Made by a program: the position numbers and the translations under genes. Source: a virus. From it: 40,849 bases of DNA. The DNA lies in the IMG/VR virus record IMGVR_UViG_3300045836_000128, positions 1 to 40,849 of that record. One strand, given 5' to 3'. Below, piece by piece: positions 1-40,849 of the stretch. A model generated the notes under the pieces. The model saw nothing but the letters and a program-made list of their open reading frames with translations, was not told the DNA's origin and ran no database searches. Each line of letters starts with the position of its first letter. The first letter of the stretch is position 1.

Positions 1-1
1 C

Positions 2-1111
2 GGTGGCGGTGCCGGTGCCGGGGCGGCTGGCGGTGCTGCAGGCGGCGACGCGATGGGTGGCAGCGCCGGCACGCTGGGCGCGGCTGATTCGCAGGCCGCC
101 AACGCGGAACTCGGGCTCGGCGCCAACACTGGCGGCGTGCCGGCGCAGGTCAACGTCGATGGCACCACCTACAGCACCGGCCAGAGCGGCATGGGGCAGT
201 GGGGCAGGATGATGAGGGGCGTGGGCAGCGCCATGGGCCGCAGCGATGACCCCCGCATCCAATCCTCGAACGTCCAGTTCGCGCAGCCTGACCTCTCGCG
301 CGACTACGGGTTTTCCTCGAAGACGCTGAAGAACCCCGGCGGCCGCGCGCGCATGAGCGACGTGCTGCAGGCGGGCGCGAGCGGTGCTGACCCGCTGAGC
401 GAGAACGGCGTGCACATCGCGGCGGTCCAGGCGCTGACGAAGCGCCTGGAGGAAGCGAAGCAGCAACTGGCCGAACTCAGGGCTTCGGAGCCGGAAGAGC
501 GCGCCGCGCCGCAAGCGCCCCCGCGCCCCCGCATGCAGGACGATGGTGGTGAAGGGGTCGACGATCGCGCGCACGAGGCCGCCACAAGCCCGAACAACGA
601 TCGGCCCGAACCGAGCGACGCCCAGAAGAAGGCTGGCAACTACGCGCTGGGCCACGTGCGGATCAACGGCCTGGACATCTCGATCGAGAACCCGCAGGGC
701 AGTGTGCGCCGCGGCACCGACCGCGATGGCAAACCCTGGGAAAACGAGCTGCAGGACCACTACGGCTACATCCGCGGCACCGTCGGCAATGACAAGGATC
801 ACGTCGACGTGTTCGTGAAGCCGGGGACGCCGGGCGACTTCGACGGGACGGTCTACGTGGTGGACCAGGTGCACCCCGATTCCGGGGAATTCGACGAGCA
901 CAAGGCGCTGATCGGCTACGGCAGCAAGGCCGAAGCGAAGGCTGCGTACGCGGCGAACTACGCCGATGACTGGAAGGGCCTGAAGGCGATCACGGCGCTG
1001 CCGTTCGATGAGTTCAAGGCCTGGGCGAAGGACGGTCGAAAGACGGCGCCTCTCGCCTCTCCGCCGGCGCCGCGCGCGCGGGCGCGCATGCAACAAGGAG
1101 CTTCCCGATGA
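2..1111 (+). CDS. Virion-associated polyvalent protein, C-terminal part, with inorganic-pyrophosphatase-like domain (5' truncated by window edge)
   Basis: The frame is open from base 2, so the true start lies upstream of the window. The visible part begins with a Gly/Ala-rich stretch, then a helical, charged linker. The last ~150 residues (from KAGNYALGHVRINGLDIS through DHVDVFVKPG, VVDQVHP and FDEHKALIGYGS) match the InPase-type domain I know from phage 'large polyvalent proteins', where it sits at the C-terminus of virion or co-injected proteins. The stop overlaps the next start (ATGA), so the gene belongs to the rightward late operon. That it is packaged or injected with the genome is inference; the domain resemblance is by eye. 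Pyrophosphatase activity is not proven. Confidence 0.75.
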   Translation, partial: GGGAGAGAAGGAAGGDAMGGSAGTLGAADSQAANAELGLGANTGGVPAQVNVDGTTYSTGQSGMGQWGRMMRGVGSAMGRSDDPRIQSSNVQFAQPDLSRDYGFSSKTLKNPGGRARMSDVLQAGASGADPLSENGVHIAAVQALTKRLEEAKQQLAELRASEPEERAAPQAPPRPRMQDDGGEGVDDRAHEAATSPNNDRPEPSDAQKKAGNYALGHVRINGLDISIENPQGSVRRGTDRDGKPWENELQDHYGYIRGTVGNDKDHVDVFVKPGTPGDFDGTVYVVDQVHPDSGEFDEHKALIGYGSKAEAKAAYAANYADDWKGLKAITALPFDEFKAWAKDGRKTAPLASPPAPRARARMQQGASR

Positions 1112-2748
1112 ACGGCAACCAACTCGCATGGACCCTCGCGGCGCTGGGTGCCGGCATGGGCGGCTGGCAGCGCGGGAAGATGGCGCGCCAGGAGATGGAT
1201 GAGGCGCAGGCCGATCAGGATTTCCGGCGCCAGGAGCGCGCCCGCATGCAGCAGCAGTGGGAGCGCGATGACCAAGTGCGTGCGGCCCTGGCTGGCGCGG
1301 CGACGCCGACCGACGTGCAGACGGTCGCGGCGCCGCCGAACCCTGACACCACCGCGCCCGACGGCACGGTGATCCGCGAGCGGCCGCTGCCGGACACATA
1401 CACCGTCAACGGGCAGAACTTCGGCTCCGACCAAGCCGCAGCGCAGGCAGCCTCGGCCGATCAGAACCAGCCGTACCGTGTGCTCATGCGGCAGGCAGGC
1501 GCGGTGCAGGGCATCGACCCGATGCTGGCCGGCCAGCTGCGCACGCAGGCGGACCAGCAGCAACTGAACAGCATCAAGCTGTCGGAGGCCCAGCAGCAGC
1601 ACGTCAACCGGCTCTTCGACGAGAGCCTGGGGCAGGCCAACAGCTTTGACGATCTGGCCAAGGTGATCAGCGATTCGAAGGCCGACGGCGAGGGCGGTGC
1701 ATTGAAGGTCAAGGCCGTCGCGAGCGCGGATGGCAAGAAGGTCAACTTCGTCCGCCTGAACGACGACGGCACCACGAGCCCGAGCCAATACAGCTTCGAC
1801 AACTCGCCGAAGGGCCTGCTCGAGGCGAAGCAGACCCTCTCCAGGATCGTGCCGGTGGGAGACAAGCTCACGCATCTGCACCAGAACGCCATGGAGGATC
1901 TGGAGCAGAAGAAACTCACCCAGCAGGAGCGCGAGCACCGCGAAACGCTGGCGGCCGAGAACACGCGCGAGTTGCAGCGCGAGCGCACGAGCTTGATCAC
2001 GGCTGGCCTGCTCGCGCCCGACGGCAAGCCGGTGAGCGATGACCAGGTGGAGAGCCTCGCGAAGCAATACGCCAGCGGCGACCTTCCGGTGCCGGCCAGC
2101 CGCGGCGGCAAGCTGGACCCGGTGACGCGCCGCGCGCTGCAGCGCGCCGGCGAACTCAACCCGAACTTCGGCGCGGCCAACAAGACCCTGAAGGACTTCT
2201 CGACGGGCAAGCAAGGCAACGCCATCCGATCGTTCAACGTCAGCCTTTCCCACCTGGACACCCTCGACCGGCTGACAGATGCGCTCGGCAACGGCAACAC
2301 GAAGATCGTCAACAAGGTCGCGAACGAGTACGCCGCGCAGACCGGCGGCACAGCGCCCACCAACTTCGACGCGGCAAAGAAGATCGTCACCGACGAGGTG
2401 GTGAAGGCGATCGTCGGCAGCGGTGGCGGCGTCGGCGACCGCGAAGCGGCCGCCGCGACCATCGACAAGGCGAACTCGCCAGCGCAGCTTAAGCAGGTGA
2501 TCTCCACCTACAAGGAACTGATGCGCGGCCAGCTCGATGGCCTGCGCCAGCAGTACGAGGCGAACACCGGGCGAGACGACTTCGACCGCTACCTGTCGGA
2601 CAACGCGAAGAACACCGCCAAGGGCGGGAAGGGCGCCGGTGCCGCACCGCCGCTGACGAACTCGAAGGGTTGGACGCTGCACCGTGACGCCAAGGGGAAC
2701 ATGGCCTACGTGAGCCCCGACGGCAAGCAGTTCGAAGAGGTGAAGTGA
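1108..2748 (+). CDS. Probable phage internal virion/structural protein, 546 aa
   Basis: Starts at an ATG overlapping the previous stop, with an AAGGAG ribosome site about 8 bases upstream. The N-terminus has a short hydrophobic segment (ALGAGMGG) followed by a strongly charged helical region rich in Arg, Gln and Glu (residues ~20-55). The middle (residues ~265-300) is another coiled-coil-like stretch. No catalytic motif is recognised. Its place among late genes, between the polyvalent protein and another Ala/Gly-rich protein, suggests a core or ejection protein of a podovirus-type particle. That role is inferred from position and composition only. Confidence 0.65.
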   Translation: MNGNQLAWTLAALGAGMGGWQRGKMARQEMDEAQADQDFRRQERARMQQQWERDDQVRAALAGAATPTDVQTVAAPPNPDTTAPDGTVIRERPLPDTYTVNGQNFGSDQAAAQAASADQNQPYRVLMRQAGAVQGIDPMLAGQLRTQADQQQLNSIKLSEAQQQHVNRLFDESLGQANSFDDLAKVISDSKADGEGGALKVKAVASADGKKVNFVRLNDDGTTSPSQYSFDNSPKGLLEAKQTLSRIVPVGDKLTHLHQNAMEDLEQKKLTQQEREHRETLAAENTRELQRERTSLITAGLLAPDGKPVSDDQVESLAKQYASGDLPVPASRGGKLDPVTRRALQRAGELNPNFGAANKTLKDFSTGKQGNAIRSFNVSLSHLDTLDRLTDALGNGNTKIVNKVANEYAAQTGGTAPTNFDAAKKIVTDEVVKAIVGSGGGVGDREAAAATIDKANSPAQLKQVISTYKELMRGQLDGLRQQYEANTGRDDFDRYLSDNAKNTAKGGKGAGAAPPLTNSKGWTLHRDAKGNMAYVSPDGKQFEEVK

Positions 2749-4403
2749 TGGCCTTCGACCTCGCCTCTGCCAAGCCGGTAGAAAAGTCGGCGTTCGACCT
2801 TTCCACGGCCAAGCCGGTCGACGATCAGCAGCCGAAGGGCAGCGACGCGCTCGACGGCATGTCGAAGTTCGAGCGCTTCCGCGCCGGCTACGGCAAGGCC
2901 GCCGTGGATATGGCCACGGGCGCGAAGCAGCGTGTCGATGACCTCGCGGCGTGGATCGAAGACAAGGTGCCGGCGCTGGCGTCGCTGGACCAGCGGTTGG
3001 GCATGCAGACCGCGGCTCAGATCCGCGACCAGGGCCGGGCCGCCGAAGACGAGCGCAAGCGCCTCGACGCGCCACTGATGGCCGATTCGGCGGGCCGGGC
3101 CGGGCACTTGACCGGCAGCGTGGTTGATGCGTTGCCCGCCGGCGCGGTTCCCGGTGCCCAAGGCGTTGTCGGTGCCGCTGTCGTTGGCGCGGGCCTGGGC
3201 GCGCTCGACCCGACGGGCACGAACGACAGCGCGGTGGAGAACGCCGCGTGGGGTGCCATCGGCGGCGCCGCTGGCCATGGCCTGCTGAAGGGCGCCTCCC
3301 GGGTGGTGAAGCCGGCCTACGACAGCGCGGTGAACAAGCTCATGACGGCCGGCGTGCCGCTCACGCCGGGCCAGATGATGGGCGGGGCGTGGAAGCGCGT
3401 AGAAGACGCGCTCACCAGCGTGCCGATCGTCGGCGACTCGATCAAGGGCGCCCAGAAGCGCGCCTTCGAAGCGTTCAACAACGCTGTGGGCAACGAGGCG
3501 CTCGCGCCCATCGGCGCGAAGCTGCCGCCTGGGCTCAACGGCAACGATTCGGTCGCCTGGACACGCAAGGCGTTGCAGGGTGCATACGACGACGTGCTGC
3601 AACGCATCGGGACGGTGCAAGCCGATCCCCAGTTCGCGCAGGAGATCGGCCAGCTGCAGACGCTGTTCAAGAACGGGAACGTGGGCAAGGCGGCGCAGGA
3701 GCAGTTCGACGCCATCGTGCAGAACCAGGTGCTCGGCCGATTCCAAGGGCAGAACACGGTGACGGCCGAGACGTTGAAGGCCATGGAAAGCGAGCTCGGC
3801 AAGCTCTCCGACAAGCTGCGCCGCGCGCCGGACTATGACCACCAGGAAATCGGCGACGCGGTGATGGAGTTGCAGGCGTCGCTGCGCAGCCTCGTGCAGC
3901 GCGCGGCAGGCCCGGACGAGGCGGCCGACCTCGCTGCGGCGAACCGCGGTTGGGCGATGTTCACGCGCATGCGCCGCGCTGCATCGTCGGTGGGCGCCGA
4001 CGATGGAACCTTCACGCCGGCTCAGTTCCTCAACGCCGTGAAGGCGGGCGACCGCTCAGCGGGAAAAGGCGCGTTCGCGGAGGGGCGGGCCCTTGGCCAG
4101 GATCTCGCCCAGGCCGGCAAGTCGGTGATGGGCTCCTCGCTGCCGGACTCGGGAACGTCGTTCCGAACCTTCATGCAGCACCCCACAGCGGTGGGCACGG
4201 GAATGGCGGCCGCTGGTCTGCCGGCCGCGCTCCTATACACCCAGCCGGCGCAGCGTGTCGTTCGCGTGCTGATGACCGCGCGCCCACAGGCGGCCGGCCC
4301 GTTGTCCAAGGCGCTCGAGGCGGCGACCCCAGCTGGAGGGGCCGCGGGGGCGGTGCTGCTGCCGCGGATGCGACCCGGGGCCCCAGCTTATGGACAGGAA
4401 TGA
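2748..4403 (+). CDS. Probable phage internal virion protein, 551 aa
   Basis: The ATG at 2748 overlaps the previous stop (TGATG); an in-frame GTG sits one codon earlier. The N-terminus carries a duplicated short motif: FDLASAKPVEK is followed by FDLSTAKPVDD. Residues ~115-180 and ~480-500 are Ala/Gly-rich and hydrophobic, as in podovirus ejection proteins that contact membranes. A Pro-rich segment ends the protein. I do not recognise an enzymatic domain. It is the last gene of the rightward late block before the homospermidine synthase gene, and no clear intrinsic terminator follows it. Confidence 0.65.
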   Translation: MAFDLASAKPVEKSAFDLSTAKPVDDQQPKGSDALDGMSKFERFRAGYGKAAVDMATGAKQRVDDLAAWIEDKVPALASLDQRLGMQTAAQIRDQGRAAEDERKRLDAPLMADSAGRAGHLTGSVVDALPAGAVPGAQGVVGAAVVGAGLGALDPTGTNDSAVENAAWGAIGGAAGHGLLKGASRVVKPAYDSAVNKLMTAGVPLTPGQMMGGAWKRVEDALTSVPIVGDSIKGAQKRAFEAFNNAVGNEALAPIGAKLPPGLNGNDSVAWTRKALQGAYDDVLQRIGTVQADPQFAQEIGQLQTLFKNGNVGKAAQEQFDAIVQNQVLGRFQGQNTVTAETLKAMESELGKLSDKLRRAPDYDHQEIGDAVMELQASLRSLVQRAAGPDEAADLAAANRGWAMFTRMRRAASSVGADDGTFTPAQFLNAVKAGDRSAGKGAFAEGRALGQDLAQAGKSVMGSSLPDSGTSFRTFMQHPTAVGTGMAAAGLPAALLYTQPAQRVVRVLMTARPQAAGPLSKALEAATPAGGAAGAVLLPRMRPGAPAYGQE

Positions 4404-4523
4404 CTTGACGCGCCCCTCGGGCAGCTTGCGCAGGATCAGGCGCCCGAGCGGGTACGCGACCAGGCCGTAGAAGAGCAACCACACGAGCGGTCGCAAGACG
4501 GTGGCAATCAACCAGTCCGGCAT
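4233..4523 (-). CDS. Possible antisense small membrane protein (uncertain)
   Basis: The first ~40 residues look like a genuine small phage membrane protein: MPDWLIATVLRPLVWLLF, a hydrophobic helix, then RLILRKLPEGRVK. After about residue 41, at the point where the ORF enters the end of the upstream virion gene (4403), the translation becomes low-complexity shadow sequence rich in Arg/Pro/Gly. No good ribosome site precedes the ATG. Either a short gene has lost its stop and now reads into the opposite gene, or this is a chance frame. Confidence 0.3.
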   Translation of the reverse strand: MPDWLIATVLRPLVWLLFYGLVAYPLGRLILRKLPEGRVKSFLSISWGPGSHPRQQHRPRGPSSWGRRLERLGQRAGRLWARGHQHANDTLRRLGV

Positions 4524-4546
4524 GCGGCCAGTATAGGAGAAACCCG

Positions 4547-6097
4547 ATGCAGAACGAACCCGCCTACAAGACCCGGCTGGCCGCGCAGCGCGCAGCGAAG
4601 AAGGCCGGCGAAGGCTTCACCGTCGCCGAGACGAACGGTGGATTTTCGATCGTCGGACCGGAGCGGCCGGCCGAGCCGCCGGCGAAGGACGCCGAGCAGT
4701 ACGACAAGCTCGTCAAGCACCAGGGCAAGGTGCTGCAGATTGGCTTCGGCTCGGTCGGTCAGGCGATGCTGCCGATGGTGCTGCGCCACATCGAAACCGA
4801 CCCGAGCGGGATCACCGTGCTCGAGAAGGACGACAGCACGGAGCTGTTCAACGAGCGCTTCGGCGACACGGGCGTGAGCTACGTGATCAAGGAGATTCTG
4901 CGCGACAACCTCGATGAGGTGCTGAGCCAGTACCTGAGCGAGGGTGACCTGCTGATCAACCTCGCGCTCAACATCGACGGCGTGGAGATCGTGACCTGGT
5001 GCTTGGAGCACGGCGTGCTCTACGTCGACACGTCGATCGAGGTCTGGGCCGACGAGCCGGACGAGGCGATCTCCGATCTCGCCAAGCGCACGCTGTGGGA
5101 GTCGCACCGGCGCATCCGCGAGGCGACAAAGCAGTGGCATGGCCAGGGCGCGACCTGCGTGGTGACGCACGGCGCCAACCCCGGCCTCGTGAGCCACTTC
5201 ACGAAGGCGGCGCTGCTCGACATCGCCAAGGCGATGGACATCGATGCCAAGGTGCCGGAAACCCGCGAGGGTTGGGCCGAGCTGATGAAAGCCACCGGCA
5301 CCAAGGTCATCCATATCGCCGAGCGCGACACTCAGGTGGTGAACCGACCCAAGCTGCCAGGCGAGTTCGTGAACACCTGGAGCTGCGAGGGCTTCTGGGC
5401 AGAGGGGCGCGCGCCGGCGGAGATGGGCTGGGGCACGCACGAGGCGCAGCGCCCGAAGGGCGGCGACGTCCAGAAGGGCGGCGGCGCGGCATACCTGAAA
5501 GCGCCCGGGGTTGACGTGCAGGTGAAGTCCTGGGTGCCGCTGGGTGGATGTTTCAACGGCTTCCTGGTCCAGCACAGCGAGGCGATCACCATCAGCGAGT
5601 ACTTCGCCACCGCGGACTACCGGCCGACGGTGCACTACGCCTACTGCCCGACCGACATGGCCATCGCCAGCGTGCACGAGTTCCGCGGGCACGAGCTGGA
5701 GATGCAAGACGCCCAGCGCATCGCAAAGGATGAGGTGATCGCGGGCATCGACGAGCTCGGCGTGCTGCTGCTCGGGCACGGCAAGAACGCCTGGTGGTAC
5801 GGCTCGCAGCTGGGCATCGATGAGGCGCGGCGGCTCATCCCGCATGAGAACGCGACCTCCCTGCAGGTGGTGGCGTCGCTGCTTGGCGCGCTGGTGTGGA
5901 TGCTCCGCAACCCGGATCGCGGCTACCTGGAGCCGGAAGACCTGCCTTTCGACGAGGTGCTCAGGGTCGCCAGGCCGTACCTCGGCCCGATCGCGAGCGT
6001 GCAGTCCGACTGGAAGCCGACCGAGGACCGGTCGACGCTGTTCCGCAAGCCGCTGGACGAAAAGAACCCCTGGAGCTTCGAGAACTTCCGGGTGTAG
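4547..6097 (+). CDS. hss: Homospermidine synthase (saccharopine-dehydrogenase-like fold), phage-borne
   Basis: Homospermidine synthase makes sym-homospermidine from putrescine (or putrescine plus spermidine) using NAD(+), in the cytoplasm. The 516-residue product has an NAD-binding Rossmann motif GFGSVGQ at residues 66-72. It then shows blocks matching what I recall of the Blastochloris viridis enzyme: GANPGLVSHF, HIAERDTQ, FVNTWSCEGFWAEGR, MGWGTHE, HYAYCP, GIDELGVLLLGHGKNAWWYG and NATSLQVVASLLGALVW. The bacterial enzymes are about 480 residues; here residues 1-53 are an extra N-terminal extension. The start has AGGAG at 4535-4539. The gene stands alone between the late genes and the attachment site, the usual place for lysogenic-conversion cargo. 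No other polyamine gene is in the window, and I see no promoter or terminator of its own. Confidence 0.93.
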   Translation: MQNEPAYKTRLAAQRAAKKAGEGFTVAETNGGFSIVGPERPAEPPAKDAEQYDKLVKHQGKVLQIGFGSVGQAMLPMVLRHIETDPSGITVLEKDDSTELFNERFGDTGVSYVIKEILRDNLDEVLSQYLSEGDLLINLALNIDGVEIVTWCLEHGVLYVDTSIEVWADEPDEAISDLAKRTLWESHRRIREATKQWHGQGATCVVTHGANPGLVSHFTKAALLDIAKAMDIDAKVPETREGWAELMKATGTKVIHIAERDTQVVNRPKLPGEFVNTWSCEGFWAEGRAPAEMGWGTHEAQRPKGGDVQKGGGAAYLKAPGVDVQVKSWVPLGGCFNGFLVQHSEAITISEYFATADYRPTVHYAYCPTDMAIASVHEFRGHELEMQDAQRIAKDEVIAGIDELGVLLLGHGKNAWWYGSQLGIDEARRLIPHENATSLQVVASLLGALVWMLRNPDRGYLEPEDLPFDEVLRVARPYLGPIASVQSDWKPTEDRSTLFRKPLDEKNPWSFENFRV

Positions 6098-6123
6098 GGC
6101 GTCAGCCCCGGCGGCGGTCACCG

Positions 6124-6156
6124 GGGAACTATCCTGGGAACTATTCGGGGAATCCT
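6124..6156 (+). repeat. Three 12-bp-period repeats, candidate integrase arm-type sites (left arm)
   Basis: GGGAACTAT occurs at 6124-6132 and again at 6136-6144, and an imperfect copy (GGGAATCCT) at 6148-6156, each 12 bases apart. The core GGGAACT also occurs twice on the other side of the attachment site (6321, 6332). Short direct repeats flanking a core on both sides are what tyrosine-integrase arm-binding sites look like. The assignment is inference. Confidence 0.5.
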
Positions 6157-6205
6157 GTCGCATCTAGTCATGCTCTCTACAGGTGAGTGGGCGACAGGAT
6201 GCGAC
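6153..6205. repeat. Inverted repeats between left arm and attachment core
   Basis: TCCTGTCGC at 6153-6161 is the exact inverse of GCGACAGGA at 6191-6199. The overlapping GTCGCATC at 6157-6164 is the inverse of GATGCGAC at 6198-6205. The paired palindromes could bind integrase, excisionase or a host bending protein. I cannot tell which. Confidence 0.45.
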
Positions 6206-6221
6206 GGAAACTCCCCGCTGG

Positions 6222-6249
6222 GTTGGTTCGAGTCCAATCGCGCCTACCA
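6222..6249 (+). other. Phage attachment site core (attP): 3' end of a tRNA gene
   Basis: The bases form an exact T-arm (GTTGG, loop TTCGAGT, CCAAT at 6222-6238), followed by a 7-base acceptor strand CGCGCCT, discriminator A and CCA (6239-6249). No D-arm or anticodon arm precedes it, so this is a tRNA 3' fragment, the classic integration target of tyrosine integrases. The acceptor strand suits a valine tRNA of betaproteobacteria (recalled, not checked). The integrase gene lies just downstream and points at it. I see no second copy of this core in the window. Confidence 0.75.
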
Positions 6250-6256
6250 ACATAGC

Positions 6257-6295
6257 AGGCCGGAAAGTCGTTGCAAATCAACAGCTTTCCGGCCT
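6257..6295. terminator. Strong hairpin beside attP (tRNA-terminator-like)
   Basis: AGGCCGGAAAG (6257-6267) pairs perfectly with CTTTCCGGCCT (6285-6295), an 11-bp stem with a 17-base loop. On the + strand only a weakly T-rich tail follows (TTCGTCTTTC). Hairpins of this kind commonly follow host tRNA genes. It may therefore be part of the host-derived homology, or may end integrase transcription arriving from the other side. Confidence 0.5.
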
Positions 6296-6302
6296 TCGTC
6301 TT

Positions 6303-7511
6303 TCATGCGCTGGCCTTCTGGGGAACTTCCAGGGAACTGCCGGCCATCGCGGCTGCCAGCCGATCGCGCTCGCGCCCCTTGTCGTTGCCGGGCAGCCACC
6401 GCGCGTAGACCTCCAGCAGCATCTTCTGGCTGTGACCGGCCTGGGCAGCGATGTAGGCGACGTTCACGCCAGCCATGAGAGCCACGGTGCAGTAGGTGTG
6501 GCGCGTGCAGTAGGGCCGCCGTCGCCTGATGCCAAGCCGTTTGAGCGTGGGGTGCCAGTAGTGGTCGCGCTGGCTACGCTCGTCGTGCCATGGCCGCTTG
6601 GTCACCGGGTTTTCGAACACGTCCACCTCGCGCCCGTCGTCGTCACGCTTCAGGTAGGTGTAGGTCCGCATCACCTTCAGCGCCTCGAGCGCCTGCGGCA
6701 CCAGGTCGACATCGCGCTCGGTGTGCGTCTTCGAACCGTCGCGCTCACTACCCTTGAACGTGCGAACGCGCTGCACTCGCGCCACGCGCGCGCGCATGTC
6801 GATGTCCTCCCATCGCAGCGCGATGGCTTCCTCCGGCCGCATGCCCGTGAAAAACATGAACGTGAAGTAGGCCGTGATCCGAGGGTCGTAGTGCCTCGCC
6901 ATGTCGGCCAGGATCCGGTCGCGCTCGTCGGCTGTCAGCGGGTCGGGCAGCTTGCGCACCACCTTGCGGTTCTTGATGCCGTTCATCGGGTTGCTCAGCG
7001 CGCGCGGGCCGGCGTACTCGAACGCGAAGACCCCGCGCAGCGGGATCAGGTAGTTGTTGAAGAGCTTGGCCGAGGTCCAGGGGTGGGCGCCGAGCTTGGC
7101 GGCCAGCACCTTGTGGCTCAAGCGCTCGACGCGTGTCGCGGCGCCGAGGATCGACTTCCACACCGCGATCGCGTTGCGGTACTGCCCGCGCGTCGCCGGC
7201 GTCAGCTCGCCCTGGGCCTGAAGCCATAGGTCAGCGAGATGCCCGAACGTCCCTTCGGGCTGGTCCGAAACCACGTCCTTTGCCAGCCGCGGCGAGTCGG
7301 GGAAGAACTCGGCAAGATCGAAGGTGCCGGCCTCGATCGCCTTGCGAACCTTGGACGCCAGGCGCTTGGCGTGCGCGATGTTGGCGGCCGTCGGCTTCAT
7401 CGGCACGCCGTTGACCTTCAGCGTCTCCCGGCACCGCTGGCCGGCCGGATCGACGAAGAACAGCCGGATGCTGCTCGGTCTGACCTCTACGCCGTCTCCG
7501 TCTCGACCCAT
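6303..7511 (-). CDS. int: Tyrosine-family site-specific integrase
   Basis: Catalyses integration and excision of the phage genome at the tRNA-type site just beyond its 3' end. With the ATG at 7511 the protein is 402 residues. It has an N-terminal arm-binding region, a core-binding SAM-like segment (residues ~88-175) and a C-terminal catalytic domain. Catalytic residues visible are Arg225 in GMRPEEA, the box-II motif YCTRHTY with Arg337, His360 in AGHS, and the nucleophile Tyr369 in EVYARW. The longer frame to 7565 is unlikely, because GGAG precedes the 7511 ATG and the start overlaps the excisionase stop by 25 bases. It is the distal gene of the leftward early operon. The last codons contain two GGGAACT repeats, so the right arm sites lie inside the gene. 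Confidence 0.95.
   Translation of the reverse strand: MGRDGDGVEVRPSSIRLFFVDPAGQRCRETLKVNGVPMKPTAANIAHAKRLASKVRKAIEAGTFDLAEFFPDSPRLAKDVVSDQPEGTFGHLADLWLQAQGELTPATRGQYRNAIAVWKSILGAATRVERLSHKVLAAKLGAHPWTSAKLFNNYLIPLRGVFAFEYAGPRALSNPMNGIKNRKVVRKLPDPLTADERDRILADMARHYDPRITAYFTFMFFTGMRPEEAIALRWEDIDMRARVARVQRVRTFKGSERDGSKTHTERDVDLVPQALEALKVMRTYTYLKRDDDGREVDVFENPVTKRPWHDERSQRDHYWHPTLKRLGIRRRRPYCTRHTYCTVALMAGVNVAYIAAQAGHSQKMLLEVYARWLPGNDKGRERDRLAAAMAGSSLEVPQKASA
6321..6338 (+). repeat. Candidate integrase arm-type sites (right arm), inside int 3' end
   Basis: GGGAACT occurs at 6321-6327 and 6332-6338, 11 bases apart, matching the core of the repeats at 6124 and 6136 on the other side of the attachment core. 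They overlap the last integrase codons. Confidence 0.45.
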
Positions 7512-7708
7512 CGCTCCATCCCCCTGGTGTCCATCCACACGCGGCCGTCCGGGCCGCGACGCCACTGCTTGCCCTCGACGAACACGCCGCGCTCGATGCG
7601 CTTGCGGATTGCTGAGGCCGACAAACCCGAAAGCTTGGCGTACATCTCGACCGTCACATAGCGCGCGGGCGCGACCTGGACTGGCGGCTCTGTTTCCTTG
7701 GTGCTCAT
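7487..7708 (-). CDS. xis: Excisionase-like DNA-binding protein, 73 aa
   Basis: The small product contains a MerR/Xis-type winged helix: VTVEMYAKLSGLSASAIRKR is a helix-turn-helix, followed by WRRGPDGRVWMDTRG as the wing, then an ending that packs on it. Size, fold and location directly upstream of int match phage excisionases, which bend attachment-site DNA and direct the integrase towards excision. The ATG at 7708 has GGAGG upstream. Longer frames are shadows of the neighbouring gene. It overlaps the upstream gene by four bases (ATGA) and the integrase start by 25 bases, so translation is probably coupled. Confidence 0.85.
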   Translation of the reverse strand: MSTKETEPPVQVAPARYVTVEMYAKLSGLSASAIRKRIERGVFVEGKQWRRGPDGRVWMDTRGMERWVETETA

Positions 7709-8157
7709 GACTTCGGTCCCTCCAGCGCGGGCAGCAGCTTCGCCTCGGTGGCGTGCTCCAGCACCGTGCGACCGGTGGGCAGCAGGATCTGGCCGAGGAA
7801 CGCCCCCTCGAAGGTCAAAATTCCCGTCTCGATCGCGGTGATCTGCCCCTTGATCCAGTCGCGCAGGATCGAGTAGACGGCCACGCTGGCGATGTCGAGA
7901 GCCTTGCGCTCGTGCTGCTGCTTTGTGCACTTCGAGCGGTAGCCGTAGGGGTGCTCGCGCAGCCACGCGGCCGCGTAACCCTTGGTCGAAGCCTTCACGC
8001 TCACCGGCCGGCCGCGGTACTCGAACTGCACCAGTACCGTGCCGTCGGCGTCGTCGATCATGCTGCCGAACTTGCTGCAGCCGAAGCCGCGCAGCAGCTT
8101 CTGGATTTCGCCCAGCGCGCGCTCGCCGCTGGTGGTGTTCTCGTAGGGAAGGCTCAT
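7705..8157 (-). CDS. Conserved phage protein of unknown function, 150 aa
   Basis: The start at 8157 gives a protein beginning MSLPYENTTSGERALGEIQK. It has a beta-rich centre (VLVQFEYRGRPVSVKAS), then a basic, aromatic stretch and a helical C-terminus with DWIKGQITAIETGILTFEGA. I recall similar proteins in other betaproteobacterial phages but no function. It overlaps genes on both sides by four bases, inside the leftward early operon just before the excisionase gene. Confidence 0.7.
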   Translation of the reverse strand: MSLPYENTTSGERALGEIQKLLRGFGCSKFGSMIDDADGTVLVQFEYRGRPVSVKASTKGYAAAWLREHPYGYRSKCTKQQHERKALDIASVAVYSILRDWIKGQITAIETGILTFEGAFLGQILLPTGRTVLEHATEAKLLPALEGPKS

Positions 8158-8855
8158 GGCGTCACCCGCTTGAATTCGACCACCCACACCCAGGGGTTCG
8201 CGTCCCAGCTGCCGGCGCCGTTGATGGATTCCCAAAGGGCCGCGTACACAGCGCGGTAGCCGGTCCCATAGCGCGCGATCAGCGCATCGACGTCGCCCTG
8301 CGTGACCTTCGGATCTTGTGCCAGCGATGCGAGCCAGTCGTGCACGCCCTCGGCCTTGCTGTCGTCCTCACTGATCGCCTGCAGCCTCTCGACCCGCACC
8401 CCGGTGATCTCCAGCAGCAGCCGCGCGTACTTGCGAGGCATGTGGATCGAAGGCCGAACCTTCAGGTCGTAGGGTTGTATGAAGTCGGGGTCGTCGCTTT
8501 CGCCGTAGCCCCACTCAAGCGCATCGCGCCCAGCGGCCGATTCGACGAACACCGGTCCCACCCAGCCGTGATCCTCAATCTTCAAGGTGTTCTCGCGCAC
8601 CCACAGCCGGTCGCCGGGCTGGCCGTAGGGGCAACCGATGCTGTCACCGGTTCGGGTATGCCACATAGCCCCCTGCTCGGGGATCGTTTCGCCGCGCGCG
8701 GTGCGGCCTCCGTTCGGGCCGCCGATGGTCTGAGGCTCCCACACACCCAGAGGGTTCAAGTGCGGGAACTTCACCGGCCGCCGCGTCTGCGTCTTCGTGC
8801 CGGCCAGCAGGGCGCGCACCATCGGGCCGCTGAAGAGAATGGGACGGTCAGCCAT
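8154..8855 (-). CDS. ASCH/PUA-like phage protein ('morphogenetic protein' family), 233 aa
   Basis: The N-terminus MADRPILFSGPMVRALLAGT followed by KTQTRR, the central YGQPGDRLWVREN, and SIHMPRKYARLLLEITGVR then VERLQAISEDD are hallmarks of a widespread phage family often labelled morphogenetic or ASCH-domain protein. ASCH domains resemble PUA RNA-binding domains. The family's actual role is not settled. The ATG at 8855 lies inside the end of the upstream gene, so translation is coupled. Location in the leftward early operon argues against a virion role. Confidence 0.75.
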   Translation of the reverse strand: MADRPILFSGPMVRALLAGTKTQTRRPVKFPHLNPLGVWEPQTIGGPNGGRTARGETIPEQGAMWHTRTGDSIGCPYGQPGDRLWVRENTLKIEDHGWVGPVFVESAAGRDALEWGYGESDDPDFIQPYDLKVRPSIHMPRKYARLLLEITGVRVERLQAISEDDSKAEGVHDWLASLAQDPKVTQGDVDALIARYGTGYRAVYAALWESINGAGSWDANPWVWVVEFKRVTP

Positions 8856-9222
8856 GATGGTCCTCCTGGTCGGGCGGCGAAAAATTCCAAGGGCACGTCA
8901 CTTTCAGGGGCCCCTTGCGCTGCTCGGCTTCGCGGATCGCCACGCGCGCGGCGAACCAACCGTGACAAGGCGCGCGGCCGCGGTCCGCTTGGTGGCAGAG
9001 AAATGGCACGCCCTCGACCACCGCCTTCAGCGCGTCGAGTTGCGTCTGCAGGCATCCATTCGGCACGGTGCCCGGTCGGAATGCGCAGGACTTGCACCTC
9101 TCATCGGGCTCGCCCTCTGCAGCGAGGCGCGCGATCGTCGGCTCCGTGAGGCGCACCAGCTGAGCCCCGGCGGCGCGCCCTTCCGGAGTGACGCGGTGGT
9201 GATCCTTGGTGGAGTCAATCAC
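8848..9222 (-). CDS. Cysteine-containing small phage protein, GTG start
   Basis: 124 residues. The central motif CKSCAFRPGTVPNGC followed by FLCHQ and CHGWF gives clustered Cys and His that could bind zinc. Start is the GTG at 9222, with GGAG about 10 bases upstream and an 8-base overlap with the upstream gene; no ATG is better placed. Similar small proteins occur in phage early regions, but no function is known to me. Confidence 0.6.
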   Translation of the reverse strand: MIDSTKDHHRVTPEGRAAGAQLVRLTEPTIARLAAEGEPDERCKSCAFRPGTVPNGCLQTQLDALKAVVEGVPFLCHQADRGRAPCHGWFAARVAIREAEQRKGPLKVTCPWNFSPPDQEDHHG

Positions 9223-9511
9223 GGACGCGCTCCGGGTGGTTGGCCTTGATCCACTCCATCACCGCTCGCACCGCGGCGATGTATTCGGAGCTGGGCGTCT
9301 TGGTGTTCTCCTGGCCGGGCGTGTAGCTGCGCCAGATCGCGCTGCGCAGCCCGATCGGCAGGGAGTACCAGTGCGACCGGCACATGAAGATCGCCGGCTT
9401 CACGCGCCGCGTGCAGCCCGGCCAGTGGCAGGTGTGCAGCGGGTCGAGGTTGGCGGCCTGCCGCACGTGGTCGACCTTCTCGGAGATCGATGGGTTTCGG
9501 CGATCCATCAT
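9215..9511 (-). CDS. Small phage protein with putative zinc motif, 98 aa
   Basis: Begins at a double ATG (9511/9508) with GGAG nine bases upstream. The motif HTCHWPGCTRRVKPAIFMC then RSHW has paired Cys/His suited to a zinc site. The C-terminus is a helix ending in MEWIKANHPERV. It overlaps its neighbours on both sides. Function unknown; the pattern recurs in betaproteobacterial phages as I recall. Confidence 0.6.
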   Translation of the reverse strand: MMDRRNPSISEKVDHVRQAANLDPLHTCHWPGCTRRVKPAIFMCRSHWYSLPIGLRSAIWRSYTPGQENTKTPSSEYIAAVRAVMEWIKANHPERVRD

Positions 9512-9903
9512 TGGCGCTCCAGGATGATGATGTCGGGGCGGCCGAAGGTCTGCATCGACGTCCAGATGCCGCCGGCGAGTTGGGCCATGGCCGCGTCGTA
9601 CAGCTGTCGGTATTCGCGGATGAGAGGCGTCCACTGCTCGTGCTGCCGCTGTAGCGCGCGCAGGGCGCACCATTCCTGCTCCAGTTGCTGGCGCTCGCGC
9701 AAGTGGCCGATCTGCTCGCCGCTCGCGCGGCGGTCATGCACGAAGCGCATCGCATCGAGGATGGTTGGGTAGGCGTCTCGGTCGACGGTGGAGTCGATGC
9801 GGTCACGCGCCTCCAGAGACTTCGACAGGGAATGCAGGCGCCTGTAGAGAACTTCCGGCTCGTTCGCCGCCAGCGCTGCAACCTCGGTGATGGGCTCGGT
9901 CAT
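9508..9903 (-). CDS. Helical hypothetical protein directly downstream of the DGR reverse transcriptase
   Basis: 131 residues, almost entirely charged helix (YRRLHSLSKSLEARDRID, then LRERQQLEQEWCALRALQRQ), so a coiled coil is likely. The ATG at 9903 overlaps the reverse transcriptase stop as ATGA, making the two translationally coupled. I do not recognise the family. Because of the coupling it is worth considering as an additional DGR-associated gene, though it may simply be the next operon member. Confidence 0.6.
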   Translation of the reverse strand: MTEPITEVAALAANEPEVLYRRLHSLSKSLEARDRIDSTVDRDAYPTILDAMRFVHDRRASGEQIGHLRERQQLEQEWCALRALQRQHEQWTPLIREYRQLYDAAMAQLAGGIWTSMQTFGRPDIIILERQ

Positions 9904-11084
9904 GATCTGGCTCCATAGATCTGCGTCAGCCCGGCGCTGACCGCGCGCCCGCGGCGCAGCACCGCATGCGCGAGCCGCACGCGGTCGGCGTGGCTGTGCG
10001 AGGCCTGCCGGAGCAGGCCGAAGTAGCTGTTGACGGTGGAGTACAACTCGGTGTCCGGCGCCGCCGCTACACGGCGCAGCGCGGTGCGAACGCTCCGCGG
10101 CCGCGTGACCCGGGCCCACGGTCGGATCACCTGGCCCACGAAGTCGATCCCACGGTCGACCGGCTGCAGGATCGTCTTGGTCGGGTTCAGCTGGGCGCCA
10201 AGGCGCGCCGGCAGGAACTCGGTGATCCTGGCCAGCGCGTTGTTGAGCCACTGCGGCGACTCGTGCAGCAGCACGAAATCATCGACGTAGCGCACATACC
10301 GCGCCGCGCGCACCCGGTGCTTGACGAACTGGTCCAGCGCGTCGAGGTAGACGTTGGCGAAGAACTGCGACGACAGGTTGCCGATCGGCAGACCGCGGTG
10401 CGCCGGCGCGTTGAACAGGCTCTTGTGCGGCGGCACGAGGCCGAGCAGATGCCGCGGGCAGCGCACGTCGACGTCGGCGCGAGGGTCGTGCCAGAGTACC
10501 GTGTCCGCCAGCCAGCGCCACCACGGTTCGTCGATGCGCGCGCGCAGCTGCTGCCCGAGCACGCGCTTGTCGATCGACACGAAGAAGTTCGCGAGGTCGC
10601 ACTTCAGGTAGTGGGCCGGGCGCGACCAGTTCTGCGTGATGCTGCGCACGTGGTGCTCCAGCCGCGTCGTCGCGTAGAGCGTTCCACGGCCGGGGATGCA
10701 CGCGCAGCTGTCAGCGACGAAGCTGGCCAGGAAGCGCGGCTCGACATGGTTGTACAGCAGGTGGTGGACCACGCGGTCCCGAAATTCGGCGGCCCACACC
10801 TCCCGAGGTTTCGGGTGGGTGATCACGAAGCAGATCGAGCGGCCGGGACGGTAGGTGCCGCTGATCAGTTCTTCGTGGAGCAAGCAGAGGTTGCGCTCCA
10901 GATGCTGCTCGAACACCTGGGCGCTCTTCGAATTGCGCTTGTTCCGTCGGCAGTCCAGGTATGCCACGACCAGCGCGTCGAAGGTGCACGCGTTGGATGA
11001 ATTTGCGGACGGCTCGGGCGAGGAACTCGTTGTTCTTGTCGTTGTAGTTCTGGTTGCCGTTGTTGAAGTTCTGGTACCAGGCAT
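9900..11084 (-). CDS. Diversity-generating retroelement reverse transcriptase
   Basis: Copies the TR RNA into cDNA with errors at adenines, which then replaces a VR. The catalytic core starts about 10985 (TFDALVVAYLDCRRNKRN) and runs ~360 residues, normal for DGR enzymes. Motifs in order: RSICFVITHPKPREVWAAEF, RDRVVHHLLY, LKCDLANFFVSID, then GLPIGNLSSQFFANVY. The IGNLSSQ there fits the DGR form IGxxxSQ. Next come the active-site YVDD (10278-10289) and GIDFVGQVIRP. The order target-Avd-TR-RT matches Bordetella phage BPP-1. The start is uncertain: the only in-frame ATG near the core (11084) lies inside TR, and the next candidate is a GTG at 10967 with no clear ribosome site. The frame continues upstream to 11648, but that is shadow sequence. 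Confidence 0.93.
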   Translation of the reverse strand: MPGTRTSTTATRTTTTRTTSSSPEPSANSSNACTFDALVVAYLDCRRNKRNSKSAQVFEQHLERNLCLLHEELISGTYRPGRSICFVITHPKPREVWAAEFRDRVVHHLLYNHVEPRFLASFVADSCACIPGRGTLYATTRLEHHVRSITQNWSRPAHYLKCDLANFFVSIDKRVLGQQLRARIDEPWWRWLADTVLWHDPRADVDVRCPRHLLGLVPPHKSLFNAPAHRGLPIGNLSSQFFANVYLDALDQFVKHRVRAARYVRYVDDFVLLHESPQWLNNALARITEFLPARLGAQLNPTKTILQPVDRGIDFVGQVIRPWARVTRPRSVRTALRRVAAAPDTELYSTVNSYFGLLRQASHSHADRVRLAHAVLRRGRAVSAGLTQIYGARS

Positions 11085-11103
11085 AGTCGTCGGAGTACTG
11101 CGT
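11000..11103 (-). repeat. DGR template repeat (TR)
   Basis: Read on the minus strand this 104-base stretch is dense in AAC codons (YAWYQNFNNGNQNYND if translated) and aligns end to end with the 3' ends of the two target genes. Its last ~29 bases (CAACGAG through CCGTCCGCA) are identical in all three copies and look like the initiation-of-homology region. At the boundary TR has AAATT where both VRs have AGATT. The TR RNA is the template for mutagenic reverse transcription. It lies between avd and the reverse transcriptase core, and bases 11104-11275 between TR and avd hold no gene I can support. Confidence 0.95.
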
Positions 11104-11275
11104 GCCGTTGTGCTATCTACGTCGCCCGGCCGAAGGCTCTTGCCGATCAGCGGGGAAACTGCGCCGGGCAGACCCGAACCAGTCGGGCGGTTCCCGTGGT
11201 GCGCATGGCGGTGCCCTTGTGGGGCAGCGGCACAACCAGATTCATGTTGCGCACGGGCATGGCAGGCCGTGACCT

Positions 11276-11641
11276 TCATGCTGCAGGCGCCCTTTCGCGT
11301 GCGGACTTGAGCCAGCCACCGGCTTGCCGCCCGATGCTGTCGAGCAGTTGCGTGGCGGTGCCCCAGAGCTTGGGCGACACCATGCGCCGGTCGAACGACA
11401 CCCGGAGCAAGACGGTGACGGTGCGCTGCAGCTTCAGCAGCTCCTCGATGTACCGCTGGCGCTCGGCCCGCTGGCTCGCGTTCGCCAGCGCCATCGCGTC
11501 CAGCATCTCGATGCAGTGATCGTGGATGCGCTGGCCGATGGACCGTTTGAACGCGCGTGGCATCTGCACCTGCACGTCCATCGCGAGAGACAGCAGGGCG
11601 GCGCCGGTCTTGTAGATCGGGAGCTCTGTGTGCAGCGTCAT
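11276..11641 (-). CDS. avd: DGR accessory variability determinant (Avd-like four-helix bundle)
   Basis: 121 residues, all helical, basic, beginning MTLHTELPIYKTGAALLSLA and containing MPRAFKRSIGQRIHDHCIE, RQRYIEELLKLQRTVTVLLR and LLDSIGRQAGGWLK. This is the Avd family pattern (S23/four-helix bundle), a pentameric partner that binds the reverse transcriptase and RNA in BPP-1. Its length and location between the target genes and TR fit. Start at the ATG 11641; the ribosome site is weak (GAG). Confidence 0.9.
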   Translation of the reverse strand: MTLHTELPIYKTGAALLSLAMDVQVQMPRAFKRSIGQRIHDHCIEMLDAMALANASQRAERQRYIEELLKLQRTVTVLLRVSFDRRMVSPKLWGTATQLLDSIGRQAGGWLKSARERAPAA

Positions 11642-11660
11642 GGCTCAAAGGAACAAAGGA

Positions 11661-12116
11661 TCAAAGCGGCAATCTGCGGACGGCTCGGGCGAGGAACTCG
11701 TTGGTCTTGCCGTCGTAGTAGTGCTGGGTGCCGGTGGTGAAGTCCTGGTACCAGGCACAGGCGTCGGAGTACTGCGTAGCCGTCCAATGCCACCGGCTCG
11801 TGTCGAACTCGTCGCGCAGGTTGGCGTAGAGAAGGGCGGACTCGAAGCGCGTCGGCAACTCACCACCGACCTCGGCCGCCCAGTCCTTGGCGTCCTGCCA
11901 CGTCAGCGCGGTGTCCGGCTTATGCGGCAGCAGAATGAGGTGATGCTTCGGCACGCCGCCTTCGATGACGATGCCGGCGTAGCGCTCGCCGTCGCGCAGC
12001 GCGATCGACGCTTCCGGAATCGTCACCTGCCGCGCGGCCTGTGCCTTGAACGTGGCGATCATCTCGGCCACCTTGGCGTGCTGCTCTTCGATCTCATGCA
12101 GCGTGATCTGGCTCAT
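11661..12116 (-). CDS. DGR target protein 1 (C-type-lectin-like C-terminus), 151 aa
   Basis: Starts at ATG 12116 with AGGAGA upstream. Residues 1-30 form a charged helix (IEEQHAKVAEMIATFKAQ). The centre resembles DUF1566/formylglycine-enzyme-like folds: HHLILLPHKPDTALTWQDAK, GGELPTRFESALLYANLR. The C-terminus WHWTATQYSDACAWYQDFTT and onward is the variable repeat, ending three residues after it. Diversified residues would form a ligand-binding surface, as in Mtd of BPP-1. A structural or receptor role is inferred from DGR precedent only. Longer upstream frames are shadows of target 2. Confidence 0.88.
   Translation of the reverse strand: MSQITLHEIEEQHAKVAEMIATFKAQAARQVTIPEASIALRDGERYAGIVIEGGVPKHHLILLPHKPDTALTWQDAKDWAAEVGGELPTRFESALLYANLRDEFDTSRWHWTATQYSDACAWYQDFTTGTQHYYDGKTNEFLARAVRRLPL
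11671..11777 (-). repeat. DGR variable repeat 1 (VR1)
   Basis: 107 bases against 104 in TR. Ten substitutions relative to TR, all at TR adenines: GAC to GCC, TAT to TGT, AAC to GAC, four AAC to ACC, AAC to CAC, AAC to TAC, and AAA to AGA at the boundary. VR1 also has one extra GGC codon after TACGAC. No TR C, G or T is substituted. Confidence 0.95.
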
Positions 12117-12148
12117 GGGTTCTCCTGGGGGTGAAAAGGATTGAAGGA

Positions 12149-12766
12149 CTAAACCTTGAATCTGCGGACGGCTCGGGCGAGGAACTCGTTGGTCTTGGCG
12201 TAGTAGTGCTGGCAGCCGTAGCTGAAGGTCTGGCACCAGGCATAGCCGTCGGAGGACTGCGTGCTCGCCCAGTACCAGCGCGGCTCGAACGCTTCGGCCC
12301 CGCCGGCCTGGAAGGCGGCCGCGGACGTTTGCGCCGGGATGTCGTCCGTGTACGGGTAGCCGACCGGCACCGAACTGGGGTTGTCGCCATCGCGGAAGCT
12401 GGAGTAGTTCTCCTGCGTCGTCGGCTTGAGGTTGCGGTACAGCAGCTCCAGCACGTCGCGGCTCGGGATGGACCAGTCGGCGCAGCCGTTGATGTCGAGC
12501 GCCAGGATGCGCTGGGCGAGTTCGCTGCCGGCCTCGGCCATCGCCAGCGTGTTGGCGCGGCAATCGAAGCAGCTGCGCGCGCCGGGGGCGGCCTTGCGCT
12601 TCGGGTGCCAGATGCCCTTGAACTCGCCCTGTGCCTTGGGCGCGACGGCGATGCCGTAGATGCCGTCGGGCAGGGTGATGTAGCCGGCGAAGAACCCGCC
12701 TTCGATGGGGGTTCCGAAGGTGAGGGTGGCGAGCGCGGCAACGCGCGGATCGGTGTGAGCGTTCAT
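12149..12766 (-). CDS. DGR target protein 2 (DUF1566/C-type-lectin-like), 205 aa
   Basis: Starts at ATG 12766 with GGAG upstream. N-terminal segment FFAGYITLPDGIYGIAVAPK, then CFDCRANTLAMAEAGSELAQ, and the DUF1566-like core CADWSIPSRDVLELLYRNLK, then WYWASTQ leading into the variable repeat (SSDGYAWCQTFSYGCQHYY), ending three residues after it. It is the larger and upstream member of a tandem target pair and shares only the C-terminal fold and VR with target 1. Both genes precede avd in one operon. Confidence 0.88.
   Translation of the reverse strand: MNAHTDPRVAALATLTFGTPIEGGFFAGYITLPDGIYGIAVAPKAQGEFKGIWHPKRKAAPGARSCFDCRANTLAMAEAGSELAQRILALDINGCADWSIPSRDVLELLYRNLKPTTQENYSSFRDGDNPSSVPVGYPYTDDIPAQTSAAAFQAGGAEAFEPRWYWASTQSSDGYAWCQTFSYGCQHYYAKTNEFLARAVRRFKV
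12159..12262 (-). repeat. DGR variable repeat 2 (VR2)
   Basis: 104 bases, same length as TR. Thirteen substitutions, all at TR adenines: TAC to TCC and TGC, GAC to GGC and GCC, AAC to ACC (twice), AGC, TAC (twice), CAC and TGC (two changes), and AAA to AGA at the boundary. VR2 is as different from VR1 as from TR, so the two targets were mutagenised independently. Confidence 0.95.
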
Positions 12767-12793
12767 GGATGCTCCGGTGATGGAACGATGGGA

Positions 12794-13033
12794 TCAGGCT
12801 GCGGTCTGCACCGCGGTGTGCTTGAACTTCGGCCGGATGTGCTGGCCGAAGAAGCGGCCCACCGACTCGGCGTTGCCGAGTTCGTGGGCGACGTCAGCCG
12901 GCACGTCGTGGTAGTGGTAGATCGAGCCGCTGCCCTTGAACTGGATCGCGAGCGTCTTGGTGCTCGCGTCGTAGCCGTGGGCCGCGATGTTGCTGCTCTC
13001 GCAGGGCGTGAGCGCGATGTGGTTCGTGGGCAT
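12794..13033 (-). CDS. KTSC-domain protein, 79 aa
   Basis: Contains SSNIAAHGYDASTKTLAIQF, GSIYHYHDVPADVAHEL and GRFFGQHIRPKFK, the standard KTSC domain, a small fold often found near lysyl-tRNA-synthetase-like proteins and in phages, without a settled function. An excellent AGGAGG precedes the ATG at 13033. It lies immediately upstream of DGR target 2 in the same operon. Confidence 0.85.
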   Translation of the reverse strand: MPTNHIALTPCESSNIAAHGYDASTKTLAIQFKGSGSIYHYHDVPADVAHELGNAESVGRFFGQHIRPKFKHTAVQTAA

Positions 13034-13041
13034 GCCGCCTC

Positions 13042-13251
13042 CTACTGGATCGTGGGCTTCTTGGAGGCGTTGGCTGCCTTGACGGCTTCTTCCATCGCCT
13101 CTTCGGGGGTGGCACCGTGGCCGAAGGCGACGATCGAAAGACCGCCGACCTCCGTGACCTTGGCTGCCGGCGCCTGCGCCGCGGCCGTCATGGCGCGTCG
13201 CCGCCTCATGACGTTGATGCGGTACAGGCGCATGACGGTCTTGAAGTCCAT
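13042..13251 (-). CDS. Small basic hypothetical protein, 69 aa
   Basis: N-terminal basic segment (RLYRINVMRRRRAMTAAA), then a compact VTEVGGLSIVAFGHGATPEE segment and a helix. The start at 13251 lies within five bases of the upstream stop; an internal Met is also possible. No family recognised. Confidence 0.5.
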   Translation of the reverse strand: MDFKTVMRLYRINVMRRRRAMTAAAQAPAAKVTEVGGLSIVAFGHGATPEEAMEEAVKAANASKKPTIQ

Positions 13252-13256
13252 GTGGG

Positions 13257-14096
13257 TTACAGGCTGCCCATGAACACCGGCACCTCGCCGATGCCGGTCT
13301 GAACCTGCAGGATCAGGTCGCGGGCGGCCTGCTCGTGCGCCTTGTCGGGGCGGATCAGCTCGTACCAGAAGACCACCTTGCCGCTGGTGATGCGGTAGCG
13401 CAGCTTGGCCTTCATCTGCTCGGCGGTCTTGGAGCCGCGGAACACGGGGATGCCCAGATGGAACTCGTCGAAGAGCTTCATCTTCTCGATCGTGGCCGCG
13501 TCGTCGGTGCCGACGTAGCTCAGCTCGACGCCGCCACTTTGCAGGCGCACCGCCGACTTCAGCACCTGGTCCTGGCGCGCCTCGAACTGGGTGGCCATCT
13601 GCAGCATCTGCTCGCTGGTCGGCGTGCCGGTGATGTCCAGGTAGTTCTGCTCGAGGAACAGCGCGAAATCAGCCTGCGACTGCGCCTTCTGCGAGCCGTT
13701 GTTCTTGGTCCAGACGCCCCACTCGACGGACAGCGCCGGCGAGTAGGTGGCCTTGTGGCCACGCCACGCCGGCTTGCCGGGAGCGTGCTCATCGAACACC
13801 GCGGAGAAAGACAGCGCGTAGCTGACGGGATCGAACTTGCACCAGACCGCGCTGGCCGGGTTCTTGAAGCGGTTCACGTAGTCGATGAAGGCCTGCGGCT
13901 CGTCCATCGTCGCGCTGCCGACAATGCGGCGGGGAGCGTCGGCGAACTTCTCCAGTTCGATGCGCTCGACTTGGTGCGATTTCGGCACCGAGACCAGCAG
14001 CAGGTGATCGGCGACATCTGGCGCTTCAAGCAGGTGCGCGGTGGGGAGTTCGCGCGCAAGCGTCTGCGCGATGTTTTCTCGTTCGAGATCAGCCAT
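13257..14096 (-). CDS. DUF2303 family phage protein, 279 aa
   Basis: The pattern LLLVSVPKSHQVERIELEKF, AFIDYVNRFKN, SFSAVFDEHAPGKPAWRGHK, ATYSPALSVEWGVWTKNNG, FALFLEQNYLDI and FRGSKTAEQMKAKLRYRI is that of DUF2303 (YfdQ-type) proteins. These are common in early operons of temperate phages, usually near recombination genes, with no assigned biochemical role. Length is typical. GAGAGG precedes the ATG at 14096. Confidence 0.88.
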   Translation of the reverse strand: MADLERENIAQTLARELPTAHLLEAPDVADHLLLVSVPKSHQVERIELEKFADAPRRIVGSATMDEPQAFIDYVNRFKNPASAVWCKFDPVSYALSFSAVFDEHAPGKPAWRGHKATYSPALSVEWGVWTKNNGSQKAQSQADFALFLEQNYLDITGTPTSEQMLQMATQFEARQDQVLKSAVRLQSGGVELSYVGTDDAATIEKMKLFDEFHLGIPVFRGSKTAEQMKAKLRYRITSGKVVFWYELIRPDKAHEQAARDLILQVQTGIGEVPVFMGSL

Positions 14097-14138
14097 TGAA
14101 TCCTCTCGGGTAGTTGGGGTGGTTGGTGCGATGTGGCG

Positions 14139-14465
14139 TCAGCTGCCGGTGCCGCGCACCTGCGGCCGTTCGTCGCCCACAGGCCGCAGCTCGAGACTGC
14201 GCTGCTTGGGGTTCTGGAGGGTGAGGGCGCCGTCCTCGGTGACCCAGCGCATGTCCGGGTCTTCCTTCTTCTCGGGCACCTTGACCTTGCAGTCTGGGTG
14301 CAGGGCGACCATGCCGCCGGATGCGCGCTTGGCCTTGATCGTGATGACGATCGAGCCGTCCTTGCCGGCCTCTCCGACTGCCTGGAGCATGGCCATGAGC
14401 TTGGTGCTCACCTCGTGCCCGAAGGCACCGCCCTTGAGGGCGCCGATCTCGAAAATGCCGTCCAT
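14139..14465 (-). CDS. Conserved phage protein paired with DUF2303, 108 aa
   Basis: Predicted alpha/beta protein: LMAMLQAVGEAGKDGSIVIT, HPDCKVKVPEKKEDPDMRWV, TEDGALTLQNPKQ. It directly precedes the DUF2303 gene, an arrangement I recall from other phages. Strong purine-rich ribosome site (AAAGGAAAG). Function unknown. Confidence 0.65.
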   Translation of the reverse strand: MDGIFEIGALKGGAFGHEVSTKLMAMLQAVGEAGKDGSIVITIKAKRASGGMVALHPDCKVKVPEKKEDPDMRWVTEDGALTLQNPKQRSLELRPVGDERPQVRGTGS

Positions 14466-14492
14466 GGCTTTCCTTTCGTTGGACGTGCGGGG

Positions 14493-15176
14493 CTACGCCC
14501 GCGGTTGAAGAGGGGTTGCTCGCAGCGACGGGAACCACTGCTGGGCGCCGATGGCCTTGAGCAACCGCAGTTGCTGCCGCCGCTGACGCCGGGCCTCGAT
14601 CGCACGCTTCACGGCACGGCGGCGCTGCTTCGGTGGTGGCGGGACATCCTGGTTTCCGCCCCACTCCCAGCGCGGGGCCGCCGGGCCAGACCGCGGCTTG
14701 TCCCAGTCGCCGATGTGGATCAGCCGCAGCGCGTGCATGCGCTTGACCACGCGCATGAGCGCGTCGGGGTTCAAGCCCGTCTCTTCGGCCAGTTCCATGC
14801 GCGAATGCGGTCCTTCCTTCAGCGCACGCACGAGCGTGGTGAACGCGATCAGCGCTGGCCGCAGTGGCAGCCGCTCGCAGGCGACGACCTGGTGGCGAGA
14901 CGGCTTGCCGCGGCAGGTGAGTGGCGGCGCGGCGTCTGGCTTGTCGCCGAGCATGTAGAGCGGGCGAGGAACGACGTGCAGCGCCGGCTCGGACCAGCGG
15001 GCCACGTGGATCAGGCGGGCACGGTTCATCCGGCGCAGCAACAGCCGCACCGTTTCGACGTTCTTGCCGAGGTGGGCAGCGACCTCGGCAGAGGTGCTGC
15101 CCCTGTACGTGCCGCTCTTGCTCTTGAGAAAGGCAAGGATCTCGGCATAGCCGACGAGGGAGATCGGGGCGCCCAT
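14493..15176 (-). CDS. Tandem winged-helix DNA-binding protein, 227 aa
   Basis: Two winged-helix modules in a row. The first runs about residues 5-65 (GSTSAEVAAHLGKNVETVRL, then RRMNRARLIHVARW) and the second about 100-160 (SRMELAEETGLNPDALMRVV, then KRMHALRLIHIGDW). Both end in the same RLIHV/I-x-x-W pattern, so they are an internal duplication. The C-terminus is highly basic. Start at ATG 15176, overlapping the stop of the small upstream gene (TAATG). Probably a regulator or replication/recombination accessory protein; which one is not visible. Confidence 0.65.
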   Translation of the reverse strand: MGAPISLVGYAEILAFLKSKSGTYRGSTSAEVAAHLGKNVETVRLLLRRMNRARLIHVARWSEPALHVVPRPLYMLGDKPDAAPPLTCRGKPSRHQVVACERLPLRPALIAFTTLVRALKEGPHSRMELAEETGLNPDALMRVVKRMHALRLIHIGDWDKPRSGPAAPRWEWGGNQDVPPPPKQRRRAVKRAIEARRQRRQQLRLLKAIGAQQWFPSLRATPLQPRA

Positions 15177-15337
15177 TACTCGGCAACCTCTTCGTTCTCC
15201 AGCGCGGCGTGCACGGCTTCGGCCGGCAACCCGAAGCGCAGCGCGACCTGATGCACCGCGGTCTCCAGATCCTGGCCGGCGTGCATCGCGTCGAGCACCT
15301 CGCGGCGGATGCGGTCGATGGGGAAGATGCCGACCAT
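15176..15337 (-). CDS. Small acidic helical protein, 53 aa
   Basis: MVGIFPIDRIRREVLDAMHA and the following QDLETAVHQVALRFGLPAEA resemble a compact helical, possibly helix-turn-helix, protein. It overlaps the upstream gene (ATGA) and the downstream start (TAATG), so the three genes form a coupled chain. The perfect chaining and sensible composition support a real gene. Confidence 0.6.
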   Translation of the reverse strand: MVGIFPIDRIRREVLDAMHAGQDLETAVHQVALRFGLPAEAVHAALENEEVAE

Positions 15338-16623
15338 CAGGCCTCCCAGTTCTCGATGGCCACGGCGAGCTTCGGGGCCAGCTGCTGCATGTGTTCACGC
15401 AGCGCGGTCCACCAGGACTGCTCGGGCTTGGGGTGGGAAGGGAAGCGCGTCTGGAAGGCGTCGCCGAGGTGCGCCAGCAACTCCTGCACTTCGAGCAGCA
15501 GTTGCAGGTGCGCCTGCTCGTCGGCGGTGGCCAGCGGCTCGAACATCGTGATCGGGCCGGGATCGACCGGCACGCCCGCAGTCCCCATGCCGGGCGCCGC
15601 TTCGGCCTCGGGGAGCTGGTGGTTCTGCGGCGCCTCACCGGCGGGGGGCAAGGTGTCGGGTTGAAGCGACTGGGTTGCAAGCCCAGGGCTGCGCTCAAAC
15701 GTGGCTTGAGCCGGTGCTTCCTCGCTTCGTTGAATCTGGGCGGCTTCTGGCTCCGTATGCCCGGGGTTCTCCGCCGTCCCCGCCACGCATGCCGGCGTGT
15801 CGGCGGCGGCTACGGCAGCCACCGGTGCCGCGGCGCGCGCTTGCGCCGCTTCGAGTTCCTCCTGCTGCCGGCGCAGCGCCGCGGCCTGCTCTGCGAGCCG
15901 CTGGCGCTCGGCCGCCAGTTCGCGCGCTTGGCGCTCGTTCTCCAGGCGCTGCCGCTCCTGCTCTACGGCCAGACGCTCGGATTCAAGCGCCCGCTCGTGC
16001 TGCTCGCGCAGCACCGCCAACGTCGCTTCCTTCGCGAGCGAGGCCTCTTCGGCGAATTCTTCGAACACGGCAGCCGTGACGTCGATCGCCTCGACGTAGG
16101 CGATGCCATCGGCCAGCCGTTCGCTGGAGATGGCCTTGGTCTGCGCCTGGCTGGCGTAGCCTCGAATCGTGCCGATCGCTGCGCGGTGCTTCTGCTGGCG
16201 CGCTTCCTCGGCCTGGCGCTCGCGCTCCAGTTCCTGCTCGCGTTCGGTGATGATCTTGTCGATCTCGTCTTCGCGCGGCTGCACGATGGCGATCAGCCGA
16301 TCGGCCTCAGCCTCGGCGGCGCTCTTGCCTTCGTTGAGCGCCTTCTTCGCCTGGTCGCGCATGCGCTGCACCGCATAGCGCCCGTTCTCGCGCAGGTCGT
16401 GCCGTGCTTCCTTTGCGGCCTTCAAGCCCTTGGGTGTGGTCACGTCGAAGGCGACGGCCCGGTAACGTTCAGAGAGCGCCTGCAGGCTCTTCTCGGCCGG
16501 TCCGAACAGGGCGAGCACCGCCTGCTTGACGGTGAGCGGTTGCGCAACGGGAAGGGCCGGTGCGGCGGCCGGCGCGGGCATGGCCGCGTCGATGGGCGGG
16601 AACTCGAGCACTTCTTCGGACAT
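15337..16623 (-). CDS. Long coiled-coil phage protein in the recombination cluster, 428 aa
   Basis: Residues ~40-260 are nearly continuous charged helix (ITEREQELERERQAEEARQQ; QERQRLENERQARELAAERQ), a long coiled coil. A Pro/Glu-rich linker follows and then a short C-terminal domain with LHLQLLLEVQELLAHLGDA-like helices. Position just downstream of the exonuclease and annealing protein suggests an accessory recombination or nucleoid role; I see no catalytic motif. The start at 16623 has no unusual features. Confidence 0.6.
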   Translation of the reverse strand: MSEEVLEFPPIDAAMPAPAAAPALPVAQPLTVKQAVLALFGPAEKSLQALSERYRAVAFDVTTPKGLKAAKEARHDLRENGRYAVQRMRDQAKKALNEGKSAAEAEADRLIAIVQPREDEIDKIITEREQELERERQAEEARQQKHRAAIGTIRGYASQAQTKAISSERLADGIAYVEAIDVTAAVFEEFAEEASLAKEATLAVLREQHERALESERLAVEQERQRLENERQARELAAERQRLAEQAAALRRQQEELEAAQARAAAPVAAVAAADTPACVAGTAENPGHTEPEAAQIQRSEEAPAQATFERSPGLATQSLQPDTLPPAGEAPQNHQLPEAEAAPGMGTAGVPVDPGPITMFEPLATADEQAHLQLLLEVQELLAHLGDAFQTRFPSHPKPEQSWWTALREHMQQLAPKLAVAIENWEA

Positions 16624-16632
16624 GGCGATCTC

Positions 16633-17403
16633 CTAGAACAGGCTGGAGCGCAGCGGCTGCTGGGCCGCCGGCTGGATGGAATGGAGGACAGCGGCGGGTA
16701 CGGACTCCGGCCGGTCCCACGGCGGCGTCATGTCGTCGATGACCGGAGCCGGCCGACCCTGCCGGTGCTGCACATCGAACTCGCGGATGACCTGCGCCAT
16801 GTACTCGCGCGCGGCGCGCACCTTGGCGTCGATTTGCTCGTCGATCGCTCGATCACGCGTGACGGTCCAGGTCGTCAAGCGCATGTGCTCGGGGTAGTGG
16901 CGGACGAAGTGCAGCGACTGCGACTCAAAGCCGATCAGGTCTTCGGGGGTGTCGAGCAGGGCGTAGTTGACTTCCCACTCCTGGGCGTCCCACAGCCGCT
17001 GGTAGCCGCGCATCTGCCACTCGTAGTCCTTGTCGATGCACGCTTCCGTGACGATCGGGAAGGTCGCGATCGACCAGCTGCACTTCATATCGTGGCCGCG
17101 GCGCGCCGACGCGTCGAACAGGTCGCACTCGCCGGTCAGGAAGCCGTCAGTGCGGCGCTCGGTGTTCTTAGCCAGAGAGAGGCCGCGCACGCGGTTGAGC
17201 AGCGCGATGGCCTCAGCCTCCATGCGGAGGCCCTTCTCGATCTGCTTGCTGCTGATCTCGAAATCGACACCGAAGATCGCCTGCGCGGCGAGTTCGCGGA
17301 TGTAGGTCTTGGCGCCCTTAGACAGCGGGCCTTCGGACTTGCTCTTAGGCTCGGTCATGATCTTGCCAAGCGAGGAGCAGCGGATCAGGAGGTCGGTGTT
17401 CAT
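16633..17403 (-). CDS. Phage recombination exonuclease (YqaJ/lambda-Exo-like, PD-(D/E)XK fold)
   Basis: 5'-3' exonuclease of a phage two-component recombination system, paired with the annealing protein encoded just upstream. With the ATG at 17403 the product is 256 residues. It opens with IRCSSLGKIMTEPKS as in this family. KGLRMEAEAIALLN supplies the first acidic residue, and GFLTGECDLFD (Asp94) followed by GHDMKCSW (Asp105-x-Lys107) is the nuclease core. YEWQMRGYQRLWD carries the conserved Gln-x-x-Gly-Tyr motif. The start overlaps the annealing-protein stop by four bases. A longer frame to 17499 is a shadow. Confidence 0.87.
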   Translation of the reverse strand: MNTDLLIRCSSLGKIMTEPKSKSEGPLSKGAKTYIRELAAQAIFGVDFEISSKQIEKGLRMEAEAIALLNRVRGLSLAKNTERRTDGFLTGECDLFDASARRGHDMKCSWSIATFPIVTEACIDKDYEWQMRGYQRLWDAQEWEVNYALLDTPEDLIGFESQSLHFVRHYPEHMRLTTWTVTRDRAIDEQIDAKVRAAREYMAQVIREFDVQHRQGRPAPVIDDMTPPWDRPESVPAAVLHSIQPAAQQPLRSSLF

Positions 17404-18284
17404 GCGGCCTTGCCTCCTGCGCGCTGGGCACGCTTGCGCATGCCGCCGAAGTGCGGGTTCATCAGGGTGCGCTGCTTGTTGGAGAGGCTGCCCCACCACT
17501 TCGTCAGGGCGTCCATGCCTTCGTCGGCGGCGGTGTCGCCATCCATCTGCAGGCGTTCGGCTTCGGTCAGGCCGTCGTCGCCGGCCTGATCGCCCGGGTC
17601 TGGCTGGCGGCCACGCAGACGGCTTTCATCGTCCTCCCCGCCAGTCGGGGTGCCGGTGATCGCCAGCAGGCTTTGGCGCTTCAGGTAGCTCGCCGTCGCC
17701 TGCATGTTCTGCGTCGGCGTGTTGACGGTGAGGTCGCCGGGTGGTCCTTCCAGCTGCAGCGTCTCGACGTGACCGTCGCGGTGTTCGAGGTAACAGGTGA
17801 CCCACACCCAGCCGATGTCGCTCTCGACGCCGTTCTCCGACCACTTGCGCGTGCCGAACTTCTGATCGTGGCGGAAGCCGAAGCCGTGCTTCGATAGCGC
17901 CGGTGACAGCATGCCGACCACCCGGTCATATTCGGCCTGATCGAACGAGCCGCCGCGGCCGCGGTCCACGTGCTTGGTCTTCGGCACGATGATGTTTTCG
18001 CCGCGGAAAGCCGCGAAGTCGCGCCGGAAGGCGAGCACCGCCTCGCGCTGGCGCTCGCGCTCCTGGTCCTCGCGCAGTTCGCGCCGCAGCTGCAGCAACT
18101 CGCGGATCTCCTCCATGCTGGCGCCGCGCTGCACGGCGGTCTGCAGGAGTTGCACCGTAGGGTCAGCGGACATCTGCAGCGCGGGAACTTGGTGCTCCTG
18201 CTGCGGGGCTACGGGAAACTGCGGGCCCGGGGACTGGAGCTTGATCGCGGGTGCGTCCTGCTCGATGAGTTGGGCGGATTGCAT
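17400..18284 (-). CDS. ERF-family single-strand annealing recombinase, 294 aa
   Basis: The core AFRRDFAAFRGENIIVPKT, GSFDQAEYDRVVGMLSPAL, HGFGFRHDQKF, WVWVTCYLEHRDGH and the signature TQNMQATASYLKRQSLLAITG identify an ERF-type annealing protein. It binds ssDNA made by the adjacent exonuclease and anneals it to complementary strands. The N-terminal ~60 residues are Gln/Pro-rich and the C-terminus acidic. GGGAG precedes the ATG at 18284; the frame upstream of it is a shadow. Confidence 0.9.
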   Translation of the reverse strand: MQSAQLIEQDAPAIKLQSPGPQFPVAPQQEHQVPALQMSADPTVQLLQTAVQRGASMEEIRELLQLRRELREDQERERQREAVLAFRRDFAAFRGENIIVPKTKHVDRGRGGSFDQAEYDRVVGMLSPALSKHGFGFRHDQKFGTRKWSENGVESDIGWVWVTCYLEHRDGHVETLQLEGPPGDLTVNTPTQNMQATASYLKRQSLLAITGTPTGGEDDESRLRGRQPDPGDQAGDDGLTEAERLQMDGDTAADEGMDALTKWWGSLSNKQRTLMNPHFGGMRKRAQRAGGKAA

Positions 18285-18300
18285 GAACTCTCCCTTGGTG

Positions 18301-18498
18301 TCAGTGGTGGAGGGCGCCGAGCAGCACGGCCAGGGCGAGAGCCCAGCCGAGCCACTTCGCGGCTTCGCGCACGGCAAGGGCGGCGCGGCTGCGGCGCTTG
18401 TGGAAGGTGATGGCCGTGCCGTACTGCGCAGGCGACAGCGCCTGGCGAGGCGTGCTGTTCCAGGCGTGCGGCCGCGTGAGGAAGTCGGGCCGGTTCAT
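18301..18498 (-). CDS. Small protein with C-terminal membrane helix, 65 aa
   Basis: Soluble basic N-terminus (MNRPDFLTRPHAWNSTPRQA), then a C-terminal hydrophobic helix WLGWALALAVLLGAL. Overlaps the upstream gene by four bases. Function unknown; possibly a tail-anchored inner-membrane protein. Confidence 0.55.
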   Translation of the reverse strand: MNRPDFLTRPHAWNSTPRQALSPAQYGTAITFHKRRSRAALAVREAAKWLGWALALAVLLGALHH

Positions 18499-18764
18499 CG
18501 CGGCACCTGGACGATCAGCTCGGGCGCCGCGCACTGCAGGACAGCGGCGCACACGCTGCCGGCCACCACAGCGCCGATGAGCAGCTCCGCGGCGCGGCCC
18601 ATGCGCTTGCGGCGCACCGGGGAGGGGCAGGGCGAAGGGGAGAGCGCGCCCGGCATCTCGCTCAGTAGCACCTGGCTGTCCGCGATGCTCAGCGGCAGCG
18701 CGAGCGGTTGGGCATCCATCGCCACGTCGACGATGGCGGTTTGCGGGTCGAGGAAGTCGTGCAT
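18495..18764 (-). CDS. Small membrane protein, 89 aa
   Basis: N-terminal soluble part with IADSQVLLSEM, a Pro-rich linker, basic RRKRMGRAAE, then a hydrophobic helix LLIGAVVAGSVCAAVLQCA. Starts at ATG 18764, two bases before the stop of the next small membrane gene. No family recognised. Confidence 0.5.
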   Translation of the reverse strand: MHDFLDPQTAIVDVAMDAQPLALPLSIADSQVLLSEMPGALSPSPCPSPVRRKRMGRAAELLIGAVVAGSVCAAVLQCAAPELIVQVPR

Positions 18765-18765
18765 G

Positions 18766-18864
18766 TCAGCCTCCCAGGTTCGCAGCGAGAAGACCGAGCA
18801 CGCCGATGGCGAGCACGATCACGACGAAGGGGGCGCCGTCCGGCGCCAGCGGGCGCAGCTTCAT
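18766..18864 (-). CDS. Very small membrane protein, 32 aa
   Basis: MKLRPLAPDGAPFVVIVLAI followed by GVLGLLAANLGG: a short basic head and a single hydrophobic helix. Start ATG 18864, stop 18766. The gene fits exactly between its neighbours, and three consecutive small membrane genes lie here. Confidence 0.5.
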   Translation of the reverse strand: MKLRPLAPDGAPFVVIVLAIGVLGLLAANLGG

Positions 18865-18870
18865 GGCGCC

Positions 18871-19263
18871 TCAGAGGTCGGACGCGTGGAAGTGGGCGTG
18901 CTCGATCGCGAGCTGCGCGGCCAACTGCTGGCAGAGCACGCGCACGGAGGTGTCACTGCTCTTCATGCCGACGCCGACGATTGCGATGAACGACCGCATG
19001 TAGTTGTCGCCGCGGCCGTTCGGCGAGGCGAGCTGGTCGTAGACGACCTCGTGCAGCGGCGTGATGGTCTTGGCGAAGCCGGGGGTGCGAACGGCTTCCG
19101 CGGCGCGATGCTTCTCGATCGCCTGCAGGAACTCGACCATCAGCGCGACCTCGGCCTGCGAGTGCTCCTGGCGAGCGGCTTCAAGCCGATCGAAGTACTG
19201 GCCTTCGCCGCCAACGCGGCCGTTCCAGTTGGCCGGCGCCGGAATGAACGCTGTTGCATGCAT
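18871..19263 (-). CDS. First gene of the leftward early operon, unknown function, 130 aa
   Basis: ATG 19263 has GGAG about nine bases upstream; an ATG at 19296 would lie inside the promoter -10 element, so it is rejected. The protein is helical (YFDRLEAARQEHSQAEVALM, VEFLQAIEKHR, VLCQQLAAQLAIEHAHFHA) with one hydrophobic stretch (SFIAIVGVGM). As promoter-proximal gene it should be expressed immediately on derepression. No family recognised. Confidence 0.65.
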   Translation of the reverse strand: MHATAFIPAPANWNGRVGGEGQYFDRLEAARQEHSQAEVALMVEFLQAIEKHRAAEAVRTPGFAKTITPLHEVVYDQLASPNGRGDNYMRSFIAIVGVGMKSSDTSVRVLCQQLAAQLAIEHAHFHASDL

Positions 19264-19294
19264 CGCTTGCTCCCGAATCGTTGTTGACGAGAGC

Positions 19295-19323
19295 AATGTA
19301 GCGAAACGCTAGAGGACTGTCAA
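19295..19323 (-). promoter_or_regulatory. Leftward early promoter (PL-like)
   Basis: On the minus strand: TTGACA (19318-19323), exact 17-base spacer, TACATT (19295-19300). This is a near-consensus sigma-70 promoter for the 18871-to-6303 operon. Operator palindromes overlap both the -10/spacer and the -35 region, so repressor would block it. Confidence 0.85.
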
Positions 19324-19356
19324 GCGAGACGCTAGAGATGCGCTACGCGCGCGCTA
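19299..19356. promoter_or_regulatory. Left operators for the CI-like repressor
   Basis: TAGCGAAACGCTA (19299-19311) is a perfect 13-base palindrome around a central A. AAGCGAGACGCTA (19322-19334) is a variant, centres 23 bases apart. A weaker TACGCGCGCGCTA (19344-19356) follows 22 bases on. The first is identical to one in the repressor/Cro intergenic region, which identifies the repressor's recognition sequence. Confidence 0.8.
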
Positions 19357-19400
19357 TACGTATAGCTATCTTGAGTTCGCAGCTTGGTTATTCCACGCAC

Positions 19401-19423
19401 AAAAAAGCCCGCGCAAGGCGGGC
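19401..19423 (-). terminator. Intrinsic terminator of the repressor operon
   Basis: On the minus strand: GCCCGC, loop CTTGC, GCGGGC, then six T (complement of 19401-19406). It lies just past the end of the last gene of the repressor transcript and just before the leftward early promoter, so it insulates the two units. Confidence 0.85.
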
Positions 19424-19446
19424 CGAAGGGAGGAATGAAAGGGGGA

Positions 19447-19854
19447 CTACCGGTGCGATGCGGGTGCTGCGGCTGGAGTGGCGGCGGCAGCCATCGTTGG
19501 TGCAACGGGCGTCAACGTCTGAGCGCCGGTTGGCACGACAAGCACGATCGGTTGTGGAGCAGGGGAAGGCGTACTAGGCGCTTTCGACCCCATGTTGTTC
19601 AAGATGAAGGTCATCACGGCGACGCCCACGCCCGCGCTCCCGACGATCCACTTCACCATGTCCGAGAAGCCTTTGTGCACCTCTTCCTTGGTGGCGAGCG
19701 TGGGCAGCGTGGCCTCAATCTTGGCCATCGATTTCTCAAGTGCTGCTACTCGATCCATGTCAGGGGGGTCGGGTGGGTCACCGCCAATAGTATGGGACTG
19801 ACCCTCGGTGTGCAACGACCGTACCAGGCGAATAGCAGGCGTAATTTCCGACAT
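19447..19854 (-). CDS. Single-span membrane protein at the end of the repressor operon, 135 aa
   Basis: N-terminal soluble part, short coiled coil (VAALEKSMAKIEATLPTLAT), then a membrane helix IVGSAGVGVAVMTFILNNMG and a Pro/Ala-rich tail. Membrane proteins cotranscribed with a prophage repressor are often superinfection-exclusion or conversion factors; here that is inference. It is separated from the upstream gene by one base and followed by a terminator. Confidence 0.6.
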   Translation of the reverse strand: MSEITPAIRLVRSLHTEGQSHTIGGDPPDPPDMDRVAALEKSMAKIEATLPTLATKEEVHKGFSDMVKWIVGSAGVGVAVMTFILNNMGSKAPSTPSPAPQPIVLVVPTGAQTLTPVAPTMAAAATPAAAPASHR

Positions 19855-19855
19855 C

Positions 19856-20092
19856 TCAGCCCCTCCCCAGCTTAAGCACCATTTCTAGCAGCCCTTTGGC
19901 ATGAGGCATCGGGGGGTGCTCGTTCGTTTGCTGTCCAAAGCCATGCGCCACACGTTCGAGCACGGTGAAGAAGTCATCGTCAACAATGCCTCGGCGCTTC
20001 AGGGTGTTTATGAGCTCCATCTGCACCATGACCATGGCAAGAATCGCTTGCCCTGTCCCGTCGATCGGAGCGTCACCGTTCGCGTTGCTCAT
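19856..20092 (-). CDS. Small helical protein in the repressor operon, 78 aa
   Basis: Contains GQAILAMVMVQMELINTLKR, FFTVLERVAHGFGQQ and KGLLEMVLKLGRG. Amphipathic helices, no membrane helix. Overlaps the upstream HNH-like gene by 20 bases. Unknown function. Confidence 0.55.
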   Translation of the reverse strand: MSNANGDAPIDGTGQAILAMVMVQMELINTLKRRGIVDDDFFTVLERVAHGFGQQTNEHPPMPHAKGLLEMVLKLGRG

Positions 20093-20402
20093 TCAAGTCT
20101 CCAAGCCGCTGTTGCCATCCGGGTTTGCATTCCCAGCGGTCTTTAGCCTTGGCCGCTTCCACTGTCTGCCACTGCATGTTCGCCGGCTCGTCGCGGCCGC
20201 CGACGCACAACGCCTGTACGTGATCGATGATCCATCCGGGGCAACTGCCATGACTTTTGCCGGTGGAAGGGCATGGATGTTGCTGCTCGAATTGGGCGCG
20301 AGCCCAGTGCGCTCTCTGTTGTTTGCCTACGGCAGACCCAACGAAGGCCAGAGCGAGGCAAGGGGCTAGGGCGGCGAGCCGAGATATTCCAGTACGAGCC
20401 AT
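20073..20402 (-). CDS. Secreted HNH-nuclease-like protein, 109 aa
   Basis: Residues 1-26 are a signal peptide (ISRLAALAPCLALAFVGSA). The mature part contains CPSTGKSHGSCPGWIIDHVQ, then LCVGGRDEPANMQWQTVEAA and KAKDRWEC: an HNH-type core with the IDH histidine, GG.D, and NMQW asparagine, followed by the AK.KD..E motif. I recall the same pattern in small exported HNH proteins of Pseudomonas and Burkholderia phages. A periplasmic location is predicted. The gene overlaps its upstream neighbour by 37 bases and lies in the repressor operon, so it should be made in lysogens. Nuclease activity against incoming DNA is a hypothesis. Confidence 0.75.
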   Translation of the reverse strand: MARTGISRLAALAPCLALAFVGSAVGKQQRAHWARAQFEQQHPCPSTGKSHGSCPGWIIDHVQALCVGGRDEPANMQWQTVEAAKAKDRWECKPGWQQRLGDLNEQRER

Positions 20403-20803
20403 TCGTATCTGCGGATCTGGGCAGAGAGCAGGCCTGGAACCCCGTCCATCGTGGCTGAATACTTGCCGTCGCGCATGCTTCGGGTCACGGCAAGCACACC
20501 GTCATCGGTGCACGTCCAGTTGTCGGCGTCTTGAACAGCGCAATGGGAAAGCCTCGCGATGGCGGACCCGTCGTTGGCAACCACCGTTTGAGTCTCTCTC
20601 GCGACTGTGTAGGTGGTCCGCGGTCCTGCTGCCCACGTCACGCAACGGCTCCCGTCGGCATTGTGCTTCACGCAAGAGCGTTCGTACACGGTGCGCGAGT
20701 CACCGAACTCTGGCCATCCCATGGCAAACAACGCCAGCGCCACCGCCGCGAGAGTCGCAAGTGCACGCAGTCCATCGGCCATCGGCTGGGCCTGCGTGGT
20801 CAT
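20366..20803 (-). CDS. Membrane-anchored or exported protein downstream of the repressor, 145 aa
   Basis: An N-terminal hydrophobic helix (LRALATLAAVALALFAMGW) is followed by a Cys-containing extracytoplasmic-looking domain: YERSCVKHNADGSRCVTW, ARETQTVVANDGSAIARLSH, and CAVQDADNWTCTDDGVLAV. Four cysteines could form two disulfides. Start ATG 20803 overlaps the repressor stop (ATGA), so it is coupled to repressor translation. No family recognised. Confidence 0.65.
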   Translation of the reverse strand: MTTQAQPMADGLRALATLAAVALALFAMGWPEFGDSRTVYERSCVKHNADGSRCVTWAAGPRTTYTVARETQTVVANDGSAIARLSHCAVQDADNWTCTDDGVLAVTRSMRDGKYSATMDGVPGLLSAQIRRYEWLVLEYLGSPP

Positions 20804-21573
20804 AAGCGCTTGGCGTTCCAGGCTAGAACGACGCGCCCGAGCACAGCGAACTCCGCCTGGTGCTTCCCGTTGATCTCGTACGGCTCATAGCGGTCGTTGT
20901 CGGAGATCATCAAGAGAGACCCGCCCGGCCGGCGTTGGAGCCGCTTGATGTACAGCTCGTCGTTGAGGCTTAGCACATAGACCCCGTCCACCTTCACCTC
21001 GGTCACGCCACGGTCGACGAGAAGGATGTCACCATCCTCGAAGGTTCCCTTCATTGAGTCACCGAACCCGGTGACGAGGGCCAGGTTGGTGTGCGATGTG
21101 AACGTGGCGTTGCGACTGAGCCAAGCGCGGTTGACCGACATACTGGAGACCACCTCGTCGTGCTCCGGCGCAAACAGGCCACGGCCCATGGAGGCCACGG
21201 CGTTCGTCAGTGGTACCTCAATGTCGTCCGGCCGCGGCTGGAAGGCCGGAATTGTTCTAGCTCCCTGCTCTCCAGCGTAACGCATGCTTGCACCTGGAGT
21301 GGAGTGAAGTTGTTCACTAGGTACGTCCTCACTGTCGAACCATCCACGGCCCAGCCCAAATGCAGATTCGATGGCACCCGCCACTGGATCACCGACTGAG
21401 CGCGGGTTGCCAGAGGGAAGGCGCACGCCTTTGATGATTTGCGTCAGCGTCTGGTAGTTCAGGTCGGCTTTTGCCGCGACCTCCTTGACGCCGCCGGGCG
21501 TGTTGTCCACAAGCCATTTCAGCTTGCGTAGCCGGCGCTCTTTTCTGGTTTCCATGAGCGCAGTTTCTAGCAT
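20800..21573 (-). CDS. CI-like phage repressor with S24 (LexA-type) peptidase domain
   Basis: Maintains lysogeny by binding the 13-base palindromes on both sides. The N-terminal domain is a helix-turn-helix (GGVKEVAAKADLNYQTLTQI). The C-terminal S24 domain shows the catalytic Ser173 in GDSMKGTFEDGDILLVDRG and Lys210 in ELYIKRL, 37 residues apart as usual, so RecA-stimulated self-cleavage is expected. An Ala-Gly at residues 100-101 could be the cleavage site. Start: ATG 21573 has AGAGG upstream, whereas the ATG at 21555 lacks a ribosome site. An operator overlaps the 21573 start, suggesting autoregulation. It heads a five-gene operon ending at the 19401-19423 terminator. Confidence 0.92.
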   Translation of the reverse strand: MLETALMETRKERRLRKLKWLVDNTPGGVKEVAAKADLNYQTLTQIIKGVRLPSGNPRSVGDPVAGAIESAFGLGRGWFDSEDVPSEQLHSTPGASMRYAGEQGARTIPAFQPRPDDIEVPLTNAVASMGRGLFAPEHDEVVSSMSVNRAWLSRNATFTSHTNLALVTGFGDSMKGTFEDGDILLVDRGVTEVKVDGVYVLSLNDELYIKRLQRRPGGSLLMISDNDRYEPYEINGKHQAEFAVLGRVVLAWNAKRL

Positions 21574-21635
21574 CTCGCTTGAGCCTCTATGGTTGTGAAT
21601 TAGCGTGACGCTTGACCGACTCTAGCGAAACGCTA
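21568..21635. promoter_or_regulatory. Right operators between repressor and Cro-like gene
   Basis: Three sites: TAGCGAAACGCTA (21623-21635, between -35 and -10 of the rightward promoter), TAGCGTGACGCTT (21601-21613, overlapping its -35), and TAGCATCTCGCTT (21568-21580, inverse AAGCGAGATGCTA, at the repressor start). Centre spacing is 22 and 33 bases. Strength order and use of the third site for autoregulation are inference. Confidence 0.8.
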
Positions 21636-21639
21636 CAAT
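21612..21639 (+). promoter_or_regulatory. Rightward early promoter (PR-like)
   Basis: TTGACC (21612-21617), 16-base spacer, TACAAT (21634-21639). Transcription would start near 21646, only about two bases before the Cro-like ATG, so the first gene is probably translated from a leaderless or near-leaderless mRNA. Confidence 0.8.
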
Positions 21640-21647
21640 GCGCTCGC

Positions 21648-22049
21648 ATGGACAAGCTCCCGAGCGCGCAAGACCGCAAGCGACTGGCTGAAAAGGCCGG
21701 CATCAACGAACAGTTTCTGTACCAGTGCCTTACCGGGCGTCGGGCGATGGAAGCGAAAGAGGCGGTGCGCGTCGAGGAGGCGACCAACTACGAGCTTCGT
21801 CGCTGGCAGCTTCGTCCAAAGGACTGGTTCGAGGTCTGGCCTGAGCTGATCGGCACCGACGGTGCGCCTCAGATCAGACGCACAGCGAAACAGCGGCGCG
21901 CCGACGAACGCCGTCGCGCATCTCTGGCTCCGCAAGCAGAGCACGCGGAGGCGCGGGACGCCCCGGACGCCAGCATGTGGCCTTTGCAGGCCGAGAGGCG
22001 GCTGGAGCCGCGGCGCGACGCACCTCCCGGAAAGAAGGGGGAGCGCTGA
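21648..22049 (+). CDS. Cro/YdaS-like antirepressor-type DNA-binding protein, 133 aa
   Basis: Residues 5-55 (SAQDRKRLAEKAGINEQFLY, then QCLTGRRAMEAKEAVRVEEA) form a YdaS/Cro-type helix-turn-helix. The stretch RRWQLRPKDWFEVWPELIGT after it is typical of YdaS-like phage proteins. The C-terminus is long, charged and low-complexity. It is divergent from the repressor and driven by the rightward promoter, so the lytic-switch (Cro) role is inferred. The ATG at 21648 is chosen because it follows the -10 directly; no ribosome site is present. Confidence 0.82.
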   Translation: MDKLPSAQDRKRLAEKAGINEQFLYQCLTGRRAMEAKEAVRVEEATNYELRRWQLRPKDWFEVWPELIGTDGAPQIRRTAKQRRADERRRASLAPQAEHAEARDAPDASMWPLQAERRLEPRRDAPPGKKGER

Positions 22050-22050
22050 C

Positions 22051-22269
22051 ATGCTGCGCCGCTTCGTCCCCGCGTACAAGGCCCGTCGCCTGCGGCATGA
22101 GCGCCTACAGGCCATGCTGCAAGACATCGCCTGCGCCGCAGCGGCGCCTACAGCTTCGGCTGAATTCCGGCGAGCGCCTGGAGCGTCACTGAAAACACCG
22201 CAATCTGCCGATCTGTCATCGGCAGCGCCTGCGCCCGCTCCGGCGCAAGTTGGGCGTGCTGCGCTATGA
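22051..22269 (+). CDS. Small basic protein after cro-like gene, 72 aa (uncertain)
   Basis: ATG 22051 follows the previous stop by one base with GGGGGAG upstream, a strong site. The first ~35 residues (MLRRFVPAYKARRLRHERLQ) look real; the rest is low-complexity and overlaps a better-looking opposite-strand gene by 122 bases. Confidence 0.4.
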   Translation: MLRRFVPAYKARRLRHERLQAMLQDIACAAAAPTASAEFRRAPGASLKTPQSADLSSAAPAPAPAQVGRAAL

Positions 22270-22378
22270 CCTGCAGCGCCGCCGGATTGGTTGCGACGAG
22301 CGCGCGCAGCGCGATCCCATACGCATGGGTCATCGCTCGCAGCTCTTCGACCGCCTGCACCAGTTCCTCGTGTTCCAT
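22148..22378 (-). CDS. Small helical protein opposing the early rightward operon, 76 aa
   Basis: MEHEELVQAVEELRAMTHAY, ALRALVATNPAALQVIAQHA and MTDRQIAVFSVTLQALAGIQ form clean amphipathic helices. A purine-rich GGAAGGGG precedes the ATG at 22378. It lies on the minus strand within an otherwise rightward region, together with two or three more small leftward ORFs. Unknown function. Confidence 0.6.
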   Translation of the reverse strand: MEHEELVQAVEELRAMTHAYGIALRALVATNPAALQVIAQHAQLAPERAQALPMTDRQIAVFSVTLQALAGIQPKL

Positions 22379-22446
22379 GGGGGCCCCTTCCTTCGTTCAG
22401 TCCTACCGGGAAGTTCGACTGTACGGGGGTTGCGGGCGCCCACCAC

Positions 22447-22590
22447 TCAATGCTCTGCCAACCGCGGCGGCTCTTGGTCGTTCTCGCCGCGGTGAACCCT
22501 TGTGGAGGGGGCAGGGCACCTTTTCGCGCGCGGCTCGCAGTACTGCGGTGCCTCGTTCTTTTCAACCTGCGATGTCTCGCTTGGCCCCAT
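22447..22590 (-). CDS. Possible small protein, 47 aa (low confidence)
   Basis: MGPSETSQVEKNEAPQYCEP and following residues have a plausible composition. The frame starts inside another possible start (22640, preceded by AGGAG) whose own frame runs implausibly far. One gene with a frameshift, or two overlapping starts, cannot be separated here. The rest of 22379-22632 shows nothing better. Confidence 0.3.
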   Translation of the reverse strand: MGPSETSQVEKNEAPQYCEPRAKRCPAPSTRVHRGENDQEPPRLAEH

Positions 22591-22632
22591 GGTGTGTGGC
22601 CTTCGGCGCCGCAGAGATCGCGCGCGACCTTT

Positions 22633-22806
22633 TCAGCCATGGCGCAGCTCCTGCGCGAGGCGATCGAGCTCAGCTGCCTTTTCTTCGCACTCCCGCGCCT
22701 GTTGGCGATACGCCAGCGCGTCGGAGTCGATGTGCCGCGCGACCGCTTCGTACAGCTCGCGCTGCTTGCGCTGCAGCCATTCCGAGTCGTGCTGTGCAGG
22801 GCTCAC
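22633..22806 (-). CDS. Small coiled-coil protein, GTG start, 57 aa
   Basis: From the GTG at 22806 (GGGAGA upstream) the product is SPAQHDSEWLQRKQRELYEA, then AVARHID and a charged helix ARECEEKAAELDRLAQEL. The GTG overlaps the stop of the next small ORF upstream (GTGA). Longer frames upstream are shadows. Unknown function. Confidence 0.55.
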   Translation of the reverse strand: MSPAQHDSEWLQRKQRELYEAVARHIDSDALAYRQQARECEEKAAELDRLAQELRHG

Positions 22807-22892
22807 AAGGAGTCTCCCTGGGCCGCTTCGGCGGTTCTTTCCCGGCCAGGGGTGGCCGGGCTTTTCTTCATCAACGGAGCGTGCTTGTCCAT
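22803..22892 (-). CDS. Possible 29-aa peptide coupled to the downstream GTG gene
   Basis: MDKHAPLMKKSPATPGRERT and a short tail; the stop overlaps the GTG start of the next gene. It spans the rightward terminator hairpin. Only the chaining supports it. Confidence 0.3.
   Translation of the reverse strand: MDKHAPLMKKSPATPGRERTAEAAQGDSL
22841..22868 (+). terminator. Rightward intrinsic terminator between cro-like and CII-like genes (tR1-like)
   Basis: CCCGGCC (22841-22847), loop AGGGGT, GGCCGGG (22854-22860), then CTTTTCTT. Its place between the Cro-like and CII-like genes parallels lambda tR1, where antitermination or leaky read-through controls the early-right operon. Confidence 0.7.
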
Positions 22893-22949
22893 GGCGCTCA
22901 GTCTGTTTTTTTTGGCCTCTGCTGAGACGGTCACAGACGGAAAGCCGCC

Positions 22950-23330
22950 ATGCCATCTGTTGCACGAAGCCAGTTGACCCTCGATTTCGAACCAACTCTG
23001 CCCGAGCGCTTCAACACGCTGCGCGCGTTCGTCGCGCACCGCGCAATGGTGGTGGACAAGCCGTTGAAGGTGCAGGCCGCCGACATGGATCTGAGCCCTT
23101 CGGTGCTCAGCCGCAAGCTGAACCCCAACGAGGGCGACACGCAGCGCCTGAACCTCGACGACTTCGAGAACTGGCTGGCCAGCACCGGCGATGCCGCCGC
23201 GATCGTCGAGTACCTGGCGGCCAAGTACCTGGATGACGACGGTGCGCGCAAGCAGCGCGCGATTTCGAAGTTGGAAGCGATGTTGCCGGAGCTGGCGTGC
23301 CTGCTCGCGGCGGCGAAGGAGGGTGCATGA
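22950..23330 (+). CDS. CII-like phage regulatory protein, 126 aa
   Basis: The segment LRAFVAHRAMVVDKPLKVQA, then ADMDLSPSVLSRKLNP is a helix-turn-helix of the phage regulatory CII-like type. The product then has NLDDFENWLASTGD and a helical oligomerisation-like C-terminus. GGAAAG precedes the ATG. Position as first gene of the main rightward operon after the terminator supports a CII or replication-switch role; exact function is inferred. Confidence 0.7.
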   Translation: MPSVARSQLTLDFEPTLPERFNTLRAFVAHRAMVVDKPLKVQAADMDLSPSVLSRKLNPNEGDTQRLNLDDFENWLASTGDAAAIVEYLAAKYLDDDGARKQRAISKLEAMLPELACLLAAAKEGA

Positions 23331-23659
23331 AGCGAATCGAACCAGGCATGCCGTGCCGCGTGGCGGTCGCCGACAAGGTGATCGGCCCGCAGGTCAACGG
23401 CATGGTGGTGATCCCGACCGCGAAGGCCAGGCGGCCCGGCGGCTACTGGTACATCAGCCCGCGCCTGGAGATCACCCTCGACCGTGCGGTCGCGGACTCC
23501 GAAGGAAACACGATCGTCGCCGGCACGCACGCCATCAAGGCGATGCACGAGAAGCACCTGGTGCCTCTCGATCGCCCGCGCGAAGACGACGTTGACCAGA
23601 TGGTGCTGCGCGCCGGCCGGCCGGGGGCACTCAAGCTCGACGAGGTGCCGCTGCAATGA
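23327..23659 (+). CDS. Conserved phage protein of unknown function, 110 aa
   Basis: Start ATG 23327 overlaps the previous stop. Beta-rich product: MPCRVAVADKVIGPQVNGMV, GGYWYISPRLEITLDRA, TIVAGTHAIKAMHEKHLVPL. Reads like a small barrel domain. It precedes the cytosine methyltransferase with overlapping stop and start. No family recognised. Confidence 0.6.
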   Translation: MKRIEPGMPCRVAVADKVIGPQVNGMVVIPTAKARRPGGYWYISPRLEITLDRAVADSEGNTIVAGTHAIKAMHEKHLVPLDRPREDDVDQMVLRAGRPGALKLDEVPLQ

Positions 23660-25512
23660 TGACGCCCCAGCTGATCCTCGGCCTCGCTGACGAGCTCGTC
23701 GTTGACCTCTTCGCCGGCGGCGGTGGCGCCAGCACCGGCATCGAGCAGGCCATCGGGCGGCACGTCGACATCGCGGTCAACCACGACCCGGAGGCGGTGA
23801 GCCTGCACCAGGCGAACCATCCCCAAACGCGGCACTTCGTCAGCGACGTGTTCGAGGTCGACCCCGTGACCGTGTGCGGTGACCAGCCGGTTGGGCTGCT
23901 TTGGGCGTCGCCAGACTGCAAGCACTTCAGCAAGGCGAAGGGCGGGAAGCCGCGCAGCAAGAAGATCCGCGCGCTCGCCTGGGTGGTCATCAAGTGGGCA
24001 AAGGCCGTGCGGCCGCGGGTGATCTGCCTGGAGAACGTCGAGGAATTCCAGACGTGGGGCCCGCTGCTCGCCGACGGACAGCCGTGCCCGGAGCGCAAGG
24101 GCCGCACCTTCCAGCGGTGGCTCGCGCAACTGCGGAACCTTGGCTATCAGGTCGACATGCGCGAGCTGCGTGCGTGCGACTACGGCGCGCCGACGATCCG
24201 CAAACGCTTCTTCCTCGTCGCGCGCCGCGACGGGCAGCCGATCGTCTGGCCCGACAAGACACACGGGCCCGGGCTCAAGCCGTACCGCACCGCGGCAGAG
24301 TGCATCGACTGGTCTATCCCATGCCCATCGATCTTCGAGCGCGAGCGGCCTCTGGCGGAGGCCACGCTGCGGCGCATTGCCCACGGCATCAAGCGCTACG
24401 TGATCGATGCTCCGAAGCCGTTCATCGTGCCAGTGACGCACAACCAGGGAGCCAACGTGCACCCAGTGAGCGAGCCCCTGCGCACGGTGACGACGGCAAA
24501 GCGCGGCGAGCTGGCTTTGGCGGTGCCGCACGTCACCAAGTTCCGGCAGAGCAGCATCGGCAGCGGCTGCGATGAACCGTTGCACACCGTCACTGCCGGC
24601 GGCGAGCAGGCGAGGCCCGGGACAGGCAACGCGATGGGCCTCGTGTCGGCGACGCTGGTGCAGACCGGCTACGGCGAGCGCCCCGGCCAAGCGCCCCGCG
24701 TCCCCGGCCTCGACAAGCCGCTCGGCACATGCGTCGACGGGCAGAAGCACGGCCTCGTCGCTGCGTTCCTCGCCAAGCACTACGGCGGACACGAGACACC
24801 CGGCACGGCTTGCGACGCCCCGATCAGCACGGTGACGACACAGGACCATCACCATCTCGTGGCGGCCCAGCTGGTTGGGGTCGGTGGGCGAACGGGGCAG
24901 GGCCAGTCTCCTGCCTACGAAGCTGACCGGCCCGCGCGCACGATCACCGCCGAGGGCGACACGGCCCTGGTGACTGCGCAGTTGGCCAAGCTTCGCGGCA
25001 CCGGCCGCAGCAACAGCGTGCAGGACCCGCTGCACACCGTCAGCGCGCAGGGCGAGCATCACGCGCTGGTCTCGTCGCACCTGGTGGGCGCCGGCGGCCC
25101 GGAGTACAGCGGCAAGCCTCGCCCTGTCGGCGAGCCGATTGGCACGCTCACCACCGAGAACCATCGCGCCGAAGTGCGCGCCCTCCTGCTGAAGTACTAC
25201 GGCACGGATCAGGACCCCGAGCTACGCGAGCCTCTGCACACGGTGACCACCAAGGACCGCTTCGGCCTTGTGACGGTGAAGGGCGTGGACTATTTCATCG
25301 CCGACATCGGGATGCGCATGTTGCAGCCGCGCGAGCTGTACCGCGCGCAGGGCTTCCCAGAGAGCTACGTCATCGACCGCGGCGCCGACGGCCGGCCCCT
25401 GTCGAAAGCGGCGCAGGTGCGCATGTGCGGCAACAGCGTCTGCCCGCCACTGGCGCGCGCGATCGTCGCTGCGAACTACAGCGAGCAGCGCGCAATGCGG
25501 GAGGCCGCGTGA
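23656..25512 (+). CDS. DNA (cytosine-5) methyltransferase with eight repeated PLxTVT modules, 618 aa
   Basis: Transfers a methyl group from S-adenosylmethionine to cytosine C5 in DNA. Motif I is DLFAGGGGAS (17-26), motif IV is ASPDCKHFS (84-92), motif VI ENVEEF (126-131), motif VIII TIRKRFFLVARR (180-191), and motifs IX-X LQPRELYRAQGFP and GNSVCPPLARAIV. The catalytic Cys88 is in SPDC, not the usual PPCQ, as I recall for some phage enzymes. Between VIII and IX lie eight copies of a PL-x-TVT-type motif (starting near residues 273, 307, 354, 388, 425, 457, 493, 525), spaced 32-47 residues, where target recognition normally resides. No restriction nuclease is adjacent, so a solitary protective enzyme is likely. 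Confidence 0.9.
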   Translation: MMTPQLILGLADELVVDLFAGGGGASTGIEQAIGRHVDIAVNHDPEAVSLHQANHPQTRHFVSDVFEVDPVTVCGDQPVGLLWASPDCKHFSKAKGGKPRSKKIRALAWVVIKWAKAVRPRVICLENVEEFQTWGPLLADGQPCPERKGRTFQRWLAQLRNLGYQVDMRELRACDYGAPTIRKRFFLVARRDGQPIVWPDKTHGPGLKPYRTAAECIDWSIPCPSIFERERPLAEATLRRIAHGIKRYVIDAPKPFIVPVTHNQGANVHPVSEPLRTVTTAKRGELALAVPHVTKFRQSSIGSGCDEPLHTVTAGGEQARPGTGNAMGLVSATLVQTGYGERPGQAPRVPGLDKPLGTCVDGQKHGLVAAFLAKHYGGHETPGTACDAPISTVTTQDHHHLVAAQLVGVGGRTGQGQSPAYEADRPARTITAEGDTALVTAQLAKLRGTGRSNSVQDPLHTVSAQGEHHALVSSHLVGAGGPEYSGKPRPVGEPIGTLTTENHRAEVRALLLKYYGTDQDPELREPLHTVTTKDRFGLVTVKGVDYFIADIGMRMLQPRELYRAQGFPESYVIDRGADGRPLSKAAQVRMCGNSVCPPLARAIVAANYSEQRAMREAA

Positions 25513-25667
25513 TGCAACCCGACCTGCCGCCCTTCGAGTGGGAAGAGCAGCCTGCGATCCCCGTCCCAGAAGCCAAGGAACTGCCACCGGTCTTCGGATG
25601 GCTGCAGTGGGACATCGCGACCGAAGAACAGGACCGACACGAGGGAGAGCTTCGATGCGCTACCTGA
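25512..25667 (+). CDS. Small acidic protein, 51 aa
   Basis: Start ATG 25512 overlaps the methyltransferase stop (TGATG). Product begins MQPDLPPFEWEEQPAIPVPE and ends in a Glu/Asp/His-rich tail. It overlaps the next gene by 13 bases. Unknown function. Confidence 0.5.
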   Translation: MQPDLPPFEWEEQPAIPVPEAKELPPVFGWLQWDIATEEQDRHEGELRCAT

Positions 25668-26212
25668 CGCAAGCCGAATTCGATGCGCTCAACGCCGCGC
25701 GTGAGGCGCTGGAAGCGCTACGCGAAGAGCTGTGGCACATGCAGCACCCGATCGCCTCCTGGCTGATCGGCATCGCTGGCCGCCGGCCGCCCGACTTCGT
25801 GATCGGCGGCGAGCGGCGCCCGTACCTGCGCCGGTGGTGGCTGCTCCCGCGCAATCGCTTCCTCAACGTCTACCTGCACCAGTTCATGCGCAGCGACGAC
25901 GACCGCGCGCTGCACGATCACCCGTGGGCCAACTGCAGCATCGTGCTGCGCGGCGCGTACACCGAGCACACGATCGATGCCGGCGGCATCCAGCAGCGCC
26001 GGGTGATCAGTGCCGGTGCCATGCGGCTGCGCCCATCCGGTAAGTTCGCGCACCGCATCGAGCTGCATGACGGCCCGTGCTGGACGCTGTTCATCACCGG
26101 CCCGCGCTATCGAGAATGGGGCTTCCACTGCCCCGAAGAGGGCTGGGTCCACTGGGAGCGCTTCACCGCCGCCGGCGATCCTGGCGCTGTCGGACCGGGG
26201 TGCAGCGCATGA
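25655..26212 (+). CDS. Cupin-like phage protein, 185 aa
   Basis: ATG 25655 has GGGAGAG upstream. After an N-terminal helix the core reads FMRSDDDRALHDHPWANCSI, VLRGAYTEHTID, AGAMRLRPSGKFAHRIEL and CWTLFITGPRYREWGFHC: a cupin barrel with His-Asp-His in the first motif and His in the second. The protein could bind a metal. Similar genes occur beside replication and methyltransferase genes of betaproteobacterial phages. Substrate unknown. Confidence 0.7.
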   Translation: MRYLTQAEFDALNAAREALEALREELWHMQHPIASWLIGIAGRRPPDFVIGGERRPYLRRWWLLPRNRFLNVYLHQFMRSDDDRALHDHPWANCSIVLRGAYTEHTIDAGGIQQRRVISAGAMRLRPSGKFAHRIELHDGPCWTLFITGPRYREWGFHCPEEGWVHWERFTAAGDPGAVGPGCSA

Positions 26213-26463
26213 GCACCACAACCCAACGGCTTTGCCACGTCGACACCTGCACCCATGGGTGCACGGCGGAAACCGGCTGCCAGGGGCACTCCTGGCGCGA
26301 GCAGGCCCCGGCGTTCTACCGTGAAGCCCTGCAGCGCCTCGTCGAGGATGCCGCGCGCGACGGGCTCGTGCTGACGGCCGAGCAGCGTTCGCTGACGCCC
26401 TGGGCGATGGGCAACTACGAAACCGTCGTCAGCGTGCGGCCGGCGCGGGTGAGGGCAGCATGA
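26209..26463 (+). CDS. Small Cys-rich hypothetical protein, 84 aa
   Basis: N-terminus CHVDTCTHGCTAETGCQGH has four Cys and two His suited to metal binding, followed by a helical domain with FYREALQRLVEDAARDGLVL. Start and stop overlap both neighbours (ATGA type). Unknown function. Confidence 0.55.
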   Translation: MSTTTQRLCHVDTCTHGCTAETGCQGHSWREQAPAFYREALQRLVEDAARDGLVLTAEQRSLTPWAMGNYETVVSVRPARVRAA

Positions 26464-27830
26464 GCGACTACCTGACCTTCCTGCGCGAGAAGAGCCAGCT
26501 CGATGGCGACTTCGGCTTCGAGCCCATCTGGTTGCCGGATTCGCTATTCGACTTCCAAGCCGCCATGGTGACATGGGCGCTCCGAAAGGGGCGTGGCGCT
26601 CTCTTCGAAGACTGTGGGATGGGCAAAGGCCTGCAGGAGTTGGTCTTCGGTGAGAACGTCGTTCGCAAGGCCAACGGCAACTTCCTGCTCAAGGCTCCGC
26701 TGGCGGTGGCCGCACAGCTGTCTCGCGAAGCCGAGAAGTTCGGTATCGAGGTGCATTACAGCCGCGACGGCAAGATAAAGCGCGGCATCAACATCACGAA
26801 CTACGAACGCCTGCACCTCTTCGACCCGTCCGATTTCGCTGGCACCGCAAACGACGAGTCCAGCATCCTGAAGAACTTCGACGGGGCGCGCCGGGCGCAG
26901 ATCACCGAGTTTGACCGCAAGCTGCCGTACCGCCTTCTTGGCACCGCGACGGCGGCGCCCAACGACTACATCGAACTCGGCACGTCCTCCGAGGCCTTGG
27001 GCTACCTAGGCCACATGGACATGCTGAACCGCTTCTTCAAGAACGACCTCAGCAACAGCAGTACCGGCCGCGGGTTTATGGGCTCGGCGAACAAGTGGCG
27101 CTTCAAGGGGCATGCCGAAATTCCATTCTGGCGCTGGGTGTGCAGCTGGGCGCGCGCGATGCGCAAGCCTTCCGACCTTGGCTTCGACGACGGTGACTTC
27201 GCCCTTCCGGCGCTGGAAGAAGTCGAGCACCAGGTTGACGCGAACAAGCTGGCTGATGGGATGCTCTTCGCCCTCCCGGCCGCAGGCCTGCAGGAAGAGC
27301 GCGAAGAGCGCCGCCGGACGTTGCGCGAGCGCTGCGAGAAGGCGGCCGAGCTGATCTGTGCTCACGATCAGCCGGCGGTCGCTTGGTGCGACCTGAACGA
27401 CGAAGGCGACCTGCTGCAGCAGTTGATCCCGGGTGCGGTGCAGGTCAGCGGCAAGGACAGCGACGACTCCAAGGAAGAGAAGTTGCTCGGCTTCTCAGCC
27501 GGGCAGTTCCGCGTGCTTGTCACGAAGCAGAAGATCGCCGGCTTCGGCATGAACTGGCAGCACTGCGGCCACATGACCGACTTCCCCTCGCACAGCTACG
27601 AGGGGTACTACCAGAAGGTCCGGCGCTTCTGGCGCTTCGGCCGCAAGGCACCGGTGCGCGTCGACATCGTTACCACCGAAGGCGGCCGGGGCACGCTGGC
27701 CAACATGCGCCGCAAGGCTGCCCAGGCCGACGCTATGTTCGCAGCGCTCGTCGAACAGATGCGCTTCGCGCAGGACATCGCCCGCAGCCGCGCCTTCTCA
27801 GAACAACAGGAGATCCCAGCATGGCTGTAG
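26460..27830 (+). CDS. Phage SNF2/DEAD-like helicase with degenerate Walker A, 456 aa
   Basis: Family members are ATP-driven DNA translocases. Visible motifs: DFQAAMVTWALRKGRGALFE (Q-motif region), DCGMGKGLQE as Walker A (residues 51-60), NDESSILKNFDG as the DExx box (131-142), RLLGTATAAPND as motif III, and QKVRRFWRFGRKAPVRVDIV as motif VI. In Walker A the residue after Lys56 is Gly instead of Thr/Ser, so ATPase activity may be impaired or altered. The gene overlaps the following methyltransferase by 10 bases, and this helicase-methyltransferase pairing recurs in betaproteobacterial phages as I recall. A role in replication or DNA modification is inferred. Confidence 0.8.
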   Translation: MSDYLTFLREKSQLDGDFGFEPIWLPDSLFDFQAAMVTWALRKGRGALFEDCGMGKGLQELVFGENVVRKANGNFLLKAPLAVAAQLSREAEKFGIEVHYSRDGKIKRGINITNYERLHLFDPSDFAGTANDESSILKNFDGARRAQITEFDRKLPYRLLGTATAAPNDYIELGTSSEALGYLGHMDMLNRFFKNDLSNSSTGRGFMGSANKWRFKGHAEIPFWRWVCSWARAMRKPSDLGFDDGDFALPALEEVEHQVDANKLADGMLFALPAAGLQEEREERRRTLRERCEKAAELICAHDQPAVAWCDLNDEGDLLQQLIPGAVQVSGKDSDDSKEEKLLGFSAGQFRVLVTKQKIAGFGMNWQHCGHMTDFPSHSYEGYYQKVRRFWRFGRKAPVRVDIVTTEGGRGTLANMRRKAAQADAMFAALVEQMRFAQDIARSRAFSEQQEIPAWL

Positions 27831-28801
27831 CCGACCAGCGCATTACCGAGACGTACGCGATCTACCAGGGAGATTGCGTGGAGGGCATAAAGGAGTTGCC
27901 CGATGGCCGCATTCACCTGTCCGTCTACTCGCCGCCGTTCGGCGGCCTGTACCACTACAGCAGCGATGATCGCGACCTTTCGAACTGCCGCGACTACGCA
28001 GCTTTCTTCGAGCACTACGAGTTCGTCGTGCGCGAGATTGCGCGCGTCACCATGCCGGGCCGCTTCAGCGCAGTTCACTGCATGGAGGTGCCACGCAGCA
28101 ACAGCGGCACCGACTCCCTGATCGATTTCCCCGGCGACATCATCAGGCTGCACGAGCGGCTCGGTTGGAAGTACGCCGGCCGCCACGCCATCTGGAAGGA
28201 GCCGCTCGCCGTTCGCCTGCGGACCATGCAGAAGAACCTGGCGCACGCCACGCTTGTGGCGGACAGCTGCGACTGTGGGGTGGCGTCGGCCGACTACCTG
28301 TTGCTGTTCCGGCGCGACGGCAACAACCCGGTGCCTGTTGCTCACCCCGTCGGGATGACCGAATACGCCGGCGATCGCAAGCCGCCAGCCGAGGTGCTGC
28401 AGTACCGCGGCTGGACCGGCAAACAGACCGAGAACCGCTTCTCCCACTGGATCTGGCGCCAGTACGCCGACTGCATGTGGGACGACATCCGCATCGACCG
28501 GGTGCTGCCCTTCAAGGAGGCACGCGACAGCGACGACGAAAAGCATGTCCACCCGCTGCAACTCGATGTCATCGATCGCGTGATCGCGCTGCGAAGCAAC
28601 CCGGGCGAGGTCGTGCTCACGCCGTTCATGGGCGTCGGCAGCGAGGTCTACGGCGCGCTCTGCGCCGGTCGCAAGGCGATGGGCTGGGAACTGAAGGCCA
28701 GCTATTTCCGGCAGGCGGTGAAGAACGTGGAAGCGGCGGCTGCTGGCTACCGCTTTGAGCGGCTGAACGAGGAGTTGGCTTTCGAAGAGGAGGCAGCCTG
28801 A
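27821..28801 (+). CDS. DNA methyltransferase, beta-class (N4-cytosine/N6-adenine type), 326 aa
   Basis: Amino-methyltransferase. Motif IV is SPPF at residues 37-40, near the N-terminus, and the SAM-binding FMGVGSEVYGALCAGRKAMG lies near the C-terminus, the permuted beta-class order. SPPF rather than DPPY favours N4-cytosine, but adenine is not excluded. Middle blocks FSAVHCMEVPRSNSG and HWIWRQYADCMWDDIRIDRV match the phage DNA-methylase family. AGGAG precedes the ATG at 27821, inside the helicase end. With no adjacent nuclease, protection from host restriction is the likely role. Confidence 0.85.
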   Translation: MAVADQRITETYAIYQGDCVEGIKELPDGRIHLSVYSPPFGGLYHYSSDDRDLSNCRDYAAFFEHYEFVVREIARVTMPGRFSAVHCMEVPRSNSGTDSLIDFPGDIIRLHERLGWKYAGRHAIWKEPLAVRLRTMQKNLAHATLVADSCDCGVASADYLLLFRRDGNNPVPVAHPVGMTEYAGDRKPPAEVLQYRGWTGKQTENRFSHWIWRQYADCMWDDIRIDRVLPFKEARDSDDEKHVHPLQLDVIDRVIALRSNPGEVVLTPFMGVGSEVYGALCAGRKAMGWELKASYFRQAVKNVEAAAAGYRFERLNEELAFEEEAA

Positions 28802-28878
28802 TGCAACTCCGCTTGGGCCCCGAATCCAGGCCTGTTTCGGTGCTCTGACGCGCTGCGCGATCTGCAAAGTCGATCCCC

Positions 28879-29190
28879 ATGAAAACCCAAGTCGCCGAAA
28901 CGAGCATCGACGCCTACCACGCGCTGCAGCGCGAAGGCACGCTGACGAAGCGCCAAGCCCAGGTGATGGAGCAGGTGCAACCCGGGCGCGACTACAGCCT
29001 GCAGGAGTTGGTGCAACTCACCGGGCTGCCGGTGAACGTCATCAGCGGCAGATGCAACGAGCTGCGCGCCGCGAAGCGCCTTGAGCTCGGCCCGGAGCGC
29101 AAATGCTCCCTGACTGGCCGCACGATCCACCCTGTGCGCCTGCCGCTGCCCGCTGGCGGCCAGGCGACGCTGTTTCCGGAGGCGGCTTGA
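28879..29190 (+). CDS. Winged-helix DNA-binding protein, 103 aa
   Basis: EGTLTKRQAQVMEQVQPGRD, SLQELVQLTGLPVNVISGRC and NELRAAKRLELG form a MarR-like winged helix, followed by a short wing and a TLFPEAA end. It lies directly before the DUF1376 replication-type gene and its stop overlaps that gene's start. A regulator or replication accessory role is inferred. Bases 28802-28878 upstream hold no supported gene. Confidence 0.65.
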   Translation: MKTQVAETSIDAYHALQREGTLTKRQAQVMEQVQPGRDYSLQELVQLTGLPVNVISGRCNELRAAKRLELGPERKCSLTGRTIHPVRLPLPAGGQATLFPEAA

Positions 29191-30086
29191 GCGGCGAAGA
29201 CAAGACCGACGCCTGGATGCCGCTGTGGATCGGCGCGTATCTGGCCGACACGCTGACCTTCACGACGGTGCAGCACGGCGCCTACCTGCTTCTGCTCATG
29301 GCGTACTGGCGCGAGCGCGCGCCGCTGCCTGACGATGACGACGAACTGGCCGCCATCGCGAAGCTCAGCCGCAGCGAGTGGATGAAGCTGCGGCCGAAGC
29401 TCGCGCGCAAGTTCAAGGTGGCCGATGGCGTTTGGTGGCACAAGCGCGTGGAGCACGAAATGGCCGAGGCCGACAGGCGATCCAAGAAGGCCAGCGAGAA
29501 GGCTTCGAGGGCCGCCCAAGCACGTTGGGGGGCATCAAACAAGCATGCATCTGGCAGTGCTTCAAGCATGCCGGGAGCATTGCCAGAGGACTGCCCTACA
29601 CCATCACCTACACCTTCTTCGCTTCGCTCAGATTCTGCTCCTGACGGAGCAGCGGGCGCTGCCGCGCCGCCTCCGCCAGCAGAACCCGAGGAAACGCTGG
29701 AGCAGCGCATTCGGCGTGAGGTCTGGAGCGAAGGCCGTCGCCTGCTCGTGGAGAAGGGCGGGGCCACCAGGGAGCGCGCCGGCGCCTACATCGGCGAGCT
29801 GGTCAAGGACTACGACGTGGAGACGGTGCTCAACGCGGTGCGAGCCGCGGTGCGCGAGGTGGCGGCCGAGCCGTTCGCCTACCTCAAGGCCGCCTGCGCC
29901 CGCCTGAAGGGCGAGCGAAATACGGTGCCAAGCGACGCAGCCGAAAAGACCGCGGCATACCTCGACGCCGAGAAGGCGCGCCAGGCCGCGCCGCCGCCCA
30001 AGGAACTACTGGAGCGCGTGCGTAGGGCAGTCAAGCCCGCCGGCGAGCAGGTTCCGGCCGAAGCAGGAGGGGTAGAGCATGACTGA
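29187..30086 (+). CDS. DUF1376 phage replication-type protein, TTG start, 299 aa
   Basis: The N-terminal domain (DAWMPLWIGAYLADTLTFTT, VQHGAYLLLLMAYWRERAPL, ELAAIAKLSRSEWMKLRPKL) is DUF1376, found in place of O-like replication initiators in many temperate phages. A Ser/Pro-rich linker (~130-190) leads to a helical C-terminal domain. No ATG fits the start. The TTG at 29187 has GGAGG upstream and overlaps the previous stop as TTGA, so translation is coupled. Confidence 0.82.
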   Translation: MSGEDKTDAWMPLWIGAYLADTLTFTTVQHGAYLLLLMAYWRERAPLPDDDDELAAIAKLSRSEWMKLRPKLARKFKVADGVWWHKRVEHEMAEADRRSKKASEKASRAAQARWGASNKHASGSASSMPGALPEDCPTPSPTPSSLRSDSAPDGAAGAAAPPPPAEPEETLEQRIRREVWSEGRRLLVEKGGATRERAGAYIGELVKDYDVETVLNAVRAAVREVAAEPFAYLKAACARLKGERNTVPSDAAEKTAAYLDAEKARQAAPPPKELLERVRRAVKPAGEQVPAEAGGVEHD

Positions 30087-30603
30087 GATCGTGCTGGTGA
30101 AGCAGCAGGCCGCGCCGATCTCCGACGCTGACCGCGAGGCCGCGCGGCGCGTTCTGTTCGGCGCTGTCGACGGGCTGGGCGAGCAGCACAAGCGCGCGTG
30201 GCGCCGGCTGATGAACTGGCTCTTCAACAAGGCGGAGCCGGGCGAGATGGTGGAGATCGTCACCCACCGCGAGCGCATCGGCTGGTACCACCGAAAGCAC
30301 ATGGCGCTGGAGCAGCGCGTGTTCGAGGCCCAGGAGCGCTTCCAGGACTTCGGCCAGTTCCGGGTGTGGCTGAAGACCGGCGCGGGCTTCGTCGATTGGC
30401 TGCCGGGGCCGAAGGGCGGCGTGATCCCGGTTGCGCGGTCGATCAGCTACGCGAAGCTCGAGCAGGACGAGATGGAGAAGGTCCACGCGAGCATCGTCGA
30501 CTTCCTGCGCACCGAGCACGCGCAGCGCGCGCTGTGGCCGAACTCGAACCCGCTGCAGCGGGACGAGGCGATGCGGGGCCTGCTGGAGGAATTCGGCGAA
30601 TGA
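30079..30603 (+). CDS. DUF1367 family phage protein, 174 aa
   Basis: Pattern MNWLFNKAEPGEMVEIVTHR, IGWYHRKHMALEQRVFEAQE, RFQDFGQFRVWLKTGAGFVD and AKLEQDEMEKVHASIVDFLR is typical of DUF1367, a phage protein of unknown function in the replication/Nin-type region. Overlaps both neighbours slightly. Confidence 0.8.
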   Translation: MTEIVLVKQQAAPISDADREAARRVLFGAVDGLGEQHKRAWRRLMNWLFNKAEPGEMVEIVTHRERIGWYHRKHMALEQRVFEAQERFQDFGQFRVWLKTGAGFVDWLPGPKGGVIPVARSISYAKLEQDEMEKVHASIVDFLRTEHAQRALWPNSNPLQRDEAMRGLLEEFGE

Positions 30604-30980
30604 GCCAGTTCCGCTGCTACCTCAAGGGCTACACCGGGCCCGGGTCGGTGAACTCGGCGCGCCGCCGGCCGGAAGCAGATCCCGACGGCCGCGGCGCGGC
30701 GGAGCGCGAGCACCTCGGGCGCGTGAAGCGGCTGCGCTGTGTGCTGTGCGCGCGGCTCAGTCTCGCGCAGGAGAGCGCCACAGACGCGCACCACCTGCGA
30801 GTGGGCCAGGGCGGCGCGCAGCGTGCATCCGACTGGCTGGCCGCGGCGCTGTGCCACGACCGCTGCCACCAGGGTCCGCGCGGCGTGCACGGCGACCGCT
30901 CGCTGCTGCGGCAGGCGAAGTGCACCGAGCTGGACCTGCTGGCCTGGACGCTGGCGGCGCTGGCCAGGGAGGGCAACTGA
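30600..30980 (+). CDS. HNH/zinc-binding nuclease-like protein of the Nin-type region, 126 aa
   Basis: RLRCVLCARLSLAQESATDA, HHLRVGQGGAQRASDWLAAA and LCHDRCHQGPRGVHGDRSLL show a CxxC pair, an HH motif and a CHDRCH motif, the arrangement of DUF968/Ref-like HNH recombination nucleases in phages. The ATG at 30600 overlaps the previous stop. Nuclease activity is inferred from motif spacing. Confidence 0.7.
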   Translation: MSQFRCYLKGYTGPGSVNSARRRPEADPDGRGAAEREHLGRVKRLRCVLCARLSLAQESATDAHHLRVGQGGAQRASDWLAAALCHDRCHQGPRGVHGDRSLLRQAKCTELDLLAWTLAALAREGN

Positions 30981-31210
30981 TGCCGTGCATCGACTGCCAG
31001 CACAGCGCGCTGCGCGACGCGAAGAGCCCGGAGCGCGACCGCTCGCTGGGCCGCATGGCCAAGCTCGGATTCGTGAACTGCCTGCGCTCGAACCTGCGCG
31101 CCAGCTTCCACCCGTTCCACCACACCTGCGCCGGCTGGGCCGAAGCCTCGGAGCAGGTTACCGCCGGCCGCAGAGCATGGCTGGCAAAGACGTCCGAGGG
31201 AACACCATGA
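30980..31210 (+). CDS. Small Cys-containing protein, 76 aa
   Basis: MPCIDCQHSALRDAKSPERD, KLGFVNCLRSNLRASFHPFH and HTCAGWAEASEQV: Cys-x-x-Cys near the N-terminus and Cys/His later suggest zinc binding. TGATG overlap with the previous gene. Unknown function. Confidence 0.55.
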   Translation: MPCIDCQHSALRDAKSPERDRSLGRMAKLGFVNCLRSNLRASFHPFHHTCAGWAEASEQVTAGRRAWLAKTSEGTP

Positions 31211-31518
31211 ACCGACGCAAGACCGTGATCGCGATCGCACCCGTGGCGCCGCCGTGCTTCGAAAGCCGGTCGCAGTGGCTCACCTACCTGGCCGATGCGG
31301 CGAGCGAGCAGCGCACGCTCCACGCGCCGGGCCCGCTGACCATCGCCCCGGGCGAGGCACCGCGGTTCAACTTCGGATTCCGCTTCTGCGCCGACTGCAC
31401 GCAGCAGCACAGCCTGAAGGCCCAGCAGTCCGGCGTGTGCAAGCCGGACTTCCTGATCGAACTGCACCGGCACCAGCAGGCGCAGGCGCCAGCCGATACC
31501 CCGACCGAACCCGCATAG
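31207..31518 (+). CDS. Hypothetical protein with zinc-knuckle-like motif, 103 aa
   Basis: Contains FRFCADCTQQHSLKAQQSGV then CKPDF: CxxC, His and a further Cys could bind a metal. N-terminal beta-like MNRRKTVIAIAPVAPPCFES. It overlaps the previous gene by four bases. No family recognised. Confidence 0.5.
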   Translation: MNRRKTVIAIAPVAPPCFESRSQWLTYLADAASEQRTLHAPGPLTIAPGEAPRFNFGFRFCADCTQQHSLKAQQSGVCKPDFLIELHRHQQAQAPADTPTEPA

Positions 31519-31527
31519 GAGATCGAC

Positions 31528-31782
31528 ATGCAAAAGGCAGAGCTTCGCCCCGAGCAGTACCACGACCTGGTGACGTTCCAGTCGTACCAGCTGATGCAGA
31601 CCCAGCTTCTGCTGGCGCAGACCCAGGCGCAGGTGCAACAGCTGCAGCAGCAGGTCGCCGCGCTGGGGCAGGAGATCAAGGCGCGCGACGCGAAACAGGC
31701 GGCCAGCCAGCCGGTGACCGACGGCACGGCGATCCAGCGCGCGATGGAAGACACGGTGGAGCCGGCTGATGCTGCAGCCTGA
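31528..31782 (+). CDS. Coiled-coil small protein, 84 aa
   Basis: Gln-rich heptads QLLLAQTQAQVQQLQQQVAA then LGQEIKARDAKQAA form a clear coiled coil. AGGAG precedes the ATG. Unknown function; overlaps the next gene by 14 bases. Confidence 0.55.
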   Translation: MQKAELRPEQYHDLVTFQSYQLMQTQLLLAQTQAQVQQLQQQVAALGQEIKARDAKQAASQPVTDGTAIQRAMEDTVEPADAAA

Positions 31783-32014
31783 CCTGCACCTGTGCCTCGT
31801 GCTGGTGCCAAAGCCCGGCACGGAGATCCCGCCGGGCGAGACGCTGCCCGAGTTGCTGGCCCACCCGGACGTCAACAGCGACGGCTGGGTGCGCGAATGG
31901 AAGGTGTTTGCGACGCGCGAAGAAGCCTACGCCTACGAAACGCAGAACGCGCTCGTGCTCGTGGTGCTGCCGCTGGCCATCGAGCACGACGGCTACGCCG
32001 AGCGGCAGGGATAG
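31769..32014 (+). CDS. Hypothetical protein, 81 aa
   Basis: Compact alpha/beta product: LHLCLVLVPKPGTEIPPGET, WVREWKVFATREEAYAYETQ, LVLVVLPLAIEHDG. No family recognised; composition and overlap with the previous gene support reality. Confidence 0.5.
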   Translation: MLQPDLHLCLVLVPKPGTEIPPGETLPELLAHPDVNSDGWVREWKVFATREEAYAYETQNALVLVVLPLAIEHDGYAERQG

Positions 32015-32073
32015 ATCAGCGGCAAGCCCGCCGCCGCTTCAAGCGCGGGCGACATCCGAAGGAGAGTGCCACC

Positions 32074-32184
32074 ATGGCCAAGACGAAGACCGCACCCGCG
32101 AAGAAGACCGCCAAGGCGCCGTCGGCGCCCAAAGCGCCCAAGGCTCCGAAGTCCCCGCCGATGCGGGGCTACAAGAGCTGCTGA
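32074..32184 (+). CDS. Lys/Ala/Pro-rich basic peptide, 36 aa
   Basis: MAKTKTAPAKKTAKAPSAPK continues with similar repeats and ends GYKSC. GGAGAG precedes the ATG. Composition resembles histone-H1-like tails, so nucleic-acid binding is conceivable. The region 32185-32319 after it holds nothing I can support. Confidence 0.45.
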   Translation: MAKTKTAPAKKTAKAPSAPKAPKAPKSPPMRGYKSC

Positions 32185-32319
32185 GCCAGCAAGCAGCGTC
32201 ACGCGCAGCGCCCCGTCCCACGCAGGCCGGGGCGCTTCGCTTTGTTCGGTTGACTTTCGAGAAACCCATGGGAACGTTCGTGCGCCGCATCGCGCGGCAC
32301 ATGCACGAGGACGTATTCC

Positions 32320-33375
32320 ATGACGGCGCGCAGGAGTGCACCGAAGGCCGACAAGCCCAAGGTGCCGGCCAAGAAATCGAAGCGGGGTGGCGCAGCGGCA
32401 GCGCGCAGGCCTCATAAGCCTGAGGTGGCTGGTTCGACTCCAGCCCCCGCTACCAAGAACCGCGGGTCAGCCGGCAAGGTGCCGGAGCGCCCTGGAAGTG
32501 GGGCGACCGAGGGTGGTTCGATCCCGCCGGCCCGCGCCCCCAAGAAGCGCGCGCCGCGCAAGAGCCAGCAAGCCGACCAGTGGACCGCCGCCGAGCGCGA
32601 GCAAATGGAGGCGAAGAGCAGCAAGCCGCTGGACCTGAACCGCATCCTGAATGCTGAAGGCGCGCCCGATCCGACAGACACGCTCACGCCCACGCAGCGC
32701 GCCTTCGTGCGCGAGTACCTGACGAACGGCCGCAATGGCACAGCAGCGTGGCTGGCGGCCTCGCCCACCTGCAAGAGCGCGAACGCCGCCGCTGTCGCCG
32801 CTTCGCAGCTGATCCTCACAAACCCTAATGTCCGCGCCGCCATCAAGGCGGAAGACGAGCGGCTGCAGCAGAAGTTCGATTTCACGCGCGAGGACGCGCT
32901 GCGCTACTTCCTGGGCATCGCCTATGCCGACCCGGCTGAGCTGATGCAGCTGCGGCACGTGTCCTGCGATCACTGCTGGCCTACCGACCCGAAGGAGGGC
33001 ACCGGCGACTGGACCGAGCCGAACCCGGAGTGTCCGAAGTGCCACGGCCAGGGCGTTCCCCGCCTGTGGTTTGCCGACACACGCCGCTTGTCCCCGCAGG
33101 CCCGGCGCCTGTTCGCTGGTGTCCACAAGGGCAAAGACGGTCTGCGGATGCTGACGCACAACCAGACCGAGGCGGCCAAGGAGGCGGCGCGGCTGATCGG
33201 CGCGTACGAGCTGGACAACCAGCAGAAGGCGGGCGGCGCCGCCGAGGTGCTGCGCCAGTTCTTCGCCGAGATGCACGGCGCGGCGCGGCTGCCGATCTCG
33301 AAGCCTGATACGTCGCGCGGCGCGGCGCCGAACCGCGATGCCGCGCCTGGCGGACCACTCGGCCCGAGGCTCTGA
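32320..33375 (+). CDS. terS: Terminase small subunit (start uncertain; reading frame runs through tRNA sequence)
   Basis: Binds packaging-site DNA and hands it to the large terminase. The Terminase_2 helix-turn-helix is visible (DTLTPTQRAFVREYLTNGRN, GTAAWLAASPTCKSANAAAV, ILTNPNVRAAIKA). A zinc ribbon follows (CDHCW and CPKCHGQG), then a region ending in a helix LRQFFAEMHG. From ATG 32320 the first 20 residues look protein-like, but residues ~21-73 are translated tRNA sequence. The next in-frame ATG, 32605, lies beyond both tRNAs but lacks a good ribosome site. Either start is possible. The stop overlaps the next gene. Confidence 0.8.
   Translation: MTARRSAPKADKPKVPAKKSKRGGAAAARRPHKPEVAGSTPAPATKNRGSAGKVPERPGSGATEGGSIPPARAPKKRAPRKSQQADQWTAAEREQMEAKSSKPLDLNRILNAEGAPDPTDTLTPTQRAFVREYLTNGRNGTAAWLAASPTCKSANAAAVAASQLILTNPNVRAAIKAEDERLQQKFDFTREDALRYFLGIAYADPAELMQLRHVSCDHCWPTDPKEGTGDWTEPNPECPKCHGQGVPRLWFADTRRLSPQARRLFAGVHKGKDGLRMLTHNQTEAAKEAARLIGAYELDNQQKAGGAAEVLRQFFAEMHGAARLPISKPDTSRGAAPNRDAAPGGPLGPRL
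32381..32455 (+). tRNA. tRNA with CAU anticodon (Met or lysidine-type Ile)
   Basis: Full cloverleaf: acceptor AGCGGGG pairs with CCCCGCT; U8; D-arm GCGC, loop AGCGGCA, GCGC; anticodon arm CAGGC, loop CTCATAA, GCCTG, giving anticodon CAU with U33; five-base variable loop AGGTG; T-arm GCTGG, loop TTCGACT, CCAGC; discriminator A and encoded CCA. It lies inside the small-terminase reading frame. Whether it decodes AUG or, after lysidine modification, AUA cannot be read from DNA. Confidence 0.9.
32462..32536 (+). tRNA. tRNA-like element directly after the tRNA, anticodon unclear
   Basis: Acceptor GCGGGTC (32462-32468) pairs with GGCCCGC (32529-32535). A D-arm (CCGG, loop, CCGG) and a T-arm (GGTGG, TTCGATC, CCGCC) are present. 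The anticodon stem pairs perfectly only as CGCCC/GGGCG with an eight-base loop TGGAAGTG. Position 8 is not U, and no CCA follows directly. It may be a degenerate tRNA or a tRNA with an unusual loop. Confidence 0.45.
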
Positions 33376-33614
33376 TGGTCGAAATCCCACGCGACCACGA
33401 GCACGAGCACATGGGCAAGGGCCCACGCAAGGGCATGTGGTGCGTGTGGGCCACCTATCGCGTGATGGGCTGTCCGGAGTGCGGCCGGCCCAACAAGCTC
33501 GACGCCTACGCGGTTGCGCCCGACGGCCTGCTGACGCCCAGCGTCGTCTGCTCGCACCGGCCGTACTGCGGCTTCCATGGCACGGATGTGCGCCTTCTCG
33601 ATTGGAGATCCTGA
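33375..33614 (+). CDS. Small zinc-ribbon-like protein, 79 aa
   Basis: GCPECGRPNKLDAYAVAPDG followed by VVCSHRPYCGFHG: CxxC and a second CxxxxxC/H cluster resemble a zinc ribbon. Product starts with a His/Glu-rich HEHEHMGKGPRKG. The start overlaps the terminase stop. Unknown function. Confidence 0.6.
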   Translation: MVEIPRDHEHEHMGKGPRKGMWCVWATYRVMGCPECGRPNKLDAYAVAPDGLLTPSVVCSHRPYCGFHGTDVRLLDWRS

Positions 33615-34057
33615 TGATGCAGAGCATCGACTTCGACGGCCTCGTGGCCTTCGGCATTGCGAACGGCGGGAATGTCGTAGAAGGCATGCCGTGGTCGTTC
33701 ACCTACGAGGGTGCGGCCGTCACGCACGAGAACAACGACTGCTACATCGTCTGCCCGCGCGACACCACGCGGCACCTTCGGCTCTGTCGCGGCGACTACC
33801 TCGTGAAGACCGATGACGGCGGCCTGCACGTGCTGCAGCCGCACCAGCTCCGCGTGCTCGAAGAGTTCGAGCAACTGGCCGATCGCCTGCAGAAGCTGGA
33901 CGCCTTCATCACGAAGACGCCGGACCACGAGCCTCCGCCCCCGAACTCCTTCCGCACGCTCTGGCCGGGCGAGCAGATGCGCCTCATGCGCCAGAAGGAT
34001 GCGATGGTGGCTTACGCCTCGATCCTCGCCGAGCGCATCACCGCCTGGGGTCTGTGA
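33614..34057 (+). CDS. Conserved phage protein, 147 aa, unknown function
   Basis: Begins at a double ATG (33614/33617) overlapping the previous stop. VVEGMPWSFTYEGAAVTHEN, CYIVCPRDTTRHLRLCRGDY and LVKTDDGGLHVLQPHQ resemble the small phage domain often written PGDYLI...G.....P. A helical C-terminus follows. Function unknown. Confidence 0.6.
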   Translation: MMQSIDFDGLVAFGIANGGNVVEGMPWSFTYEGAAVTHENNDCYIVCPRDTTRHLRLCRGDYLVKTDDGGLHVLQPHQLRVLEEFEQLADRLQKLDAFITKTPDHEPPPPNSFRTLWPGEQMRLMRQKDAMVAYASILAERITAWGL

Positions 34058-34149
34058 TGCACGTGGTCTGGCTCGCTTGGTACATCGTCTGGTTCGGTTG
34101 GGCGCACCAGAGCCCGCAGCCGCGCAAGCCGGAGCCGCCAGATGCTTGA
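34057..34149 (+). CDS. Very small Trp-rich membrane peptide, 30 aa
   Basis: MHVVWLAWYIVWFGWAHQSP then a Pro-rich basic tail. TGATG overlap with the previous gene and overlap with the next support it. Confidence 0.45.
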   Translation: MHVVWLAWYIVWFGWAHQSPQPRKPEPPDA

Positions 34150-34384
34150 GCTTGAGCTTGTGAGCAATCAGGCGTGGCTGCAGGTGCATCGCGAGGTGAA
34201 GGGGCGCCGCACGCTGTCGGTCTGCGGCGTGCCGGACAAGCCGCACTTCTGGTTCAGCGAGGCTCTGCGCTGCTGGAAGTGCTACACGCCGGACGGGTTC
34301 GCGGGCATGGGCCCGACCCGCGAACAGGCCGAAATCGAAGCCTACCTCTGGCGCGAGCACGCCACCGAGGTGAGCCATGCGTGA
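34142..34384 (+). CDS. Hypothetical protein, 80 aa
   Basis: MLELELVSNQAWLQVHREVK, CGVPDKPHFWFSEALRCWKC, GMGPTREQAEIEAYLWREH. Soluble alpha/beta composition. Overlaps both neighbours by eight bases. No family recognised. Confidence 0.5.
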   Translation: MLELELVSNQAWLQVHREVKGRRTLSVCGVPDKPHFWFSEALRCWKCYTPDGFAGMGPTREQAEIEAYLWREHATEVSHA

Positions 34385-34472
34385 CCTGCTGATCGCGGTC
34401 TCGCTTGCCATCGTGCTGCTGGGCTTCGTTGCCGGCACGCTGTTGGCCCGCAAGGGGCGCAAGGATGCTTGA
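34377..34472 (+). CDS. Very small membrane protein, 31 aa
   Basis: MRDLLIAVSLAIVLLGFVAG followed by TLLARKGRKDA: one membrane helix with a positive cytoplasmic tail. Overlaps neighbours by eight bases at both ends. Confidence 0.5.
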   Translation: MRDLLIAVSLAIVLLGFVAGTLLARKGRKDA

Positions 34473-34635
34473 TCTGCTCGCGGCGTTCGACTGGGTCGAC
34501 TGGTGCGTGACGTCCATTTTCGGCGCCTGCATCTTGTTCGCGGCCTTTGGAATCTGGGCGAGCTGGGGCCTCGCGCTCTATACGCCAGAACAGCTTCAGC
34601 GCCAGCGTGAGCGCGAAAGGGCGCAGCGTCTATGA
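34465..34635 (+). CDS. Small membrane protein upstream of large terminase, 56 aa
   Basis: CVTSIFGACILFAAFGIWAS is a membrane helix, followed by a charged tail LQRQRERERAQRL. Start ATG 34465 overlaps the previous stop; the stop overlaps the terminase start. Function unknown. Confidence 0.5.
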   Translation: MLDLLAAFDWVDWCVTSIFGACILFAAFGIWASWGLALYTPEQLQRQRERERAQRL

Positions 34636-36257
34636 GCGCCGAGTCGATCAACGCCATGCAGGTGATGGCCGACGCGATGGCGGTGGCCGGTGCCACGCCG
34701 CAGCAGTGGGCCAGCCTGGAGTGGCGCCTCGACAACCTCTACTGGATCGTCGACAAGGAAGCGGAGACGGTCCGGTTCCGGATGAACAACCAGCAGCGCC
34801 GCTTCGTGCAGCGGCTGTGGTACCGCAACCTGATCCTCAAGGCGCGCCAGCTCGGGTTCTCGACGCTGATCGCGGTGCTGCAGCTGGACCAGGCGCTGTT
34901 CGTGCCGAATCACAACGGCGTCATCATCGCCGACACGCTGCCGAACTCCGGCAAGCTGTTCGACAAGGCCGACTTCGCCTACCAGCACCTGCCTGACCTG
35001 CTGCGCGAGGCGCTGCCGGTCATCGAGCACAACAAGGGCGCGAAGCTCACGATCGAGCACGTCGACGGCGATGGCCGGCCGGCGCACAGCACTCTGGCCG
35101 TTGGCGTGAGCAGCCGCGGCGGCACCGTGCACCTGCTGCACGTCAGCGAGCTCGGGAAGATCGCGCTGAAGTTCCCCGAGCGCGCGAACGAGATCAAGAC
35201 CGGCGCGCTGCCGTCGGTGCCGCCGGACGGCATCGCGATCATCGAGAGCACGGCCGAGGGCGCCTTCGGCCTGTTCTGGGAACTGTGCGAGCCGGCGATC
35301 AAGCGCTGGCACGACAAGACGCCAGAGACGCGTCTGGATTGGCGGCTGCACTTCTTTCCCTGGTTCGAGGCGCCCGAATACCGGCTGCCCGACGAAGACA
35401 TCCCGCTCGTCGAGATCCCGCCGAAGCTCAACACCTACTTCGCGAAGCTCGAGGCCGAGCTCGGCGTGAAGTTCGACGCTGGCCAGCGCGCTTGGTACGC
35501 CAAGACCGCGGAGACGCTGGGCGGGAAGATGAAGCAGGAGTACCCGGCCACGCCCGAAGAGGCCTTCGAGCAGGCGGTGGAAGGCGCGGTGCTGGGCGAG
35601 CAGATGACCTGGCTGCGCGAGAACGGCCGGCTCGGCGTGGTGCCGCTGGACCCCAGCTATCCGGTCAACACCTTCTGGGACTTCGGGGTGGCCGATGCGA
35701 CGGCGATCTGGTTCCACCAGTGCGTGGGCTTGCAGCACCGCTGGTTCTACTACCACGAGGGCACCGGCCGCGGCCTCGCGCACTACTGGATCAATGTGCT
35801 GGAGGCGCACCGCCAGCGCCACCGGTACCAGTGGGGACAGCACTTCCTCCCGCACGATGCGGAAGCCGAGATCCTCGGCGAGGTGGTGACGACGAAGCGC
35901 CGCATCCTCGAAGGCCTGGGCATGCGAAACATCGTCGTGGTGCCGCGCGTGGCCACGATCAGCCAGGGCATCGAGCTGATGCGCCTGGCGCTGAAGGGCA
36001 ACCACTGGTTCGACAAGCACACGGCCGACGAAGGCAAGGGCGAGGACATGGGCGCCGGTGCCGGCGTCAAGTGCCTCGACGGCTACCAGTTCCAGTGGAA
36101 CGACAAGGCCGGCGTGTGGAGCAACGAGCCGCTGCACAACTGGGCGAGCCACGGCGCTGACGCCTGGCGCCAGTTCGCGCAAGGCTGGACCGGCCATTCG
36201 CTGAGCAACAGCGACGCCTTCGCCAAGTTCAAGCGCCGCGAGCGCAGGGGGTTGTGA
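34632..36257 (+). CDS. terL: Terminase large subunit, 541 aa
   Basis: ATP-driven packaging motor plus nuclease. N-terminal ATPase: Walker-A-type KARQLGFST (70-78), Walker-B-type HLLHVSE (167-173), and the coupling motif IIESTAEG. C-terminal nuclease domain: FWDFGVADATAIWF with an Asp, a second acidic region HFLPHDAEAE, and GVKCLDGYQFQWND near the end. Length is normal for the family. It lies directly before the portal cluster, as expected in podovirus-type head operons. Confidence 0.93.
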   Translation: MSAESINAMQVMADAMAVAGATPQQWASLEWRLDNLYWIVDKEAETVRFRMNNQQRRFVQRLWYRNLILKARQLGFSTLIAVLQLDQALFVPNHNGVIIADTLPNSGKLFDKADFAYQHLPDLLREALPVIEHNKGAKLTIEHVDGDGRPAHSTLAVGVSSRGGTVHLLHVSELGKIALKFPERANEIKTGALPSVPPDGIAIIESTAEGAFGLFWELCEPAIKRWHDKTPETRLDWRLHFFPWFEAPEYRLPDEDIPLVEIPPKLNTYFAKLEAELGVKFDAGQRAWYAKTAETLGGKMKQEYPATPEEAFEQAVEGAVLGEQMTWLRENGRLGVVPLDPSYPVNTFWDFGVADATAIWFHQCVGLQHRWFYYHEGTGRGLAHYWINVLEAHRQRHRYQWGQHFLPHDAEAEILGEVVTTKRRILEGLGMRNIVVVPRVATISQGIELMRLALKGNHWFDKHTADEGKGEDMGAGAGVKCLDGYQFQWNDKAGVWSNEPLHNWASHGADAWRQFAQGWTGHSLSNSDAFAKFKRRERRGL

Positions 36258-36580
36258 TGCGCGTCTCCGCCTATGCCAAGGGTCGCCTCGCTCTCGCGCG
36301 CCGCGTCGGCGCCATGCGGCTGGCCGTCTGGGTTGAGCCCGGCATGTTGATCCCGCGTGGCTTCGGCTTCGCCTGGTGCCACTGGAGCACGCAGCGCGCG
36401 CTGTGCCTGCCGATTCCTTTCAACGTCGCCGCGCGCGCGATCCGCGCCGCGTACCTGTTCTTCAAGCACCCCGCCCGCCAACTCCCCGTGACGCCGCGCG
36501 AAGCGTTCGCCCAAGGCTACGCCGAGGGCTACGTGAGCGGCCAGGCCGACACCTGGTGGCGCCAATACACACCGGACTAA
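36257..36580 (+). CDS. Hypothetical protein between terminase and portal, 107 aa
   Basis: Start ATG 36257 overlaps the terminase stop (TGATG). Basic and aromatic: RRVGAMRLAVWVEPGMLIPR, AWCHWSTQRALCLPIPFNVA, AFAQGYAEGYVSGQADTWWR. No family recognised. Confidence 0.55.
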   Translation: MRVSAYAKGRLALARRVGAMRLAVWVEPGMLIPRGFGFAWCHWSTQRALCLPIPFNVAARAIRAAYLFFKHPARQLPVTPREAFAQGYAEGYVSGQADTWWRQYTPD

Positions 36581-36581
36581 A

Positions 36582-37094
36582 ATGCACGTCTCACCTGTCC
36601 TTTCACCCCAGGGCTTACCGGTCTTCTCGGTCGGTGGCAAGCACGCCTACAAGACCGCCTCCTACCGCGGCTTCTGCGTGTCTCTCGAATGGGTCATCAG
36701 CAACAGCAAGCGCCGCGCCGCGCCGATGCTGGCCATCTGGCGTGAGCCGGTGATGGTCGCGCTGGCGCCGCAGCAGGGCGGCGGCATCTGGGCCATCGGC
36801 AGGCGAGCGATCACCGAGTTCGTCGGATTCGACGCCAACGGCAAGTGCACCGGTAGTGCGTCGGAGCATTGCCTGCGCGAGGCGCGCGAGGCGCTCCCGC
36901 TGCTCGGCTTCGACAAGAACGACAAGCAAGCGCTCATGGCGCTGGTCGACGTCGTCGTGAAGTACGCGCCCGAGTTGGCGCTGATGCCGCCCACGCCCAA
37001 GTGGCTGCAGGAGCAGGACGCACCTGCCGCGCTCTGGGACGTGAAGGCGATTGACAAGCAGTCCGGCAAGACGCTGGACGAGTCGGAGGTCTGA
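36582..37094 (+). CDS. Conserved phage protein upstream of portal, 170 aa
   Basis: FCVSLEWVISNSKRRAAPML, AIWREPVMVALAPQQGGGIW and HCLREAREALPLLGFDKNDK, then KQALMALVDVVVKYAPEL. Soluble alpha/beta protein. I recall similar genes next to P22-like portals but no function. The last base is shared with the portal start. Confidence 0.6.
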   Translation: MHVSPVLSPQGLPVFSVGGKHAYKTASYRGFCVSLEWVISNSKRRAAPMLAIWREPVMVALAPQQGGGIWAIGRRAITEFVGFDANGKCTGSASEHCLREAREALPLLGFDKNDKQALMALVDVVVKYAPELALMPPTPKWLQEQDAPAALWDVKAIDKQSGKTLDESEV

Positions 37095-39496
37095 TGGCCA
37101 AGAAGATCGACGAGCGCGACCGGCGCCCGCCGCGCGTGGGCACGAAGGTGGACCCGGATTACCCGATGGAGCCGCCGCGCGGCCTGAAGCGCACGCGCAG
37201 CGTGCAACCGAAGCCAGCGGCGCTCGGCGGCGATGAGCCGCCGTCGACCATGGGCCCGGTCGAGGCCTTCGACACGCGCAAGGTGGCGACGACCGATGGT
37301 CCGCCTGGCAGCAACGAGGGCGACCCGGCGCTGCGCACGCGGCACGACATCCGCAAGGGATGGTTCCTCACCGAGGCCCACAGGCAGGCGGTCAACCGTT
37401 CGCGCATGGCGCGCTGCGAGAGCTACTACGACAACGAGCAGTGGACCTGGGCCGACGCGCAGACGCTGAAGGACCGCGGCCAGGATCCGATCGTCTACAA
37501 CGAGGTGAAGCCGACGATCGACTGGCTGATCGGCACCGAGCGGCGCACGCGTATCGACTACGTGGTGATGGCGCAGGACGAGGGCCCCGACGCCGACGAG
37601 GACGCGCAGACCAAGACGAAGATCCTCAAGTACCTGGACGAGACGAATCAGGCGCCGTTCGAGCGCTCGTGGGCGGCCGAGGATGCTTTCAAGGCTGGGA
37701 TCGGCTGGCTCGAGGTGGGTGTACGAGGCGACCCGAGCGGCGTGCCGATCTTCGTGGGCGCCGAGTCGTGGCGCAACGTCCTGTGGGACAGCCAGTGCCA
37801 GCGGCGCGACATCCAGGACGCGCGCTACGTGTTCCGCATCAAGGTCGTGGACTACGACGTGGCGGTGGCGCTGTTCCCGCACAAGCGCGACGCCATCGAC
37901 CGCGTGATCCAGACCGGCGACAACCTGCGCGTGTTCTCCGAGTGGTTCGGCGGCATGGGGAACCTGATCACCGGCCTGGACAGCTTCAACACGCTCAGCG
38001 ACCCGCTCGACTACATCACGAACAAGCCGGTCGACATGTTCAACGCGCGCAAGCGCATCCTGCTGCTGGAGTGCTGGAGCCGCGAGCCGATCCACCGTGG
38101 CAACACGCCCCAGGAGCTGGCCGAGCCGCTGCAGTACCGGATCGTGGTGTCGATCATGACCGAGCACGACACGCTCATCGAGAGCGAGTCGCCATACAAG
38201 CACAACCGGTTCCCGTTCGTGCCTGTGTGGGCCTACCGCAATCGCCGCACCGGCCTGCCGTACTCGCCGATCTGGCCGCTGCTTGGCCCGCAGGACGCGC
38301 TCAACAAGCGCATGTCCAAGTCGGTGTTCGAGGCGAACGCGAAGCAGGTGATGCTCGAGAAGGGCGCCGTCGACCCGGAAGTGATGGACCCCGACGAGTT
38401 GCGCCAGGAGTTCAACGACCCGAACGGCATGCCGGTGTTCAACGACGGGGCGATCTCCGGCGGCAAGGTCCGCGAGGTGAACTGGCCGGCGGCCGTAGCG
38501 AACCAGATCACGCTGGCGGAGAACGACCGCAACACGATCCGCAGCATCAGTGGCGTGACGCCCGACAACCGGGGTATGACCAGCCAGGCGCAGAGCGGCA
38601 AGGCGGTGCTGGCGAAGCAGGACCAGGGTGGCCTGCTCACGGCCGAGCTTTTCGACAACCTGCTGCTGGCCCGCAAGATCGAGGGCGAGATCACGCTGTC
38701 GCTGGTCGAGCAGTTCATGGTCCAGCCGCGCACGATCCGCGTCTCCGACGACGTGAACCGCAGCGAGCGCATCCGCATCAACGATCCGCAGGCCGACGGC
38801 ACCTACCTGAACGACATCAGCGCCCGGCAGGCGCACTTCGTGATCGGCGAGCAGGCCTGGCGCCAGAGCTACGCCGAGGCGAGTTTCGAGATGCTGCTGC
38901 AGGTGCTGAGCCAGCTCGCGCCGGCCGCGCCGATGGCGGTGATCAACCTGCTGGACCTGGTGTTCGACATGCACCCGAACCTGCCGCGCAAGCAGGCGAT
39001 CGTGCAGCGCATCCGCGCCATCAACGGCCAGACCGCGCCGGACGGGAAGATGACGCCGGAGCAGCAAGCCGCGATGCAGCAGAAGCAGCAGATGGCCATG
39101 CTGCAGTTCCAGTCGCAGATCTCCAAGCTGCAGGCCGACATTGCCCAGTCGCGCGCCAAGGGCGAGAAGTACGCCACCGACGCCATGATGGACCGGCTCA
39201 CCGCCATCTACGAATCGGCCCAGGCTGCCCAGGTACTGGTGTCGTTCCCGGCCGCCGCGCCGATCGCCGATGCGCTGCTGAAGAGCGCGGGCTTCCAGGA
39301 CCAGAGCGCGCAAGGCAGCGCGCCGCCGATCCCACCCGGCCAGCCACAGCTGCCGCCGCAGCCGCCTCATCCGATGCCAGCCGCGCCCGGTGGCGCTCTT
39401 CCCCCCCGCCCTGCGCGCGAGGCCGGCCACCTGGCCGGTCACCTTCAGGGCATTCACACCCCCGGCCCTGATGGCCTTCATGGAGCTCCGCAATGA
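37094..39496 (+). CDS. P22-like portal protein, 800 aa
   Basis: Dodecameric channel through which DNA enters and leaves the head. Matches the P22-type portal: RHDIRKGWFLTEAHRQAVNR, ARCESYYDNEQWTWADAQTL, IVYNEVKPTIDWLIGTERRT, NLIT, and NKRMSKSVFEANAKQVMLEK. A C-terminal helical barrel-like region (QQAAMQQKQQMAMLQFQSQI) and a Pro-rich tail follow. The gene follows terminase as usual, and its class points to a podovirus-like particle. Confidence 0.92.
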   Translation: MAKKIDERDRRPPRVGTKVDPDYPMEPPRGLKRTRSVQPKPAALGGDEPPSTMGPVEAFDTRKVATTDGPPGSNEGDPALRTRHDIRKGWFLTEAHRQAVNRSRMARCESYYDNEQWTWADAQTLKDRGQDPIVYNEVKPTIDWLIGTERRTRIDYVVMAQDEGPDADEDAQTKTKILKYLDETNQAPFERSWAAEDAFKAGIGWLEVGVRGDPSGVPIFVGAESWRNVLWDSQCQRRDIQDARYVFRIKVVDYDVAVALFPHKRDAIDRVIQTGDNLRVFSEWFGGMGNLITGLDSFNTLSDPLDYITNKPVDMFNARKRILLLECWSREPIHRGNTPQELAEPLQYRIVVSIMTEHDTLIESESPYKHNRFPFVPVWAYRNRRTGLPYSPIWPLLGPQDALNKRMSKSVFEANAKQVMLEKGAVDPEVMDPDELRQEFNDPNGMPVFNDGAISGGKVREVNWPAAVANQITLAENDRNTIRSISGVTPDNRGMTSQAQSGKAVLAKQDQGGLLTAELFDNLLLARKIEGEITLSLVEQFMVQPRTIRVSDDVNRSERIRINDPQADGTYLNDISARQAHFVIGEQAWRQSYAEASFEMLLQVLSQLAPAAPMAVINLLDLVFDMHPNLPRKQAIVQRIRAINGQTAPDGKMTPEQQAAMQQKQQMAMLQFQSQISKLQADIAQSRAKGEKYATDAMMDRLTAIYESAQAAQVLVSFPAAAPIADALLKSAGFQDQSAQGSAPPIPPGQPQLPPQPPHPMPAAPGGALPPRPAREAGHLAGHLQGIHTPGPDGLHGAPQ

Positions 39497-40344
39497 TCGA
39501 CGACAGCAACGAGCAGGCCGCCCCGGCCGAATCTCAATCCGAAACCCTGATCGAGCGCATCGAGCACGCCGCGGCCGACGCGGTGCATGCGATCGAAGAT
39601 GCGGCGAAGGCCGCGGTGCACGAGGCCGAGCATGCGCTGGGCCTGGATTCGAGCTCCGCCGCACCGGCGCCGGAGCAGTCCGGCGAAGCGGCAGCGGCGG
39701 CTGACGAGCCGCAGGCGGTTGCCGCAGCGCCCGCGCCTACGCAAGAAGCTTCGGCGGCGGCGCCGAGTCGCCCGCAGGTCGGAGATGCGGTGCTCTTCTG
39801 GCCGCATGCCGGCTACCCGGGCAGCTTCCCGATCGAGGCGGAGATCGATCACGTGTGGTCGGACACCTGCGTGAACGTTTCGATGCCGGCGAGCGATGGC
39901 TCGGTCTACCAGCCGACCAGCGTGTTCCTCGTGCGCCATGGGAATCAGGCGCAGCCGAGCGGCTACTACTGCGCTTACGCGGACGAGTTGCCGGACGCGG
40001 CGCCTGCGGTGAAGGCCTACGAAGTCGTGACGCCTGCGCTTCGGCAAGACCTGCAGCAACTGCACGACGTTGCGGTGGATGCCGCGGCTGAAGCGCGCGC
40101 CGAGGTAGCCGCCGTGGCGCAGCAGGCGACGGCCGCGTACGCCGATGGCGAAGGGATCATCCGCATCGAGGACGCGCGGGCCTTGCCCGAGGCTTCGCCG
40201 GACGCGCCTGCTCTGCCCATCGTCGCGACGATCGAGCGCCACATCGAGTCGTTCATCGACAGCGACGGTCGCGTGATGCGGATCGTCAAGGTCGCGGGCG
40301 CGCTCGCCAAGAAGGCAGTCCAGGCCGTCGAGGCCGCTGTATAG
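39493..40344 (+). CDS. Ala-rich phage structural-region protein, 283 aa
   Basis: N-terminal acidic Ala-rich helix (RIEHAAADAVHAIEDAAKAA), then a Pro/Ala linker, a beta-rich domain GDAVLFWPHAGYPGSFPIEA, VWSDTCVNVSMPASDGSVY and a second helical Ala-rich part. The overlap with the portal stop and its location suggest a head or decoration-type protein; the family is not recognised. Confidence 0.55.
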   Translation: MIDDSNEQAAPAESQSETLIERIEHAAADAVHAIEDAAKAAVHEAEHALGLDSSSAAPAPEQSGEAAAAADEPQAVAAAPAPTQEASAAAPSRPQVGDAVLFWPHAGYPGSFPIEAEIDHVWSDTCVNVSMPASDGSVYQPTSVFLVRHGNQAQPSGYYCAYADELPDAAPAVKAYEVVTPALRQDLQQLHDVAVDAAAEARAEVAAVAQQATAAYADGEGIIRIEDARALPEASPDAPALPIVATIERHIESFIDSDGRVMRIVKVAGALAKKAVQAVEAAV

Positions 40345-40356
40345 GTGGAGGCCGCC

Positions 40357-40695
40357 ATGCGTCAAACCGAACTGCCGGAGTACCAGTGCCACAAGCGTGT
40401 TCGCGCCTGCCGGATCAAGGCGATCGTGCAGGACGCGGATGGCAGGTACATGGTGCACCCGGCCGAAGAGGGGCTCGTCCCACTGGAGGTGCCTGCCCAG
40501 TATGTGGCGCGGCACAAGCCGTCTCCGGGCGGCTACCTGGTGCAGTACCGGGACGGGTACCTGAGTTTCAGCCCGGCCGCCGAGTTCGAAGACGGGTATC
40601 TGCCCATCAACGAACTCGCCGGCCGTCGCGAGCGGCTGATCAACCAGCTGATCGACGTCGAAGCGGCCATCGCCGCGCAAGGAGCATCCGAGTGA
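40357..40695 (+). CDS. Hypothetical head-region protein, 112 aa
   Basis: The ATG at 40357 has GGAGG six bases upstream; a GTG at 40345 is less likely. Beta-rich product: CHKRVRACRIKAIVQDADGR, VPAQYVARHKPSPGGYLVQY, YLSFSPAAEFEDGYLPINEL, then a helix. Resembles small phage barrel proteins, no family assigned. Confidence 0.55.
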   Translation: MRQTELPEYQCHKRVRACRIKAIVQDADGRYMVHPAEEGLVPLEVPAQYVARHKPSPGGYLVQYRDGYLSFSPAAEFEDGYLPINELAGRRERLINQLIDVEAAIAAQGASE

Positions 40696-40849
40696 AAAGC
40701 CGACACGAAGCCAGTGCCGCAGTGGCCAGCACCACAGGCACGTTCGAGAACCCTGCTGACAAGGCGGTGCTGGCCGACCTGCAGCGCCAGCGTGACGCGG
40801 GCGTCGAAGACCTCTTCGGCGACTTCGAGGACGTGGCGCCAGCGCCACC
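40692..40849 (+). CDS. Partial gene at window end, GTG start, head region
   Basis: GTG 40692 overlaps the previous stop (GTGA). Visible product: MKSRHEASAAVASTTGTFEN, then charged helix (KAVLADLQRQRDAGVEDLFG, DFEDVAP) running off the end. After a portal in P22-like order a scaffolding protein is expected, and the acidic helical start would suit one, but too little is visible. Confidence 0.5.
   Translation, partial: MKSRHEASAAVASTTGTFENPADKAVLADLQRQRDAGVEDLFGDFEDVAPAP

Follow-up and report, generated by a model that had tools for sequence, protein, structure and literature searches.

Diversity-generating retroelements of phages

Bordetella phage BPP-1 carries a diversity-generating retroelement (DGR) that acts on one tail target (Mtd), and its homing is efficient only with a hairpin 3' of VR (PMC3240598); the hairpin also proved important in an E. 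coli assay (PMC12875486). The GC hairpin of BPP-1-type elements is placed 4-34 bp past VR. In BPP-1 the RF03022 RNA lies between the template repeat (TR) and brt, 3' of TR. DGRs with multiple targets and with DUF1566 targets have already been published (PMC6642488, PMC10743442, PMC3521204). According to the portions of these sources drawn on here, the tentaclin phages nd4 and nd12 (PMC10743442) and the DUF1566 pairs (PMC6642488) combine one TR with two C-type-lectin-like targets, as does the locus described below, but they are gut phages with receptor-binding candidates in which the VR of one target lies near its 5' end; the same portions report no octamer array.

Closer to the present locus are the temperate-phage DGRs associated with the RT-15 structured RNA, found in Pseudomonas phages Cruim01, LPPA56, Haboob and SC_8, Burkholderia phage Magia and Shewanella phage QDWS. 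Their reverse transcriptase (RT) is 65-70% identical to that of the 40,849-base IMG/VR virus record analysed here in its entirety (the window), and they share the order avd-(RT-15)-TR-RT and two or three small targets placed in the early/recombination region or nearby, with clear octamer arrays in all but LPPA56. The outgroup Bise-like clade (Pseudomonas phage Bise and relatives; RT ~33% identical) likewise consists of phage DGRs with an RT and an Avd-like four-helix-bundle protein; it differs in having one VR per locus and no octamer array (0/68), and GRNA-loop hairpins are visible after most of the VRs inspected.

The locus and its genomic setting

The minus strand of the window bears a complete DGR consisting of an RT, avd, one TR and two target genes, arranged in the order KTSC gene, target 2, target 1, avd, RT-15 RNA, TR and RT. 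An earlier note, made from the sequence by eye, had described a complete element with one TR and two tandem targets, which the repeats and profile matches confirm. The DGR is flanked by a tyrosine integrase (6303-7565, minus strand) on one side and, on the other, by a left-early block containing a DUF2303 gene, an exonuclease, an Erf-like annealing protein and a CI-like repressor, while terminase and portal genes occupy the right end of the window and endolysin/ejection-type genes its left end. Given this neighbourhood of integrase and recombination/early genes, the DGR therefore lies in the early/recombination region, outside the tail module, the note having likewise set it apart from the tail genes. 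The phage carrying it is temperate. As for the claimed adjacency to int/xis, the integrase is matched by profile and xis was not found. A saccharopine-dehydrogenase-family gene (PF16653/PF03435; 4547-6094, plus strand), either phage cargo or host flank, adjoins the integrase, and two DNA-methyltransferase-like reading frames (23656-25509 and 27383-28798, plus strand) are located in the early-right region.

The window and BPP-1 have in common the RT, Avd, the TR/VR pair, adenine mutagenesis and a GC-rich IMH. They differ in that the window has two non-tail targets and an octamer array where BPP-1 has one tail target and a hairpin, and an RT-15 RNA 5' of TR where BPP-1 has RF03022 3' of it. The two-target, non-tail arrangement that the note singled out is indeed unlike BPP-1, but it is the norm in the window's own clade (74/76 loci): of the 76 loci with enough upstream DNA, the window included, 62 carry a pair of VRs and 12 carry three. 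Related RTs, 60-72% identical, comprise 577 confirmed stretches in viral contigs and also occur in Pseudomonas, Burkholderiales and related genomes, and the window DGR is an ordinary member of this widespread clade. Third targets, each with an octamer array, are found 2-5 kb upstream of the RT in L008, L009, L011, L025, L044, L062, L068, L069, L076 and L078.

Reverse transcriptase, Avd and the RT-15 RNA

The DGR reverse transcriptase (9900..11084, minus strand) matches phrog_1423 (E 2.8e-116) and RVT_1 (E 1.2e-14), with conserved homology spanning 9900 to ~10985. It carries the YVDD and IGNLSSQ motifs pointed out in the note; the catalytic motif is intact. The nearest solved structure is 8ub7 (E 4.4e-37), presumably the BPP-1 DGR complex; the RT itself is ~33% identical to that of BPP-1. 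The RT frame is open through the 3' end of TR in 177/177 family loci. Its start codon is uncertain and is probably the ATG at 11082-11084, inside TR, an arrangement that would leave no room for a BPP-1-like non-coding spacer. This ATG is the only plausible in-frame one nearby, and TR may thus double as RT coding sequence. A hidden RNA 3' of TR, within the start of the RT coding sequence, was considered and rejected, as synonymous-site conservation is without a clear excess in the first codons.

The avd gene (11276..11641, minus strand) encodes a protein of 121 aa that matches phrog_3206, 'Avd protein of DGR' (E 1.8e-23), so that both profile searches suggested in the note, for RT and for Avd, returned a match; against bAvd (PF22296) the protein scores 36.8 bits, just under the cut-off of 40. 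The gap between avd and TR is filled by a full-length RT-15 structured RNA (RF03018; 11101..11292, minus strand; 171.1 bits, gathering score 82, E 1e-42, model positions 1-192/192), which is located 5' of TR. It was the only RNA returned by an Rfam scan of 9800-13200 at E <= 1, in which RF03022, the BPP-1-type RNA 3' of TR, was not found. The RT-15 RNA is likewise present in seven relatives, and its threshold was not reached in L165 and L174, two among the distant loci with octamers that were scanned. No link between the RT-15 RNA and its place in a DGR was found in the open literature searched.

Template and variable repeats

The three repeats, all on the minus strand, form a 108-nt family in which TR (10998-11105) differs from both VRs at adenines only. 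VR1 (11671-11777) lies at the 3' end of target 1, at the coordinates given previously, and VR2 (12157-12264) at the 3' end of target 2; VR2 and TR are extended here at both ends. Alignment reproduces the counts of the note, with 10 substitutions in VR1 (10/35 TR adenines, 0/74 other bases) and 13 in VR2 (13/35 TR adenines, 0/73 other bases), and the chance of such adenine-only placement is 4.3e-6 and 7.2e-8, respectively. The GC-rich 3' end reported as shared is real and is identical in TR, VR1 and VR2 over 29 nt (CAACGAGTTCCTCGCCCGAGCCGTCCGCA). Directly beyond this block, an A>G change is common to both VRs; the window has A in TR/IMH* where most relatives have G in both TR and VR. Because this shared change is probably a TR/IMH difference, 9 (VR1) and 12 (VR2) are the safer counts. 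Read in frame, TR contains many AAC codons, in which changing either adenine cannot create a stop codon.

Relative to TR, VR1 also contains a 3-nt insertion that keeps the frame and adds one GGC codon, which the note had missed; this additional NNC codon is situated in the AAC-rich region (window 11690-11712). The same kind of one-codon insertion in VR1 occurs in three relatives (L015, L021 and L028), and L028 differs from the near-identical L018 by the insertion together with adenine-site changes, which suggests that template slippage may accompany adenine mutagenesis.

Among 167 pooled VRs of the family, 42% of TR adenines are changed versus 0.43% of other bases. The check proposed in the note, namely whether variation is confined to TR-adenine sites, was carried out on near-identical relatives. 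Over 3,600 bp, L084 differs from L183 by 24 changes, of which 13 lie in VR1 and 11 in VR2, every one at a TR-adenine site, and TR is the same in both; in the pair L004/L005, the differences fall at TR adenines in 14/14 cases. The family is active: its members rewrite both VRs, and do so exclusively at TR adenines. L084/L183 show that one TR really feeds two genes. The window's own copy may be active as well.

Target proteins

Target 1 (11661..12116, minus strand; 151 aa) has a weak Lcl_C/DUF1566 match (PF07603, E 2.3e-4, below the cut-off; phrog_4245, E 5.4e-8), and target 2 (12149..12766, minus strand; 205 aa) is an Lcl_C/DUF1566, C-type-lectin-like protein (phrog_4245, E 2.4e-29), the two being of unrelated length as previously noted. 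The family profile of target 2 matches the Lcl C-terminal domain 8q4e (E 1.2e-9), and in a fold search the same structure, from Legionella Lcl, was the top but moderate hit (prob 0.85, E 0.11). In both C-type-lectin-like targets the VR is at the C-terminus, and no signal sequence was obvious on reading the two protein sequences. Judging from gene position, the targets are probably binding proteins that undergo diversification and are produced in the early phase or during lysogeny.

An octamer array after the variable repeats

When the 3' flanks of every VR were aligned, an array of some three octamers (consensus TTYANTMM) became apparent ~9 nt past the IMH anchor GTCCGCA, and a matrix was then built from those flanks. 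In the window, the array after VR1 (TTTGATCC TTTGTTCC TTTGAGCC; 11642..11665, minus strand) scores 21.3 bits and that after VR2 (TTTAGTCC TTCAATCC TTTTCACC; 12130..12153, minus strand) 26.2 bits, while the best non-VR site in the window reaches 4.4 bits; the matrix scan of the window detected no third target. No array follows TR in the window or in the discovery set, where the matrix gives at least 16 bits at 164/164 VRs and never at TR. Outside VRs it matches ~3 places in 1.79 Mb; of the top four further matches, three are VR1 positions that the anchor had failed to capture, and the fourth, in L044, is an unclassified site. The spacing between array and IMH is 9 nt in 141/164 VRs, and the stop codon falls at three main offsets. 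The earlier note had remarked on neither the arrays after both VRs nor the upstream RT-15 RNA. In the open literature searched, no description of direct repeats or octamers after VRs was found.

In later sets, which partly overlap the discovery loci through shared phages (L020/L096, L024/L097 and L045/L100), the matrix recognizes 86% of 138 genome VRs and, in LPPA56-like viruses, 77% of 150. A relaxed pattern, drawn up once the low scorers had been inspected, is present at 95% of genome VRs (RT at least 58% identical) and 97% of LPPA56-like VRs, compared with 0.7% of shuffles; for the 14 VRs that are most distant (RT 42-52% identical), the figure is 57%. A matrix-free test for 8-nt periodicity gave z = 25 and 28, with 5.3 in the outgroup. 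RTs accompanied by the array group in a single clade of 104 (support 0.98) that takes in members from Alphaproteobacteria, Bdellovibrionota and Omnitrophota. Scanning viral contigs with the pattern yielded 117 new loci, of which 78 encode an RT; 37/39 of those without one encode a target or Avd homologue.

Some array-bearing targets occur apart from any RT. In Medea1 (L085) and Aurca01 (L086) no related RT was found; each has two DUF1566 genes, the first of which keeps both IMH and array while the second lacks both. Among long records with an octamer-bearing VR, 10/12 have no RT in the record, which counts against the array as a target mark, although these records may be fragments. Such orphan targets may be in decay, or else serve as substrates for rewriting in trans. 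Targeting of Aurca01 by Cruim01, from the same host strain, was considered and set aside, as the TR-VR comparison shows several non-adenine differences. Target-like genes with IMH and array for which no RT was found are also present in L271, L296, L314, L348, L350, L365, L310 and L287.

Proposed mechanism and alternative explanations

The locus is a DGR of the RT-15-RNA clade whose octamer array likely serves to mark targets for retrohoming. In this model, RT and Avd would reverse-transcribe the RNA of the single TR, making errors at adenines, and the resulting cDNA would replace the 3' ends of the two small Lcl_C-type genes in the early/recombination operon. The array, TTYANTMM repeated about three times ~9 nt past the IMH, would tell targets from template and perform the job of the BPP-1 GC hairpin, by providing a site for binding, melting or both at which the target is opened so that the cDNA can anneal. 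A role as the clade's target mark is the simplest reading of the array since it keeps a constant distance from the IMH whereas the stop codon shifts, since in Medea1 and Aurca01 one DUF1566 gene has both array and IMH and the other has neither, and since the window has no hairpin. Both protein recognition and mere melting are possible; the former is favoured because the position-specific letters of the octamers persist in GC-shifted variants.

An ordinary BPP-1-like DGR, marked by a hairpin and with an array that amounts to no more than AT-rich spacing or the surroundings of a stop codon, would be in keeping with the hairpin's role in BPP-1 and E. coli and with the GC hairpins located 30-40 nt past many VRs of the clade (59/77 VR1 and 25/71 VR2 among relatives). 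This explanation is nevertheless unlikely. Unlike those relatives, the window has no stem of at least 6 bp within 75 nt of either VR, and its VR flanks are almost free of structure, folding at -0.2 and -3.9 kcal/mol versus -13.3 for BPP-1. In this clade, hairpins accompany 41-52% of VRs, whereas the array is kept at ~95% or more; moreover, array spacing is fixed to the IMH rather than to the stop codon, and the positional pattern survives GC shifts. Phages of the LPPA56 lineage, in which a degenerate array is combined with hairpins, are clearly active, which counts against the array as the mark; the two elements may therefore be partly interchangeable.

Less probable still is that the array serves the operon in transcription or translation (as terminator, coupling or regulator site) and has no connection with retrohoming. 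The array is intergenic and includes the target stop codon in most loci, as such a signal might, but it follows VR1, VR2 and the remote VR3 whatever the next gene, and is nearly absent elsewhere in 1.79 Mb; in the RT-less Medea1 and Aurca01, it is also the DUF1566 gene without IMH that is without the array. That the window DGR is a dead relic, with old VR/TR differences and no present rewriting, appears similarly improbable: viral and genome collections, searched with a TR pattern made degenerate at its adenines, yielded no other copy of the window phage for comparison, and the RT start codon is ambiguous, but the RT, Avd, RT-15 RNA, IMH and both arrays are intact and the relatives are active.

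Implications for the clade

The unexpected part of this locus is the clade-wide octamer array together with the RNA 5' of TR. Whether the whole clade, across several phyla, uses the array instead of a hairpin and, in its main part, the 5' RNA, and so follows a route of cDNA priming and target opening that differs from the BPP-1 one, is an evenly balanced proposition. The distinction between target and template and the entry of cDNA into the target have been studied almost only in BPP-1, and a clade-wide, sequence-specific tag at fixed spacing constitutes a short, testable recognition element. The array further provides a computational handle for locating targets, even orphan ones that lack an RT, and the clade that it tags may offer a second module for targeted gene diversification.
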